Below are positions 1-57,636 of a DNA stretch of 57,636 bases, one piece after another. A program made the position numbers and the translations under genes. Within the stretch, counting starts at the first letter, position 1. Each line of letters begins with the position of its first letter. Source of the DNA: an uncultured Bacilli bacterium. GTDB lineage: Bacteria; Bacillota_I; Bacilli_A; RF39; UBA660. The notes beneath the pieces are model-generated. The model did no database searches. It was not told the origin of the DNA and worked only from the letters and a program-made list of their open reading frames with translations. The stretch covers positions 1-57,636 of the forward strand of contig CALVJW010000005.1 of the NCBI GenBank assembly GCA_944332435.1, given 5' to 3'.

Positions 1-603
1 TATAAACCAGATAATAGTTTAAATCAAAATAAAAGTGGATGTATGAAATGGTATGCATTTAATGATAGTGAAAGTAGGGATACTGTAAATGTAATCTTAG
101 ATCATAATACAACTTATCAAGTAGCATGGAATTCAAGTGGAAATAATGCTGACGGAATGAACGAAGTAAAAGAAGCATTAGAAAACGATGCCAATAATTG
201 GCATGATGATGTTAAAAGCACAGCACGATTAATCGAAGCGAATGAGATTGCCAAAATTACAGGAAATACCGAGTTTGATGCAACAGTACCAGGAAAAGAT
301 AAAGTATTTTGGCTGGAGGATCCAACATTTGATTTAGATTCTGAAATTATGCCTCCACTTCCACAACCAGGCGAAGCAAAATATAAATGGTTGTTTGATT
401 ATATTGTGTCTTGTACTTATTTTGGATGTAGTGTTGCTGATGATAATACTTGGGGATATTGGACCAGTACCCCTTCAGTATCGTATAAATGGGACGCATG
501 GGGGATGGACAGCACTGGCGGCTTGGGGCACGGCAATATAGACGTTACGGAGTTCGGTGGAGTACGCCCAGTTGTGACTATCTCAAAATCTATTCTCTCA
601 TAA
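1..603 (+). CDS. Pilin-like surface protein, C-terminal part (5' end outside window)
   Basis: The frame is open from base 1 (Tyr-Lys-Pro-Asp) to TAA at 601-603, so the start lies upstream of the window; the ATG at 43 is internal. The protein is clearly homologous to the C-terminal half of the pilin gene at 42957-43964: both share GCMKWYAFNDSES, DHNTT, WNSSG, NEIAKITG and AKYKWLFDY, and end in GVRP and a short Ile/Leu/Ser tail. That paralogue begins with a class III prepilin leader, so this one is probably also a type IV pilin or pseudopilin with a large C-terminal globular domain. The stretch between GYW and GVRP differs almost completely from the paralogue and is locally GC-rich (73% over 491-534). 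A terminator follows at 665. Function is inferred only; the fold may be of the DUF6273/C-lectin sort. Confidence 0.7.
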   Translation, partial: YKPDNSLNQNKSGCMKWYAFNDSESRDTVNVILDHNTTYQVAWNSSGNNADGMNEVKEALENDANNWHDDVKSTARLIEANEIAKITGNTEFDATVPGKDKVFWLEDPTFDLDSEIMPPLPQPGEAKYKWLFDYIVSCTYFGCSVADDNTWGYWTSTPSVSYKWDAWGMDSTGGLGHGNIDVTEFGGVRPVVTISKSILS

Positions 604-664
604 AGAGGCAAATGAAAGAAGAAAAAAACAGTGTGTGGCACTTGTATTATTGATTTGTGTTAAG

Positions 665-689
665 AGCAGTCGAAGACTGCTTTTTTTTT
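665..689 (+). terminator. Rho-independent terminator after the pilin-like gene
   Basis: Perfect 7-bp stem AGCAGTC/GACTGCT with a GAA loop, followed by nine T. Confidence 0.85.
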
Positions 690-715
690 AGCAACTATTA
701 TTTTTTATTTACTAC

Positions 716-744
716 TTGACAATGTAAGGTAGTAAGTATACAAT
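716..744 (+). promoter_or_regulatory. Sigma-A promoter of the padR operon
   Basis: TTGACA at 716-721, 17-bp spacer, TACAAT at 739-744, 18 bp before the start codon. TGTA and TACA half-sites at 724 and 739 bracket the spacer and could be part of a PadR autoregulatory operator, which is inference. Confidence 0.75.
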
Positions 745-762
745 GATAGTGTGAGGTGATTT

Positions 763-1092
763 ATGAACGCACAATTTAAAAAAGGAGTATTGGAATTAAT
801 TGTTCTTTTGTGTGTAAGTCACAAAGATAGGTATGGTTATGAATTAATTGTTGAAGTATCAAAAATTGTTGATATTAATGATGGAACGATTTATCCGTTA
901 TTGAAAAGACTTACAAATGAAAAATACTTTGAAACTTATTTAGTAGAATCAACAGAAGGTCCCAGTCGAAAATATTATAAAATAACATCATTAGGGGAAG
1001 CTAGGTTATCAGAGTTAAAAGAAAGTTGGTTAGCCTTTTCATCGTCAATTAATGAATTTATTAGGGAGAGTGAAGAAAGTGACAAAGAATAA
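763..1092 (+). CDS. PadR family transcriptional regulator
   Basis: A 109-residue winged-helix protein of the short PadR type. It shows the family pattern: an N-terminal FKKGVLELIVLLCV helix, YGYELI, then DINDGTIYPLLKRL as recognition helix and wing start, and a GPSRKYYKIT wing strand, with a short C-terminal dimerisation helix. PadR proteins are usually repressors, often autoregulatory and controlling an adjacent membrane protein gene. That arrangement is seen here: the stop codon overlaps the start of a DUF1700-type membrane protein by 14 nt, so the two are translationally coupled. GTGAGGTGAT upstream of the ATG is the ribosome-binding site. The inducer cannot be told from sequence. Confidence 0.9.
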   Translation: MNAQFKKGVLELIVLLCVSHKDRYGYELIVEVSKIVDINDGTIYPLLKRLTNEKYFETYLVESTEGPSRKYYKITSLGEARLSELKESWLAFSSSINEFIRESEESDKE

Positions 1093-2536
1093 ATTTTTGA
1101 AAGAATTAGATAAAAGTTTATATGTTTTAGCCGAAGCGGAACGTCAAGATATTATGAATGAGTATCGTGATATTATTGAAGAAAAGATGAAACATGGAAA
1201 AACGGAGAAGGAAGCAGTAGAAGAATTTGGGAGTATTGAAGAACTATCAAGAGAAATTTTATCAGCATATAAAGTAAATCCAAATTATGATAAAAAAGAA
1301 GATGATTTAAAAGAAAGTGCGAAAAAGTTAGGAAATGATTTTGATTCTTTTGTAAAGAAAGGTGCAACGAAAGCAACAGAATTTACCAAAGAACTAGTAG
1401 AAGAAATAAAAAATAAAAATCAAGACATTACGATTGAATTTGTTTTTGAATTATTATTTAAAGCGTTTGCAACGTTAATTATTATGTTTATTGCAACGAT
1501 TCCATTCTTTATAATTAAACAAATAGGAAATAGTATTTTAAATATGGCGGTTTATCCAATTAACAAAATCTTACTCGCTTTATGGAGTTTAATAATAACC
1601 GTATTGTTTATTGGATGTTGTTTTTTAATCTTTATCGCAATGTTTAAACAATATTTTAGAAAAAATGAGAATAATAAAAGTGTAAAAAAAGAAGAAAAAG
1701 AGCCAACCTTAAAACAGGAAGAGAATAAGAATGAAAAAGATTCTACAATAAAATTGGAAGAAAAGAAAGTAGCAAAAGTAAAAAAGAAAAGGGATGGGAC
1801 ACCTCTATTAGATGTATTTATGGCGCTAACGAAAGTAGTTTTAGTTATGATGATGATTCCACTGATTATCTTTAATATTTCTCTTTTAATTGGAATTGTT
1901 ATGAGTATTTACTTTTTAATAAAAGGGATTATGATATTTGGAATTTTAATTGGTTTAATTGGATTATTTATTTTCTTTGGATACTTACAAAAAATGATAT
2001 TTGATGTGCTTTTTTTCCATAAAAAATTTCATATTTATCCATATATCATTGGAGTCGTTTTATGTATTATTGGTGGTGTTTTATGTTTTGATCGTGTTAT
2101 GAGTTTAAATTATTATGATGAGGCACCAAAACATCATTTACAAGAAATTACTAATGTAGAGGAATTTAATATTACAACTGATATTGTTCAAATTGAATAT
2201 TGGGATTACCGTTATCATGTAAAAGCAGTTGTTAATCAGACCCTAAAAGATAATCAAATGAAAGTTACAACCACTAATTATCAAGGAACGATTAGAGATG
2301 CAAGATTAACATCGAATGATTTGTATACGAATGAAAATAATCAAACTGTAGAATCATTTTCTATTCAAACTAGAGAAACAAGTTTCTTATCAAAAGAAAT
2401 GAAAGAAGTATGGCAGTTAATGATCGATAATTTTAACAATAATAAAATTTATAATTATGAAAAATTAAATGACGTAGAAATTATCATTGAAACGAATGCA
2501 TCAACTGCAAAAAAATTGAAACTTTATAACTATTAG
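1079..2536 (+). CDS. DUF1700/HAAS-domain multi-pass membrane protein
   Basis: The start is placed at GTG 1079, preceded by GGGAGAG at 1064-1070; an in-frame ATG at 1052 lacks a good site. The first 65 residues form the HAAS/DUF1700 helical domain (LKELDKSLYVL, then DIMNEYRDIIEE and EAVEEFGSIEEL), typical of membrane proteins encoded beside PadR regulators. Two hydrophobic segments follow at about residues 125-190, then a highly charged Lys/Glu linker, then about three more membrane helices. The C-terminal 140 residues are extracytoplasmic and resemble the beta-rich DUF4097 putative adhesin region, though short. It probably senses envelope state or anchors a complex together with PadR; the exact role is unknown. 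Confidence 0.75.
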   Translation: MTKNKFLKELDKSLYVLAEAERQDIMNEYRDIIEEKMKHGKTEKEAVEEFGSIEELSREILSAYKVNPNYDKKEDDLKESAKKLGNDFDSFVKKGATKATEFTKELVEEIKNKNQDITIEFVFELLFKAFATLIIMFIATIPFFIIKQIGNSILNMAVYPINKILLALWSLIITVLFIGCCFLIFIAMFKQYFRKNENNKSVKKEEKEPTLKQEENKNEKDSTIKLEEKKVAKVKKKRDGTPLLDVFMALTKVVLVMMMIPLIIFNISLLIGIVMSIYFLIKGIMIFGILIGLIGLFIFFGYLQKMIFDVLFFHKKFHIYPYIIGVVLCIIGGVLCFDRVMSLNYYDEAPKHHLQEITNVEEFNITTDIVQIEYWDYRYHVKAVVNQTLKDNQMKVTTTNYQGTIRDARLTSNDLYTNENNQTVESFSIQTRETSFLSKEMKEVWQLMIDNFNNNKIYNYEKLNDVEIIIETNASTAKKLKLYNY

Positions 2537-2559
2537 AAACGAGAAATCGTTTCTTTTTT
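2535..2559 (+). terminator. Terminator of padR-DUF1700 operon
   Basis: Eight-bp stem AGAAACGA/TCGTTTCT around GAAA, with a run of six T. The stem begins right after the stop codon. Confidence 0.8.
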
Positions 2560-2646
2560 GTCGATGAAAATAAAGTTCTAGTTTTGTCGAAACTGTATAA
2601 TTTTTTATTTTGGCGTGCTAAATTATAGTAGCAAGAGGGTGATAGA

Positions 2647-2982
2647 TTGTTAGAAATTAATATGGAATTTCGAAAAGGAATATTATTTGTTAGACTTATT
2701 GGCAAATTAACAAAATATACGGTTTCTGTATTAGAAAAAGAAGTAACAAGAGTGGTAAAAGAGTATGGAATTGGAAATGTTGTATTTAATGTATCTGGTT
2801 TAACAGAACTAGATCAAGTAGGGATGCAAGCACTTATTCAAAATGGACATAATCATGGAAAACTTGTGATTTGTGGATTAGAACAAAAAGAAATGAAAAA
2901 ACAGATGAAAAAACAGCACATGTTTGATTATTTAATGGAAGTGAGTGATGAACTAAGTGCGTTACATTATTTAGAAAGGTAG
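2647..2982 (+). CDS. spoIIAA: SpoIIAA-like anti-sigma-F factor antagonist (atypical, no phospho-Ser)
   Basis: A 111-residue STAS-domain protein. The TTG start at 2647 is supported by AGAGGGTGAT at 2635-2644. It aligns with Bacillus SpoIIAA over the whole length: FVRLIGKL, VVFNVSGLTELD, and a C-terminal helix after VICG. In B. subtilis the STAS loop reads MDSSG and Ser58 is the residue phosphorylated by SpoIIAB; here the loop reads LDQVG, with Gln57 and Val58 in place of both serines, so the usual switch residue is absent. The next gene, sigF, begins 3 nt after the stop; spoIIAB, which normally lies between them, is missing. The identification rests on fold plus synteny; the mechanism must differ from the Bacillus partner switch. 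Confidence 0.8.
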   Translation: MLEINMEFRKGILFVRLIGKLTKYTVSVLEKEVTRVVKEYGIGNVVFNVSGLTELDQVGMQALIQNGHNHGKLVICGLEQKEMKKQMKKQHMFDYLMEVSDELSALHYLER

Positions 2983-2985
2983 AAA

Positions 2986-3657
2986 ATGATGAAAGAGAGT
3001 TTAGAACAATTAATTGTAGAAAATGCCAATTTAATTTATAAAATAGCGAATATGTTTCGTAATAGTAATTGTGATATGGATGATTTAAAACAAGTTGGGA
3101 AAATGGGATTTATTGAAGCTTATCAACATTTTGATTCTAGTCATGGGGTAAAATTTACAACTTATGCTTATCCTTACATTTATGGAGCTATTAGCAAATA
3201 TGTAAGAGAAAATAAAGGCTTAAAAATTAGTAGAGAATTAACGAAACTATATTACAAAATAGAAAAAGCTTCTCTATTACTTACACAAAGGTTTTTTCGA
3301 GAACCGACAACATTAGAATTAGCGAATGAATTAAATTTACCGGAAGATATCATTATTGAAGCATTATTGTCAAAAAATACCATTCATAGTATTGATGAAC
3401 CAGTAGGTAAAAAAGATAAAGAATTAACATTACATGAAGTAATTCAAGATCCAGTTATCATTGATATTGATGATCATATGATGTTAGAAGAAGCGTTACA
3501 GTATTTAACAGAAGAAGAATATGCATTAGTAGAAAATCGTTACATAAAAGAACTAACGCAAAGTGAAGTAGCATCATTACTTCATACCAGTCAAGTACAA
3601 GTATCAAGAAAAGAACAGAAAGTAATGAAAAAATTAAGAAGTTATATGATGAGCTAA
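2986..3657 (+). CDS. sigF: RNA polymerase sporulation sigma factor, SigF type
   Basis: A 223-residue group 3 sigma-70 factor. Region 2 is near residues 28-85 (DDLKQVGKMGFIEAY, FTTYAYPYIYGAI), region 3 follows, and region 4.2 ends in a helix-turn-helix with SQVQVSRKEQKVMKKL. The SQVQVSR motif matches SigF rather than SigG, which usually has SQAQVSR. SigF directs the first forespore transcription programme. It is somewhat shorter than Bacillus SigF (255 aa). It is co-transcribed with spoIIAA and followed by spoVAC, as in Bacillus, where the spoIIA and spoVA operons adjoin. No anti-sigma gene is present in the window, so how it is held inactive in the predivisional cell is open. Confidence 0.85.
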   Translation: MMKESLEQLIVENANLIYKIANMFRNSNCDMDDLKQVGKMGFIEAYQHFDSSHGVKFTTYAYPYIYGAISKYVRENKGLKISRELTKLYYKIEKASLLLTQRFFREPTTLELANELNLPEDIIIEALLSKNTIHSIDEPVGKKDKELTLHEVIQDPVIIDIDDHMMLEEALQYLTEEEYALVENRYIKELTQSEVASLLHTSQVQVSRKEQKVMKKLRSYMMS

Positions 3658-3681
3658 CTTGGAAAATTTTCCAAGTTTTTT
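3656..3681 (+). terminator. Terminator after sigF
   Basis: A perfect 22-nt palindrome (AACTTGGAAAA and its complement) ending in six T. It separates the early spoIIAA-sigF unit from the spoVA genes. Confidence 0.85.
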
Positions 3682-3710
3682 GCATAAAAAATAAATTTTA
3701 TCGCACATTA
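3681..3710 (+). promoter_or_regulatory. Probable forespore (sigma-G type) promoter of spoVAC
   Basis: TGCATA at 3681-3686 matches the sigma-G -35 TGMATA exactly; after 17 bp, CACATTA at 3704-3710 matches 5 of 7 positions of the -10 CATACTA. The B. subtilis spoVA operon is known to be sigma-G dependent, which fits. No sigma-A promoter of comparable quality is visible. Confidence 0.5.
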
Positions 3711-3725
3711 GTAATAGGTGATAAG

Positions 3726-4166
3726 ATGGAAAAAAATAAATATAAAGAACTTGTTACAAAAAATACACCGAAAGAAAATCGGTTGTATAATGGGATGCTT
3801 GCCTTTTTAATTGGTGGGTTAGTAGGAGTCATTGGCCAACTTCTTATAGATTTTTATTCTTGGAAATTTCATATTCCTACAACCGAAGCATCTAGCTATA
3901 TGATTGTAACGCTTATTTTTGTTGGTTGTATTCTAACTTGTTTTGGATTTTTTGATAAATGGGTAAACTTTGCAAAAGCAGGACTTATCGTACCAATTAC
4001 GGGATTTGCCCATTCTATGATGAGTGCAGCACTTGAGTACAGAAAAGAAGGAATGGTAACGGGAATTGGTGCTAATATGTTGAAATTAGCCGGATCTGTT
4101 ATTATATTTGGCGTTGTAAGTGCTTACCTTTTTGGTATGATTCGATTTATAATATTTGGAGGTTAA
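3726..4166 (+). CDS. spoVAC: Stage V sporulation protein AC
   Basis: A 146-residue membrane protein of the SpoVAC/SpoVAEB family with about four hydrophobic segments (near 25-45, 58-76, 85-105, 118-143). Family features include the N-terminal Tyr/Lys-rich lead, GGLVGVIGQ, LTCFGFFDKW and the conserved VPITGFAHSMMSAA loop. SpoVAC is a mechanosensitive channel component in the spore inner membrane that takes part in uptake and release of Ca-dipicolinate. RBS TAGGTGAT precedes the ATG. spoVAD follows after 3 nt. The upstream spoVAA and spoVAB genes of Bacillus are not present, giving the minimal AC-AD-AE core seen in many anaerobes. Confidence 0.93.
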   Translation: MEKNKYKELVTKNTPKENRLYNGMLAFLIGGLVGVIGQLLIDFYSWKFHIPTTEASSYMIVTLIFVGCILTCFGFFDKWVNFAKAGLIVPITGFAHSMMSAALEYRKEGMVTGIGANMLKLAGSVIIFGVVSAYLFGMIRFIIFGG

Positions 4167-4169
4167 ACT

Positions 4170-5159
4170 ATGACATTTCGTTATAATAATGTTTATATTA
4201 ATGAAACAGGGACGGTTGCTGGTCCTTATGAAAAAAAAGGATTACTAAATAGTTATTTTGACAAAACGTATCAAGATTTTTATTTTGGAAAAACATCTTG
4301 GGAACAAGCAGAATCAAAATTAATAGAGGATAGTGTAGAAATTGTTTTAAATAAAATAGGAAAAACGAAATTTGATATAGATGTTCATATTTCCGGTGAT
4401 TTATTAAATCAAATTACGGCTTCTAATTATGCATCGTCTAATTTAAAAATACCTTATTTAGGAATTTATAGTGCTTGTGCGACAAGTGTAGAGGGACTGA
4501 TTATTGGTGCCAATATGATTGAAGCAAAACAAATTCAACATTGTATTTGTTCTACCTCTAGTCATAATAATGCTGCAGAAAAACAATTTCGTTATCCAGT
4601 TGAGTATGGTGGACCAAAACCGAAGACTACAACGTTTACAACTACTGGTGCCGCTAGTGCATATTTAACTTATCATAAATCTGGAATGAAAGTAGATAGT
4701 GCGACAATTGGAATTGTACAAGACTTAGGTATAAAAGATGTCTATCATATGGGTGCAGTAATGGCTCCTGCAGCAGCTGATACGATTTATCGTCATTTGC
4801 GTGATACGAAACGGGAAATTGGTTATTATGATTTGATTTTAACAGGAGATTTAGGAATTTATGGGAAACAAATCTTAAAAGATTATATGCAAACTGAGTA
4901 TAATATAGTATTAAAAAATTATGAGGATACAGCTTGTTTAATTTATGATCCTAATAATCATGAACATTATGCCGGTGGTAGTGGACCTGCTTGTGCTCCA
5001 TTAGTTACTTATAGTTATATTTTTGATAAAATGCGTAAAAAAGAATATCGCCGTGTTTTATTAGTTGCAACTGGTGCTTTAATGTCACCAACAATGGTAA
5101 ATCAAAAATTAACAATTCCTAGTATTGCTCATGCAATTAGTTTGGAGGTAGTTGAATGA
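4170..5159 (+). CDS. spoVAD: Stage V sporulation protein AD
   Basis: A 329-residue soluble protein with the thiolase-like fold of SpoVAD (Bacillus about 338 aa). The family hallmarks include YINETGTVAGPYEKKG near the N terminus, the IYSACATSVEGL segment corresponding to the thiolase nucleophile loop, and GGSGPACAPLV near residue 270. SpoVAD binds dipicolinic acid on the outer face of the inner spore membrane and delivers it to the SpoVA channel. The gene ends with TGA overlapping the ATG of spoVAE (ATGA), which shows both translational coupling and that TGA is a stop in this organism. RBS TTTGGAGG lies before the ATG. Confidence 0.95.
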   Translation: MTFRYNNVYINETGTVAGPYEKKGLLNSYFDKTYQDFYFGKTSWEQAESKLIEDSVEIVLNKIGKTKFDIDVHISGDLLNQITASNYASSNLKIPYLGIYSACATSVEGLIIGANMIEAKQIQHCICSTSSHNNAAEKQFRYPVEYGGPKPKTTTFTTTGAASAYLTYHKSGMKVDSATIGIVQDLGIKDVYHMGAVMAPAAADTIYRHLRDTKREIGYYDLILTGDLGIYGKQILKDYMQTEYNIVLKNYEDTACLIYDPNNHEHYAGGSGPACAPLVTYSYIFDKMRKKEYRRVLLVATGALMSPTMVNQKLTIPSIAHAISLEVVE

Positions 5160-5506
5160 TCTATGTAAACGCGTTTTTATTTTGTGGTATCATTTGTTTA
5201 ATTGGTCAAATTATCTTAGATAATACCAAGCTAACACCTGGTCATGTTACAACGATTTTTGTTTGTGTAGGTGCTTTTCTAGATTCTTTTGCTTTTTATG
5301 ACAAAATGATTCAATTATGTGGTGGTGGAGCTTTAGTTCCAATTACGAGTTTTGGACACTCTCTCATTCATGGTGCTTTAGATCAGGCTTCTGATTTAGG
5401 ATTTATCGGTCTTTTATCTGGAATATTTAGTTTAACATCTGTTGGAATTATTTCCGCTATCATCTTTTCCTTCTTTTTATCCCTTATATTTCAACCAAAA
5501 GACTAG
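5156..5506 (+). CDS. spoVAE: Stage V sporulation protein AE (AEB type)
   Basis: A 116-residue hydrophobic protein homologous to SpoVAEB and related to SpoVAC: ICLIGQIILD, ATGs of the ThrProGlyHis loop (LTPGHV), and VPITSFGHSLIHGA, the same loop as in SpoVAC. Four membrane segments are visible. It forms the third part of the minimal Ca-dipicolinate channel. It overlaps spoVAD by four bases and is followed at once by a terminator whose stem starts within the stop codon. Confidence 0.93.
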   Translation: MIYVNAFLFCGIICLIGQIILDNTKLTPGHVTTIFVCVGAFLDSFAFYDKMIQLCGGGALVPITSFGHSLIHGALDQASDLGFIGLLSGIFSLTSVGIISAIIFSFFLSLIFQPKD

Positions 5507-5534
5507 AATATCTAAAATAATAGATATTCTTTTT
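5505..5534 (+). terminator. Terminator of the spoVA operon
   Basis: Ten-bp stem AGAATATCTA/TAGATATTCT with an AAATAA loop and a T run. Confidence 0.8.
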
Positions 5535-5540
5535 GAATTA

Positions 5541-5549
5541 TGGTATAAT
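5541..5549 (+). promoter_or_regulatory. Extended -10 promoter of murE1
   Basis: TGG-TATAAT at 5541-5549, 27 bp before the start codon. No good -35 lies 17 bp upstream, so it is an extended -10 type. Confidence 0.6.
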
Positions 5550-5575
5550 GATACGGATGTGAAAGGGAGAGGAAT

Positions 5576-6973
5576 ATGAGAGTCAATATTACAACCGATT
5601 CTAGAAAGGTACAATCTGGTGATATTTTCGTTGCTGTAAAAGGATATACCGTAGATGGACATGACTTTATTGAAAAAGCAATTGCAAATGGTGCATCAAA
5701 AATTATCTGTAATCATGGTAGTTATGATGTGGAAACAATTGTGGTAGAAGATACATTAGGATATATGAGTACGTACTTAAAAGAACATTATGGTAAATAT
5801 TTAGAACAGATGAAATTAATCGCGATTACTGGTACAAATGGAAAAACAACAACTGCTTGTTTACTACATAATGCTCTAAATAGTATTGGACATAAATGTG
5901 CTTATATTGGAACAATTGGTTTTTATGTAGGAAAGAAAATCTGTGCTTTGAATAATACAACGCCTGCTTTAGATGACTTATATCGTTTATTTATGGATGC
6001 CTATGAAATGGGATGTGAATATCTTGTTATGGAAGTAAGTAGTCAAGGTCTAGCGAATCGTAGAGTAGAACAAATTCTTTATGATTATGCAGTATTTACG
6101 AATTTGACACAAGATCACTTAGATTTTCATAAAACAATGGGAAATTATGCACTAGCAAAACAGCAATTATTTAGACAATTAAAACCAGGTGGAAAGGCTC
6201 TAGTAAATGCTGATGACTCATTTAAACAATATTATTTGTTAGAAGAAAATGAAAACATTACCTATGGCTTACAAATGGGAGATTATAAAGCAGAAAATAT
6301 TCGTATGACACATCGTGGTTCTAGTTTTCGATTACGTACGAAAGACTTTTTAGAAACCATTGAAACACCATTGATTGGCAATTATAATATTTATAATGTT
6401 TTAGTAGTCATTGTATTATTATTACAACTAGGGTTATCAATCGAAGAAGTAAAAAATATTATCGTGAAATTGAAAGCCCCAGATGGTCGTATGGATACCG
6501 TTGCTTATGGTACCAATAGTATTATTGTTGATTATGCGCATACACCAGATGCGATTAAAAATTTATTGGATACAATGAAAGGTGTTGCAACTTCTCATAT
6601 TTATGCAGTATTTGGGTGCACTGGAGATCGGGATCGTTTAAAACGACCAATTATGACAAAAATGGTAACGGATATGGTAGATTATGCTATTATAACGATT
6701 GATGATCCACATAATGAAGATCCAAGACACGTTGTTTCAGATATGATAGAGGGATTAGATAATACCAATTACGAAGTAATTTTAAATCGTGGTAAAGCAA
6801 TCGAAAGAGGAATTGATTTACTAAAAGAAGAAGATATTCTACTTATTTTAGGAAAAGGACATGAAAGTGTTATTATTATGAAAGATAAAAAAATTCCTTT
6901 TAATGATAAAGAACATGTTATTCAATATATAAAAGAAAAAGAAGCTGTTTTTAGCAATTTGGAGGTGGATTAA
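5576..6973 (+). CDS. murE: UDP-MurNAc-tripeptide synthetase (MurE paralogue 1, non-DAP motif)
   Basis: A 465-residue Mur ligase: N-terminal domain with TTDSRKVQSGDIFVAVKG, ATP loop GTNGKTTTACLL near residues 85-96, the lysine expected to be carbamoylated in ALAKQQLF, and a C-terminal domain with DYAHTPDAIKN and GKGHE. MurE adds the third residue to UDP-MurNAc-L-Ala-D-Glu. The specificity motif near residue 377 reads DDPHNEDP; DNPR marks meso-DAP enzymes and DNPA the S. aureus lysine enzyme, so this one probably does not use DAP and may use lysine or another diamino acid. It has none of the MurT-type C-terminal features. RBS GGGAGAGG. It lies directly after the spoVA operon with its own promoter; the stop is followed at once by the next gene. 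Confidence 0.88.
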   Translation: MRVNITTDSRKVQSGDIFVAVKGYTVDGHDFIEKAIANGASKIICNHGSYDVETIVVEDTLGYMSTYLKEHYGKYLEQMKLIAITGTNGKTTTACLLHNALNSIGHKCAYIGTIGFYVGKKICALNNTTPALDDLYRLFMDAYEMGCEYLVMEVSSQGLANRRVEQILYDYAVFTNLTQDHLDFHKTMGNYALAKQQLFRQLKPGGKALVNADDSFKQYYLLEENENITYGLQMGDYKAENIRMTHRGSSFRLRTKDFLETIETPLIGNYNIYNVLVVIVLLLQLGLSIEEVKNIIVKLKAPDGRMDTVAYGTNSIIVDYAHTPDAIKNLLDTMKGVATSHIYAVFGCTGDRDRLKRPIMTKMVTDMVDYAIITIDDPHNEDPRHVVSDMIEGLDNTNYEVILNRGKAIERGIDLLKEEDILLILGKGHESVIIMKDKKIPFNDKEHVIQYIKEKEAVFSNLEVD

Positions 6974-7504
6974 TTGATTACAGATGATCAAAATAAATTT
7001 TTGATAGAACGAAATGGTAGATATGAATATTATGATTTTAATTTATATCCAGCTTATTTGATTCATCCACAAGCACAATTATTTATTACACCAACTGGTG
7101 AAAGCTATGTGGTAAGAAACCTGGATACAGCAGCAAATGGTGTTAGTCATTTTGAATTTGCGAAAATGTTAGTAAATAGTAAAATTTTTAGTTTAAGAGA
7201 GTTAGAAGAAGCAAAACATAATCCAAGTGCCAAAAGATGGGTAGTGGAGAGAAATTATTCAGAATCTAATTCAGAATTAGAATATTTAATTGAAGAAAAA
7301 GGATTTATTTTATTTTCTCCACCAACAAATGCTCAGTCGAAAAAAGTTCTTATTCCAAGAGCATTTTTTCCTAGTAATTTATCGTTGCTAACGAATATTC
7401 AAATTAATACATTTCTAACATTTTATGAAAGAGAAGGAACGATGGAATTACCAAAAGAATTTGAAGAGACGTTATATCAAATGGTAGTAACAAAAAACAA
7501 ATAA
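6974..7504 (+). CDS. Conserved-looking protein of unknown function, downstream of murE1
   Basis: A 176-residue soluble protein with no signal or membrane segment; I do not recognise the family. The TTG start at 6974 directly follows the murE1 stop and is preceded by a strong GGAGGTGGAT at 6961-6970, so the pair is co-translated. The middle contains SYVVRNLDTAANGVSHFEFAK followed by a helical Glu/Lys region and an aromatic-rich C-terminal half. The tight coupling to murE1 suggests a role in wall or spore metabolism, but nothing in the sequence shows what. Confidence 0.65.
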   Translation: MITDDQNKFLIERNGRYEYYDFNLYPAYLIHPQAQLFITPTGESYVVRNLDTAANGVSHFEFAKMLVNSKIFSLRELEEAKHNPSAKRWVVERNYSESNSELEYLIEEKGFILFSPPTNAQSKKVLIPRAFFPSNLSLLTNIQINTFLTFYEREGTMELPKEFEETLYQMVVTKNK

Positions 7505-7531
7505 AAAATTGTACAAGTCGTACAATTTTTT
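7505..7531. terminator. Bidirectional terminator between converging genes
   Basis: AAAAATTGTAC/GTACAATTTTT stem with T runs on one strand and A runs on the other, lying between the stops of the gene at 6974 (+) and the carboxypeptidase (-). Confidence 0.8.
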
Positions 7532-8478
7532 TATTTATTCTCAATAAAGTAAGCATAATATTCATCAAAAGTAATACCAAGTTCATGAATTTTTTTGGCA
7601 ACATCAACACCAACATAACGGTAGTGCCATGATTCATAATCATACCCTGTAATATCTTCTTTTCCTTTTGGATATCTTAAAATAAATCCATATTCATGAG
7701 CATGCTTTTGTAACCATTTAAATTCATCAGTATTTTCAAAATCATTTAATATACTATTATAAGTAACAATGTCTAAAGTATAACCAGTTTGATGTTCTGA
7801 AGAACCTGCTCTTGCAGAAATGCTATCTGCCCAAGCTTGTCCTTGTTGATCTTTATATCGATTCCATAAAATTTCTTGTGTTTCATAGTCACGATAAGAA
7901 GAAGTAATAATTAAAGTTAAATTTTCTTTTTTGGCAGCATTCCACATATCTAAGAAAGCATCAAATACTTCTTCTTTTATTTCATTTTCGCCATAACAAT
8001 ATTGATTACTAATTGAAACAATATTGGTTGGTTGATAATCTTTTCCAAGTGCATAATATTTATTAACTAACATTAATTCTTTTTTACTAGTATCTGTTTT
8101 TTTAGAATTTTCGTAAAATTCTCTATCACGATTGACATTGACGAGTGTTACAACATCTTTCATACTTTTATTTGGATGTTTTTTACTATAAGCTAAATAA
8201 CGGTCTAAATGATCTAATAGGAAATATTGTTCTTGTAATAAGGATACCATATTTTTGTGATATTCTTTTTTTAAAATCGTATCGATTTCTTTTGGACTTT
8301 GTTTTAAAATTATTTCAATTTCATCTTTTTGGTATCCTATTTGTTTTAATAAATAGGAGTTACTATGGATATATTGAAAGTAAGAAAATCCTCCAATTCC
8401 AACACCAATTAATAAAATAAGACCAATGAGACAATTACGTATTCTTTTTTTTCTTAATCTTCTTTTTTTCTTTTTCAT
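7531..8478 (-). CDS. Membrane-anchored D-Ala-D-Ala carboxypeptidase, VanY/M15B family
   Basis: A 315-residue protein with a very basic N terminus (MKKKKRRLRKKR), one membrane helix at about 14-36 and an extracellular C-terminal peptidase. The M15B signature is complete: SSYRDYETQ at 193-201, SEHQTGYTLD at 227-236 with zinc ligands His229 and Asp236, and ESWHYRYVG at 282-290 with the third ligand His285. Such enzymes remove the terminal D-Ala from peptidoglycan pentapeptides. Here it lies amid murE/mraY genes and is a housekeeping-type wall enzyme; no vanRS/HAX genes are nearby, so vancomycin resistance is not implied. Its first codons and promoter were included in the duplication that follows. 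Confidence 0.9.
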   Translation of the reverse strand: MKKKKRRLRKKRIRNCLIGLILLIGVGIGGFSYFQYIHSNSYLLKQIGYQKDEIEIILKQSPKEIDTILKKEYHKNMVSLLQEQYFLLDHLDRYLAYSKKHPNKSMKDVVTLVNVNRDREFYENSKKTDTSKKELMLVNKYYALGKDYQPTNIVSISNQYCYGENEIKEEVFDAFLDMWNAAKKENLTLIITSSYRDYETQEILWNRYKDQQGQAWADSISARAGSSEHQTGYTLDIVTYNSILNDFENTDEFKWLQKHAHEYGFILRYPKGKEDITGYDYESWHYRYVGVDVAKKIHELGITFDEYYAYFIENK

Positions 8479-8493
8479 ATTCTCACCATTACT

Positions 8494-8522
8494 ATTATAA
8501 AATAATTTTTTTAATATCGCAA
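8494..8522 (-). promoter_or_regulatory. Promoter of the VanY-type gene
   Basis: Read on the minus strand: TTGCGA (8522-8517), 17-bp spacer, TATAAT (8499-8494), then GGTGAG before the ATG. Confidence 0.7.
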
Positions 8523-8585
8523 TGAAAACAAGAAGTGGAATGTCAACCTGTTATTTGTTTCATTAAGTTATTAGCGAAGTGACTT

Positions 8586-8890
8586 ATAAAAATAAAAGGT
8601 ACCCTAGAAAAGGGAAATTGGGAGATGCTTTTATTGCAATGAAAATTTTTATAAAGGTGGACATGATTATGTTAAAGAACCCATGTTTATTATTCAAAAT
8701 ATGCTTCAAAATTTAGATAGAAAAATTATGAAACAGAAGAAAATTGTATGATAACTATGACTAAGGGTATACAAAAGTGTGAAAAAAGTGATATATTGTT
8801 AGTACTTGAAAAAAGGGTATGGGGAGTATCAGATTATAAAAGAAAATATATTTTAGTGATCGAGAAATTATCGAGAACTTAATAAGATAA
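8586..8890 (+). pseudogene. Decayed murE copy (start lost, about 1 kb internal deletion)
   Basis: About 305 bp matching both ends of the intact murE at 9146-10480. The start codon is ATA instead of ATG at 8586-8588. The 5' match runs to the GGACATGATTAT segment near 8670, then the sequence jumps to the part equivalent to about 10258 of the intact gene; TGAAGA is present at both parental breakpoints. The 3' match keeps the TAA at 8888-8890 but with several frameshifts and stops. It cannot make a Mur ligase. Confidence 0.88.
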
Positions 8891-8903
8891 TAGAGGTGAT
8901 AGT

Positions 8904-9031
8904 ATGTTAATCCTGACAAAAGCGATTCTAGCAATGCTAATAGGTTTTATTCTTTCCATAATAATGGGATTAATTGCCGTTCCTTTACTTAAAAAATTGA
9001 AAATCAAACAAAAAGTAAGTATCTTTTTTTC
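8904..9031 (+). pseudogene. Truncated mraY copy (first 42 codons)
   Basis: Starts with the same RBS (TAGAGGTGATAGT) and MLILTKA leader as the intact mraY at 10494 and matches it to the VSIF codons. It then runs out of frame into the copied vanY upstream region and stops at 9134. The fragment keeps one membrane helix. It is still open, so a 76-residue chimeric peptide could be made, but it lacks every MraY catalytic residue. Confidence 0.85.
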
Positions 9032-9051
9032 TTTTTTATATTCCTACCATT

Positions 9052-9083
9052 ATTATAATAAAATCACTTTTTTGCTATCGCAA
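9052..9083 (-). promoter_or_regulatory. Orphan copy of the vanY promoter
   Basis: Minus strand TTGCGA (9083-9078), 17 bp, TATTAT (9060-9055). It corresponds to the promoter at 8494-8522 but no longer has its gene; it would transcribe antisense through the mraY fragment and the murE pseudogene. Confidence 0.45.
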
Positions 9084-9145
9084 CGAAAACAAAAAGTGGA
9101 GTATCAATCTATCATTTTTTACATAAGTTACTAGTGAGGTGGCTT

Positions 9146-10480
9146 ATGAAAATAAAATGTGACTCTAGAAAAGTAAAACCGGGAGATACTTTTGTTGCAA
9201 TAAAAGGGTTTTATAAAGATGGACATGATTATATTGAAGAAGCGATTGCGTCTGGAGCAAAAAAGGTTATAGCAGAACATGGATTATATTCTGTTGATAC
9301 TTTGATCGTAAAAGATACGAGAGAATATTTAGTTCAAACATTGAAAAAAGAGTATTATGATCAAATCAAAAAATTAAAATTAATTGGTATAACAGGGACA
9401 AATGGGAAAACAACAACTTGTTTCTTATTATATCAAGCATTAAAAAAAGCGGGTTATCAATGTGCTTATATTGGAACAATTGGATTTTATATTGATAAGA
9501 AAAGGAAAGATTTATTAAATACAACGCCGGATATTTTAGATTTGTATGAAATGTTAATAGAGTGTGAGAAAGAACAAGTCGAATATGTAATGATGGAAGT
9601 AAGTAGTCATGCACTTGATATGAACAGGGTTGGGGGATTAGAATTTGATTATGCAATTTTTAGTAATTTAACAAAAGATCATTTAGATTATCATTTAGAT
9701 ATGAAAAGTTATGCATTAGCAAAACAAAAATTATTTTATCAGTTAAAAAGAAATGGAAAAGCAATTGTAAATGTAGACGATGATTATAAGAATTTCTTTT
9801 TGGTTCATAATAATACTATTACTTATGGTCTAAAAGAAGGAGAGTATCAACTTACAGATTATAAGATGGATATTCACGGTAGTAAATTTATAATTAACAA
9901 TGAAAAGTATCAATCAAAATTGATTGGTAAACATAATTTGTATAATTTATTGGTTACCGTTATTATGTTAAAAGAGTTAAAAATTTCTAATATTGAACAG
10001 TTGATTTCTTCTTTAGAAGCACCAAAAGGAAGAATGGAAATGATTCCATATCATGATAATATTATTGTTGTAGATTATGCGCATACACCTGATGCAGTTG
10101 CCAATATGATTCAAGCATTTCAAGAAATAGAACATCAGCATATTTATACGATTATTGGTTGTGGCGGTAATCGAGATAAAACGAAAAGACCAATTATGGC
10201 AGATATCGCAACAAAATTATCTGATTATGTAATATTCACCAGTGATAATCCTAGAAATGAAGATCCAATGACAATTATTCAAGATATGATACAAAATTTA
10301 GACAGAAAAAATTATGAAATTGAAGAAAATCGTGCGATTGCTATTACTAAGGGTGTACAAAAGTGTGAAAAAAATGATATACTGTTAGTGCTTGGAAAGG
10401 GACATGAGGAGTATCAAATTATAAAAGAAAATAAAATACATTTTAGTGATCGAGAAATTATTGAGGATTTAATAAAGTAA
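9146..10480 (+). CDS. murE: UDP-MurNAc-tripeptide synthetase (MurE paralogue 2, DAP-type motif)
   Basis: A 444-residue Mur ligase. The start is the ATG at 9146 after GAGGTGG; a GTG at 9134 is part of the RBS region. It shows CDSRKVKPGDTFVAIKG at the N terminus, ATP loop GTNGKTTTCFLL, ALAKQKLF with the carbamoyl-lysine, DYAHTPDAVAN and LGKGHEEY. The specificity motif is DNPRNEDP, the signature of enzymes adding meso-diaminopimelate (Arg contacts the DAP carboxylate in E. coli MurE). It is clearly diverged from MurE1 at 5576. It is followed 13 bp later by mraY, as in dcw clusters. It is the surviving copy of the local duplication. Confidence 0.92.
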   Translation: MKIKCDSRKVKPGDTFVAIKGFYKDGHDYIEEAIASGAKKVIAEHGLYSVDTLIVKDTREYLVQTLKKEYYDQIKKLKLIGITGTNGKTTTCFLLYQALKKAGYQCAYIGTIGFYIDKKRKDLLNTTPDILDLYEMLIECEKEQVEYVMMEVSSHALDMNRVGGLEFDYAIFSNLTKDHLDYHLDMKSYALAKQKLFYQLKRNGKAIVNVDDDYKNFFLVHNNTITYGLKEGEYQLTDYKMDIHGSKFIINNEKYQSKLIGKHNLYNLLVTVIMLKELKISNIEQLISSLEAPKGRMEMIPYHDNIIVVDYAHTPDAVANMIQAFQEIEHQHIYTIIGCGGNRDKTKRPIMADIATKLSDYVIFTSDNPRNEDPMTIIQDMIQNLDRKNYEIEENRAIAITKGVQKCEKNDILLVLGKGHEEYQIIKENKIHFSDREIIEDLIK

Positions 10481-10493
10481 TAGAGGTGATAGT

Positions 10494-11486
10494 ATGTTAA
10501 TCCTAACGAAAGCGGTTCTGGCAATGATGATTGGTTTTATTCTTTCTGTAATAACCGGATTAATTGCCATTCCTTTGCTTAGAAAACTAAAAATTAAGCA
10601 AAAAGTAAGTATCTTTTTAAGTAAAAAACACAAAGAAAAAAACGGAACTCCAACAATGGGAGGAATTATTTTTATCATTCCAACATTGGTTACAGTATTT
10701 ATTTTATTATTGATGGATAAGATGCAGTTTAGTGAAAACTTATTTATTGTAATATTAGTTTTTGTCCTATATGGTATCTTAGGTTTCGTAGACGATTATT
10801 TAAGTATTAAACGAGGACATAATGAAGGATTAACAGAACTTCAAAAATTATTTGGTCAATTAGTAATTGCTTTAATCTTCTTTTATATTTTTATGAAGAG
10901 TGGTTCTCAACCAATTTTTGATGTTCATACATTAGGAATTAAAATTAATATGGGGTGGTTTTATGGAATCTTCTTATTATTCATTTTAGTTGCAAGCTCT
11001 AATGCTGTTAATTTAACGGATGGACTAGATGGATTGGCTGGAGGATTATCACTTATTGCCTTCTTAGCGTTTGCACTTATTAGTTGGAATTCAAAATATG
11101 TAACAGGAAGTGAAGATATTGCCATCTTCTGCTTTATCCTTGTTGGTTCATTATTCGGATTTTTACTATTTAATACACATCCTGCTAAAGTATTTATGGG
11201 AGATACCGGATCTTTAGCACTTGGTGGTACTCTTGCTAGTGTAGCTGTGATTACAAGTCATGAAATTACATTAATTATTGTTGCCGGAGTATTTGTAGTA
11301 GAAACTTTATCATGTATTATTCAAATGCTATCTGTTCGTTTCGCTGGTAAAAAAGTATTTATTATGGCACCACTTCATCACCATTTTGAAAAACTCGGAT
11401 GGGATGAAAGAGATGTTGTAAAAATCTTTTGGACAGTAGGAATGTTACTAAGTATGGCAGCAATCGCTTTTGGAGTATGGATTTAA
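10494..11486 (+). CDS. mraY: Phospho-N-acetylmuramoyl-pentapeptide-transferase
   Basis: A 330-residue polytopic membrane enzyme (about ten helices) that transfers phospho-MurNAc-pentapeptide to undecaprenyl phosphate, giving lipid I. Visible MraY motifs: KNGTPTMGGI near residue 50, FVDDYLSIKRGHNEGLT near 100 with the DD pair, NAVNLTDGLDGLAGG near 175 with the catalytic Asp, FMGDTGSLALGG near 235 and the HHHFE loop near 300. RBS TAGAGGTGAT. It is co-transcribed with murE2 and ends at a terminator; murF, murD and ftsW do not follow, so the dcw cluster is split (murD is at 39907). Confidence 0.96.
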   Translation: MLILTKAVLAMMIGFILSVITGLIAIPLLRKLKIKQKVSIFLSKKHKEKNGTPTMGGIIFIIPTLVTVFILLLMDKMQFSENLFIVILVFVLYGILGFVDDYLSIKRGHNEGLTELQKLFGQLVIALIFFYIFMKSGSQPIFDVHTLGIKINMGWFYGIFLLFILVASSNAVNLTDGLDGLAGGLSLIAFLAFALISWNSKYVTGSEDIAIFCFILVGSLFGFLLFNTHPAKVFMGDTGSLALGGTLASVAVITSHEITLIIVAGVFVVETLSCIIQMLSVRFAGKKVFIMAPLHHHFEKLGWDERDVVKIFWTVGMLLSMAAIAFGVWI

Positions 11487-11510
11487 AAAGTATCGTTGGA
11501 TACTTTTTTT
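11486..11510 (+). terminator. Terminator of murE-mraY
   Basis: AAAAGTATC/GATACTTTT stem, GTTG loop, T run. The stem begins in the mraY stop codon. The 190 bp that follow (11511-11673) hold no gene that I can support. Confidence 0.85.
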
Positions 11511-11673
11511 GTTGCTAAAGGATTATGAAAGGATAGAGTAGTTGTATAAAGAAAAGAATAAAATCCGTTATCTAATTTAATCAGTACTTTCATAAGAATT
11601 AAGATAGACTTATCATAGAAAAATTTTCATCCTAAAATTGTTTGCACAATAGAATGATTTTCCCATAAAATAG

Positions 11674-11702
11674 TTGGAATCTTAAAGGAGATATGCTATA
11701 AT
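11674..11702 (+). promoter_or_regulatory. Sigma-A promoter
   Basis: TTGGAA at 11674-11679, 17-bp spacer, TGC-extended TATAAT at 11697-11702. Confidence 0.75.
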
Positions 11703-11726
11703 GTGGTTAATGATAGAGGGGATACT

Positions 11727-12275
11727 ATGGATGGACTATTAACAGAAAGTAAAAAAAGACCAATCATTGCGTTAGATGATATTAAAATAAAATTTTTTGA
11801 AGAAATCGTAGTAGAAGAGACTCATGAAAAAAAAGAGATTCCTGTTGAACACAAAGTAGAAGAAGTTGATTTTATTCATGATGTGGTTGGAAGAACGGAA
11901 CAGAGTGAATCAATTCATGAGGTAGAAGAGACAATTTCATCATTAGAAAATTCAATTGATTCTTTAACACCAAAAGTACCAGTGATACCAGAAAAGAAAT
12001 TAGAGAAAATAAAAGATACTGCTAAGATAAAATTAATGAAGAAAACGGTACGAGAAGATCTAAAAAATGTCCATTATGATGAACAACCAGAGCTTGCTAA
12101 TTTAGAAAATACGATTATTTTAAATGCTGATATTTTGAAAAAAGATATGGTGATGGAAAAACCGGAAAAAGATGAAGAAAAAAGTAATAAACGTTCCAAA
12201 ATTATCATATTATCATTGTTTATTATTTTGATTTTATTTGCATGTTCCATTCCATTATTTATTCGATTTTTATAA
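11727..12275 (+). CDS. Acidic protein with C-terminal membrane anchor, unknown function
   Basis: A 182-residue protein. ATG 11727 is chosen because GAGGGG precedes it and the promoter -10 is only 24 bp upstream; a GTG at 11703 overlaps the promoter. Residues 1-150 are cytosolic, rich in Glu, Lys and Val and probably disordered or helical; about residues 155-180 form one membrane helix (IIILSLFIILILFACSIPLF) just before the end, the layout of a tail-anchored protein. I do not recognise a family. It lies 60 bp upstream of the C39-like peptidase gene with a weak hairpin between, so they may be one unit. Confidence 0.6.
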   Translation: MDGLLTESKKRPIIALDDIKIKFFEEIVVEETHEKKEIPVEHKVEEVDFIHDVVGRTEQSESIHEVEETISSLENSIDSLTPKVPVIPEKKLEKIKDTAKIKLMKKTVREDLKNVHYDEQPELANLENTIILNADILKKDMVMEKPEKDEEKSNKRSKIIILSLFIILILFACSIPLFIRFL

Positions 12276-12283
12276 AAAAAGTG

Positions 12284-12307
12284 GAGGGTGGAATACATCC
12301 TCTTTTT
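12284..12307 (+). terminator. Terminator or attenuator between the two membrane-protein genes
   Basis: Seven-bp stem GAGGGTG/CATCCTC (one G-T pair) and five T. No promoter fits in the 27 bp before the next gene, so it probably passes some read-through. Confidence 0.6.
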
Positions 12308-12334
12308 GCTTAATTAGGTAGTAAGGAGTATAAA

Positions 12335-13648
12335 ATGAAAAAAGTTGTAATCATTGTAATTGCCATTATTGGTATTATAGGGGTTGCTTGTGCTACTTAT
12401 TTTGGATTACAGTGGAAAGAAGAAAAAGAAATAGCAGCTTATGTAGCACAACTAGATCAAGATTTTAAATTATTGTATCAAGATGAAGATTGTAAGATTC
12501 CGAAAGAAGATCTTACTGAAGAAGAAGTTGATGAAGTAATAGAGAAAATAGAAGAAAATAAATATTCTATCAACAAAGAAAAGCAATTAGAACAATTAAA
12601 AGAATTAAAACAGTATCTTTCATTCAAACAAGAATTAAATGATTTTTTTGAGGAAGAAGTATTAAAAGCAGATGTTTCAAACGAACAGTTAGAAACGTTA
12701 CAAAAAGAAGTGGAGAAGTTACCAGAGAATCTTCAAGAATTACTTGATGAAAAGATGAACTTAGCATTAGAACAAAAGAAGAAAATAGATGAAGCAGTTG
12801 CTTCTTTAGAACAATTATTTGTAAGTAAAGAAATGAAACAAGTAAAAGAAAAGGTAACAAGAAAAGAATTAGAAACGGCTAAAAATAAAATGAAAGAATT
12901 ACCACAGAAAGAGTTGTGGACAAAATATCAAGAAAAATATACGACAGTAGAAAAATTTATCAAAGATAGAGAAGAAAAAGAACGAGAAGAACGAGAAGAA
13001 CGAAAAGCTGAATTAGAACGTCAAAGACAAATTGAATTGGAACGACAAAGAAAATTAGAAGAAGAAGAAAGAAGAAAAGAAGAGGAGAGACAAAAAATTC
13101 AAAATGCTTATGTTGAGATAAAAAACGTCCCTTATATCAATCAAAAATATAATAAAGTATATAATGGATGTGAAGCTGCATGTCTTTTGATGTCTTTACA
13201 ATATCGAGGTTTAGCAACTAATCACAATTTAACTTCTTTTGCAACCATCATGCCAAAACATGAAAGTAATCCCCATCTTGGGTTTATCCATTCTATTTTT
13301 GATTTAGAACCAAGAGATGTAACACATTGGATTGCACCAGATGCTTTAAGTTCATTTGGATCACAATTTGGAAATGTAAAAAATGTATCAGGTAGTACGG
13401 CTGGACAAATTCGATCTTATATTGATCAAAACATTCCCGTAATTGTCTATGTAACGGCTAATTTTCAAAGTCCAACCAAGTGGTATGGAGAAGTACCTTT
13501 AAATTTACATGTTGTCTTAGTAACTGGTTATAATAAGATTACTGGTGACTATATTATTAGTGATCCATGGAGTGGACGAATGGTAGTATCAAAAAATACG
13601 TTTGAATCTATCTACAATTTACTTAGATATGCGGTTATTGTGCAATAA
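12335..13648 (+). CDS. Membrane-anchored coiled-coil protein with C39-like cysteine peptidase domain
   Basis: A 437-residue protein: N-terminal membrane anchor or uncleaved signal (about 4-24, VVIIVIAIIGIIGVACATYF), a long Glu/Lys-rich helical region to about residue 260 with a charged Arg/Glu coiled coil, then a papain-fold domain of the Peptidase_C39_2 type. Catalytic residues can be placed: Cys279 in YNGCEAAC, His392 in LHVVLVTGY and Asp410 in ISDPW. Such proteins are exported and act at the cell surface, on wall-linked peptides or leader peptides. No ABC transporter is fused or adjacent, so it is unlikely to be a bacteriocin processor. RBS GTAAGGAG; the substrate is unknown. Confidence 0.78.
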   Translation: MKKVVIIVIAIIGIIGVACATYFGLQWKEEKEIAAYVAQLDQDFKLLYQDEDCKIPKEDLTEEEVDEVIEKIEENKYSINKEKQLEQLKELKQYLSFKQELNDFFEEEVLKADVSNEQLETLQKEVEKLPENLQELLDEKMNLALEQKKKIDEAVASLEQLFVSKEMKQVKEKVTRKELETAKNKMKELPQKELWTKYQEKYTTVEKFIKDREEKEREEREERKAELERQRQIELERQRKLEEEERRKEEERQKIQNAYVEIKNVPYINQKYNKVYNGCEAACLLMSLQYRGLATNHNLTSFATIMPKHESNPHLGFIHSIFDLEPRDVTHWIAPDALSSFGSQFGNVKNVSGSTAGQIRSYIDQNIPVIVYVTANFQSPTKWYGEVPLNLHVVLVTGYNKITGDYIISDPWSGRMVVSKNTFESIYNLLRYAVIVQ

Positions 13649-13674
13649 GAATTGGAAGAAATCCAATTCTTTTT
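13648..13674 (+). terminator. Terminator after the C39-like gene
   Basis: AGAATTGGA/TCCAATTCT stem, AGAAA loop, five T. Confidence 0.85.
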
Positions 13675-13676
13675 CA

Positions 13677-13705
13677 TTTTCATATAACGAGAAACGTGTT
13701 ATAAT
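13677..13705 (+). promoter_or_regulatory. Promoter of gatCAB
   Basis: TTTTCA at 13677-13682, 17 bp, TATAAT at 13700-13705. Confidence 0.6.
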
Positions 13706-13748
13706 TGTTATGTTGAGAAATGTTTGTTATTAGAAAAAAGGAGGAAAC

Positions 13749-14048
13749 ATGGAACAGTTAAGTAAAGAGCAATTAGATCATGTTGCAAATCTTGCAAGAT
13801 TAAATCTAAGTGAAGATGAAAGAGAAAAGTATGCGACAGATTTTGTAACAATTTTAAATGATATTGAAAAAATTAATCAAGTTGATTTAAGTGATGTAAC
13901 GGATGAAATGATGATTAGTCCTAGTACCAATATCAATGAATATCATGAAGTAGAAACAGTGGAAGAAATTAGAAAGGAGGAGGCACTAAAAAATAGTAAA
14001 CTATCAGATGGAGACTATGTTGTAGTGCCACAAGTAATCCATGACTAA
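13749..14048 (+). CDS. gatC: Asp-tRNA(Asn)/Glu-tRNA(Gln) amidotransferase subunit C
   Basis: A 99-residue GatC with the family opening LSKEQLDHVANLARLNLSEDE and the C-terminal GDYVVVPQVI. GatC ties GatA and GatB together in the amidotransferase that converts misacylated Glu-tRNA(Gln) and/or Asp-tRNA(Asn) to the amide form. RBS AAAGGAGG. It overlaps gatA by 8 nt in the usual C-A-B order. Presence of the complex implies that GlnRS, and perhaps AsnRS, is lacking. Confidence 0.95.
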   Translation: MEQLSKEQLDHVANLARLNLSEDEREKYATDFVTILNDIEKINQVDLSDVTDEMMISPSTNINEYHEVETVEEIRKEEALKNSKLSDGDYVVVPQVIHD

Positions 14049-15495
14049 TTATTTAGATTTAAGTGTAACAGAGTTACATGAATTATTAAAAAAGAAAGAA
14101 ATTAAACCAATTGATTTGGTAGAAGAAGCATTTGCACGAATTGAACAAAGAAATGATAATGCTTTTATTACATTAAATAAAGAAGAAGCAATTCGTGTTG
14201 CAAAAGAATTAGAAGAGAAAGAAGTAGATCATATCTTATTTGGAATTCCCGTTGCGATAAAAGATAATATTTTAACGAAAGATTTACGTACGACTTGTGC
14301 ATCTTATATGTTAAATGACTTTAATCCAGTGGTGGATGCAACTGTAGTAGAAAAATTAAAAGCGTGTCATGCTATTATTATTGGAAAGACGAATATGGAT
14401 GAATTTGCCATGGGATCTACTGGAGAAACTTCTTACTTTGGACCTTCTAAAAATCCTTGGAATGAAAAGAAAGTAACAGGGGGATCTTCTAGTGGTAGTG
14501 CTAGTGCTATTAGTAGTAGAAGTGTTGCAGTAGCACTGGGTTCAGATACAGGTGGAAGTATTCGTCAACCAGCTAGTTTCTGTGGATTAGTAGGATTAAA
14601 ACCAACGTATGGAAGAGTTTCTAGAAATGGTCTTGTTGCTTTTGCATCTAGTTTAGATCAAATTGGTCCGATGACAAAAAATGTAAGTGACAATGCAATC
14701 GTGCTTTCTGTCATTAGCGGAAGAGATGAAAGAGATTTGACGAGTTCTCATGTAGAAGTACCAGATTATACAAAGTTCTTAAATCAAGATATTAAAGGAA
14801 TGAAAATCGCCGTTCCACGTTATTATATGAGTGATGTCATTGATGAAGAAGTAAGAAAACAAGTAGAGAAAATGATAACACTATTACAAGAGCATGGAGC
14901 AATTGTTGATTATGTTGATGTCCATCATATGGAACATGCAATTAGTTTATATCAAATTATTGCTCTTGGAGAAGCAAGTAGTAATTTAGCTCGTTTTGAT
15001 GGAATCCGTTATGGTCATTTAACAGAATCTTATGATAATATCGAAGAACTTTATAAAAAAACACGTTCTGAAGGATTTGGACGTGAAGTAAAACGCCGTA
15101 TTATGATTGGAAGTTATGTATTAAGTGGAGAAAATGCCGACATTTACTATAAAAAAGCATTAAAAGTAAGAAAGGCTTTAGCAAATAGTTTTGCAAAAGC
15201 ATTTGAAGATTATGATTTAATTATTGGCCCAACCAATACGAATGTTGCTTATGATTTAGGAACAAAAAAAGACGATGCATTAAAAAGTTTCTATGATGAT
15301 ATTTTAACAATTCCCGTGAATATGGCAGGACTTCCAGGTATGAGTTTACCAATTGGTTTTAATCACGAACACTTACCAATTGGAATGCATATTATTGGAA
15401 ATTATTTCGAAGAAGGAAAAATTTATACATTAGCAAGTTTTATTGAACAAGAATTAAAGTTAGAATTAAAACCAAAGGAGGGAGAAACATGTTAG
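14041..15495 (+). CDS. gatA: Asp-tRNA(Asn)/Glu-tRNA(Gln) amidotransferase subunit A
   Basis: A 484-residue amidase of the amidase-signature family. It shows VAIKDNI with the catalytic Lys (near residue 77), GGSSSGSA with the cis-Ser near 152, and DTGGSIRQPASFCG with the nucleophile Ser near 176, completing the Ser-cisSer-Lys triad. It releases ammonia from glutamine for GatB. Length is normal for the family. It overlaps gatC by 8 nt and gatB by 7 nt, so the three subunits are translationally coupled. Confidence 0.97.
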   Translation: MTNYLDLSVTELHELLKKKEIKPIDLVEEAFARIEQRNDNAFITLNKEEAIRVAKELEEKEVDHILFGIPVAIKDNILTKDLRTTCASYMLNDFNPVVDATVVEKLKACHAIIIGKTNMDEFAMGSTGETSYFGPSKNPWNEKKVTGGSSSGSASAISSRSVAVALGSDTGGSIRQPASFCGLVGLKPTYGRVSRNGLVAFASSLDQIGPMTKNVSDNAIVLSVISGRDERDLTSSHVEVPDYTKFLNQDIKGMKIAVPRYYMSDVIDEEVRKQVEKMITLLQEHGAIVDYVDVHHMEHAISLYQIIALGEASSNLARFDGIRYGHLTESYDNIEELYKKTRSEGFGREVKRRIMIGSYVLSGENADIYYKKALKVRKALANSFAKAFEDYDLIIGPTNTNVAYDLGTKKDDALKSFYDDILTIPVNMAGLPGMSLPIGFNHEHLPIGMHIIGNYFEEGKIYTLASFIEQELKLELKPKEGETC

Positions 15496-16907
15496 TACCA
15501 ACAATTGGAATAGAAGTACACGTAGAGTTAAAGAGTAAAGCCAAAGTATATTCTAATAGTTTAAATGCATTCTCTCCAGAAGCAAATAAGAATATGACAC
15601 TAATAGATTATGGATATCCAGGAAGTTTACCAGTATTAAATCGCGAAGTAATTGATATGGCATTAAAAGCATGTCTTGCATTACATTGTAAAATTAATAA
15701 AGAAATGCATTGGGATCGTAAAAATTATTTTTATCCAGATTTACCAAAGGGATATCAAATTACACAACAAGATACTCCAATTGGCTATGATGGATACTTA
15801 GAAATTGAAGTAAATGGTAAAAAGAAGAAGATTGGAATTGAACGAATTCATATCGAAGAAGATACTTGTAAAAGTATTCACAGTATAGCAGGAACAAAAT
15901 TAAACTTCAATCGTGCTGGAGTGCCACTAATTGAAATTGTTTCTAAACCAGATATGGAAAATGGAGAAGAAGCAAAGGCATATGCCGAAACATTACGTTC
16001 TATTCTTTTATACTTAGGTATTAGTGACGTAAAGATTGAAGAAGGAAGTATGCGATGTGATACCAATGTTTCCCTAAGAGAAGAAGGTAGTGACAAATTA
16101 GGAACAAAGTGTGAAATTAAAAATATTGGTTCTATTAGTAATGTGGCACGCAGTATTGATTTTGAAATAGCAAGACAAACCAAGTTATTGGAAGCAGGAG
16201 AAACGATTAAAGAACAAACACGTCGTTTTGATGATAGTACAATGGAAACAGTATTAATGAGAGAAAAAGAAACGGGAAATGACTATCGTTATTTTCCAGA
16301 ACCAGATATTCCATATGTTATTTTAACGGATGAAGAAATTGAAGCGGTAAGAAAAGAATTACCAGTTTTACCAAATGAGTTAAAAATGAAATATCGTGAA
16401 ACGGGAATGAGTGAACTTGCAATGAATACAGTAATTGCAAACCCTGAACTTTGTGCTTGGCTAGAAAATTTATTTACAAAAGTAAATCCAGTCATTACAG
16501 CAAACTTACTTACAGGAGATATCTTATCTTATTTAAATAAAGAAAAAATTTCATTAAAAGATACAAAATTAGAACAAGATATGCTGCAAGATTTAGTAGA
16601 AGCATTAGATAAAAAAGAAATTTCTAGTAAGCAAGGAAAAGAAATATTAGAGATATTACTTACAAAGGGTGGAAATGTAAAAGAAATTAGAAAAGAATGC
16701 GGAATGGAACAAATAAGTGATGATGCAACGTTAAGAAAGATGATTACAGAAGTAATTGAGAATAATAAAGAAAGCGTTGAAGATTATAAAGCTGGACGAG
16801 ATCGAGCAGTAAAATATTTAATGGGACAAATTATGAAAGCATCAAAAGGTCAAGCAAATCCAGCTAAAGTAAATACGTTATTATTAGAAATGTTACAAAA
16901 ATATTAA
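15489..16907 (+). CDS. gatB: Asp-tRNA(Asn)/Glu-tRNA(Gln) amidotransferase subunit B
   Basis: A 472-residue GatB: PTIGIEVHVELKSKAKVYS at the start, WDRKNYFYPDLPKGYQITQ near residue 80, RIHIEEDTCKS with the metal/ATP-site acidic residues, FNRAGVPLIEIVSKPD, and a C-terminal helical YqeY-like tail domain that binds tRNA. It activates the misacylated tRNA by phosphorylation and amidates it with ammonia from GatA. It is last in the operon; RBS AAAGGAGGGAG lies within gatA. No clear hairpin follows before the next promoter. Confidence 0.97.
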   Translation: MLVPTIGIEVHVELKSKAKVYSNSLNAFSPEANKNMTLIDYGYPGSLPVLNREVIDMALKACLALHCKINKEMHWDRKNYFYPDLPKGYQITQQDTPIGYDGYLEIEVNGKKKKIGIERIHIEEDTCKSIHSIAGTKLNFNRAGVPLIEIVSKPDMENGEEAKAYAETLRSILLYLGISDVKIEEGSMRCDTNVSLREEGSDKLGTKCEIKNIGSISNVARSIDFEIARQTKLLEAGETIKEQTRRFDDSTMETVLMREKETGNDYRYFPEPDIPYVILTDEEIEAVRKELPVLPNELKMKYRETGMSELAMNTVIANPELCAWLENLFTKVNPVITANLLTGDILSYLNKEKISLKDTKLEQDMLQDLVEALDKKEISSKQGKEILEILLTKGGNVKEIRKECGMEQISDDATLRKMITEVIENNKESVEDYKAGRDRAVKYLMGQIMKASKGQANPAKVNTLLLEMLQKY

Positions 16908-16908
16908 T

Positions 16909-16937
16909 TTGATAGAAAACATAAAATATAGTATAAT
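16909..16937 (+). promoter_or_regulatory. Sigma-A promoter of the 16962 gene
   Basis: TTGATA at 16909-16914, 17 bp, TATAAT at 16932-16937, with GAGGTGAAG before the GTG start. Confidence 0.75.
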
Positions 16938-16961
16938 GAGTAACGATTGAGGTGAAGAAAA

Positions 16962-17405
16962 GTGAAGTTTTTTAAAAAGAATAAAAAGATTGTAATTGGA
17001 GTTACAATTGCGGTTATTGTATTATTAGTAGTATTTTTAGTAAAAATTCTTGTTTTTCCAACATTTGAGAAAGACCGTTATGGAAATCGTTTAGACGGTA
17101 TCGAACAAGTAAGAATTAATTCTGATTCTATGACAAAAATGGAACAAGAATTATCGACTGCTAATAATATAGAAAGTGTTAGTACAGATGTAAAAGGTAG
17201 AATTATCAATATTATGATTGAAGTAAAAGCAGGAACAAAAGCAGAAGATGCGAAAAAAGTAGCTGATCAAACACTAAAATATTTTACTGGTGATCAAAAA
17301 GAATATTATGATATACAAGTATTTTTAACATCAAGTGATGAAAATTATCCATATATTGGATATAAACATAAAACATCAAAAAGTTTTAAATGGACAAATA
17401 ATTAG
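16962..17405 (+). CDS. Small membrane-anchored protein of unknown function
   Basis: A 147-residue protein with a Lys-rich N terminus, one membrane helix at about residues 9-32 and an extracytoplasmic alpha/beta domain of about 110 residues. The GTG start at 16962 has GAGGTGAAG six bases upstream. The domain contains NNIESVSTDVKGRIINIMIEV and ends in a polar Lys/Trp tail. I do not recognise it. It lies 13 bp before the SBP-GGDEF sensor gene and is probably co-transcribed with it, so a joint role in envelope sensing is possible. Confidence 0.65.
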   Translation: MKFFKKNKKIVIGVTIAVIVLLVVFLVKILVFPTFEKDRYGNRLDGIEQVRINSDSMTKMEQELSTANNIESVSTDVKGRIINIMIEVKAGTKAEDAKKVADQTLKYFTGDQKEYYDIQVFLTSSDENYPYIGYKHKTSKSFKWTNN

Positions 17406-17418
17406 TTAGGTGGTAATA

Positions 17419-19461
17419 ATGAAAAAGAGTACAATTATTACATGGATTGTAATAATTCTGATTTTAGCCGGAATTTCTTTTGGAGCTTATCAGTATTATT
17501 TTAAAGAAGATAGTAAATCTACTTTAACATTAGTAGAGAAACAATGGATTGAAAGTAACCGAAACGAAATTATTGATTTTGGAATTACTAATGATATTGA
17601 AGTATTTACTAGTGAAGGAACGGGAATTGTCTTTGATTTTTTAGCTGATTTAGAAGAAGATACAAAGTTAGAATTTAATAAAATACCGGTTAATAAAGGA
17701 GAAAAATCAAAGAGTGAATATCGATTTGAAATTGTTGATAAAAAAGAAAAAAATGATATTTTAGTTTATCAAGATCATTATGTTTTAGTAGATAATGAAA
17801 AACAAGAATATCATAGTATCAATGATATTACGAATTTAAAAATAGGAGTATTAAAAAAAGACTTAGAAAAAGTAAATCATTATTTAGTAGATCGTAATAA
17901 GTTAGCATTTCAAACTTATAATACAGTTGAAGAATTAGTAGCTGCAATGAATGAAAAAGATAAAGCAAAAATAGATGCGATTGTATTACCTAAAATGTAT
18001 TATTTAAAGGAGATTGCAACGAATAAACAATTCAATATTGTTTATAATATGAATGATATCACTTTAGATTATGTAATCAAGTTAGGAAATACGAAACGTT
18101 TAAATAATATTTTAACGAAGTATTTTAGAAAGTGGTCTAAAGAAGATTATCGAAATTCTTTTAATGACAATTTAGTTAATGTTTATTTTAAATTATATGA
18201 TATTGAAGAACAAAAGGCGAGTGAATTTAGAAGTAAAACTTATACTTATGGATTTGTCAATAATCGACCATATCATGTAATGATAGAAAATAAACTTTAT
18301 GGATATATTCCAAAACAATTAGAATCTTTTGCAGAGATGGCTGGAATTGAAATTGAGTATCAAACTTACCGTAATATAGAGGAATTACAAAATGCTTTTG
18401 ATGAAAATAAGATTGATTTCTTCTATAATGATGGAAAAGAGAGAAAATATAATATTGATACTTATGTGACTGCACCAATTGTAAGCGATAGAATGGTAAT
18501 TACATCACCATATCGATATGATTTAGCAATCAATTCTTTACAATCGCTAAAAGATCAAGAAGTAGCAGTTGTAAAAAGTAGTAAATTAGAGCAACAATTA
18601 AAAGAAGTTGGGGCAAAAGTAAAAACATATGATACAGTAGAAAGTTTAGTAATGAGTGAAAGCAACATTATCGCTTTAGATTATTATAATTATGAATATT
18701 ATAAAGCGGGAGCTTTAAAACATTATAAATTAGATTATACGGTAGCAACAGAAAATAATGGATATTTAGTTCGTGATATCAAAGCAAATCATACATTTGA
18801 AAACTTTTTAAGTTTTTATATCCAAATTGTTGGAGAAAATACTTCTATTCATGATCATATTTATCAATTATTACAAATTGGTAATAAACCAGCTATTTTA
18901 AAAAACTTATTAATTTTAATTACAAGTATTGTGGTTCTAACATTAGGATTCTTAGGAATAAAAAAATATAAAGAAATAAAAAATAGTATGACATCTATTA
19001 GTAAAACGGATAAATTAAGATATATTGATAGTTTAACATCATTAAAAAATAGAACATATTTAAATGAACATATTGAATCTTGGGATGATAGTGAAGTTTA
19101 TCCACAAGCAATTGTTATTGTCGATTTAAATAATATTGCTTATATTAATGATAATTATGGACATCAAGAAGGGGATGCGGTTATCAAAGAAGCTGCTAAT
19201 AAGTTAATTACAACACAAATTGAAAATAGTGAGATTATTAGAACAGATGGAAATGAATTCTTAATTTATTTAGTTGGATATGATGAAAAACAAGTTGTTA
19301 CTTATATACGTAAATTAACAAAAGAAATGAAAGACTTAACGCATGGATATGGAGCTGCAGTTGGATATAGTATGATTCAAGATGCAATTAAAACAATTGA
19401 TGATGCAGTCAATGAAGCAACACTAGATATGCGTAGCAATAAAGAAGAATTAAATAATTAA
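17419..19461 (+). CDS. SBP-type sensor with C-terminal degenerate GGDEF domain
   Basis: A 680-residue membrane protein. ATG 17419 follows AGGTGG; upstream GTG at 17410 is the RBS itself. It has an N-terminal membrane segment (8-27), two periplasmic-binding-protein-like (SBP_bac_3) regions from about 40 to 495, a second membrane helix near 495-515 (LLILITSIVVLTLGFLGI), then a GGDEF fold starting at DSLTSLKNRTYL. The signature near residue 608 is DGNEF where active cyclases have GG(D/E)EF, and DLNNIAYINDNYGH replaces the usual DxDxFKxxND. Cyclic-di-GMP synthesis is therefore doubtful; it may bind GTP or act as a scaffold. yihY follows after 23 bp. Confidence 0.82.
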   Translation: MKKSTIITWIVIILILAGISFGAYQYYFKEDSKSTLTLVEKQWIESNRNEIIDFGITNDIEVFTSEGTGIVFDFLADLEEDTKLEFNKIPVNKGEKSKSEYRFEIVDKKEKNDILVYQDHYVLVDNEKQEYHSINDITNLKIGVLKKDLEKVNHYLVDRNKLAFQTYNTVEELVAAMNEKDKAKIDAIVLPKMYYLKEIATNKQFNIVYNMNDITLDYVIKLGNTKRLNNILTKYFRKWSKEDYRNSFNDNLVNVYFKLYDIEEQKASEFRSKTYTYGFVNNRPYHVMIENKLYGYIPKQLESFAEMAGIEIEYQTYRNIEELQNAFDENKIDFFYNDGKERKYNIDTYVTAPIVSDRMVITSPYRYDLAINSLQSLKDQEVAVVKSSKLEQQLKEVGAKVKTYDTVESLVMSESNIIALDYYNYEYYKAGALKHYKLDYTVATENNGYLVRDIKANHTFENFLSFYIQIVGENTSIHDHIYQLLQIGNKPAILKNLLILITSIVVLTLGFLGIKKYKEIKNSMTSISKTDKLRYIDSLTSLKNRTYLNEHIESWDDSEVYPQAIVIVDLNNIAYINDNYGHQEGDAVIKEAANKLITTQIENSEIIRTDGNEFLIYLVGYDEKQVVTYIRKLTKEMKDLTHGYGAAVGYSMIQDAIKTIDDAVNEATLDMRSNKEELNN

Positions 19462-19484
19462 AAAATAAGAGAGCGCGATATTTT

Positions 19485-20321
19485 ATGGATAAGTTAAAAA
19501 GAGTAATAAAGCATTTATGGGATATCATTGGAAAAGAAGAAATGAGAATATTGCCAGGTAATCTGGCATTCTTTCTTGTTTTATCAGCTATTCCGATTAT
19601 CACATTATTGGGATTATTAGCATCCATGTTTTCAATATCTGTATCAACAGTGATTGAATTTATGACTGATACTTTTCCAAAAGAAGTAAGTGATTTATTA
19701 GTTCCATTTATTAGTGGGAATGGCTTCGATGTTAACATTTTGACATTTATGACAATTGGTTTCTTTTTAGCAAGCAATGGGCCACATTCCATTATTATTG
19801 CGAGTGACACTGTTTATGGAATTGAACCAGATGACTTACTCTCTAGAAGAATTAAATCCCTTTTTTTAACCATTCTCTTAGTCAATTTATTTATTTTTAT
19901 TTTAATCGTTTTAGCATTTGGAAATAATATTGTAGCAACCTTATTAAATATGAAAATATTACAATCTCTTAGTTCCGATTTATATCATATCTTTGTATTA
20001 TTAAAGTGGCCAGTAGCCTTCATTCTTATCTTTTTTACAATTAAACTATTATATACTGTTGCACCAGATAAGAAAATACCAAGTAAATATATGAATCGTG
20101 GAGCAATTTTTACAACATTAGGTTGGATGGTTATAACAGCAATTTATTCTTATTACGTAAGTCATTTCGCATCTTATGATATCTTTTATGGTGGATTATC
20201 CAATATTATTATCATGATGATGTGGATTTATATTTTATCCTATATTTTAGTAATAGGAATTGCTATCAATGCCAATACTTACCAAGCAATAATGGAGCAA
20301 ACAAAGCATAAAGAAAACTGA
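19485..20321 (+). CDS. YihY/BrkB family inner-membrane protein
   Basis: A 278-residue polytopic protein of the YihY/virulence factor BrkB family (once called RNase BN). It shows the family pattern GNLAFFLVLSAIPIITLLG near residues 25-45, six or so membrane helices, TVYGIEPDDL, YTVAPDKKIPSKY near 190 and the final IYILSYILVIGIAINA helix. Members are proposed lipid or solute transporters; the function is not settled. RBS AGAGCGCGA is weak. It is last in the 16962-20321 unit. It ends in TGA. Confidence 0.88.
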   Translation: MDKLKRVIKHLWDIIGKEEMRILPGNLAFFLVLSAIPIITLLGLLASMFSISVSTVIEFMTDTFPKEVSDLLVPFISGNGFDVNILTFMTIGFFLASNGPHSIIIASDTVYGIEPDDLLSRRIKSLFLTILLVNLFIFILIVLAFGNNIVATLLNMKILQSLSSDLYHIFVLLKWPVAFILIFFTIKLLYTVAPDKKIPSKYMNRGAIFTTLGWMVITAIYSYYVSHFASYDIFYGGLSNIIIMMMWIYILSYILVIGIAINANTYQAIMEQTKHKEN

Positions 20322-20340
20322 TTTGGGTATATTATGATTG

Positions 20341-20437
20341 AATACATACCAATTACCATATGTATTTACAATATAGACTACGCTAGTACCGAATTTAGTT
20401 TTACTGTGAACTAGTAAGTATTAATATTGAATTGGTA
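20341..20437 (+). other. Nested inverted repeats (possible structured RNA) between yihY and secE
   Basis: TACCAATT (20347-20354) and CAATAT (20369-20374) can pair with the contiguous ATATTGAATTGGTA at 20424-20437; inside, CTAGT (20383) can pair with ACTAG (20410). A competing hairpin AATACATA/TATGTATT (20341-20366) overlaps the outer stem, so the two folds exclude each other. A terminator-like hairpin follows. It could be a 3'-UTR structure, a small RNA or an attenuator. I know no family that matches. Confidence 0.35.
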
Positions 20438-20440
20438 ATA

Positions 20441-20477
20441 AAAAAGAAAGGTAATAGTATCGTGTCTTTCTTTTTTT
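20441..20477 (+). terminator. Terminator upstream of secE
   Basis: AAAAAAGAAAG / CTTTCTTTTTTT stem with a 15-nt loop and T run; ends the yihY transcript. Confidence 0.7.
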
Positions 20478-20488
20478 GTTTGAAATAA

Positions 20489-20517
20489 TTGACAAAGATA
20501 GTAGTATGTGTTATATT
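20489..20517 (+). promoter_or_regulatory. Sigma-A promoter of secE-nusG
   Basis: TTGACA at 20489-20494, 17 bp, TG-extended TATATT at 20512-20517. Confidence 0.8.
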
Positions 20518-20580
20518 ACGTATAGACACGCAGGTGTTTTTATTTTGGAAAAACACATATAGTTAAAAGTAGGTGATAGT

Positions 20581-20760
20581 ATGAAAAAAATTCGTACATT
20601 TATGATTGGTGTCAAAAAAGAAATGGGCAAAGTTAGATGGCCTAATAAAAAGGAATTAACTAAATATTCTATCGCAACGCTTTCTTGTATTTTATTTTTT
20701 GGATTGTTCTTTACAACCGCTGATATTATTTTAGCATTTGTAAATAGGATGGTTGGATAA
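20581..20760 (+). CDS. secE: Preprotein translocase subunit SecE
   Basis: A 59-residue protein starting at ATG 20581 after AGGTGATAGT. It shows the minimal SecE layout: an amphipathic helix with the family motif KKEMGKVRWPNKKEL followed by one membrane helix (SIATLSCILFFGLFFTTADIIL). SecE clamps the SecY halves in the SecYEG protein-conducting channel. It sits directly upstream of nusG (1 nt between stop and start), as in nearly all bacteria; rpmG, which precedes it in Bacillus, is not present here. Confidence 0.95.
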   Translation: MKKIRTFMIGVKKEMGKVRWPNKKELTKYSIATLSCILFFGLFFTTADIILAFVNRMVG

Positions 20761-20761
20761 A

Positions 20762-21295
20762 ATGCAAAAAGAATGGTATGTAGTAAATACTTATTCAGGA
20801 CATGAAAATAAAGTAAAAGAAAAATTAGAAATGCGTGCAAATTCGATGGGGATGGAAGATTACATTTTCCGAGTTGTCGTTCCTGAACAAAAAGAAATTG
20901 AAATGAAAGATGGGAAACAAGTTGAAAAAATTAAAAAGATGTTTCCTGGTTATATCTTAGTAGAAATGGTAATGAATGACGAAGCTTGGTTTGTTGTTCG
21001 TAATACACCAGGGGTTACTGGATTCATTGGTTCAAGTGGTAAGGGTGCAAAACCATTTCCATTAACACCAATGGAAGTAGACAAAATTTTAGGTTCTATG
21101 GGAATGAGTCGTCTACAAATTGGTAATGAACTAAAAGAAAATGATGCAGTAAAAGTAATTAATGGACCATTTTCTGGAATGTTTGGTACAGTAAAATCAT
21201 TTGATGTAGCAACTGGAACATTAGAAGTAGCTGTTGATTTATTCGGTCAAGAAACGATTGTCGAATTAAATTTATCAGAAATTGAGCGTGCATAG
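20762..21295 (+). CDS. nusG: Transcription termination/antitermination protein NusG
   Basis: A 177-residue NusG. N-terminal NGN domain: EWYVVNTYSGHENKVKEKL, then IKKMFPGYILVEMVMND and VRNTPGVTGFIG; C-terminal KOW domain: DAVKVINGPFSGMFGTV. It binds the beta' clamp helices of RNA polymerase to modulate pausing and links to Rho or ribosomal S10. ATG 20762 is chosen (an upstream TTG at 20753 overlaps the RBS AGGATGG). It is coupled to secE. Length is normal. Confidence 0.97.
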   Translation: MQKEWYVVNTYSGHENKVKEKLEMRANSMGMEDYIFRVVVPEQKEIEMKDGKQVEKIKKMFPGYILVEMVMNDEAWFVVRNTPGVTGFIGSSGKGAKPFPLTPMEVDKILGSMGMSRLQIGNELKENDAVKVINGPFSGMFGTVKSFDVATGTLEVAVDLFGQETIVELNLSEIERA

Positions 21296-21324
21296 TTGAA
21301 AAATATAAGATTATGTGCTATTAT
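21296..21324 (+). promoter_or_regulatory. Promoter of rplK-rplA
   Basis: TTGAAA at 21296-21301, 17 bp, TGC-extended TATTAT at 21319-21324, starting at the nusG stop codon. Confidence 0.65.
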
Positions 21325-21358
21325 GATAGGGCTATATAGTTATTTTATATAGATTTAC

Positions 21359-21402
21359 AAGTGGGAGCAAATGTTTTAGCGGATGCATTAGGACCACTCG
21401 CG
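21359..21402 (+). promoter_or_regulatory. Putative ribosomal protein L1 binding site in the rplK leader
   Basis: GTGGGAG at 21361-21367 and CCAC at 21394-21397 enclose an inner AATG/CATT pairing, the layout of the L1-stalk mimic known in L11-L1 operon leaders. L1 would repress its own operon by binding here. Assigned by pattern and position only. Confidence 0.5.
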
Positions 21403-21426
21403 AAAAAAATATAGGAGGTGTTTTTC

Positions 21427-21852
21427 GTGGCAAAGAATGTAACAAGAATAGTTAAGTTGCAAATCCCAGCCGGTGCAGCTACACCAGCACCACCAGTTGG
21501 AACAGTATTAGGACCTGCAGGTATTAACTTACAAGAGTTCTGTACAAAATTTAATGATGCAACAAAAGATAAAAGAGGAGATATTTTACCAGTTGAAATT
21601 ACTGTTTATGAAGACAGAACATTTGACTTCGTAATTAAAACTCCACCAGCAGCATTCTTAATTAAGAAAGTAGCTGGAATTAAAAAAGGTGCTAGTAAAG
21701 GTTCTAAAGAACAAGTTGGAACTTTAACAAGAGCACAATTACGTGAAATTGCTGAAACAAAGTTACCTGATTTAAATGCATATACTGTAGAAGAAGCTAT
21801 GAAAATAGTAGAAGGTACTGCTTTAAATATGGGTGTTAAAATTGTTGACTAA
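21427..21852 (+). CDS. rplK: 50S ribosomal protein L11
   Basis: A 141-residue L11. The GTG start at 21427 follows AGGAGGTG by 6 nt. N-terminal domain: [31 protein letters not shown], the conserved Pro-rich segment that binds thiopeptides and release factors; C-terminal domain binding the 23S GTPase-associated region ends with [13 protein letters not shown]. It is first in the L11-L1 unit, with an L1-type leader upstream. Confidence 0.97.
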
Positions 21853-21869
21853 TTAGTTAGTTAACGACG

Positions 21870-21913
21870 CATATAGGGATAACCTATGTGGGAGGATAAT
21901 CCGCATGAACCAC
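21870..21913 (+). promoter_or_regulatory. Second putative L1 binding site, in the rplK-rplA spacer
   Basis: GTGGGAGGAT (21888-21897) and ATCC/CCAC (21899-21913) form the same helix-bulge-helix as upstream of rplK. A hairpin CATATAGG/CCTATGTG precedes it at 21870-21890. The site ends one base before the rplA RBS AAGGAGG, so bound L1 would hide it. Confidence 0.5.
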
Positions 21914-21928
21914 AAGGAGGTAAAAAGA

Positions 21929-22624
21929 ATGAAGAAAAGTAAAAGATATTTAGAAGCTTCTAAGAAAGTTGAAAAAAATAAAGTTTATTCAAAAGAAGAA
22001 GCTGTTAAATTAGTAAAAGAAACATCAACTTCTAGCTTTGATGCATCAGTAGAATTAGTATTAAGATTAAACCTTGATACGAAAAAAGCTGATCAACAAT
22101 TAAGAGGTGCTACTGTTCTTCCTAATGGAACTGGAAAAGTAAAAAAAGTGTTAGTAATCGCAAAAGGAGATGCTGCAAAAGCTGCGAAAGCTGCTGGAGC
22201 TGATTATGTTGGAGACCAAGACATGTTAGATAAAATTGCTAATGAAAATTGGTTTGATTTCGATGTAATGATCGCTACTCCAGATATGATGCCTGCACTT
22301 GGTAAATTAGGTAGAGTATTAGGACCAAAAGGTTTAATGCCAAACCCTAAAACTGGAAGTGTAACAATGGATACAGCAAGAGCTGTTGAAGATGTCAAAA
22401 AAGGACGTGTTGAATACCGTGCTGATAGTTATGGAAACGTAGCTGTTATTATCGGTAAAGTATCTTTTGATGAATCTAAATTACTTGAAAATATGAATGC
22501 TTTTGTATCATTAATGTTAAAATCAAAACCAAGTACAGTAAAAGGTGCTTATGTTAAAAACATTAGTATTTCTAGTACAATGGGGCCTGGTATCAAAGTT
22601 AACATTAATGACTTTGACAAGTAA
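21929..22624 (+). CDS. rplA: 50S ribosomal protein L1
   Basis: A 231-residue L1. ATG 21929 is chosen from RBS AAGGAGG at 21914-21920; the ATG at 21905 lies inside the regulatory hairpin. Family motifs: [15 protein letters not shown] at the start, [29 protein letters not shown] near residue 130 and TMGPGIKVN at the end. L1 forms the mobile stalk at the E site and is usually the repressor of the L11-L1 operon. The -35 of the next promoter lies in its last codons. Confidence 0.97.
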
Positions 22625-22642
22625 TTTTGATTGTGCTATAAT
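22614..22642 (+). promoter_or_regulatory. Sigma-A promoter of rplJ-rplL
   Basis: Consensus TTGACA at 22614-22619, 17 bp, TGC-extended TATAAT at 22637-22642. Confidence 0.85.
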
Positions 22643-22667
22643 AAAACATGTGTGAAGAAAATATATA

Positions 22668-22770
22668 GTACCGTAGACAGTAGGTGTTACTTGTAACTTA
22701 ATTTCCTACCGAGGACTTAATTTATTAAGTTAGAAAAAAGTCTCTACGGGTATAACCATGGAGACTTTTT
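22668..22770 (+). promoter_or_regulatory. Ribosomal protein L10 leader with attenuator
   Basis: The segment CCGTAGACAGTAGGTG ... CCTACCGAGG at about 22671-22714 has the conserved core of the Firmicutes L10 leader, in which the L10(L12)4 complex binds. It is followed by a hairpin AAGTCTC/GAGACTT (22738-22765) with five T, which would stop transcription before rplJ. Confidence 0.8.
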
Positions 22771-22803
22771 ATTACGTACTATGACATGAAAGAGAGGTGT
22801 AGT

Positions 22804-23307
22804 ATGGCAAATCAAAAAATTATTGAAGCAAAACAAAATATTGTAAATGAAATTGCAAACAATGTAAAAGAATCAGCAACTTTTGTATTATTTGAATATC
22901 AAGGATTAACTGTTTCTGATATGACAACATTAAGAAGAAAGTTAAAAGAAACTGGTTCAGATTTAAAAATCTACAAAAACACATTAACAAAACGTGCGCT
23001 TGATTCATTAAATATTGATATGGATAGTGAATTAGTAGGACCTAAAGCAATGGCTTTTGGAACTGACGCAATCGCACCAATTAAAGTATTAAGCGATTTT
23101 GCAAAAGAACATGAAGCATTACAAATGAAAATTGGTATGGTAGATGGAGAAATCGCTGATATCGAAACATTAAACAAATACGCATCTATTCCATCAAGAG
23201 AAGGATTACTTACAATGCTTGCTGGTGGACTTATGCAAACTGTTAAGGACTTTGCAATTTGCTTAGACTTACATGGACAAAATTTAGAAGAAAATAATAA
23301 TAATTAA
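22804..23307 (+). CDS. rplJ: 50S ribosomal protein L10
   Basis: A 167-residue L10. ATG 22804 follows GAGAGGTG; a start at 22786 would lie in the leader. Family features: KIIEAKQNIVNEI, FEYQGLTVSDMTTLRRKL, IYKNTLTKRAL and the PSREGLLTMLAGGLMQTVKDF helix. The C-terminal helix is the platform for L7/L12 dimers. It is controlled by the L10 leader upstream and co-transcribed with rplL. Confidence 0.96.
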   Translation: MANQKIIEAKQNIVNEIANNVKESATFVLFEYQGLTVSDMTTLRRKLKETGSDLKIYKNTLTKRALDSLNIDMDSELVGPKAMAFGTDAIAPIKVLSDFAKEHEALQMKIGMVDGEIADIETLNKYASIPSREGLLTMLAGGLMQTVKDFAICLDLHGQNLEENNNN

Positions 23308-23329
23308 TTAAATATAAGGAGGAAATAAA

Positions 23330-23698
23330 ATGGCAAAATTAACTAGTGAAGAAATTTTAAATGCAATTGAAGAAATGACTATTCTTGAAGTAAAAGAATT
23401 AGTTGACGGAATGAAAGAAAGATTTGGAGTAGATCCAAGTGCTGTAGCAGTAGCTGCACCAGTAGCAGGAGCTGCTGTTGAAGAAGGACCAAGCTCTCAA
23501 GATGTAGTATTAGCAAGTGCTGGTGCTAACAAATTAGCTGTTATCAAATTAATTAAAGAAGTAACAGGATTAGGATTAAAAGAAGCGAAAGAAATTGCAG
23601 ACAACGGTGGAGTTGTTAAAGAAAAAGCTAGTAGTGATGAAGCTAACGAATTAAAAGCTAAATTCGAAGAAGCTGGAGCTACAATTGAATTAAAATAA
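23330..23698 (+). CDS. rplL: 50S ribosomal protein L7/L12
   Basis: A 122-residue L7/L12. N-terminal dimerisation helices (SEEILNAIEEMTILEVKELV), an Ala/Val-rich hinge, and the C-terminal factor-binding domain with NKLAVIKLIKEVTGLGLKEAK. It recruits translational GTPases to the ribosome. RBS AAGGAGGAA. A hairpin without a T run follows at 23715-23741. Confidence 0.97.
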   Translation: MAKLTSEEILNAIEEMTILEVKELVDGMKERFGVDPSAVAVAAPVAGAAVEEGPSSQDVVLASAGANKLAVIKLIKEVTGLGLKEAKEIADNGGVVKEKASSDEANELKAKFEEAGATIELK

Positions 23699-23714
23699 TT
23701 TTGAAATAAGGGTT

Positions 23715-23741
23715 AGCCTATACTAAGAAATTTAGTATGGG
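23715..23741 (+). promoter_or_regulatory. Hairpin between rplL and ybxB
   Basis: GCCTATACTAA/TTTAGTATGGGC stem around GAAA, without a T run; likely an RNA stabiliser or processing site lowering expression of downstream genes rather than a terminator. Confidence 0.4.
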
Positions 23742-23784
23742 CTTTCACCGTTTCTAAAAGAGGTATATAGACGGGAGATAAAAA

Positions 23785-24372
23785 GTGGCGCATTATTTTG
23801 AAAATGACAATCATTTAAAAAGCGAAATTAAATTGACAAAGATTTCAATTCGAAATGTGGAATATACCTTTTATACAGATCATGGCGTCTTTGCCAAAAA
23901 AGGATTAGATTATGGAACTCATGTGTTACTAGATACCGTATTACAGGAACCATTACAAGGAGATATTCTGGATTTGGGATGTGGATATGGACCAATTGGA
24001 ATTAGTGTGAAAAAAGAATTTCCTAGTGTTCATGTTGATATGATTGATGTGAATCATCGCAGTTTAAAATTAGCAAGTATGAATGCAAAAGCGAATAACG
24101 TTGAAACTTCAATTTTTGAAAGTAACGGATATCAAAATGTTACCAAAAAATATGATTACATCATCAGTAATCCACCAATTCGTGTGGGAAAAGAAATCTT
24201 ATATCAATTACTATTTGGTGCTTATGATGCTTTAAAAGAACATGGTGAATTGTGGATTGTTATTCATAAAGATCAAGGTGCAAAAACAACGAGTAAAAAA
24301 CTAGCGGAAAAATATGATGTAGAAATCAAAAAAAAGGATAAGGGATTTTTTGTAATTTGTGCTAGGAAATAA
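23785..24372 (+). CDS. ybxB: Class I SAM-dependent methyltransferase, RsmC/YbxB family
   Basis: A 195-residue methyltransferase with AdoMet motif DILDLGCGYGPIGIS near residues 60-75, acidic strand MIDVNHRS, and the catalytic ISNPPIR motif near 128, typical of N2-guanine methyltransferases (RsmC acts on 16S rRNA). The GTG start at 23785 has GGGAGAT upstream. It lies between rplL and rpoB exactly as ybxB does in Bacillus, which supports orthology. The short single-domain form lacks the N-terminal half of E. coli RsmC. Confidence 0.9.
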   Translation: MAHYFENDNHLKSEIKLTKISIRNVEYTFYTDHGVFAKKGLDYGTHVLLDTVLQEPLQGDILDLGCGYGPIGISVKKEFPSVHVDMIDVNHRSLKLASMNAKANNVETSIFESNGYQNVTKKYDYIISNPPIRVGKEILYQLLFGAYDALKEHGELWIVIHKDQGAKTTSKKLAEKYDVEIKKKDKGFFVICARK

Positions 24373-24401
24373 TTGACTTGTTGAACTTGTTATGCTAAAA
24401 T
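24373..24401 (+). promoter_or_regulatory. Promoter of rpoBC
   Basis: TTGACT at 24373-24378, 17 bp, TGC-extended TAAAAT at 24396-24401. Confidence 0.65.
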
Positions 24402-24412
24402 TATAAATTGAC

Positions 24413-24442
24413 GACATATACTTTTTTTAAGAATATGTTTTT
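24413..24442 (+). promoter_or_regulatory. Attenuator-like hairpin in the rpoB leader
   Basis: ACATATACTT and AAGAATATGT form a ten-bp helix with one A/A mismatch around five T, followed by five T. It lies between promoter and rpoB, so it may set the transcription level of rpoBC. Confidence 0.45.
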
Positions 24443-24473
24443 ACTGTTTTATTATAGTTATAGGGGTGAATAA

Positions 24474-27400
24474 ATGGCTTATACAGTTATAAAATCTGGG
24501 GATCACCGAGAAAGACGCAGTTATGCGAAAACAAAAAATGCAATTGAATTAGGGAATTTACTCGAAATTCAAAAGAAAAGCTATGATTGGTTTATTAATG
24601 AAGGAATCAAGGAAGTTCTTGATGAAATTTTTCCTGTGGAAAGTTTTACTGGAAAATTAAAACTGGAATTTGGAGATTATTCTTTTGATGAACCAAGATA
24701 TACAATTAAAGGATGCAAAGAAAAACAAGCAACTTATGCAGCGCCTTTAAAAGTAGAAGCAAGATTATTTAATGAAGAGACTGGAGAAGTAAAAGAACAA
24801 GAAATTTACTTAGGGGACATGCCTATCATGACGGATGCTGGTACCTTCATTATTAATGGTGCTGAACGTGTTATTGTATCACAATTAGTTCGTTCACCAT
24901 CTGTTTATTTTGGCCGTGAAACAGATAAAAATGAAAGAACAGTTGTAACAACACAAATGATTCCAAACCACGGTACTTGGTTGGAATTCGAAACAGATGC
25001 AAGAGATGTTATCTATGTACGTATTGATCGTACAAGAAAAGTACCAATTACAACATTACTTCGTGCATTAGGACTTTCTAATGATGAAGATATTATGGAT
25101 TTATTTGGAAAAGACGACTATCTAGAACGTACGATTGCCAAAGATACGAATAAGAATACCGATGAATCATTAATTGATATTCATTCTAAGTTAAGACCAG
25201 GAGAACCATCAACATTAGATAGTGCGAAAAATCAACTGATTTCTCGTTTCTTTGATGCGTTCCGTTATGATTTAGCTCGTGTAGGACGTTACAAATTTAA
25301 TCGTAAATTAGGTGTTTGTGAACGTTTACTTGGATGCAAATTAGCAACTGATATTAAAGTAGATGGAAACGTAGTTGTAGCCAAAGATACAGTAGTAACA
25401 AAACAAGTATTAGAAACACTTCGTCCAATTATGAAAAATGGATATGGAGTAAAAGAAGCTTTGATTAACACGGAACTCGATACATATGGACGTGTTCAAG
25501 TAGTAGAAGTTTACTCTAAAAACAATCCAGAAAAAATTGTAAAAGTAATTGGAAATGATCAAACAATTGATAGTAAACGTTTAACGATTTCTGACGTTTA
25601 TGCAGCTGTTTCTTATTACTTAAACTTATTAGAAGGAATTGGTAATTTTGATGAAATCGATCATTTATCAAATCGTCGTGTTCGTCAAGTAGGAGAATTA
25701 TTACAAAATCAATTCCGTATTGGTATTACTCGTATTGAACGTGTAATTCGTGATAGAATGTCAACACAAGAAATTACGGAAGTAACACCAAAAACATTAA
25801 TTAATATTAGACCACTTACAGCTAGTATTAAAGAATTCTTTGGAAGCAGTCAATTATCACAATTCATGGATCAAACAAACCCAATTGCCGAACTTACGAA
25901 TAAACGTCGTTTATCTAGTTTAGGACCAGGTGGTTTATCAAGAGATCGTGCAGGAATGGAAGTGCGTGACGTTAACCCATCACACTATGGAAGACTTTGT
26001 CCAATTGAATCTCCTGAAGGACCAAACATTGGACTTATTACATCACTTTCAAGTTATGCAAAAGTAGATGAATATGGATTTATTATGACTCCATATCGTA
26101 AAGTAAACGATACTGTATTAACAGATGATATCGTTTATATGACAGCAGATGAAGAATTAGATTATAATATTTGCCAAGCAACTGTTAAAGTAGAAGACAA
26201 TAAAATCGTACAAGAACGAGTACCTGCTCGTTATCGTGGCGACAACGTGATGATTTCACCAAAAGAAGTAGATTATATGGACGTATCACCACAACAAGTT
26301 GTATCAATTACAACAAGTGCAATTCCATTCTTAGAGCATGACGATGGAAAACGTGCCCTAATGGGTTCTAACATGCAACGTCAAGCAATTCCACTTCTAA
26401 AAGTAGAAGCCCCAAGAGTAGGAACAGGGGTAGAAGCCATTGCTGCTAGAGACTCTGGAGCGGTTATTTTAGCAAAAGCAGATGGTATTGTAGATTATGT
26501 AGATGCTCGTAAGATTGTTATTAAAACAAAAGGTGGAGTAGATACTTATTACTTAAATGGATTTGAACGTTCAAATGCTGGAACTTGTTATCATCAAGTA
26601 CCAATTGTAAGATGTGGACAAACTGTTACAAAAGGAATGAGTATTGCTGATGGACCATCTACAGATAAAGGTGAATTAGCACTTGGTAAAAACGTTACCG
26701 TAGCATTCATGAACTTTAATGGATATAACTACGAAGATGCGGTTATTCTAAATGAAAGATTAGTAAAAGATGATGTTTATACATCAATTCATATTGAACT
26801 TTATTCAACAGAATGTCGTGATACGAAACTAGGACCTGAAGAGTTTACACGTGATATTCCAAATGTTAGTGAAGAAGCACGTAAAAACTTAGATGAAAAT
26901 GGTATTATTCGTATTGGAACAGAAGTAAAAGATGATGATATCTTAGTAGGTAAAGTAACACCAAAAGGTATGGCTGAACTTACAAGTGAAGAAAAATTAC
27001 TACATGCTATTTTCGGAGAAAAAACACGTGAAGTAAGAGATACCTCACTTCGTGTACCACATGGAGCAGGTGGAATTGTTCATGATATTAAAATCTTTAC
27101 GAAAGAAAATTCTGATGAACTTCCAGCCGGTGTATCAAAAATTGTTCGTGTATACATTGCTCAAAAACGTAAAATTAGCGTTGGAGATAAAATGGCTGGA
27201 CGACATGGTAACAAAGGTGTTATTTCCTTAATTTTACCAGAAGAGGATATGCCATACTTACCAGATGGAAGACCAGTGGATATCTTACTTAACCCACTTG
27301 GAGTACCTTCTCGTATGAACTTAGGACAAATTCTAGAAATGCACTTAGGATATGCTGCACAAACTTTAGATATTCATGTAGCAACACCAGTATTCGATGG

Positions 27401-28085
27401 AGCAAATAAAGAAGAAATTATTGATGCTTTAGAAGAAGCAGGACTTGCTCGTGATGGAAAAGAATGGTTACATGATGGACGTACGGGAGAATTATTTGAT
27501 AACCGTGTTAGTGTTGGTGTTATGTATATGATTAAGCTTGACCACATGGTTGACGATAAACTTCATGCACGTAGTACAGGTCCATACTCACTTGTTACAC
27601 AACAACCTCTTGGAGGAAAAGCACAAATGGGTGGACAACGTTTTGGAGAAATGGAAGTTTGGGCTCTATATGCTTATGGAGCAGCGCATGTACTTCAAGA
27701 AATGATTACGATTAAATCAGATGACGTTGTAGGACGTGTTAAAGTATACGAAGCATTAGTAAAAGGAACACCAATTCCAAAATCAGGAATACCAGAAAGT
27801 TTCCGTGTATTAATTAAAGAATTCCAAGCATTAGGACTTGATATTACAGTACTAAATGAAGAAGGTAAATTCTTAGATTTAAAAGATTTAGAAAAAGAAG
27901 ATGGAGATACTTATTTAACAACGGAAGAAGTAGAAAAAGAAGTTGTTGAAGTAGAACCAAGTGAAGAATTAGAAACACCAGAAATTGAACCAGAAGATGA
28001 AGAAAACTTTGATTTAGAAGAAGAACCATCAATGGAAGAAATGGAAGAAATTGAAAAAGATATGATGGAAGGAGATGCTATGTAA
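24474..28085 (+). CDS. rpoB: DNA-directed RNA polymerase subunit beta
   Basis: A 1203-residue beta subunit, close to the Firmicutes norm. The rifampicin pocket is complete ([19 protein letters not shown] then [13 protein letters not shown]), followed by [19 protein letters not shown]; the C-terminal half has [13 protein letters not shown] and [20 protein letters not shown]. At Asn476 (codon 25899-25901) it has Asn where E. coli has His526; Asn at this site is known to lower rifampicin binding in mollicutes. The last 50 residues form a Glu-rich acidic tail without a counterpart in E. coli. The stop overlaps the rpoC start by one base (TAATG). Confidence 0.98.
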
Positions 28086-31000
28086 TGGATGTAAATCAAT
28101 TTGAAGGAATTAGAATTAGTATCGCCTCTCCAGAAACAATTCGTAAATGGTCTTATGGAGAAGTAAAAAAAGCAGAAACTATTAACTATCGTACGTTAAA
28201 ACCAGAACGTGATGGATTATTCTGTGAAAAAATCTTTGGACCTACCAAAGACTATGAATGTTCTTGTGGAAAGTATAAAAGATTAAGATATAAAAATATT
28301 ATTTGTGATCGTTGTGGAGTAGAAGTTACTAGTTCTAAAGTACGTCGTGAACGTATGGGACACATTGAACTTGCTACTCCAGTAAGTCACATTTGGTTCT
28401 TTAAAGGAGTACCAAGTCGTATGGGACTTGTTCTTGATATGAGTCCTCGTGACTTAGAGGAAGTATTATACTTCGTATCTTATGTTGTACTTGACCCAGG
28501 ACCTGCACCATTAGAAAAGAAACAAACTATTAGTGATAAAGAATACCGTGCTTATTATGAAAAATATGGGAATACATTCCGTGTAGGTATGGGTGCAGAA
28601 GCAATTAAAGAATTACTTGAACAAGTAAACTTAGAAGAAGAAGTTGCTGCGATTAGAAAAGAAATTGATGAGATTAAAGATTCAACGAGTCAAAGAAGAG
28701 TACGTTTAATTAAGCGTTTAGATGTCTTATCTGCTTTACTTGAATCTGGAAATCGCCCAGAATGGATGATTTTGACAGCACTTCCAGTTATTCCACCAGA
28801 ACTTAGACCAATGATTCAACTTGATGGTGGAAGATTTGCAACAAGTGATTTAAATGACTTATATAGACGTGTTATTAACCGTAATAATCGTCTTAAAAAA
28901 TTAATGGAATTAGGAGCACCTAGTATCATCATTCAAAATGAAAAACGTATGCTTCAAGAAGCAGTAGATGCGTTATTTGATAATGGACGTCGTGGTAGAA
29001 ATATTACCGGTGCAGGAAATAGACCACTGAAATCTTTAAGTAGTATGTTAAAAGGAAAACAAGGTCGTTTCCGTCAAAACTTACTAGGAAAACGTGTTGA
29101 CTATTCTGGTCGTTCTGTTATCGTAGTAGGACCTAACTTGAAGATGTATGAATGTGGAGTACCAAAAGAAATGGCACTTGAATTATTCAAACCACATGTT
29201 ATTAATGGATTAGTTAGTAAAGAAATAGCAAGCAATATTAAAGCTGCAAAACGTATGATTGAAAACCAAGATCCACGTGTATGGGACGTTGTAGAAGAAA
29301 AGATTAAAGAACATCCAGTACTTTTAAACCGTGCCCCTACATTACATAGACTTGGAATTCAAGCATTCGAACCAAAATTAATTGAAGGTCGTTCTATTAG
29401 ACTTCACCCACTTGTGTGTGCAGCATTCAATGCTGACTTCGATGGAGACCAAATGGCAATTCACGTGCCAATTACAGAAGAAGCACAAGCAGAAGCAAGA
29501 CTTCTTATGTTAGGAGCAAATAACATTCTTTCACCAAAAGATGGAAAACCAATCGTTGCTCCAGGACAAGATATGATTCTTGGTAACTACTATATTACAA
29601 TGGAAAAAGCGGGGCTTCCAGGAGAAGGAAGAGTATTTAAAGATGAAAATGAAGCAAGAATGGCTTATGAACGTCGTGAAATTACTCTTCATACGAGAAT
29701 TGCACTTCCTGTTCGCTCATTTAAACATAAAGTATTCCCAGATACTTATATGGATAAATACTTAGTAACAACAGTAGGAAAATTAATTTTCAATGAAATT
29801 TTTCCAGATAGTTTCCAATATATTAACGATGGAAGCACAGAAAATATTGAAAAAATTACACCAAGTAAATATTTCCTAGATAAAGGAACCAATATCAAAG
29901 AAGCAATTGCTAATATGCCAATTGTAGAACCATTATTAAAAGGTGCTTATGTAAAATTAATTGCTCAAGTATATAAACGTTATCAAACAACAGAAACATC
30001 TATTATGCTTGATAAATTAAAAGATTTAGGATTTAAACATTCTACATTAGCTGGTATTTCAATTGGAATCGGCGATATTATTGAATCTAAGAAAAAACCA
30101 GAAATATTAAAAGCAGCTAGTGAAAAAGAAACTACAATTAATAAACAATATAAACGTGGATTAATTACAGATCGTGAACGTTATGAAAAAGTAGTAGATG
30201 TATGGAGTAATGCGAAAAAGGATATTGAAAGTGAATTAAAAACAATTATTCAAGATAATCCAGATAATCCAATTTCTATTATGATTGCATCTGGTGCTCG
30301 TGGTAATATGAGTAACTATAACCAAATGGCTGGTATGCGTGGACTTATGTTAAAACCTAGTGGGGATGTTGTAGAAATTCCAATTACATCATCATTTACG
30401 GAAGGTGCAAGCGTAAGTGAATTCTTCTTAGCAACACACGGTGCTCGTAAAGGAGCCGTTGATACCGCTTTAAAAACTGCTGAAGCAGGATACTTAACAA
30501 GACGTTTAGTAGACGTTGTACAAGATGTTATTGTAAAAGAAGAAGATTGTGGAACTGAAAATGGTGTACTAGTAGAAGCGTTTGTAAATGAACAAGATGG
30601 TACAGTAGTAGAATCACTTAAAGATCGTATTACTGGTCGTTATACAAATAAACGTATTTTACATCCAGAAACAAAAGAAGTAATTGCAGAACGTAATACT
30701 TATATTACAGAACAACTTGCTGATAAGATTATTGCTGCTGGAATTACAAAAGTGCCAATCAGAACAGTTCTTACTTGTAAAACAGAAAATGGTGTATGTA
30801 AACACTGTTATGGACGTAACCTTGCAACTGGACAGGTTGTTGAAATTGGAGAAGCCGTTGGTATTATGGCAGCTCAATCAATTGGAGAACCAGGTACTCA
30901 GCTTACAATGCGTAACTTCAACAGTGGAGGAGTTGCTGGTGGAGACGATATTACACAAGGGTTACCTCGTGTACAAGAAGTTTTCGAAGCACGTAATCCA

Positions 31001-31723
31001 AAAGGAAAAGCAACAATTTCGGAAATTAACGGAGTTGTTACGAAAATTGAAGATGAAAACGGTAAATTTGTTATTAGTGTTAAAAATGATGTTGAAACAA
31101 AAGAACATACTTCTAACTACGGAGCAAAACTTGCAGTAGAAAAAGGAGAAGAAGTCCGTGCTGGACAACGATTAACACATGGTGCAATTAATCCAAAAGA
31201 ATTACTTGTAGTAACAGATCCAATTACCGTACAACAATATATCTTACTTGAAATTCAAAAAGTATACCGTAGCCAAGGAGTAGATATCGACGATAAACAC
31301 GTTGAAATTATGGCACGTCGTATGATTTCAAAAATTAAGATTATTAATTCTGGTGATTCATTATTCTTACCAGGAACAATGGTAAATATCAATGAATTTA
31401 CAGAAGCAAATAAAACATTAATTCTTGAAGGTAAAAATCCAGCAACTGGTAGACCAGTATTGTTAGGTATTACAAAAGCTTCATTAGAAACAGATTCATT
31501 CTTATCTGCAGCATCATTCCAAGAAACAACACGTATCTTAACAGATGCAGCAATTCATGGAAAAGTGGATCATTTAACAGGATTAAAAGAAAATGTTATT
31601 ATTGGAAAATTAATTCCTGCTGGTACAGGAGCAAAAAAATATCGTCAAGCAGATTATACACTTGAAAATGATATTTTAAGCGAAGAACCTCTTGAAGCGT
31701 TAGAACAAGAATTAATGGATTAA
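28085..31723 (+). CDS. rpoC: DNA-directed RNA polymerase subunit beta'
   Basis: A 1212-residue beta' subunit. It shows the N-terminal zinc site ([20 protein letters not shown]), the active-site loop [12 protein letters not shown] near residue 460, the bridge helix/trigger loop region [17 protein letters not shown] and the second zinc cysteines near [16 protein letters not shown]. It forms the polymerase catalytic centre with RpoB. The AGGAGATGC sequence at the end of rpoB is its RBS. Length matches the Firmicutes form without large insertions. Confidence 0.98.
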
Positions 31724-31755
31724 GAAGTAGAGTAGACAATCTACTTCTTTTTTTG
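31722..31755 (+). terminator. Terminator of rpoBC
   Basis: Ten-bp stem AAGAAGTAGA/TCTACTTCTT overlapping the stop codon, T run. Confidence 0.85.
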
Positions 31756-31799
31756 TTATAATGACAATCGCAATAAAAATGTGAATGGATTGTGTAATA

Positions 31800-32205
31800 T
31801 GGAATATCAAGATTGACTAGAAATTAATGTATATGATGCAATGAGTTATATAATACGTATTATAGTCTACTTTAATCAAGATGAATATGTGTTGAAGGAA
31901 TTTTTCAATGGCCGAAAGAGAGAGAGGAAAGTTTTTGTATTCATTATAAAATCTTTAAAAGAAAAGAACCAGATTGCCCCTTGATACTAGTAACAGTAAG
32001 ATGAAAAAGGTTATCATATGGTTATAGTTTAGAAACAATTTCTAAAAACAATGAAATTACATATGATAGTTTGATTGCGATGCTTAGTGAAAAATGTTAT
32101 CAATATCCTTGGATTTATAAGTTTTGTGAATTGCTCGAAGGATATGATGATTTAAGGACAGAAAGACTTAGTAATATGATTGGAATAAAATTTTTAATAT
32201 TATAA
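31800..32205 (+). pseudogene. Probable gene remnant in the rpoC-nrtR gap
   Basis: The 610-bp gap after rpoC has no intact gene but holds two coherent reading pieces. From 31800 (ATG, one internal TGA at 31815) the frame reads LEINVYDAMSYIIRIIVYF and ends at 31981-31983. A second piece in another frame, 32005-32205, reads GYSLETISKNNEITYDSLIA and later YPWIYKFCELLEGYDDLRTE before TAA. A TGT-extended TATAAT lies at 31757. Codon use looks genuine. I do not recognise the family. It looks like a small gene broken by a stop and a frameshift. Confidence 0.4.
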
Positions 32206-32271
32206 TTGGAGGAAAAAGTCTATCATTAAAGATGGAATTTGCCGATTGTTAAAAATGTACGTTACTTTTAC

Positions 32272-32300
32272 TTGACAAATAGATTAAAAGATTTTATAAT
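32272..32300 (+). promoter_or_regulatory. Consensus sigma-A promoter of the NrtR-like gene
   Basis: TTGACA at 32272-32277, 17 bp, TATAAT at 32295-32300: both boxes perfect. Confidence 0.85.
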
Positions 32301-32332
32301 AGTCCGTGTATTTAGAACACAAAGGAGATAAT

Positions 32333-32992
32333 ATGAAAGGCGAGCTGAATTATGTTGAAGCAATTGCAACGATTTTCACTGTTATGAATAGTGAAATTTG
32401 TGTATTACTTCAAAAAAATAAAAAAGAACCATATAAAGGGTATTGGATTTTACCTAGTAAAATGATTAAGAAAGATATTTCTTTAGAAGAAACAATTTCT
32501 TCTTGCTTAGAAGAACAAGCTGGACTACCAGTAACTTTTATCAAAGAAGGAAATACTTTTAGTGCAGTAGATCGTAAAGTAGAGAAACGTGTAATTGGAA
32601 TTAATCATGTTTGTTTGGTAGATAGTAAAACCGTAGAGTTGAAACAAAGAGAAATTTCTAAAGAAGAATTAGACTGGTTTCCTATTCGTAATTTACCAAA
32701 AGTAGGATTTGATAATTTAGATATTATTGAGTCTTCTATTCAACAATTGCAAACATTGTTAATGAATAAAATAGGGTTAAAGTATTTATTTCCTAGCGAC
32801 TTCTCTTTACCTGAAATGCAACGGGTATATGAATCTGCACTAGGACACCCTTTAGATAGGCGTAACTTTAGAAAGCGTTTTATGCAAAATGATTTAATTG
32901 AAGAAACAGGTTATAAAACAGAGGGAACAACGGGAAGACCTGCTAAATTATATCGTTTAAAAGAAATTGAAGAGGAACCAAAAATATTTTAG
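32333..32992 (+). CDS. NrtR-like protein: degenerate Nudix domain plus winged helix
   Basis: A 219-residue protein; ATG 32333 follows AAAGGAG. Residues 1-145 are Nudix-like (EAIATIFTVMNSEICVLLQ, GYWILPSKMIKKD), but the Nudix box reads SSCLEEQAGL, lacking the Arg-Glu pair of REUxEExGU, so hydrolysis is unlikely. Residues 155-219 form a winged helix (LPEMQRVYESALGHPLDRRNF, TGRPAKLYRL), the layout of NrtR regulators. Known NrtR proteins sense ADP-ribose and control NAD genes; the target here is unknown. It lies 15 bp before a pilin-like gene, probably in one transcript. Confidence 0.8.
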   Translation: MKGELNYVEAIATIFTVMNSEICVLLQKNKKEPYKGYWILPSKMIKKDISLEETISSCLEEQAGLPVTFIKEGNTFSAVDRKVEKRVIGINHVCLVDSKTVELKQREISKEELDWFPIRNLPKVGFDNLDIIESSIQQLQTLLMNKIGLKYLFPSDFSLPEMQRVYESALGHPLDRRNFRKRFMQNDLIEETGYKTEGTTGRPAKLYRLKEIEEEPKIF

Positions 32993-33007
32993 AAGAAGGT
33001 GAAGAAA

Positions 33008-33478
33008 ATGAATGAAAAGGGATTTGGACAAGTAGATGTTATCGCATTTATTTTCGTGATATTACTTTCTATTACGATTGTCTCTATTTTATATCATCAA
33101 TTAGAGACTGATTATCCTAGTATTTCTGCTGATATTCCAGCGACTGATTTCACTAAAGTAGAAGAAGACGATCGTTTAGAAGCAGAAAAAGCAATTCACG
33201 CTAGTACTTATCAAGAATTAGAAGATAAGATTGCAGAAAAAAGTATTACATATTTTAAAACAAATAGTACTACGAATAATATAGAGAGTGTTACTTTACA
33301 AAAATTGATTCAAAATGATTATATTCCTACTATTTATTCAATAGAAGATTCTGAAATTGATTGTTTAGGATATGTAGAATATGATAAAACAGATGAGAAG
33401 TATACAACGTATTTAAGATGTGGTACTCTTTATGAGACAAGTGGATATGATATGACAAAAGAGGTTAATGAAAATTAA
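33008..33478 (+). CDS. Pilin-like single-helix membrane protein
   Basis: A 156-residue protein. ATG 33008 is chosen with GAAGGTG upstream; the GTG at 32999 is within the RBS. The start, MNEKGFGQVDVIAFIFVILL, parallels the prepilin start MNEKAFTLIELLAIIAIL of the gene at 42565: a short charged leader, Gly-Phe, and a hydrophobic helix, but with Asp instead of Glu at mature position 5. The C-terminal domain has VTLQKLIQNDYI and two cysteines in DCLGYVEYD and YLRCG, like the VTLQQLIDADLL and Cys pattern of the pilins at 42.6-43.9 kb. It is probably a diverged pseudopilin; a plain membrane protein is the alternative. Confidence 0.55.
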   Translation: MNEKGFGQVDVIAFIFVILLSITIVSILYHQLETDYPSISADIPATDFTKVEEDDRLEAEKAIHASTYQELEDKIAEKSITYFKTNSTTNNIESVTLQKLIQNDYIPTIYSIEDSEIDCLGYVEYDKTDEKYTTYLRCGTLYETSGYDMTKEVNEN

Positions 33479-33488
33479 CTTCTTTTTT
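33457..33488 (+). terminator. Terminator after the pilin-like gene
   Basis: AAAAGAGGTTAA/TTAACTTCTTTT stem with one G-T pair, overlapping the last codons, T run. Confidence 0.7.
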
Positions 33489-33506
33489 AGAATGTATAGA
33501 AATTTA

Positions 33507-33535
33507 TTGACATACATAGTATTAAGTGGTATATT
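33507..33535 (+). promoter_or_regulatory. Sigma-A promoter of the str operon
   Basis: TTGACA at 33507-33512, 17 bp, TGG-extended TATATT at 33530-33535. The 90-nt leader holds an inverted repeat TTAATTAA ... GTTTAC/GTAAA ... TTAATTAA at 33545-33581 of unknown role. Confidence 0.75.
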
Positions 33536-33629
33536 ATTATTGCGTTTAATTAAGGTTTACTTAGGTAAATCTTTAATTAAGGGAAAATATGAAACACCTG
33601 GATGTGTGTAGTGGAGAGGAGGATACGAA

Positions 33630-34046
33630 ATGCCTACAATTAATCAATTAGTAAGAAAAGGAAGAAGCAACAAGACTAGAAAAAGTAAAGCACCAGTACT
33701 TGGAATTGGATTTAACAGTAAAGAAAAGAAATATACTAGTTTAAATGCACCACAAAAACGTGGAGTATGTACTCGTGTTGGTACAATGACACCAAAGAAA
33801 CCAAACTCAGCGTTACGTAAATATGCTCGTGTTAGATTAAGTAATAACATGGAAGTAACTGCTTATATTCCTGGAGAAGGACATAACTTACAAGAACACA
33901 GTGTTGTATTAATTCGTGGAGGACGTGTTAAAGACTTAGTCGGAGTACGTTACCATATTATTCGTGGTACATTAGATACTGCTGGAGTTGATGCTCGTCG
34001 TCAAGGTCGTAGTAAATACGGTACGAAAAAACCAAAGAAAAAATAA
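33630..34046 (+). CDS. rpsL: 30S ribosomal protein S12
   Basis: A 138-residue S12: [11 protein letters not shown] at the start, [17 protein letters not shown] with the Lys residues of the streptomycin loop in the sensitive form, [28 protein letters not shown], and the basic C terminus. It takes part in decoding at the A site. RBS GAGAGGAGG. It is first in the str operon (S12-S7-EF-G-EF-Tu). Confidence 0.98.
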
Positions 34047-34081
34047 TCACTGTTTAAAAATAGAAAAGAAAGGAGAAACCT

Positions 34082-34549
34082 ATGCGTAAAAATCGTGCAG
34101 TAAAAAGAGATGTTTTAGCAGATCCTATTTACAATTCTAAGGTTGTAACAAAATTAATTAATACAATTATGTTAGATGGTAAAAAGGGAAAAGCACAAAC
34201 AATCGTATATAAAGCATTCGATATTGTGAAAGAAAAAACAAACAAAGAACCAATGGAAGTTTTTGAAGCTGCTATGGAAAACATCAAACCAGCATTAAAA
34301 ATTAAAACTCGTCGTGTTGGTGGGGCAAACTACCAAGTACCGATGGAAGTTAGAGCAGATGAAGCTCAAACATTAGCTCTTCGTTGGTTAAAAGAAAATG
34401 CTCGTAACCGTGGTGGTCATTCAATGGCTGAAAAATTAGCAAACGAAATCGTTGATGCTAGTAATGGAATCGGTGGAGCTGTTAAAAAACGTGAAGATAC
34501 TCACAGAATGGCTGAAGCTAATAAAGCATTCGCTCATTACCGTTGGTAA
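34082..34549 (+). CDS. rpsG: 30S ribosomal protein S7
   Basis: A 155-residue S7 starting [20 protein letters not shown], with [36 protein letters not shown] and the C-terminal [20 protein letters not shown]. It nucleates the 30S head and is the usual feedback repressor of the str operon. RBS AAAGGAG. Confidence 0.98.
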
Positions 34550-34576
34550 TCAATTATAAGAAAGGAAATAGAGAAT

Positions 34577-36649
34577 ATGGCTCGTGAATATAGTTTAGAA
34601 AATACACGTAACTTCGGTATCATGGCTCACATCGATGCTGGAAAAACAACTTGTTCAGAACGTATCTTATTCCATACAGGTAAAATTCACAAGATTGGGG
34701 AAACTCATGATGGTGAAGGAACTATGGACTGGATGGAACAAGAACAAGAACGTGGAATCACGATTACATCAGCAGCTACAACTGCTTTCTGGAAAGGTCA
34801 TAGATTAAATATTATCGATACTCCAGGTCACGTAGACTTTACAGTTGAAGTATTACGTTCTCTTCGTGTACTTGATGGTGCTGTAGCGTTACTAGATACA
34901 CAAGCAGGAGTTGAACCTCAAACAGAAACAGTATGGCGTCAAGCTGATGAATACAAAGTACCTCGTATTATCTTCTGTAATAAGATGGATAAAATGGGAG
35001 CTGACTTTGAATATTGTTTAACAACAATTAAAGATCGTTTAGGAGTTAACTTTGCTCCAATTGAATGGCCAATTGGTGCTGAAAGTGAATTTAAATCTAT
35101 CATTGATTTAGTAACTTTAAAATGTTATCAATATGATAGAGAACAAGCTGAAAATGCTGTAGAAATTGAAATTCCTGATGATTTTAAAGACATCGCTGAA
35201 GAAAAACGTGCTGAATTAATTGAAGCAGTTGCTGAATTCGACGATGAATTAATGAATCTTTACTTAGAGGGTGAAGAAATCCCAGTAGATATGTTAAAAC
35301 GTGCAATTCGTCGTGGTACTCTTGGTGCTAAATTCTTCCCAGTAATGTGTGGAACAGCATTAGGAAATACTGGAATTAAATTATTACTTGATGCAGTAAT
35401 TGATTACTTACCTGCACCAACTGATATTGAATCAGTAAAAGGAACTGATTTAAATGGAGATGAAATTGTTCGTCATCCATCTGATTCAGAACCATTTAGT
35501 GCATTAGCATTCAAGGTAATGACTGACCCTTATGTTGGAAGATTAACATTCTTCCGTGTTTACTCAGGACACTTAAATAGTGGTTCTTATGTATTAAATT
35601 CAAATAAAGATGCAAAAGAACGTATTGGTCGTATTCTACAAATGCATGCTAATAATCGTACAGAAATTAGTGAAGTATTTGCTGGAGATATTGCTGCTGC
35701 AGTAGGTCTTAAAAATACGACAACAGGGGATACTTTATGTGATGAAAAGAAACCAATTATCTTAGAATCAATGGTATTCTCAGAACCAGTTATTGAACTT
35801 GCAATTGAACCTAAATCAAAAGGTGATCAAGATAAGATGGGAATTGCTTTACAAAAATTAAGTGAAGAAGATCCAACATTTAGAGCAAGTACAAACCATG
35901 AAACTGGTCAAACAATTATTGCAGGTATGGGTGAACTTCACCTAGATATCATTGTAGACCGTATGAAAAGAGAATTTGGTGTTGAAGCAAATATTGGTCA
36001 ACCTCAAGTATCTTATCGTGAAACATTAACACAAGCTGCAGAATGTGAAGGAAAATATATTAAACAATCTGGTGGACGTGGACAATATGGACATGTATGG
36101 ATTAAATTTGAACCAAATCCAGATAAAGGATATGAATTCGTTGATGCAGTTGTTGGTGGAGTAGTTCCTCGTGAATATATTCCAGTAACAGATAAAGGTT
36201 TACAAGATGCAATGAAAACTGGAGTTCTTGCTGGATACCCTATGGTAGACGTAAAAGCAACATTATTCGATGGTTCTTACCACGATGTAGACTCTAGTGA
36301 AATGGCATTCAAAGTTGCTGCAAGTCTAGCTCTTAAAGAAGCTAAAAATAAATGTAAACCAGTACTATTAGAACCAATTATGAAAGTTCAAGTAGTAGTA
36401 CCTGATGAATACTTAGGAAACGTTATGGGAGATATTACTTCTCGTCGTGGACGTCCACTAGGGCAAGAATCTCGTGGTAATGCCCTTGCAATTGATGCAA
36501 TGGTACCACTATCAGAAATGTTTGGTTATGCTACAAGTTTACGTAGTAATACACAAGGTCGTGGAAACTTTTCAATGGTATTTGACCATTATGAAGAAAC
36601 ACCTAAAAACATTGCTGATGAAATTATTAAGAAAAATGGTGGAAATTAA
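34577..36649 (+). CDS. fusA: Elongation factor G
   Basis: A 690-residue translocase GTPase. G1 AHIDAGKTT near residue 18, G2 [11 protein letters not shown]3 DTPGHVDF, G4 NKMDKMG; later domains with [18 protein letters not shown] and the domain IV loop. Length is normal for EF-G and the position after rpsG identifies the housekeeping copy. RBS AGAAAGGAAAT. A G/C-rich imperfect hairpin (AGGTAGGG/CCCTTCCT, 36652-36673) follows. Confidence 0.98.
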
Positions 36650-36712
36650 TTAGGTAGGGGTGAATCCCTTCCTGATTATTTCAATAAAGATAGTAAAATT
36701 ACTGAAAAATAC

Positions 36713-36741
36713 TTGATATTTTAAGTGATTTTCTATAAAAT
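36713..36741 (+). promoter_or_regulatory. Separate promoter of tuf
   Basis: TTGATA at 36713-36718, 17 bp, TAAAAT at 36736-36741, 35 bp before tuf, after the weak hairpin behind fusA. Confidence 0.55.
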
Positions 36742-36775
36742 AATAATTGTAGATAAATAAAGGAGGAAATTTAAT

Positions 36776-37960
36776 ATGGCAAAAGAAAAATTTGACCGTT
36801 CGTTACCACATATGAATATTGGTACAATTGGACACGTAGACCACGGTAAAACAACTTTAACTGCTGCTATTACAAAAGTATTATCTGACAAAGGATATGC
36901 TCAATTCGAAGATTATGCTAATATCGATAAAGCACCAGAAGAAAGAGAACGTGGAATTACAATTAACACTGCTCACGTAGAATATCGTACTGACAAACGT
37001 CACTACGCTCACGTAGACTGTCCAGGACACGCTGACTATGTAAAGAACATGATTACAGGAGCAGCTCAAATGGATGGAGCAATCTTAGTTATTGCTGCAA
37101 CTGATGGACCTATGGCACAAACTCGTGAACACATCTTACTTGCTCGTCAAGTTGGAGTACCTCGTATGGTAGTATTCATGAACAAATGTGATATGGTTGA
37201 TGATGAAGAATTATTAGACTTAGTTGAAATGGAAATTCGTGAATTATTAAGCGAATACGGATTCGACGGAGACAACACTCCAATCGTTCGTGGATCAGCA
37301 TTAAAAGCTCTTGAAGGAGAACAAAAATATGTTGATGCAATTAATGAATTAATGGATGCTGTTGATAACTGGATTGAAGATCCTGTTAGAGAAAATGACA
37401 AACCATTCTTAATGCCAATTGAAGACGTTTTCACAATTACAGGTCGTGGAACTGTTGTTACAGGACGTGTTGAACGTGGTCAATTAAGACTTAATGATGA
37501 AGTTGAAATCGTTGGTATTAAAGAAACTCAAAAAGCTGTTGTTACAGGAATTGAAATGTTCCGTAAACAATTAGACTACACTGAAGCAGGAGACAATACT
37601 GGATTATTACTACGTGGTATTGCTCGTGAAGATGTTGAACGTGGTCAAGTAATAGCTAAACCAGGAAGTGTTACTCCACATAAAAAATTCAAAGCTCAAG
37701 TTTATGTACTTAGCAAAGAAGAAGGTGGACGTCATACTCCATTCTTCAGTAACTACCGTCCACAATTCTATTTCAGAACTACAGACGTTACAGGAGTTAT
37801 TGAATTACCAGAAGGTGTAGAAATGGTTATGCCTGGTGATAACGTTGAAATGACAGTTGAATTAATTGCTCCTATCGCTGTTGAAAATGGAACAAAGTTC
37901 TCTATTCGTGAAGGTGGTAGAACAGTTGGTGCTGGTAACGTTACAGAAATTATTGAATAA
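36776..37960 (+). CDS. tuf: Elongation factor Tu
   Basis: A 394-residue EF-Tu, standard length. G1 [10 protein letters not shown], effector [28 protein letters not shown], and domains 2-3 with [14 protein letters not shown] and the C-terminal [17 protein letters not shown]. It delivers aminoacyl-tRNA to the ribosome. RBS AAAGGAGG. Codon use is the strongly biased type of highly expressed genes. It closes the str operon but also has its own promoter. Confidence 0.98.
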
Positions 37961-37973
37961 TTACTAGTAAAAT

Positions 37974-38006
37974 AAAATAGATTACAATTTGTAATCTATT
38001 TTTTTT
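37974..38006. terminator. Bidirectional terminator between tuf and the minus-strand gene
   Basis: Twelve-bp stem AAAATAGATTAC/GTAATCTATTTT with T and A runs on either side. Confidence 0.85.
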
Positions 38007-38433
38007 ATTGTCTAGTTAGTGTTCCATCAGGATTAATTTGAAACGAGAAACGATAAATTTTCATATGACCACCAACAACATTTCCTTTGGTATCAAACTT
38101 AATTACTCCGGAACTTGGATAATGGTCAATGATTCCGACATAAATATATTCTCGATAACTAATTTTACAAAAACGGGGATTGTTGCCAACTTTGCATTGT
38201 CTTGGTGATTTATAATTACTATTTTGGTTCATATTTATTTTAATATCATTTTCTACAGCAGTAATGTAGTGTTTAATTGATGTTTCAGCTTCTTCTACGT
38301 GTTCTTCGGTTAAAATATAAAGAGTTTGGTTCTGTAATTGTTGTTCAATTGGCTTAATAACTTTTTTTAAAACATATAAGAAACCACCAAATAAGAAGCA
38401 TCCTAATAATACCATACCAAGTAATTGTTTCAT
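38005..38433 (-). CDS. Small membrane-anchored protein of unknown function
   Basis: A 142-residue protein with an N-terminal membrane helix (about 4-25, LLGMVLLGCFLFGGFLYVL), a helical linker and an extracytoplasmic domain with two cysteines (RQCKVG and RFCKIS) that may form a disulfide. RBS GAGGTGAT precedes the ATG at 38433. The C-terminal half (YIYVGIIDHYPSSGVIKFD) is beta-rich. No family is recognised. It lies 64 bp downstream of the FemAB-type gene on the same strand. Confidence 0.6.
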   Translation of the reverse strand: MKQLLGMVLLGCFLFGGFLYVLKKVIKPIEQQLQNQTLYILTEEHVEEAETSIKHYITAVENDIKINMNQNSNYKSPRQCKVGNNPRFCKISYREYIYVGIIDHYPSSGVIKFDTKGNVVGGHMKIYRFSFQINPDGTLTRQ

Positions 38434-38497
38434 TTCATCACCTCAATCAATTTTAGTATACCCAAAAATAATAAAAAAATAATTTCATGTATGGAAA

Positions 38498-39751
38498 TTA
38501 TTTTTTTAAAATATTTCTAATTGGTGACATATTACGATATAGTCGGTATAGCATCCGATTTGTAATCAATTCTAAGTCGCCCATGTATTCATATACTTGA
38601 GGATTAAAACTCAATTTAAACTGATTTAAACCTTGATAAGGATTATCTTTTACATTCATTGCGGTCATACCACCTAAATTAAATTTTTTATACCCTAATT
38701 TAGAATATCGTTCCACGAGTTGCCAAATTAAAAAGTTTTTAGAATGAAAATATTTAAAACGATTATCATAGCCATCGGCTAAAATTCTTACCTCGTCTTT
38801 GTGAAGAGATACCATAATTGAGGCAGTAATTAAACCATCGGGAAATTCAGCAAGTAAATTAGTAGCACTGATTAAATTTTTTTGACAGTTAGCAAATTCT
38901 AAATCTAATTTCATTTTTTTATTTAATAAATGACTTTTCTTATTTTCATCCGCTTTTTGAATTAATTGATTAATTTGCCATACTTTTGCTTCATAGTATT
39001 CATATTGCTGTTTTACTGTTTTTAAATAATGTTCCGTATTAACTTTAGCATAAAAGAATTCAACCATATTCTTTTTTTTCATATATTCAAAGCAATCTTG
39101 ATAATACTTTAAATCTCTTGGGTATTTGTCCTTTGCTTGCAGATACAAATATTCTAGATTAGATTCATTCCCTTTATAAATTTGTACACCTTTTTTTGCA
39201 GCACTTCTAATTTTTGTACGTACCTGTTTTTTTAAATGTTGAAAAATTTGATAATAAGGTTTGTTTATATCAATAACAGCTTCAAACCTTGGTTTATGAG
39301 CTTCAAAATATAAATTGTAACCCATATGAAAATAGCCATATTTCCTTAATGTTTCATAAATTTTATCATATTGATTATTTTGATAAAGCATCTTTGTTTT
39401 TTCATCATAAATATTGCGTGGAATCATTGGACTAATTTTAATGGCAATTACATCTTTTTTTCCAAGATATTGTTTTAAAGCAATGGTAAAATTTTTTACT
39501 AATTCTTCATTTTGATAATCAATTAAAAACCCTCTTGGAGCATAAGCGTATTTAAAACCATTTAAACGTTCAATTAAAACAAGTGATGCAGCGATTAAAT
39601 TATTCGCATCATCAATATAACCTAGTAATAAACTTTGATAATCCTGATGACTCATAACGAGAGCATATTCAATTGTTTGATAGATACTACTCATCGGATA
39701 TACAGAAGTAAATTGTCTAAATTGATCATTTGTTAACTCTCGTATCTGCAT
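38498..39751 (-). CDS. FemAB/FemX-type peptidoglycan aminoacyltransferase
   Basis: A 417-residue protein of the FemABX family, which uses aminoacyl-tRNA to add bridge residues to the stem-peptide side chain. ATG 39751 is chosen from GGAGAGG; an upstream TTG is in the RBS. Family features: Phe-rich start with PMSSIYQTIEYA, YAYAPRGFLIDYQN near residue 75, KKQVRTKIRSAAKKGVQIY near 190, an antiparallel coiled-coil insertion at about 245-305 as in FemA, and the closing FNLGGM and GLNQFKLSFNP of the second GNAT domain. Its presence fits a wall in which the third residue is cross-bridged, often lysine. A TGG-extended -10 (39777-39782, minus) is its likely promoter. Confidence 0.87.
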   Translation of the reverse strand: MQIRELTNDQFRQFTSVYPMSSIYQTIEYALVMSHQDYQSLLLGYIDDANNLIAASLVLIERLNGFKYAYAPRGFLIDYQNEELVKNFTIALKQYLGKKDVIAIKISPMIPRNIYDEKTKMLYQNNQYDKIYETLRKYGYFHMGYNLYFEAHKPRFEAVIDINKPYYQIFQHLKKQVRTKIRSAAKKGVQIYKGNESNLEYLYLQAKDKYPRDLKYYQDCFEYMKKKNMVEFFYAKVNTEHYLKTVKQQYEYYEAKVWQINQLIQKADENKKSHLLNKKMKLDLEFANCQKNLISATNLLAEFPDGLITASIMVSLHKDEVRILADGYDNRFKYFHSKNFLIWQLVERYSKLGYKKFNLGGMTAMNVKDNPYQGLNQFKLSFNPQVYEYMGDLELITNRMLYRLYRNMSPIRNILKK

Positions 39752-39861
39752 CAAATCATTCCTCTCCAATTACATTATTATACCATAAATAAAAGAATTA
39801 ATACAAATTTAGTAATATCAAAAAATGTTATTATTTTGGTGTAAAGAAAGATGTCTAATGC

Positions 39862-39890
39862 TTAACAAGTCAATATTAGAATGTTATAAT
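39862..39890 (+). promoter_or_regulatory. Sigma-A promoter of murD-eno
   Basis: TTAACA at 39862-39867, 17 bp, TGT-extended TATAAT at 39885-39890. Confidence 0.75.
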
Positions 39891-39906
39891 GTAATAGGGT
39901 GGTAAT

Positions 39907-42498
<2,592 letters not shown>

Positions 42499-42508
42499 AT
42501 TAGATATC

Positions 42509-42537
42509 TTGAAAACAAATTCTAAATGTGATACAGT
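42509..42537 (+). promoter_or_regulatory. Promoter of the pilin genes
   Basis: TTGAAA at 42509-42514, 17 bp, TACAGT at 42532-42537. Confidence 0.55.
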
Positions 42538-42564
42538 GTAAGAGAAAGTAGAATAGGTGAGAAT

Positions 42565-42942
42565 ATGGTTAAAATGAATGAAAAAGCATTTACTCTAATA
42601 GAATTATTAGCAATTATTGCTATTTTAGCATTGATTGCTTTAATATCAGTTCCTACTATAGGAAATATTATTAATCAAAATAAGGAGAAGACTTATCGAA
42701 ATCAAATTTTTGAAATAGAGCGTGCAACAGAAGGATTTGTAGCTGAAAATATTAGTGAAATATTGCCAGAAAATACTACTTCAGCTAAGTTATCTTTAAC
42801 TTTATTAAAAGAACGAGATGTTATTGAAGAAAAAGATATTATTAATCCAATCAATGGAAGTGTAATGAATGGTTGTGTTACCGTTTCAATGGATGAAAAT
42901 GGTCAATTTCATGCCAAGTATTCAGAAACACCATGTAATTAA
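42565..42942 (+). CDS. Type IV pilin/pseudopilin-like protein with prepilin leader
   Basis: A 125-residue protein with a class III prepilin leader: a short charged head (MVKMNEKA), processing site before FTLIELLAII with the conserved Glu at mature position 5, and a 22-residue hydrophobic helix. The small C-terminal domain ends with two cysteines (NGCVTVSMD and ETPCN) that could form the D-loop disulfide. Prepilin peptidase would cleave after Ala rather than Gly. RBS AGGTGAG. It is followed 14 bp later by a second pilin gene, so the two form a small pilin operon; no assembly ATPase, platform protein or peptidase is present in the window. Confidence 0.85.
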   Translation: MVKMNEKAFTLIELLAIIAILALIALISVPTIGNIINQNKEKTYRNQIFEIERATEGFVAENISEILPENTTSAKLSLTLLKERDVIEEKDIINPINGSVMNGCVTVSMDENGQFHAKYSETPCN

Positions 42943-42956
42943 TAAGGAGCGATTAT

Positions 42957-43331
42957 ATGAGAAGAAAAGGATTTACATTAGTAGAGCTACTAGCAGTACT
43001 AACAATTTTTAGTATTATTTGTCTTTTAGCAGTACCACTTATTTTGAATCAAGTAAAAAATAATCAAGAGCAACTTTCCGAAACACAGAAAGAAATTATT
43101 TATCATGCTGCGTATCTTTATTCTGAAGATACATTATTACCAAATCAAACTAGTTGTGTAACATTACAACAGTTAATTGACGCAGATCTATTAGATGATC
43201 CAGTTCAGGATTTAGAAACGGGAACGACTTTAGAACCAGATCGATATGTTAAAATTGTAACAGATGATAAAAATAAAGTAAGTTATGAATTATTAAAAAA
43301 GAGTGAAGTTTGTACTCCAAGTATAAAATAA
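42957..43331 (+). CDS. Type IV pilin-like protein, N-terminal half of an interrupted gene
   Basis: A 124-residue product starting MRRKGFTLVELLAVLTIF, a canonical class III prepilin leader with Gly-Phe processing site and Glu5. The following region has CVTLQQLIDADLLDDP, a common motif of short gut-Firmicutes pilins. The frame ends at TAA 43329-43331, but the same frame then stays open for another 210 codons that encode a C-terminal domain homologous to the gene at 1-603. The gene therefore looks like one pilin of about 335 residues cut by a single in-frame stop. The short product may still be made and processed. RBS TAAGGAGCGA. Confidence 0.75.
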   Translation: MRRKGFTLVELLAVLTIFSIICLLAVPLILNQVKNNQEQLSETQKEIIYHAAYLYSEDTLLPNQTSCVTLQQLIDADLLDDPVQDLETGTTLEPDRYVKIVTDDKNKVSYELLKKSEVCTPSIK

Positions 43332-43964
43332 CCTAAATATAATAATGGAACAGTTATTTATTTTAACCCAGAAACGAATCGAAAATGTAGTAGTAGTGAA
43401 GCCGTAAGTACAACTGGAACAAAAACGGGATGTATGAAATGGTATGCATTTAATGATAGTGAAAGTAGTAATAAGGTAAATGCTATTTTAGATCATAATA
43501 CAACGGCAAAAGTACCATGGAATTCTAGTGGAAGCAATGACCAAATGGTTGAAGCAAAAGAAGCACTTATTAAGGATACTAAAACATGGAATAGTAGTTT
43601 ACAACCAAGGTTTATAGATGCAAATGAGATTGCTAAAATAACTGGAAAGACAGGATTTGATGTAGCGGTTTCTGGAGAAGATAATTGGTTTTATTTTGAA
43701 AATAACACACAAACAGCTCCAAGTTTAAGTCAAGGACAAGCAAAATACAAGTGGTTATTTGATTATACAAATAATTGTACTGAAAATGGATGTGCGATAT
43801 CTGATAGTAGTACCGAAGGATACTGGTTAATTAATAGTTCGGCAACACTTATCAATCGTGCATGGGCTGTGTATAAATATGGTACTGTGAATGATGATCT
43901 TGCAGAGTATGATAACTGTGGAGTACGACCTGCTATAACTATTTTAAAATCGCTTCTTTCTTAA
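43332..43964 (+). pseudogene. C-terminal half of the pilin-like gene, separated by an in-frame TAA
   Basis: Directly after the TAA at 43329-43331 the frame reads PKYNNGTVIYFNPETN and continues through KTGCMKWYAFNDSES to GVRPAITILKSLLS and TAA at 43962-43964. The first ATG in frame is at 43434 and has no RBS, so separate expression as a 176-residue protein is unlikely. The domain is homologous to the product of 1-603 over its length except for about 31 residues between GYW and GVRP, which are almost entirely different. It might be translated by stop read-through, by restart, or be a recent nonsense mutation. Confidence 0.7.
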
Positions 43965-43980
43965 AAAAACAAAATGAAAT

Positions 43981-44014
43981 TGTTCAATATCATAAAAGTT
44001 GAACAGCTTTTTTT
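43981..44014 (+). terminator. Terminator of the pilin genes
   Basis: TGTTCAA/TTGAACA stem and a seven-T run. Confidence 0.7.
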
Positions 44015-44065
44015 ATTGTCTTTTATATTAGTTTTGGCAAAATACTTTTTTCTTTTATAAAAAGT

Positions 44066-44074
44066 TGGTATAAT
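44066..44074 (+). promoter_or_regulatory. Extended -10 promoter of the GH31 gene
   Basis: TGG-TATAAT at 44066-44074, 33 bp before the start; no clear -35. Confidence 0.55.
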
Positions 44075-44106
44075 ATAAAAGAAGATAAAAAGAATAGAGG
44101 GATAGT

Positions 44107-46518
44107 ATGGCGAATTTAGGTGAACATTTTAGAGTAAATTATAGCAAAGCAAAAGCAAATCAAAAAAATATTTTTCAAGGAGAAAAATATCGTATTACTG
44201 TTTTGACAGAACGCTTACTCCGTTTAGAATATCATCCAAATGGTAAATTTGAAGATCGTCCAACCCAAATTGTTGAAAAACGTGATTTTCCACAAGCTGA
44301 ATTTCAATATAACGATGATACGGGGATTTTACAAATTGCTACGAAATATTTTCGTATGACTTATGTGAAAGAAAAGCCATTTGAAGGTCCTAAATATAAT
44401 GCTACTGCGAATTTAAGAGTTGAATTATTAAATACGGATCGTATTTGGTATTATAAGCATCCAGAAGTTAGAAATTATGGTACTCCAGGTCTTACGATGG
44501 ATATGACAGATGGTAAAGTAAAATTTAGTAAAGGATTATATTCAGCTGATGGGTTTGCTGCTATTTATGATCATAGTGGAATTGTATATAATGAAGATGG
44601 TTCTATTACTAATAGAGAACCAGGATACGTAGATGTTTATGTTTTCTTGTATTTAAAAGATTTTGCTCAATGTTTAAAAGATTATTTTTATTTAACAGGA
44701 GAGCCTGCTCTAATTCCAAGATTTGCTCTTGGTAGTTGGTGGAGTAGAAATGTTGGATATGATGATCAATCATTAAAAGAGTTAGTTGATAAATTTGAAG
44801 ATGAAGAAATACCACTATCTGTTTTAGTGTTAAACTCTGATTGGCATGAAAAAAATCAACATGGTAAAGAGATTGTAGAATCAGGATTTACTTGGAATCA
44901 AAGTAAATTTCGTAATCCAGCCGGTATGATTGAATATTTACATTCACAAGGAATTCGCGTTGGTTTAGAAATTAATCCTGGTGCTGGAATTTATCCAACG
45001 GAAACTTATTATGATAAAGTAATTAATTATTTACCTACTGATAAAGACGGTGTTGTGGCATTTGATATATTAAATCCCCATTTTTTAGAAGTCTATTTAA
45101 AATTGTTAATTCATCCATTAGATGCCATTGGGGTAGATTTTTATAATATTACTTATCGTGATCCAAATAATCTATCAGGATTATGGGCTTTAAATCATTA
45201 TGAATTTAATGATATGAAACGAGATTATAAACGTCGACCGTTAGTTTTATCTAATAATTCTCTTGTTAATCCTCATAAATATCCAGTATTATATGCAGGA
45301 CGCTCTACTGTAGGTTGGGATACATTAAGAGAAGTGCCATTTTATAATGTAAGTGCTGCTAATAATGGAGTTAGTTTCTTTGCTCATGATATTGGAGGAT
45401 ATTATAAAGGAACAGAAGATAATGAGTTATATACAAGATTCGTTCAATTAGGAACCTTTAGTCCTATTTTAAAATTTGGTAGTGAAGCAGGAAAATATTA
45501 TAAGAGAGAACCTTGGCGTTGGAGTTATAAAACATCACAAATTGTAAAACGTTATTTAACACTGCGTAAAAAATTAATTCCTTATTTATATGCGGAATCT
45601 TATAAATATTATAAATATGGAATGCCACTCGTTATGCCAATTTTCTATAAAGCTCCAGAATACTATGATGATATTCGCTATCGTAATGAATATTATTTAG
45701 GTACAGAATTATTTGTAAGTCCAATTATCCATAAGAAAGATTATGTCATGAATCGTTCCGTTCATAAATTTTATATTCCAGATGGTACTTGGTATGATTT
45801 TATGACTGGAAAGAAATTTCCGGGAGGTAGAGAATATATTTCTTTCTTTAAAGATGAAGATTATCCAGTTTTCGCAAAAGCAGGAGCAATCATCCCACTT
45901 GGTGATAATGAACGGTTAAATGATATTAACCCACCAAAGAATATGGAAATTCATGTTTTCCCTGGTAAAAGTAATCAATATAATTTATATGAAGATGATG
46001 GAGTAAGTGATTTATATAAACGTGGATTTTATCTACTTACTGCGATTGAATATAATTACTTACCAAGTAATTATACGATGATTATTCGCTCTATGGAAGG
46101 AAAAAGTGGAATTGTACCAGATAAGAGAAATTATAAAGTTCGTTTTCGTAATACAAAACAAGCAAATGATGTAGTTGTTTACTTTAATAATGAAAAACTA
46201 GAATGTAAGTCTTATGTGGATGGTCCTGACTTTATTGTAGAAGTAGAAAATATTCCATCTATTGGACAACTTACTATTAATTGTAAGGGAAAAGACATTG
46301 AAATTGATGCGGTTCGTTTGATTAATGATGACATTGAATCAATTATTAGTGATCTAGAATTACAAACAGAAATGAAAGAACGAATTGATCGAATTTTATT
46401 CAGTGATGCACCAATTAAGAAAAAACGTATTGGTATTCGTAAATTAGGAAGAAAAGGATTAGAAAAGAAATTTATTAAATTATTCTTAAATTTACTTGAA
46501 TATATTGGACAAGTATAA
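44107..46518 (+). CDS. Glycoside hydrolase family 31 (alpha-glucosidase type)
   Basis: An 803-residue cytosolic enzyme (no signal peptide). The GH31 order is seen: N-terminal beta-sandwich to about residue 195, a TIM barrel beginning PRFALGSWWSRNVGYDDQSL, LVLNSDWHEKNQHG, GLEINPG near 290, the nucleophile strand IGVDFYNITY near 340, YAGRSTVGWDTLREV near 400 with the expected acid/base Asp, and FFAHDIGGYYKG; then beta-sandwich domains with PVFAKAGAIIPLG and the YEDDG motif. The last 100 residues are a charged helical extension. It would release alpha-linked glucose or a related sugar; the substrate is not clear. RBS ATAGAGGGAT. Confidence 0.9.
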   Translation: MANLGEHFRVNYSKAKANQKNIFQGEKYRITVLTERLLRLEYHPNGKFEDRPTQIVEKRDFPQAEFQYNDDTGILQIATKYFRMTYVKEKPFEGPKYNATANLRVELLNTDRIWYYKHPEVRNYGTPGLTMDMTDGKVKFSKGLYSADGFAAIYDHSGIVYNEDGSITNREPGYVDVYVFLYLKDFAQCLKDYFYLTGEPALIPRFALGSWWSRNVGYDDQSLKELVDKFEDEEIPLSVLVLNSDWHEKNQHGKEIVESGFTWNQSKFRNPAGMIEYLHSQGIRVGLEINPGAGIYPTETYYDKVINYLPTDKDGVVAFDILNPHFLEVYLKLLIHPLDAIGVDFYNITYRDPNNLSGLWALNHYEFNDMKRDYKRRPLVLSNNSLVNPHKYPVLYAGRSTVGWDTLREVPFYNVSAANNGVSFFAHDIGGYYKGTEDNELYTRFVQLGTFSPILKFGSEAGKYYKREPWRWSYKTSQIVKRYLTLRKKLIPYLYAESYKYYKYGMPLVMPIFYKAPEYYDDIRYRNEYYLGTELFVSPIIHKKDYVMNRSVHKFYIPDGTWYDFMTGKKFPGGREYISFFKDEDYPVFAKAGAIIPLGDNERLNDINPPKNMEIHVFPGKSNQYNLYEDDGVSDLYKRGFYLLTAIEYNYLPSNYTMIIRSMEGKSGIVPDKRNYKVRFRNTKQANDVVVYFNNEKLECKSYVDGPDFIVEVENIPSIGQLTINCKGKDIEIDAVRLINDDIESIISDLELQTEMKERIDRILFSDAPIKKKRIGIRKLGRKGLEKKFIKLFLNLLEYIGQV

Positions 46519-46524
46519 TATAAT
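46496..46524 (+). promoter_or_regulatory. Promoter of the T-box/leuS operon
   Basis: TTGAAT at 46496-46501, 17 bp, TATAAT at 46519-46524, at the end of the GH31 gene. Confidence 0.65.
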
Positions 46525-46534
46525 ATACTAAGTA

Positions 46535-46749
46535 AATGAAAAACGAAAGAAAAGAGTAGTAATGATAGACCTGAGCTTAGAGAAAAAGTGGTTGGTGAAA
46601 ACTTTTGTCATTGATATCATGAACTTGCTTTTCTAGTTGCGAATCTTCGCCGCATGGATAGTAGCGTTAAAACAAAAAAGATAATCAAAGTATTATGAAT
46701 TAAGGTGGTACCACGGTCATACGTCCTTAAATCCATAGTACTTTTTTTG
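46535..46749 (+). promoter_or_regulatory. T-box riboswitch, leucine specifier (CTT)
   Basis: A complete T-box leader. An AGTA-type motif occurs near 46555; GGTTGGTGAAAAC at 46590-46602 is the GNUG-type apical element; the specifier region TGAACTTGC puts CTT (Leu) at 46624-46626; the T-box GGTGGTACCACGG is at 46703-46715. The terminator pairs AAGTATTATG...TTAAGG (from about 46689) with CCTTAA...CATAGTACTT, followed by a T run at 46742-46748. Uncharged tRNA-Leu would stabilise the antiterminator and turn on the downstream genes, which include leuS, consistent with the specifier. Confidence 0.93.
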
Positions 46750-46764
46750 TATGTGGGAGGTAAT

Positions 46765-47112
46765 ATGAAACAATTGATCTTATGGCTCTTTTCTTACAGT
46801 ATCGTTTATTTCGTTTATACGATGTTAGTAATAAGAAAAGAAGAAAAATTACAAAAAATGAAAAAAAGTACAGAATTTAATTATTTAAAAAAAGTATATC
46901 ATTTAAAGTTGAATCAATTTGATTTAAAATGGCTTACCAAAAAAGTGATTATGGTAAATTGCTTTATTATTAGTATTACCGTTACACTTGCAAGTTTAGT
47001 AACGAATATGATAGGAATGCTACTGTTAGGATTCATCATCTTATTTCCAAGTATTTTACTTGGTTACCATGTATTAGGAAAATATTTACAGAAGAAAGAA
47101 AGTAGGAGATAA
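46765..47112 (+). CDS. Small membrane protein in the leuS operon, unknown function
   Basis: A 115-residue protein starting at ATG 46765 after GGGAGG; the frame is open farther upstream but that part is the T-box. One membrane helix at about 3-22, a basic amphipathic middle (KEEKLQKMKKS, YLKKVYHLKL), then two helices at about 55-100 (VIMVNCFIISITVTLASLV, MLLLGFIILFPSILLGYHVLG). It ends 1 nt before leuS and is under the same T-box, so its expression follows leucine supply. I do not recognise a characterised family. A housekeeping membrane role or a role in leucine uptake are both only possibilities. Confidence 0.7.
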   Translation: MKQLILWLFSYSIVYFVYTMLVIRKEEKLQKMKKSTEFNYLKKVYHLKLNQFDLKWLTKKVIMVNCFIISITVTLASLVTNMIGMLLLGFIILFPSILLGYHVLGKYLQKKESRR

Positions 47113-47113
47113 T

Positions 47114-49516
47114 ATGTATCAATTTAGTAAAATAGAGAAAAAATGGCAACAATATTGGGAAGAACATAAAACATTCGAAGCATCTAATACAAGTGATAAA
47201 GAGAAATTTTACTACTTAGTAGAGTTTCCTTATCCAAGTGGAGCTGGTCTTCATGTTGGACATGTAAGAAGTTATACAGCACTTGATGCAATGGCACGTA
47301 AAAAAAGAATGATGGGCTATAACGTACTTTATCCAATTGGATGGGATGCATTTGGACTTCCTACAGAACAATATGCAATTAAAAATCATATCCATCCAGT
47401 AGAAGCTACAAAAACGAATATTAAGGTATTTAAAAAACAAATTAAAGACTTAGGAATTTCTTTTGATTGGAGTCGAGAATTTGCAACAACTGATCCTGAT
47501 TATTATAAATGGACACAATGGCAATTTTTACAATTTGTAAAACATGGAATGGCATATAAAGCGAAAACAGAAATTAATTGGTGTCCAAATTGTAAAATTG
47601 GTCTTGCGAATGAAGAAGCAGAAGGTGGCGTTTGTGAACGTTGTGGTGGGCCAGTTACCAAAAAAGAAAAAGAACAATGGATGCTTAAGATGAAAAGTTA
47701 TGCAGATAAATTATTAAAAGGGCTTGATGATACAGAATTTCAAGATCGTATTAAAACTGCACAAATTAATTGGATTGGAAAAAGTGAAGGAGCACTTGTT
47801 AATTTTGGATTAAAGGGATTAGAAGATCAGTTAACGGTGTTTACTACGCGTTGTGATACGTTATACGGTGTTACATTTATGGTAATATCACCAGAACATC
47901 CATATATTGAAAAATATAAAGAACAATTAAATAATTATGATGAAGTTGTAAATTATAGAATAGAAGCAAATAAAAAATCGGAAATTGAACGTACTGATAT
48001 GACAAAAGAAAAAACAGGAGTTAAATTAGATGGGATTGTTGCAATTAATCCGGTTACTGGTAAAGAAATAGAAATTTGGGTAAGTGATTATGTCCTTATG
48101 AATTATGGTACTGGAGCAATTATGGCTGTTCCGGCACATGATGAAAGAGATTATGCTTTTGCAAAAAAATTTAATATTCCAATTATTGAAGTAATTAAAG
48201 GTGGAGATATTACCAAAGAAGCTTACACTGGTGATGGTGAAATGGTAAACTCTGGAGTACTAAATGGAATGACCAAAAAAAGTGAATCAATTTTAAAAAT
48301 GTTAGATTACTTAGAAGAAAAAGGAATTGGACATAAACAAATAAATTATCGTCTTCAAGATTGGGTATTTTCTCGTCAACGTTTCTGGGGTGAACCAATT
48401 CCAATGGTACACTGTGAAACATGTGGTTGGGTACCAGTAAAAGAAGAAGATTTACCAGTTACTTTACCAGACGTCGCATCTTATGAGCCAACGGATAATG
48501 GGGAAAGCCCACTAGCTAAAATAGAAGATTGGGTTAATACGACTTGTCCAAAGTGTGGAAATAAAGCAAGAAGAGAAACTGATACGATGCCAAACTGGGC
48601 TGGATCTAGTTGGTATTACTTACGTTATATGGATTCAAAAAATGACCAGGCGTTTGCTAGTACTGAATCTATGAAATATTGGGGTATGGTAGATTATTAT
48701 AATGGTGGTATGGAACATGCAACAAGACACTTGTTATATGCAAGATTCTGGCATCGTTTCTTATATGACCAAGGATTAGTACCATTTCCTGAACCATTTA
48801 AAAAACGTGTTGCCCATGGTATGATACTAGGTGCCAATGGTGAAAAAATGAGTAAGAGTAAAGGAAACGTAGTTAATCCAGATGATATGGTTTGTGAATA
48901 TGGTGCCGATGCGCTTCGAACTTATGAAATGTTTATTGGCGATTATACATCAGATGCGGCATGGAGTGAAAATGGATTAAAAGGATGTAAACGTTTCTTA
49001 GACCGTGTTTATCGCTTGAAAGATCATGTAACAGAAGAAGAAACTTATACACCTAGTTTAGAAATAATCATCAATCAAACCATTAAAAAAGTAGATGAAG
49101 ATTTAGATAATATGAAATATAACACAGCAGTATCTGCTTTAATGATATTATTAAATGAATTTGAAGCACAAGAAAAAATCACAAAAAAAGATTATCATAC
49201 TTTCTTACAATTATTAAATCCAATCGCTCCACATATTACAGAAGAATTAAATGAATTATGTGGGTATAAAACAACGATTTCCGATACTCCTTGGCCAAGT
49301 TATGATCCAAATAAATTAGAAAATAATACCTTCCAATTAGTAGTACAAGTAAATGGAAAAGTACGTGGAAAAATAGAAGTACATACGAATACGACGAAAG
49401 AAGAAATGGAAAAACTTGCTTTCCAAATTGAGAATGTAAAAACATTTACAGATGGAAAAGAAATTGTCAAGGTAATTACAATACCAAAGAAATTAGTAAA
49501 TATTGTTGTAAAATAA
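47114..49516 (+). CDS. leuS: Leucyl-tRNA synthetase
   Basis: An 800-residue class I synthetase of the bacterial type. HIGH motif in YPSGAGLHVGHVRSY near residues 38-50, a zinc-like CPNCKIGLANEEAEGGVCERCG near 155, the CP1 editing domain with FTTRCDTLYGVTF and MAVPAHDERD, a second Cys cluster CETCGWVP and CPKCG, KMSKS motif in GEKMSKSKGNVVNPDD near 578, and C-terminal anticodon and LEURS domains ending in VVQVNGKVRGK. It is the last gene of the T-box operon; control by uncharged tRNA-Leu matches the CTT specifier. Confidence 0.97.
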   Translation: MYQFSKIEKKWQQYWEEHKTFEASNTSDKEKFYYLVEFPYPSGAGLHVGHVRSYTALDAMARKKRMMGYNVLYPIGWDAFGLPTEQYAIKNHIHPVEATKTNIKVFKKQIKDLGISFDWSREFATTDPDYYKWTQWQFLQFVKHGMAYKAKTEINWCPNCKIGLANEEAEGGVCERCGGPVTKKEKEQWMLKMKSYADKLLKGLDDTEFQDRIKTAQINWIGKSEGALVNFGLKGLEDQLTVFTTRCDTLYGVTFMVISPEHPYIEKYKEQLNNYDEVVNYRIEANKKSEIERTDMTKEKTGVKLDGIVAINPVTGKEIEIWVSDYVLMNYGTGAIMAVPAHDERDYAFAKKFNIPIIEVIKGGDITKEAYTGDGEMVNSGVLNGMTKKSESILKMLDYLEEKGIGHKQINYRLQDWVFSRQRFWGEPIPMVHCETCGWVPVKEEDLPVTLPDVASYEPTDNGESPLAKIEDWVNTTCPKCGNKARRETDTMPNWAGSSWYYLRYMDSKNDQAFASTESMKYWGMVDYYNGGMEHATRHLLYARFWHRFLYDQGLVPFPEPFKKRVAHGMILGANGEKMSKSKGNVVNPDDMVCEYGADALRTYEMFIGDYTSDAAWSENGLKGCKRFLDRVYRLKDHVTEEETYTPSLEIIINQTIKKVDEDLDNMKYNTAVSALMILLNEFEAQEKITKKDYHTFLQLLNPIAPHITEELNELCGYKTTISDTPWPSYDPNKLENNTFQLVVQVNGKVRGKIEVHTNTTKEEMEKLAFQIENVKTFTDGKEIVKVITIPKKLVNIVVK

Positions 49517-49545
49517 AAGGAATGATTATTAGTCATTCCTTTTTT
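49516..49545. terminator. Bidirectional terminator between leuS and the minus-strand gene
   Basis: AAAGGAATGA/TCATTCCTTT stem, seven-nt loop, T run. Confidence 0.85.
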
Positions 49546-50764
49546 ATCCATAAATTCCTTTTAACATATTAGATACTGCTGCATATACATAAGATATTCT
49601 ATACCAAGTTGCAAAATTAACAATTCCTGTTACGGGAAGATTAAAGACACTTTGAAATTTTTTGACTGCTGCTACTGTGTCTGTTCCAAATATACCATTG
49701 GCATTTTTAATAGCAGGAATTGCTGGATAACTACCACGTATTTTATTGAGGGCATTTTGTAGTTGTCTAACTTCTTCCCCACAGGCACCTTCACTTAAAT
49801 TATAGCCAGGAAAAGAAGTAGGAAGATTATCGACTAATTCGGCTGTTTTTAATTCAATTGTATTCCCATAATAATATCTTACGATTTGTAATGAATGATA
49901 TCCTTGATCACCTAATGATTTAGACCCCCATTGACTAAGCCATCCTTTTCTAATTACATTTTTACCATCACAGTATTGTGCTAAAAAAGGATAACCACGA
50001 TCAGGAAAAGTTAAATATTCCATAAATACTTCATCAACGGCATTAGAAATCGTATCAAAAATAGTTCTATTATGAGTATATTTTTGATCATATGCAGTAG
50101 AAGAAGTAATCGTAAAATTATATCCCTTTGATAAATACCATTCTGTATAAATACGGTTTAATGTAAAAGATACAATCGCATGAATATTTGCTTTTAATGT
50201 TTCCTTTGGCCAACTTGGATATATTTCTGAACAAGTTACATTTTTAATATAATCCGTAAATGTTACATAATAATTAGGTGCTGATGTATCACTAGGAATA
50301 CCATCATGTACAATAATATATCCAGGTATAATTACTTTTGGTAATACTTTTCCCTCTGGATTTAAGTTATCAGGATTTTCAATAATTTTAGGATCTCCAT
50401 TTTCCCATAAAGTAGGAGGAGTAATGATTGTTATATTTCTACCATATCCTTCTTGTGATGTATGAAAGAATACATCTTGATATGATTCAATCCCATCATA
50501 AATTTGTACACCAACAATGGAACTGATGCCAAGACCTTCTTTCGTAACAGTAATATTGTAAGTACTAAACGGTTGTATTTCTGTTTGTGGTTCTAAAGAA
50601 TAATTTTTATCTGGGGCATCTAATTCTATGATTTTTGTTTTCCCAGATTGGTCTGTTATAAGATCAATTTCCGTATTATTCCCACTAATATGAACCTTTG
50701 CCCCTTGAATAGGCTCTGCAATATTATCAACAAAAACACTTACAACTAAGCGACCTTTTGCCAT
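49544..50764 (-). CDS. SpoIID-like protein with C-terminal peptidoglycan-binding domain
   Basis: A 406-residue protein without an obvious signal peptide. ATG 50764 is chosen (AAAGGA ten bases upstream) over a TTG three codons earlier. The N-terminal 110 residues form a beta-sandwich of the carboxypeptidase-regulatory/CnaB sort (GRLVVSVFVDN, IQGAKVHISG). The centre (about 165-310) resembles the SpoIID fold: YIKNVTCSEIYPSWPKETLKA, later AVDEVFMEYL. Residues 325-395 are a PG_binding_1 domain (CGEEVRQLQNALNKI, GIFGTDTVAAVKKFQSVFN). Such proteins occur in anaerobic spore formers and are probably spore or wall associated. Catalytic residues of a lytic transglycosylase are not certain. Confidence 0.68.
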   Translation of the reverse strand: MAKGRLVVSVFVDNIAEPIQGAKVHISGNNTEIDLITDQSGKTKIIELDAPDKNYSLEPQTEIQPFSTYNITVTKEGLGISSIVGVQIYDGIESYQDVFFHTSQEGYGRNITIITPPTLWENGDPKIIENPDNLNPEGKVLPKVIIPGYIIVHDGIPSDTSAPNYYVTFTDYIKNVTCSEIYPSWPKETLKANIHAIVSFTLNRIYTEWYLSKGYNFTITSSTAYDQKYTHNRTIFDTISNAVDEVFMEYLTFPDRGYPFLAQYCDGKNVIRKGWLSQWGSKSLGDQGYHSLQIVRYYYGNTIELKTAELVDNLPTSFPGYNLSEGACGEEVRQLQNALNKIRGSYPAIPAIKNANGIFGTDTVAAVKKFQSVFNLPVTGIVNFATWYRISYVYAAVSNMLKGIYG

Positions 50765-50793
50765 ATCTTTCAAATCCTTTCTACTATCAATTT

Positions 50794-50823
50794 ATTATAT
50801 GTTTTATATAAAATAATTATCAA
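50794..50823 (-). promoter_or_regulatory. Promoter of the SpoIID-like gene
   Basis: Minus strand TTGATA (50823-50818), 18 bp, TATAAT (50799-50794). The same -10 reads CATATAAT, which also fits the mother-cell CATAnnnT motif, so a sigma-E/K origin cannot be excluded. Confidence 0.5.
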
Positions 50824-50879
50824 TCTAAGAGAAACATATTTTATATTTTTAATATAATGATAGTAATGGAGGCGTTTTT

Positions 50880-51635
50880 ATGAATAATGAATTAGAAGCA
50901 AAGCAATTAGTATTTCGGTATCCACCATTAGAAGAGGGGAGTACAGGAAATGAGGTTATTATCTTACAAGAAAAATTGAAATTATTAGGTGATTATGATG
51001 CTAGTATTACTGGTAGTTTTGGACCTCGTACTACAGAATCAGTAAAAAGATTTCAGCAAGATCAAAGGTTAGAACCAACAGGAGTAGTTGGGAAAGATAC
51101 TTGGGAAGCATTATTTCGTCTAACGAATAATATGTTGCCAGCTAGTAAAATACAGACAAAACCAACACTTCGCCTTGGCAGTAGTGGGCCATATGTTATC
51201 GAACTACAGAGAATTTTAACGGATTTATTGTATTATAAGGGACCAATTAATGGAATTTTTGATTCTAGTGTACAAACTGCGGTAAAGTCATTTCAAAGTA
51301 TCAACCATTTAACTGCTGATGGAATTGTTGGAAGAGATACTTGGAGTGCACTAGATACGCTTTATTCACCACTGGCAATTTGTGAAGGAGAAACAGGAGA
51401 GGAAAATACGATTTCTTACACTGTTGTAGCAGGGGATAGTTTATGGAGTATTGCCAAAAAATTTGGTACAACCGTTGATGAAATCAAACGATTGAATAAT
51501 TTAACAAATGACACCATTTTTATCGGTCAAGTATTAAAAATTCCGGTAAAGGGAGAGTCTATCCCGCCACAAGATATATCTACTTATACTGTTGTAGCAG
51601 GGGATACGCTTTTTATGGGGAATAATGAGTATTAA
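50880..51635 (+). CDS. Peptidoglycan-binding/LysM protein, 3' part displaced by a mobile element
   Basis: A 251-residue product with two PG_binding_1 domains (STGNEVIILQEKLKLLGDYD with FGPRTTESVKRFQQ; SSGPYVIELQRILTDLLYYK with FDSSVQTAVKSFQS) and a full LysM at about residues 180-225 (YTVVAGDSLWSIAKKFG). A second LysM starts STYTVVAGDTL and breaks off: six codons of unrelated sequence and TAA follow. At the window end (57623-57636), after a recombinase gene, bases read V-S-G-D and AC, the continuation expected of a LysM. The gene was therefore probably longer and was split by the element. RBS GGAGGCG. It is divergent from the SpoIID-like gene, also with PG-binding repeats. Confidence 0.82.
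   Translation: MNNELEAKQLVFRYPPLEEGSTGNEVIILQEKLKLLGDYDASITGSFGPRTTESVKRFQQDQRLEPTGVVGKDTWEALFRLTNNMLPASKIQTKPTLRLGSSGPYVIELQRILTDLLYYKGPINGIFDSSVQTAVKSFQSINHLTADGIVGRDTWSALDTLYSPLAICEGETGEENTISYTVVAGDSLWSIAKKFGTTVDEIKRLNNLTNDTIFIGQVLKIPVKGESIPPQDISTYTVVAGDTLFMGNNEY
51600..51607 (+). other. Putative attL core
   Basis: GGGGATAC at the point where the LysM reading departs from family sequence; the partner GGTGATAC at 57629-57636 differs at one base. Confidence 0.5.
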
Positions 51636-51660
51636 ATTAAATTTTATATATAAAACATTG

Positions 51661-51688
51661 CTTAAGTTTTCCCAACTTAAGTTTTTTT
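51661..51688 (+). terminator. Terminator just inside the left end of the element
   Basis: CTTAAGTT/AACTTAAG stem, TTCCC loop, seven T. It ends transcription from the LysM gene or insulates the cargo. Confidence 0.8.
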
Positions 51689-51696
51689 GGTATAAT
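51688..51696 (+). promoter_or_regulatory. Extended -10 promoter of the cargo operon
   Basis: TGG-TATAAT at 51688-51696, directly after the terminator and 38 bp before ATG 51734. Confidence 0.6.
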
Positions 51697-51733
51697 TTAA
51701 TTATCAAGAACTTTTGAAAGGAGTATGATTTTT

Positions 51734-52138
51734 ATGGAAGTAAAATTAAGTGAAGTAATTGATGCCCTATACTTTACAAACGATGAAATTGAATACTATT
51801 ATAATCCAACTAATGGAGAAATATTTATGTCAAATATTGGAGATTATGAAAACTTAAATGAAGATGAATTGGATGAACTATTTGAAAAATCTATTATGTT
51901 ACCCACTAGATATGACATTAATGAATATGAAATGATGGAAGATTTTGTAGAAACTATTGAAGATATTAGACTTCAAAATCAACTATATATTTCTCTAAAT
52001 GGTAGTGGTGCATTTAGAAGGTTTAAAGATACTTGCATTAATTCTGATATTATTAACGATTGGTATAAATTTAGAGATGAAAAATATAAAGAAATTGCTA
52101 TAAATTGGTGCAAAGAGAATAATATCAAATTTGAATAG
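51734..52138 (+). CDS. UPF0158 family protein
   Basis: A 134-residue acidic protein. ATG 51734 is chosen with AAAGGAG ten bases upstream; the ATG at 51725 is too close to it. The pattern fits UPF0158: VKLSEVIDALYFTNDEIEYYYN, a central MMEDFVETI helix, SGAFRRFKDTC near residue 100 and DWYKFRDEKYKEIAINWCKENNI at the end. The function of the family is unknown; members are common in accessory gene sets of Firmicutes. It is first of four closely spaced cargo genes (next gene after 10 bp). Confidence 0.75.
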   Translation: MEVKLSEVIDALYFTNDEIEYYYNPTNGEIFMSNIGDYENLNEDELDELFEKSIMLPTRYDINEYEMMEDFVETIEDIRLQNQLYISLNGSGAFRRFKDTCINSDIINDWYKFRDEKYKEIAINWCKENNIKFE

Positions 52139-52148
52139 GAGATGAATA

Positions 52149-53705
52149 ATGAAGAAGCTTTTAAGAAATTATGATTTTGAAGATTATTTTGACTCACTTA
52201 TACTATCTCGTGGAAAAAGTTACTATAAAGAAAATAGAATATTAGATATTTGGTGCCAACAAGACTTAGTAACTGCTTATATTGATGGCTCTGAAATATA
52301 TAGAATTGAAATAAGAGCAAATGATAAGGAGTTGAATAATTTTTATTGTTCCTGTCCATATTCAGAAGATGGTGAATACATGTGCAAACATATTGCTGCT
52401 GTGCTTTATTATTTAGAAGAAAATGATATTCCAGAATTAGAAATTTCAAATAGAAAGAAAGTAAAAAAAGAAAAAGACAAATCCGAGCTTTCTAAAATAT
52501 ATGATGAAATGAATTATAAATTAAGAAAAATAAGTGATAGAAATGGTTTTGTTAATTATTATAATGGAAGATACTTTGTAGATTTAATTTCTAATGTATC
52601 TGATTACATAGATGATTTTATAGATAACGAAGAATATAACAATGCTTTTGAACTAATCAAATATACATATAGATTTATAAAGGATACTTCTATGGACGGT
52701 TCTAATGGTGAATTTCAAGATTCATTATATTTAATTAATGAAAGTGTAAGTAAACTTTTATATAATGATGAGTATTTTGATATCTTTTTAGATTATACTG
52801 AAGATATAGCATTAAATAATACTCTAGATGATTTTTCTGATTCCCCATTGCATGCATTTATCCTTTATGTTCATGATAACGGTTCAGCTAAAAAAGTTGT
52901 TAAAATACTAGATGAAATTGAGTTGAACACTTATGGAATATTTGTTAGTCAAATTTTAGATAAAATATCATTAACTTATGATTTCATTGATAAAAATGAT
53001 GCTATAAAAATGTGCTATGAAAGTATTGAACATTGTGGAGTAAAAGAATTATTAATTAAGTATTTAAAAAATGATAATAAAATAGATGAAGTAATACGAA
53101 TACTAAAAAATGATATTAAAAATCATGTAAGAAAAGATATGGCTTATGACAAATTACTAGATATTTATGATGAATATGGTAAATTAGAAGAAAAGAAAAA
53201 ATTACTGCCGGAAGTTATAGTAGAAACAAATAGTTTTGCAAGATATAAGGAACTAAAAGATATGTATAGTGATTCTGAATGGAATTCTGTAAAAGAAAAA
53301 ATAATTTCTAAAATTAGACCTAATAATAAGGATATTTTAGAAGATATTTATATGGAAGAGAATGAAACTAATAAATTATTTGAATTATTGAAGAAAAATC
53401 CTAGTTTGTATAGATTAGCAAAATATCAAGATGCAGTAAAAGATAAATATAGTAAAGAATTATTAAATTTTTATAAACCACAAATAATTGAAGAGTCAAA
53501 AAGAGTATTAGATAGAAAATGGTATCAAGAATTATGTCTCTATATTAGAAAAATGAAAGAACTTGATAATTCTGATGATTTTATCTTTGATATGTTAAAG
53601 GAAATGTATCCTAATTATAGGAGTAAACGAGCATTTAAAGAAGAAATAATGAATGTTTTAAGTCCTAAAAATAAACAAAGGTTTTATGAATTAATAGAAA
53701 AATAG
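52149..53705 (+). CDS. SWIM zinc-finger protein with long helical C-terminal region
   Basis: A 518-residue protein. A SWIM zinc finger lies at about residues 62-85: FYCSCPYSEDGEYMCKH, the CxCxnCxH ligand pattern, after an N-terminal DYFDSLILSRGKSYYKENRI stretch usual for the family. The rest (about 110-518) is predicted to be all helix, with repeated helix pairs of the HEAT/TPR sort. SWIM domains bind nucleic acid or partner proteins; similar two-part proteins are widespread and uncharacterised. Some SWIM proteins accompany SNF2 helicases, but no helicase is present here. RBS TAGGAGATG. Co-transcribed with the UPF0158 and RhuM genes. Confidence 0.85.
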   Translation: MKKLLRNYDFEDYFDSLILSRGKSYYKENRILDIWCQQDLVTAYIDGSEIYRIEIRANDKELNNFYCSCPYSEDGEYMCKHIAAVLYYLEENDIPELEISNRKKVKKEKDKSELSKIYDEMNYKLRKISDRNGFVNYYNGRYFVDLISNVSDYIDDFIDNEEYNNAFELIKYTYRFIKDTSMDGSNGEFQDSLYLINESVSKLLYNDEYFDIFLDYTEDIALNNTLDDFSDSPLHAFILYVHDNGSAKKVVKILDEIELNTYGIFVSQILDKISLTYDFIDKNDAIKMCYESIEHCGVKELLIKYLKNDNKIDEVIRILKNDIKNHVRKDMAYDKLLDIYDEYGKLEEKKKLLPEVIVETNSFARYKELKDMYSDSEWNSVKEKIISKIRPNNKDILEDIYMEENETNKLFELLKKNPSLYRLAKYQDAVKDKYSKELLNFYKPQIIEESKRVLDRKWYQELCLYIRKMKELDNSDDFIFDMLKEMYPNYRSKRAFKEEIMNVLSPKNKQRFYELIEK

Positions 53706-53720
53706 AAAGTTGGTGAAATC

Positions 53721-54698
53721 TTGAAAAACAATATAATTATATATATATCAAAAGATGGTAATGTAAAAGTTGATGTTAATGTACAAAATGAAGATATTTG
53801 GATGAGTCAAGATGTAATGGCTAATCTTTATGATACAACTAAAAATAATATTTCAATACACCTAAAAAATATTTTTGATGAAGGTGAGTTAGAAAAAGAT
53901 TCAGTTGTTAAGAAATTCTTAACAACTGCCAGTGATGGCAAAAATTACAATGTTTTACACTATAATTTAGATGCTATCATTGCTGTAGGTTATAGAATAA
54001 ACTCTAAAAAAGCAACTGAATTTAGAATATGGGCAACTAGAGTTTTAAAAGAATACATGGTTAAAGGTTTTGCCTTAAATGATGAGAGATTAAGAAATAA
54101 TGGAGGTAGTCCTTACTTTGAAGAATTATTAGCTAGAATTCGTGATATTAGATCTTCTGAAAAAATATTTTGGAGAAAAGTGTTGGATATTTATGCGACT
54201 TCAATTGATTACAATCCTAAAGATAATTTATCAATAGACTTTTTCAAAACTGTACAAAACAAAATGCATTATGCTACACATGGCAACACAGCAGCCGAGG
54301 TAATATTTACACGAGTTGATTCTAATAAAGAAAATTTAGGACTTACTAATTTTAAAGGTAATTATCCAACAAAAAGTGAAACTGAAATTGCTAAAAACTA
54401 TTTAACTGAGGAAGAGCTTAATACTCTAAATAGAATGGTATCAGCTTATTTGGATATTGCAGAAATTAATGCTTTAGATAGACATCCCATGACAATGAAA
54501 GATTGGGTTAATGAGTTAGATTCATTTTTAAAGATGACAAGAAAAGATATTTTAAAAGATAACGGAAAAATATCACATGAAGAAGCGTTAAAAAAAGCAC
54601 ATGAAGAATATGATAAATATATGCAAAAGCATTTAACTACTGCCGAACAAGATTACTTAGAAATACTAAATAAAGAAATAGAAGAAATCAATAAATAA
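53721..54698 (+). CDS. RhuM family protein
   Basis: A 325-residue protein of the virulence RhuM family. TTG 53721 is taken as start with TTGGTGAAAT upstream. The N-terminal half shows the conserved IWMSQDVMANLYDTTKNNIS, HLKNIFDEGEL and HYNLDAIIAVGYRINSKKATEFRIWA, with a further RVLKEYMVKGFALNDERL; the C-terminal half, with NYLTEEELNTLNRMVSAYLDIAE and a long helix, is also standard. RhuM genes are found on Salmonella SPI-3, phages and many mobile elements; the biochemical role is unknown, though a DNA-binding or toxin-like role has been proposed. It lies 15 bp after the SWIM gene and before the HExxH gene. Confidence 0.9.
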   Translation: MKNNIIIYISKDGNVKVDVNVQNEDIWMSQDVMANLYDTTKNNISIHLKNIFDEGELEKDSVVKKFLTTASDGKNYNVLHYNLDAIIAVGYRINSKKATEFRIWATRVLKEYMVKGFALNDERLRNNGGSPYFEELLARIRDIRSSEKIFWRKVLDIYATSIDYNPKDNLSIDFFKTVQNKMHYATHGNTAAEVIFTRVDSNKENLGLTNFKGNYPTKSETEIAKNYLTEEELNTLNRMVSAYLDIAEINALDRHPMTMKDWVNELDSFLKMTRKDILKDNGKISHEEALKKAHEEYDKYMQKHLTTAEQDYLEILNKEIEEINK

Positions 54699-54714
54699 TA
54701 GGTTGGTGATAATA

Positions 54715-55428
54715 GTGAGAAAAGTTTTAAAAACGAATTTGTGTAAAATAAATTATTCACAGAGTTTAGAAAAATTAGCAGAAGCAACTATCCAATTACT
54801 TGATAAAAAGATAATTGAATACAGATTGTTTTTTGAATCACCTATTAGTGAACAGATAGTTGTTAATTACTTTGATACTGTAGAAGAGTTTAGAGAATTT
54901 ATATATGAAATTAGAGGTGAAAGAGATTCATTACCTGAATATGCTAGAGGAACTTATGATAATGGAATGGTTAATGCATGTGTAAATCCTAAATTTCAGT
55001 TAAAAAGGTTATATACTGCTAGTCATGAGTTGTTTCATATTTTGTATATGCAATATATATTAAATAATGATTATTCAAAAAGAATAGTTTGGTATGATGA
55101 AGGCATGGCACAATTTATGTCGGGAGAAAAAGATTCGTTGAATGACGACGGCATTTTTAAAGAATTTTATTTGAAAGTAAGAGAAGAAACAAAAGTAATC
55201 CCTCAGTTGAATAGCTTAGAACATGGGAATTCTTTTATTAATGAAGCTTATAATGGCTATGACCTAAGTTATTTATCTATAAAGTATTTATCAGAGATGT
55301 TAAGTGTTGAACAATTTAAAGGTTTAATGTCTGATTTTTCAAAGATTAGTCAATATGGAGATGATATAATTCAGAAAATGTTTAGTTATTATGATGCAAA
55401 GTTAGAAAACGAAATTGTAAAAAAATAA
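54715..55428 (+). CDS. Gluzincin-type metallopeptidase-like protein (HExxH)
   Basis: A 237-residue protein without signal peptide. GTG 54715 is taken as start with GGTTGGTGAT just upstream. It has a zinc-peptidase signature SHELFHILYMQ (HExxH) near residue 105 and, 30 residues later, WYDEGMAQFM, whose Glu would be the third ligand, as in the peptidase MA/DUF2268-like gluzincins. The N-terminal 90 residues (IEYRLFFESPISEQIVVNYFD) would be the accompanying domain. It is probably an intracellular protease acting within the cargo system. Last of the four cargo genes; substrate unknown. Confidence 0.72.
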   Translation: MRKVLKTNLCKINYSQSLEKLAEATIQLLDKKIIEYRLFFESPISEQIVVNYFDTVEEFREFIYEIRGERDSLPEYARGTYDNGMVNACVNPKFQLKRLYTASHELFHILYMQYILNNDYSKRIVWYDEGMAQFMSGEKDSLNDDGIFKEFYLKVREETKVIPQLNSLEHGNSFINEAYNGYDLSYLSIKYLSEMLSVEQFKGLMSDFSKISQYGDDIIQKMFSYYDAKLENEIVKK

Positions 55429-55772
55429 ATTTAATCATCTTATAAAATTTAGTGAAAACTAGAAATTAGGATGATTTTTTGTGCTATAAATTATTCTTAT
55501 TATTAGGTTTATCCTATATATCATCCTACAAATTAGGATGAATTTCGTAAGTACGAAATAAGAATGGTGCATATATGAACCCTTATTTTATAAGGAAAAG
55601 CGAGTGTATATGCACCATCTTCTTATCCTGCTAATCAGTAATTAATTAATTTTTTTGAATTTTAGGATAATATAAAAAATTAACAATAAAAATATAACTT
55701 GACTCCCATATTTTAAAGAGGTATCATCCATGCAAAAGGAGATGATGCTTATGAAAAATATAATGGAGGAAT
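55429..55772. other. Gene-free, palindrome-rich region of the element
   Basis: About 340 bp without a supported gene. It holds TCATCCTA/TAGGATGA (55521-55541), ATTTCGTA/TACGAAAT (55542-55559) and a perfect 12-bp inverted repeat ATGGTGCATATA/TATATGCACCAT (55564-55575 and 55607-55618) enclosing CCTTAT/ATAAGG. The block TTAGGATGA occurs twice (55465, 55533). Consecutive hairpins just upstream of the recombinase module could be an origin of transfer, a transcription switch or recombinase-accessory sites. At 55751-55786 a short frame of 11 codons precedes the next ORF and may be a leader peptide. Confidence 0.6.
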
Positions 55773-55880
55773 ATGAAGTTAAGTAATATTTTTGAGTATG
55801 TAATATGCATACCAAATAATATTACTAAAATTAAAGTTAATGCCATAGGTTTAAATGGAGGTAATAAACTCTATGGTTGA
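55773..55880 (+). CDS. Small ORF upstream of the recombinase module
   Basis: A 35-codon frame starting MKLSNIFEYVICIPN with GGAGG four bases before ATG 55773. It ends in TGA at 55878-55880, overlapping the next start (ATG 55873) by 8 nt, which suggests translational coupling. Its size and place match the tiny proteins often encoded before large serine recombinases. No function can be named; it may only be a coupling leader. Confidence 0.4.
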   Translation: MKLSNIFEYVICIPNNITKIKVNAIGLNGGNKLYG

Positions 55881-56052
55881 ATACAAAGTTAATTTAAAGT
55901 TTAAAGAAAATGGAAAATCTTTAAACGAAACAATAACTGAAGTATTAAAAATTGAATTACAAAAAAAGATTAATAAGACTTGTAATATTTTAAATTTAGA
56001 GCTACCATTCAATCATACTCATTATTTCCAAAAGGAAAGGAGAAATAATTAA
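55873..56052 (+). CDS. Small recombinase-associated protein
   Basis: A 59-residue basic protein (MVEYKVNLKFKENGKSLNE at the start). ATG 55873 is preceded by GGAGGT at 55857-55862. The stop overlaps the recombinase start (TAATG at 56050-56054), so the two are translated together. Strand-turn-helix content and the coupling suggest an accessory or directionality factor, but similar small ORFs are not characterised well enough to say. Confidence 0.6.
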   Translation: MVEYKVNLKFKENGKSLNETITEVLKIELQKKINKTCNILNLELPFNHTHYFQKERRNN

Positions 56053-57617
56053 TGATTGGGAATAGTAGTTTTAAAGTAGGATTATATATAAGATTATCAA
56101 GAGATGATGGAAATATAGAATCTGATAGTGTTATTAGTCAAAGAAGTTTACTAAAACAATATGTTAAAGAAAATAATTACATAGTAGTAGATGAATATGT
56201 TGATGATGGATTTTCAGGAACTAATTTTGATAGACCAGCATTCAAAAAAATGATGAAAGATATTGAACTTGGTAAAATCAATATGATTATTACCAAAGAC
56301 ATGTCTAGATTAGGTAGAGATTATATTGGTACAGGTGAATTAATAGAAAAGTATTTTCCAAATAAAAATGTTAGGTATATTGCTATTAATGATGGTATAG
56401 ACACATTTATAGATAATACTAATAATGACATAGCACCTTTTAAAGCTATAATGAATGATATGTATGCTAAAGATATTTCTAAAAAAGTTAAAACCAGTTT
56501 ACATTCTAGAATGAAAGAAGGATTATATGTATCTGGTAAATGTCCTTTTGGTTATATGAAAGATCCAACAAATAAAAATCATTTAGTAGCGAATGTTGAA
56601 CAAGCAGATACCGTTAAATTGATATTTGATTTAGCACTAAAAGGTAATACTTACCATTATATAGCACAATATCTTACAGAAAGAAAAATTAAAACTCCAG
56701 CATCTTATTACAATTATGTGTGGAATACAAAGTGCATAAATACAAATTGTATAAGCCAAGAATATGGTGTATGGGTTGATACTACTGTAAAAGCAATACT
56801 TACTAATCAGATATATGTAGGAGATACAGTTCAAGGTAAAACTAAAAAGATTAATTATAAACTTAAAAAGACGGTTAAAAATAACCCCAATGACTATATT
56901 ATAGTTGAGAATACCCATGAGGCAATTATTGATAGAGATAAATTTAATTATGTACAAACTTTACTACCTAAAAATGTTAAAAGACCTGATAAAAAAAGAT
57001 TTTATTTATTAGATGGACTTTTATATTGTGGAGATTGTAAACACAGAATAACAATTAGATACCAAAATAAAACAGGTAGAAGTTATACCACTTGTGATTA
57101 TTACAGAACATATTCTAAATATCATGTTTGCACAACTCATACAAACAATTATGAAAATCTAGAAAGGATTATTTTAGATAATATAAAAGGAGTTTGCAAA
57201 AAGTATTTAGATAGAAATAAGGTAAAAGAATGTATTGGTAATATAAGCCCCATAGATAATACTTTAAAAATAAAAAAGCAAATAGAAAGTTTAGAATTTG
57301 CAAATAATAAATTAACTGAAACTTTGGATAAAAATTATATGAATATGTTAAAGGGTATTATTGATGAAGAACAATATATAAGAGTTAGTGAAAATCTAAA
57401 GCATGAAATAGAAAATAATAAATCAAGTATTGATAATCTTAAAAATGAAAATAGTGAATCCAATAAAATAGATAATAAAATGATAGAAAAATATATTGAT
57501 GAATTTTTATCATTAGAAAATCCAACTAGGGAATTGATAATAAATTTGGTTGAAAAAATTTATATCTATCAGGACAAAACGATAGATATTATATTTACAT
57601 TTAAAAATGTTACATAA
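56052..57617 (+). CDS. Large serine recombinase (integrase of the element)
   Basis: A 521-residue large serine recombinase of the TnpX/TndX type. The catalytic domain (about 8-155) has LYIRLSRDDG with the nucleophile Ser, DEYVDDGFSGTNFDRPAF, and TKDMSRLGRDYIGTGE. The Recombinase domain (about 165-300) has GKCPFGY and AQYLTERKIKTPA; the zinc-ribbon near 330 has LLYCGDCKHRI with later cysteines (TTCDYYR, HVCTTH). The end is a coiled coil of about 110 residues. It would insert and excise the element with little target homology, usually at a GA or similar 2-bp core. RBS AAAGGAGAAA. It stops 12 bp before the proposed attR core. Confidence 0.93.
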   Translation: MIGNSSFKVGLYIRLSRDDGNIESDSVISQRSLLKQYVKENNYIVVDEYVDDGFSGTNFDRPAFKKMMKDIELGKINMIITKDMSRLGRDYIGTGELIEKYFPNKNVRYIAINDGIDTFIDNTNNDIAPFKAIMNDMYAKDISKKVKTSLHSRMKEGLYVSGKCPFGYMKDPTNKNHLVANVEQADTVKLIFDLALKGNTYHYIAQYLTERKIKTPASYYNYVWNTKCINTNCISQEYGVWVDTTVKAILTNQIYVGDTVQGKTKKINYKLKKTVKNNPNDYIIVENTHEAIIDRDKFNYVQTLLPKNVKRPDKKRFYLLDGLLYCGDCKHRITIRYQNKTGRSYTTCDYYRTYSKYHVCTTHTNNYENLERIILDNIKGVCKKYLDRNKVKECIGNISPIDNTLKIKKQIESLEFANNKLTETLDKNYMNMLKGIIDEEQYIRVSENLKHEIENNKSSIDNLKNENSESNKIDNKMIEKYIDEFLSLENPTRELIINLVEKIYIYQDKTIDIIFTFKNVT

Positions 57618-57628
57618 AAAATGTATCT

Positions 57629-57636
57629 GGTGATAC
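57629..57636 (+). other. Putative attR core at the window edge
   Basis: GGTGATAC, seven of eight bases shared with 51600-51607. The preceding bases make the frame GTA TCT GGT GAT AC, reading Val-Ser-Gly-Asp-(Thr), the usual LysM opening, so the displaced 3' part of the LysM gene should follow outside the window. Confidence 0.5.

Follow-up and report, generated by a model that had tools for sequence, protein, structure and literature searches.

Background

SpoIIAB and SpoIIE couple septation to sigma-F in model spore formers. The closest described system to the locus reported here is the sigma-F partner switch of the Bacillus subtilis spoIIA operon (SpoIIAA-SpoIIAB-SigF, with SpoIIE). The survey of Galperin et al. 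2012 (PMC3533761) lists spoIIAA, spoIIAB and spoIIE as conserved in every spore former among the bacilli and clostridia then described, and the predictor SpoMAG found spoIIAB in 63/63 predicted spore formers and assigned RF39 a sporulation probability of 0%. That RF39 lacks spoIIAB and spoIIE was noted by Field et al. 2024 (PMC10868615) in a single sentence; their inventory, in the part of the paper accessible to us, is a gene-presence table without an analysis of Ser58, selection on the STAS protein, the promoter or STAS loss. Single-domain STAS proteins likewise take part in gene regulation outside canonical sigma control, but the STAS-only systems covered in the accessible text of a review (PMC8256260) retain the conserved serine and a kinase partner, unlike the RF39 STAS protein. 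No paper on Ser58, the retained STAS or the sigF promoter in RF39 was found in the literature searched. The absence of spoIIAB and spoIIE was already known; what appears to be new is that Ser58 was lost with them, that STAS was retained, and the pattern of the promoter.

The locus lies in a stretch of 57,636 nucleotides (the window; contig CALVJW010000005.1 of assembly GCA_944332435.1) from an uncultured bacterium of UBA660, a family within the order RF39 (PMC13155120). It shares with the B. subtilis system the STAS-sigF-spoVA order, the profile match of its STAS protein to SpoIIAA structures, an upstream Spo0A-type box and SpoIIR. It differs in being without SpoIIAB, SpoIIE and the phospho-serine, and in a STAS gene that several lineages seem to do without.

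Organization of the locus and identity of its genes

The features of the locus in the window are the following.

2583-2592, + strand: Spo0A box TTTGTCGAAA, 10/10 match, 64 bp upstream of the STAS start
2619-2624, + strand: probable -10 element (TGC-TAAATT), found repeatedly as TGTGCTAAATTA among relatives; recognized by eye, not scored
2647-2982, + strand: STAS gene (spoIIAA-like), TTG start, 111 amino acids, phospho-serine replaced by Gln57
2986-3657, + strand: sigF, 223 amino acids; SigBFG 177 bits, spore_sigF 168 bits
3726-4166, + strand: spoVAC, TIGR02838 172 bits (cut-off 164); syntenic neighbour fixing the identity of the locus
4170-5159, + strand: spoVAD, NF006160 415 bits (cut-off 402)
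5156-5506, + strand: spoVAEb, TIGR02839 137 bits (cut-off 131)

The STAS open reading frame begins at a TTG that has a good ribosome site, ends in a stop codon at 2980-2982, and is separated by 3 nt (AAA) from the ATG of sigF at 2986. No open reading frame lies between the two genes and, as the original prediction held, spoIIAB is absent from the operon. The gene order is that of the B. subtilis spoIIA-spoVA region minus spoIIAB, spoVAA and spoVAB.

The sigma factor scored 168.5 bits against TIGR02885, below the cut-off of 321 bits, a value passed by 0 of the 247 genomes of the class sample. By its position, with spoVAC-spoVAD-spoVAEb downstream, the sigma gene of the window is SigF: it encodes an F/G/B-group sigma factor located between spoIIA and spoVA genes and distinct from SigG, which has a separate gene in the same genome (G000:C10).

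The STAS domain of the upstream protein scored 37.9 bits, and its match to the SpoIIAA model TIGR02886 (27.3 bits) fell below the curated cut-off of 114.75 bits. A profile of 17 relatives matched best to SpoIIAA structures (1auz, 4.1e-20), and 1auz, 1th8 and 1tid outranked every other STAS protein. The gene was found directly upstream of sigF, at the head of an operon without spoIIAB, in 91 of the 101 family sigF loci read. The phosphorylatable Ser58 of the DSSG motif is missing, with Gln in the window. A second SpoIIAA with DSSG in the window's genome was rejected: the sole other STAS-like match is a 77-amino-acid frame without DSSG (L162, G000:C6, 3643-3876, minus strand; spore_II_AA 4e-4). 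Second STAS-like frames of 77-92 amino acids occur in 5 genomes (L162 of G000 and L158-L161 of G002, G017, G007 and G001), directly 5' of yqfC and yqfD in 4 of them; the fifth, L160, is incomplete.

Absence of SpoIIAB and SpoIIE

The search for SpoIIAB had to be order-wide because the window's genome is 66% complete, which makes its own negative result insufficient. At 1e-13, SpoIIAB was found in 0 of 193 RF39 genomes (180 of high quality); sigF was present in 182 of the 193, and 11 were without a sigF match. The same model detected SpoIIAB in 49/247 genomes of the class sample at 1e-20. Outside the family, 49 genomes gave a sigma-F/G-type match better than 1e-60, and 47 of them carried SpoIIAB, as counted by hand from the search tables; the two exceptions were genomes 55% and 87% complete. 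A SpoIIAB hidden elsewhere in the window's genome was also considered and rejected, as its GHKL matches are histidine kinases, with the H box in frames of 422-428 amino acids. SpoIIE was found in 0/25 family genomes, the search returning just two weak 60-residue matches in 251-amino-acid frames, and in 5/5 SpoIIAB-positive relatives of the class.

One could still suppose that spoIIAB was overlooked because of assembly gaps or extreme divergence, as the incompleteness of the window's genome might suggest, or that the STAS-sigF pair is merely a second copy. We give this explanation next to no probability. The model that finds SpoIIAB in the class finds none in the order, the intact STAS-sigF junction was read in 91 loci, and a second copy is disfavoured because the other sigma-F/G-type gene is SigG. 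The missing spoIIAB is neither an assembly gap nor the sign of a diverged STAS-sigF copy, and the RF39 locus is a real, order-wide variant of the known system.

Loss of Ser58 and altered constraint in the STAS protein

The loop L-D56-Q57-V58-G59 of the window aligns with D57-S58-S59-G60 of SpoIIAA and, therefore, Gln57 occupies the position of the lost phospho-serine, in agreement with what had been predicted. In SpoIIAA proteins encoded beside spoIIAB in other Bacilli, this residue is Ser in 25/25. In contrast, the same column in 91 RF39 STAS proteins holds 15 residue types, with Ser in only 8/91 (E 15, N 14, I 8, M 7, L 7, Q 6, K 5, T 5, A 5, D 4, V 3 and others). The flanking Asp57 and Gly60 are retained in 75 and 73 of the 91, respectively. 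When all columns were ranked by gain of entropy between the 25 SpoIIAA and the 91 RF39 proteins, Ser58 came first; Arg67, Phe55, Gly62, Glu21 and Ser59 followed, mostly in the neighbourhood of Ser58 and the helix after it. Conversely, Gly11, Arg16, Glu7, Glu102 and Lys10, which vary in SpoIIAA, are near-invariant or strongly favoured in RF39. Either a new surface for contacts or salt bridges within the protein, e.g., an E7-R16-E102 network, may account for these tightened residues.

The dN/dS of STAS was about 0.03-0.2 in most close pairs and 0.051 between the window and its congener, values low enough to indicate that the protein is under purifying selection and is not decaying. As far as the sequences tell, spoIIAB, spoIIE and the Ser58 acceptor are lost together across RF39. 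The original prediction had proposed that kinase gene and target residue went missing together; this part stands and now extends to SpoIIE, but the loss characterizes RF39 as a whole rather than one genome.

A conserved Spo0A box precedes the operon

Allowing up to 1 mismatch, the TTTGTCGAAA box was present within 200 bp upstream of STAS in 82 of 91 loci (35 exact), where dinucleotide shuffles gave a chance expectation of 4.3 loci. Most of these boxes are on the + strand at -57 to -73. SpoIIAB-positive Bacilli have such a box within the same span in 15/25 cases, at scattered positions. The sequence that follows the box in the window is TGCTAAATT. At loci without an adjacent STAS gene, the box stands before sigF itself in 8/10, and a Spo0A gene was found in 23/25 family genomes. 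The box is an observed feature, and from it we infer Spo0A control of the sigma-F operon. Another sequence, TGAATAAA, was considered as a sigma-F-type promoter before spoIIR; it recurs, as judged by eye, and often overlaps the upstream stop codon, and is not claimed as such.

SpoIIR was detected in 24/25 family genomes; the exception, G006, was also without a SigF-grade match. These data bear on the idea that the sporulation programme is decaying, with sigF and STAS left over from a pathway that has been lost. RF39 genomes are small and several of their sporulation genes are reduced, according to the accessible part of PMC10868615, and there are the 11 genomes without a sigF match. However, sigF, Spo0A and SpoIIR are retained in nearly all genomes, G006 lacks SpoIIR and sigF together, as a working unit would predict, dN/dS is low and the Spo0A box is conserved almost base for base. 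Decay therefore seems very unlikely.

Lineages that lost STAS and kept sigF

STAS is absent altogether from 9 of the 10 genomes without an adjacent STAS gene. In the tenth, G002 (L168, G002:C28), STAS and sigF are separated by metK, and both have a Spo0A-like box of their own. The SigF tree, in which many branches are weak and G002 was scored as without STAS, implied nine changes of STAS presence. STAS would thus be dispensable in several lineages, and the possibility that it is an obligatory inhibitor of sigma-F is weakened by those that kept sigF without it. For the same reason, direct binding by the STAS protein, one of the alternatives raised in the original prediction, is disfavoured as the only lock on sigma-F.

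A broader form of this idea is that STAS acts as a direct anti-sigma-F, or as a co-factor; it would bind SigF until a signal other than dephosphorylation freed it once the septum had formed. Its tight packing against sigF in 91/101 loci, the purifying selection, and the relaxation of SpoIIAB-facing positions together with the tightening of E7, G11, R16 and E102 are in its favour, but the approximately nine changes of STAS presence with sigF kept speak against it. An AlphaFold2 model of a STAS-SigF fusion through the stop codon, a computational docking probe that makes no claim of read-through, showed no confident docking (pTM 0.37) with a shallow alignment and a 2-residue linker; a fold search with this model returned sigma factors at low TM. 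We consider this explanation rather unlikely.

Proposed control of sigma-F

Sigma-F control in RF39 must differ from that of known spore formers because kinase, phosphatase and phosphorylated serine were lost together. With spoIIAB, spoIIE and the Ser58 acceptor gone, the phospho-switch is, at the level of sequence, lost. STAS and sigF would be expressed from one promoter with a near-consensus Spo0A box, such that sigma-F production would track Spo0A~P. The STAS protein would no longer be a substrate or antagonist of SpoIIAB, and purifying selection maintains it with another set of invariant residues. The coupling in one operon suggests that STAS most likely serves as an accessory that needs no phosphorylation and contacts sigma-F or the holoenzyme. 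The level of sigma-F set by Spo0A would be the primary control, with STAS merely tuning sigma-F, since the promoter-sigF unit persists in several lineages from which STAS has gone. This reading, a spoIIA operon that outlived its phospho-switch, with a Spo0A-set sigma-F level and an accessory STAS, is in our judgment about evenly poised between right and wrong.

Timing of transcription had also been suggested as the means of keeping sigma-F inactive. The Spo0A box before the operon agrees with this suggestion, but timing alone leaves compartment specificity unexplained because in known species Spo0A is active ahead of septation. To our knowledge, sporulation has not been observed in the order RF39. 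We propose, tentatively and with the balance leaning against it, that RF39 forms endospores in which sigma-F is confined to one compartment by means unlike phospho-partner switching, the former anti-anti-sigma factor having turned into a regulator that acts on sigma-F directly.

A further possibility, in line with the other anti-sigma factor considered in the original prediction, is that an unrelated, unrecognized and perhaps small anti-sigma factor encoded elsewhere replaced SpoIIAB, with STAS a relic or serving the replacement. The order-wide loss of the phospho-switch, with sigma-F kept and the downstream signal SpoIIR intact, would fit such a replacement, but no candidate emerged, the GHKL matches of the window's genome being histidine kinases, and we regard it as improbable. 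A search for Gin/CsfB as the replacement gave no match, with the controls equally silent.

RF39 has Spo0A, sigma-F, SpoIIR and SigG (one genome checked) without the phospho-switch, a natural test of the minimal needs for starting compartment-specific gene expression, and its STAS is a protein that has outlived its own kinase. Predictors that lean on spoIIAB, such as SpoMAG, may misjudge this order.

Neighbouring genes

Just upstream of the operon, at 763-2536 of the window, a gene for a PadR regulator overlaps that of a 494-amino-acid membrane protein with a HAAS domain. The HAAS-type frame is retained in the congener, and the upstream genes differ in other genera. A large frame, of which about 350 amino acids can be read and which has a hydrophobic stretch at its C-terminal end, lies 5' of STAS at L004, L005, L009, L010, L018 and L019, and the large frames upstream of STAS in several genera look related by eye. 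Two murE homologues, both far above the murE cut-off, are found less than 4 kb apart at 5576-6973 and 9134-10480 of the window.
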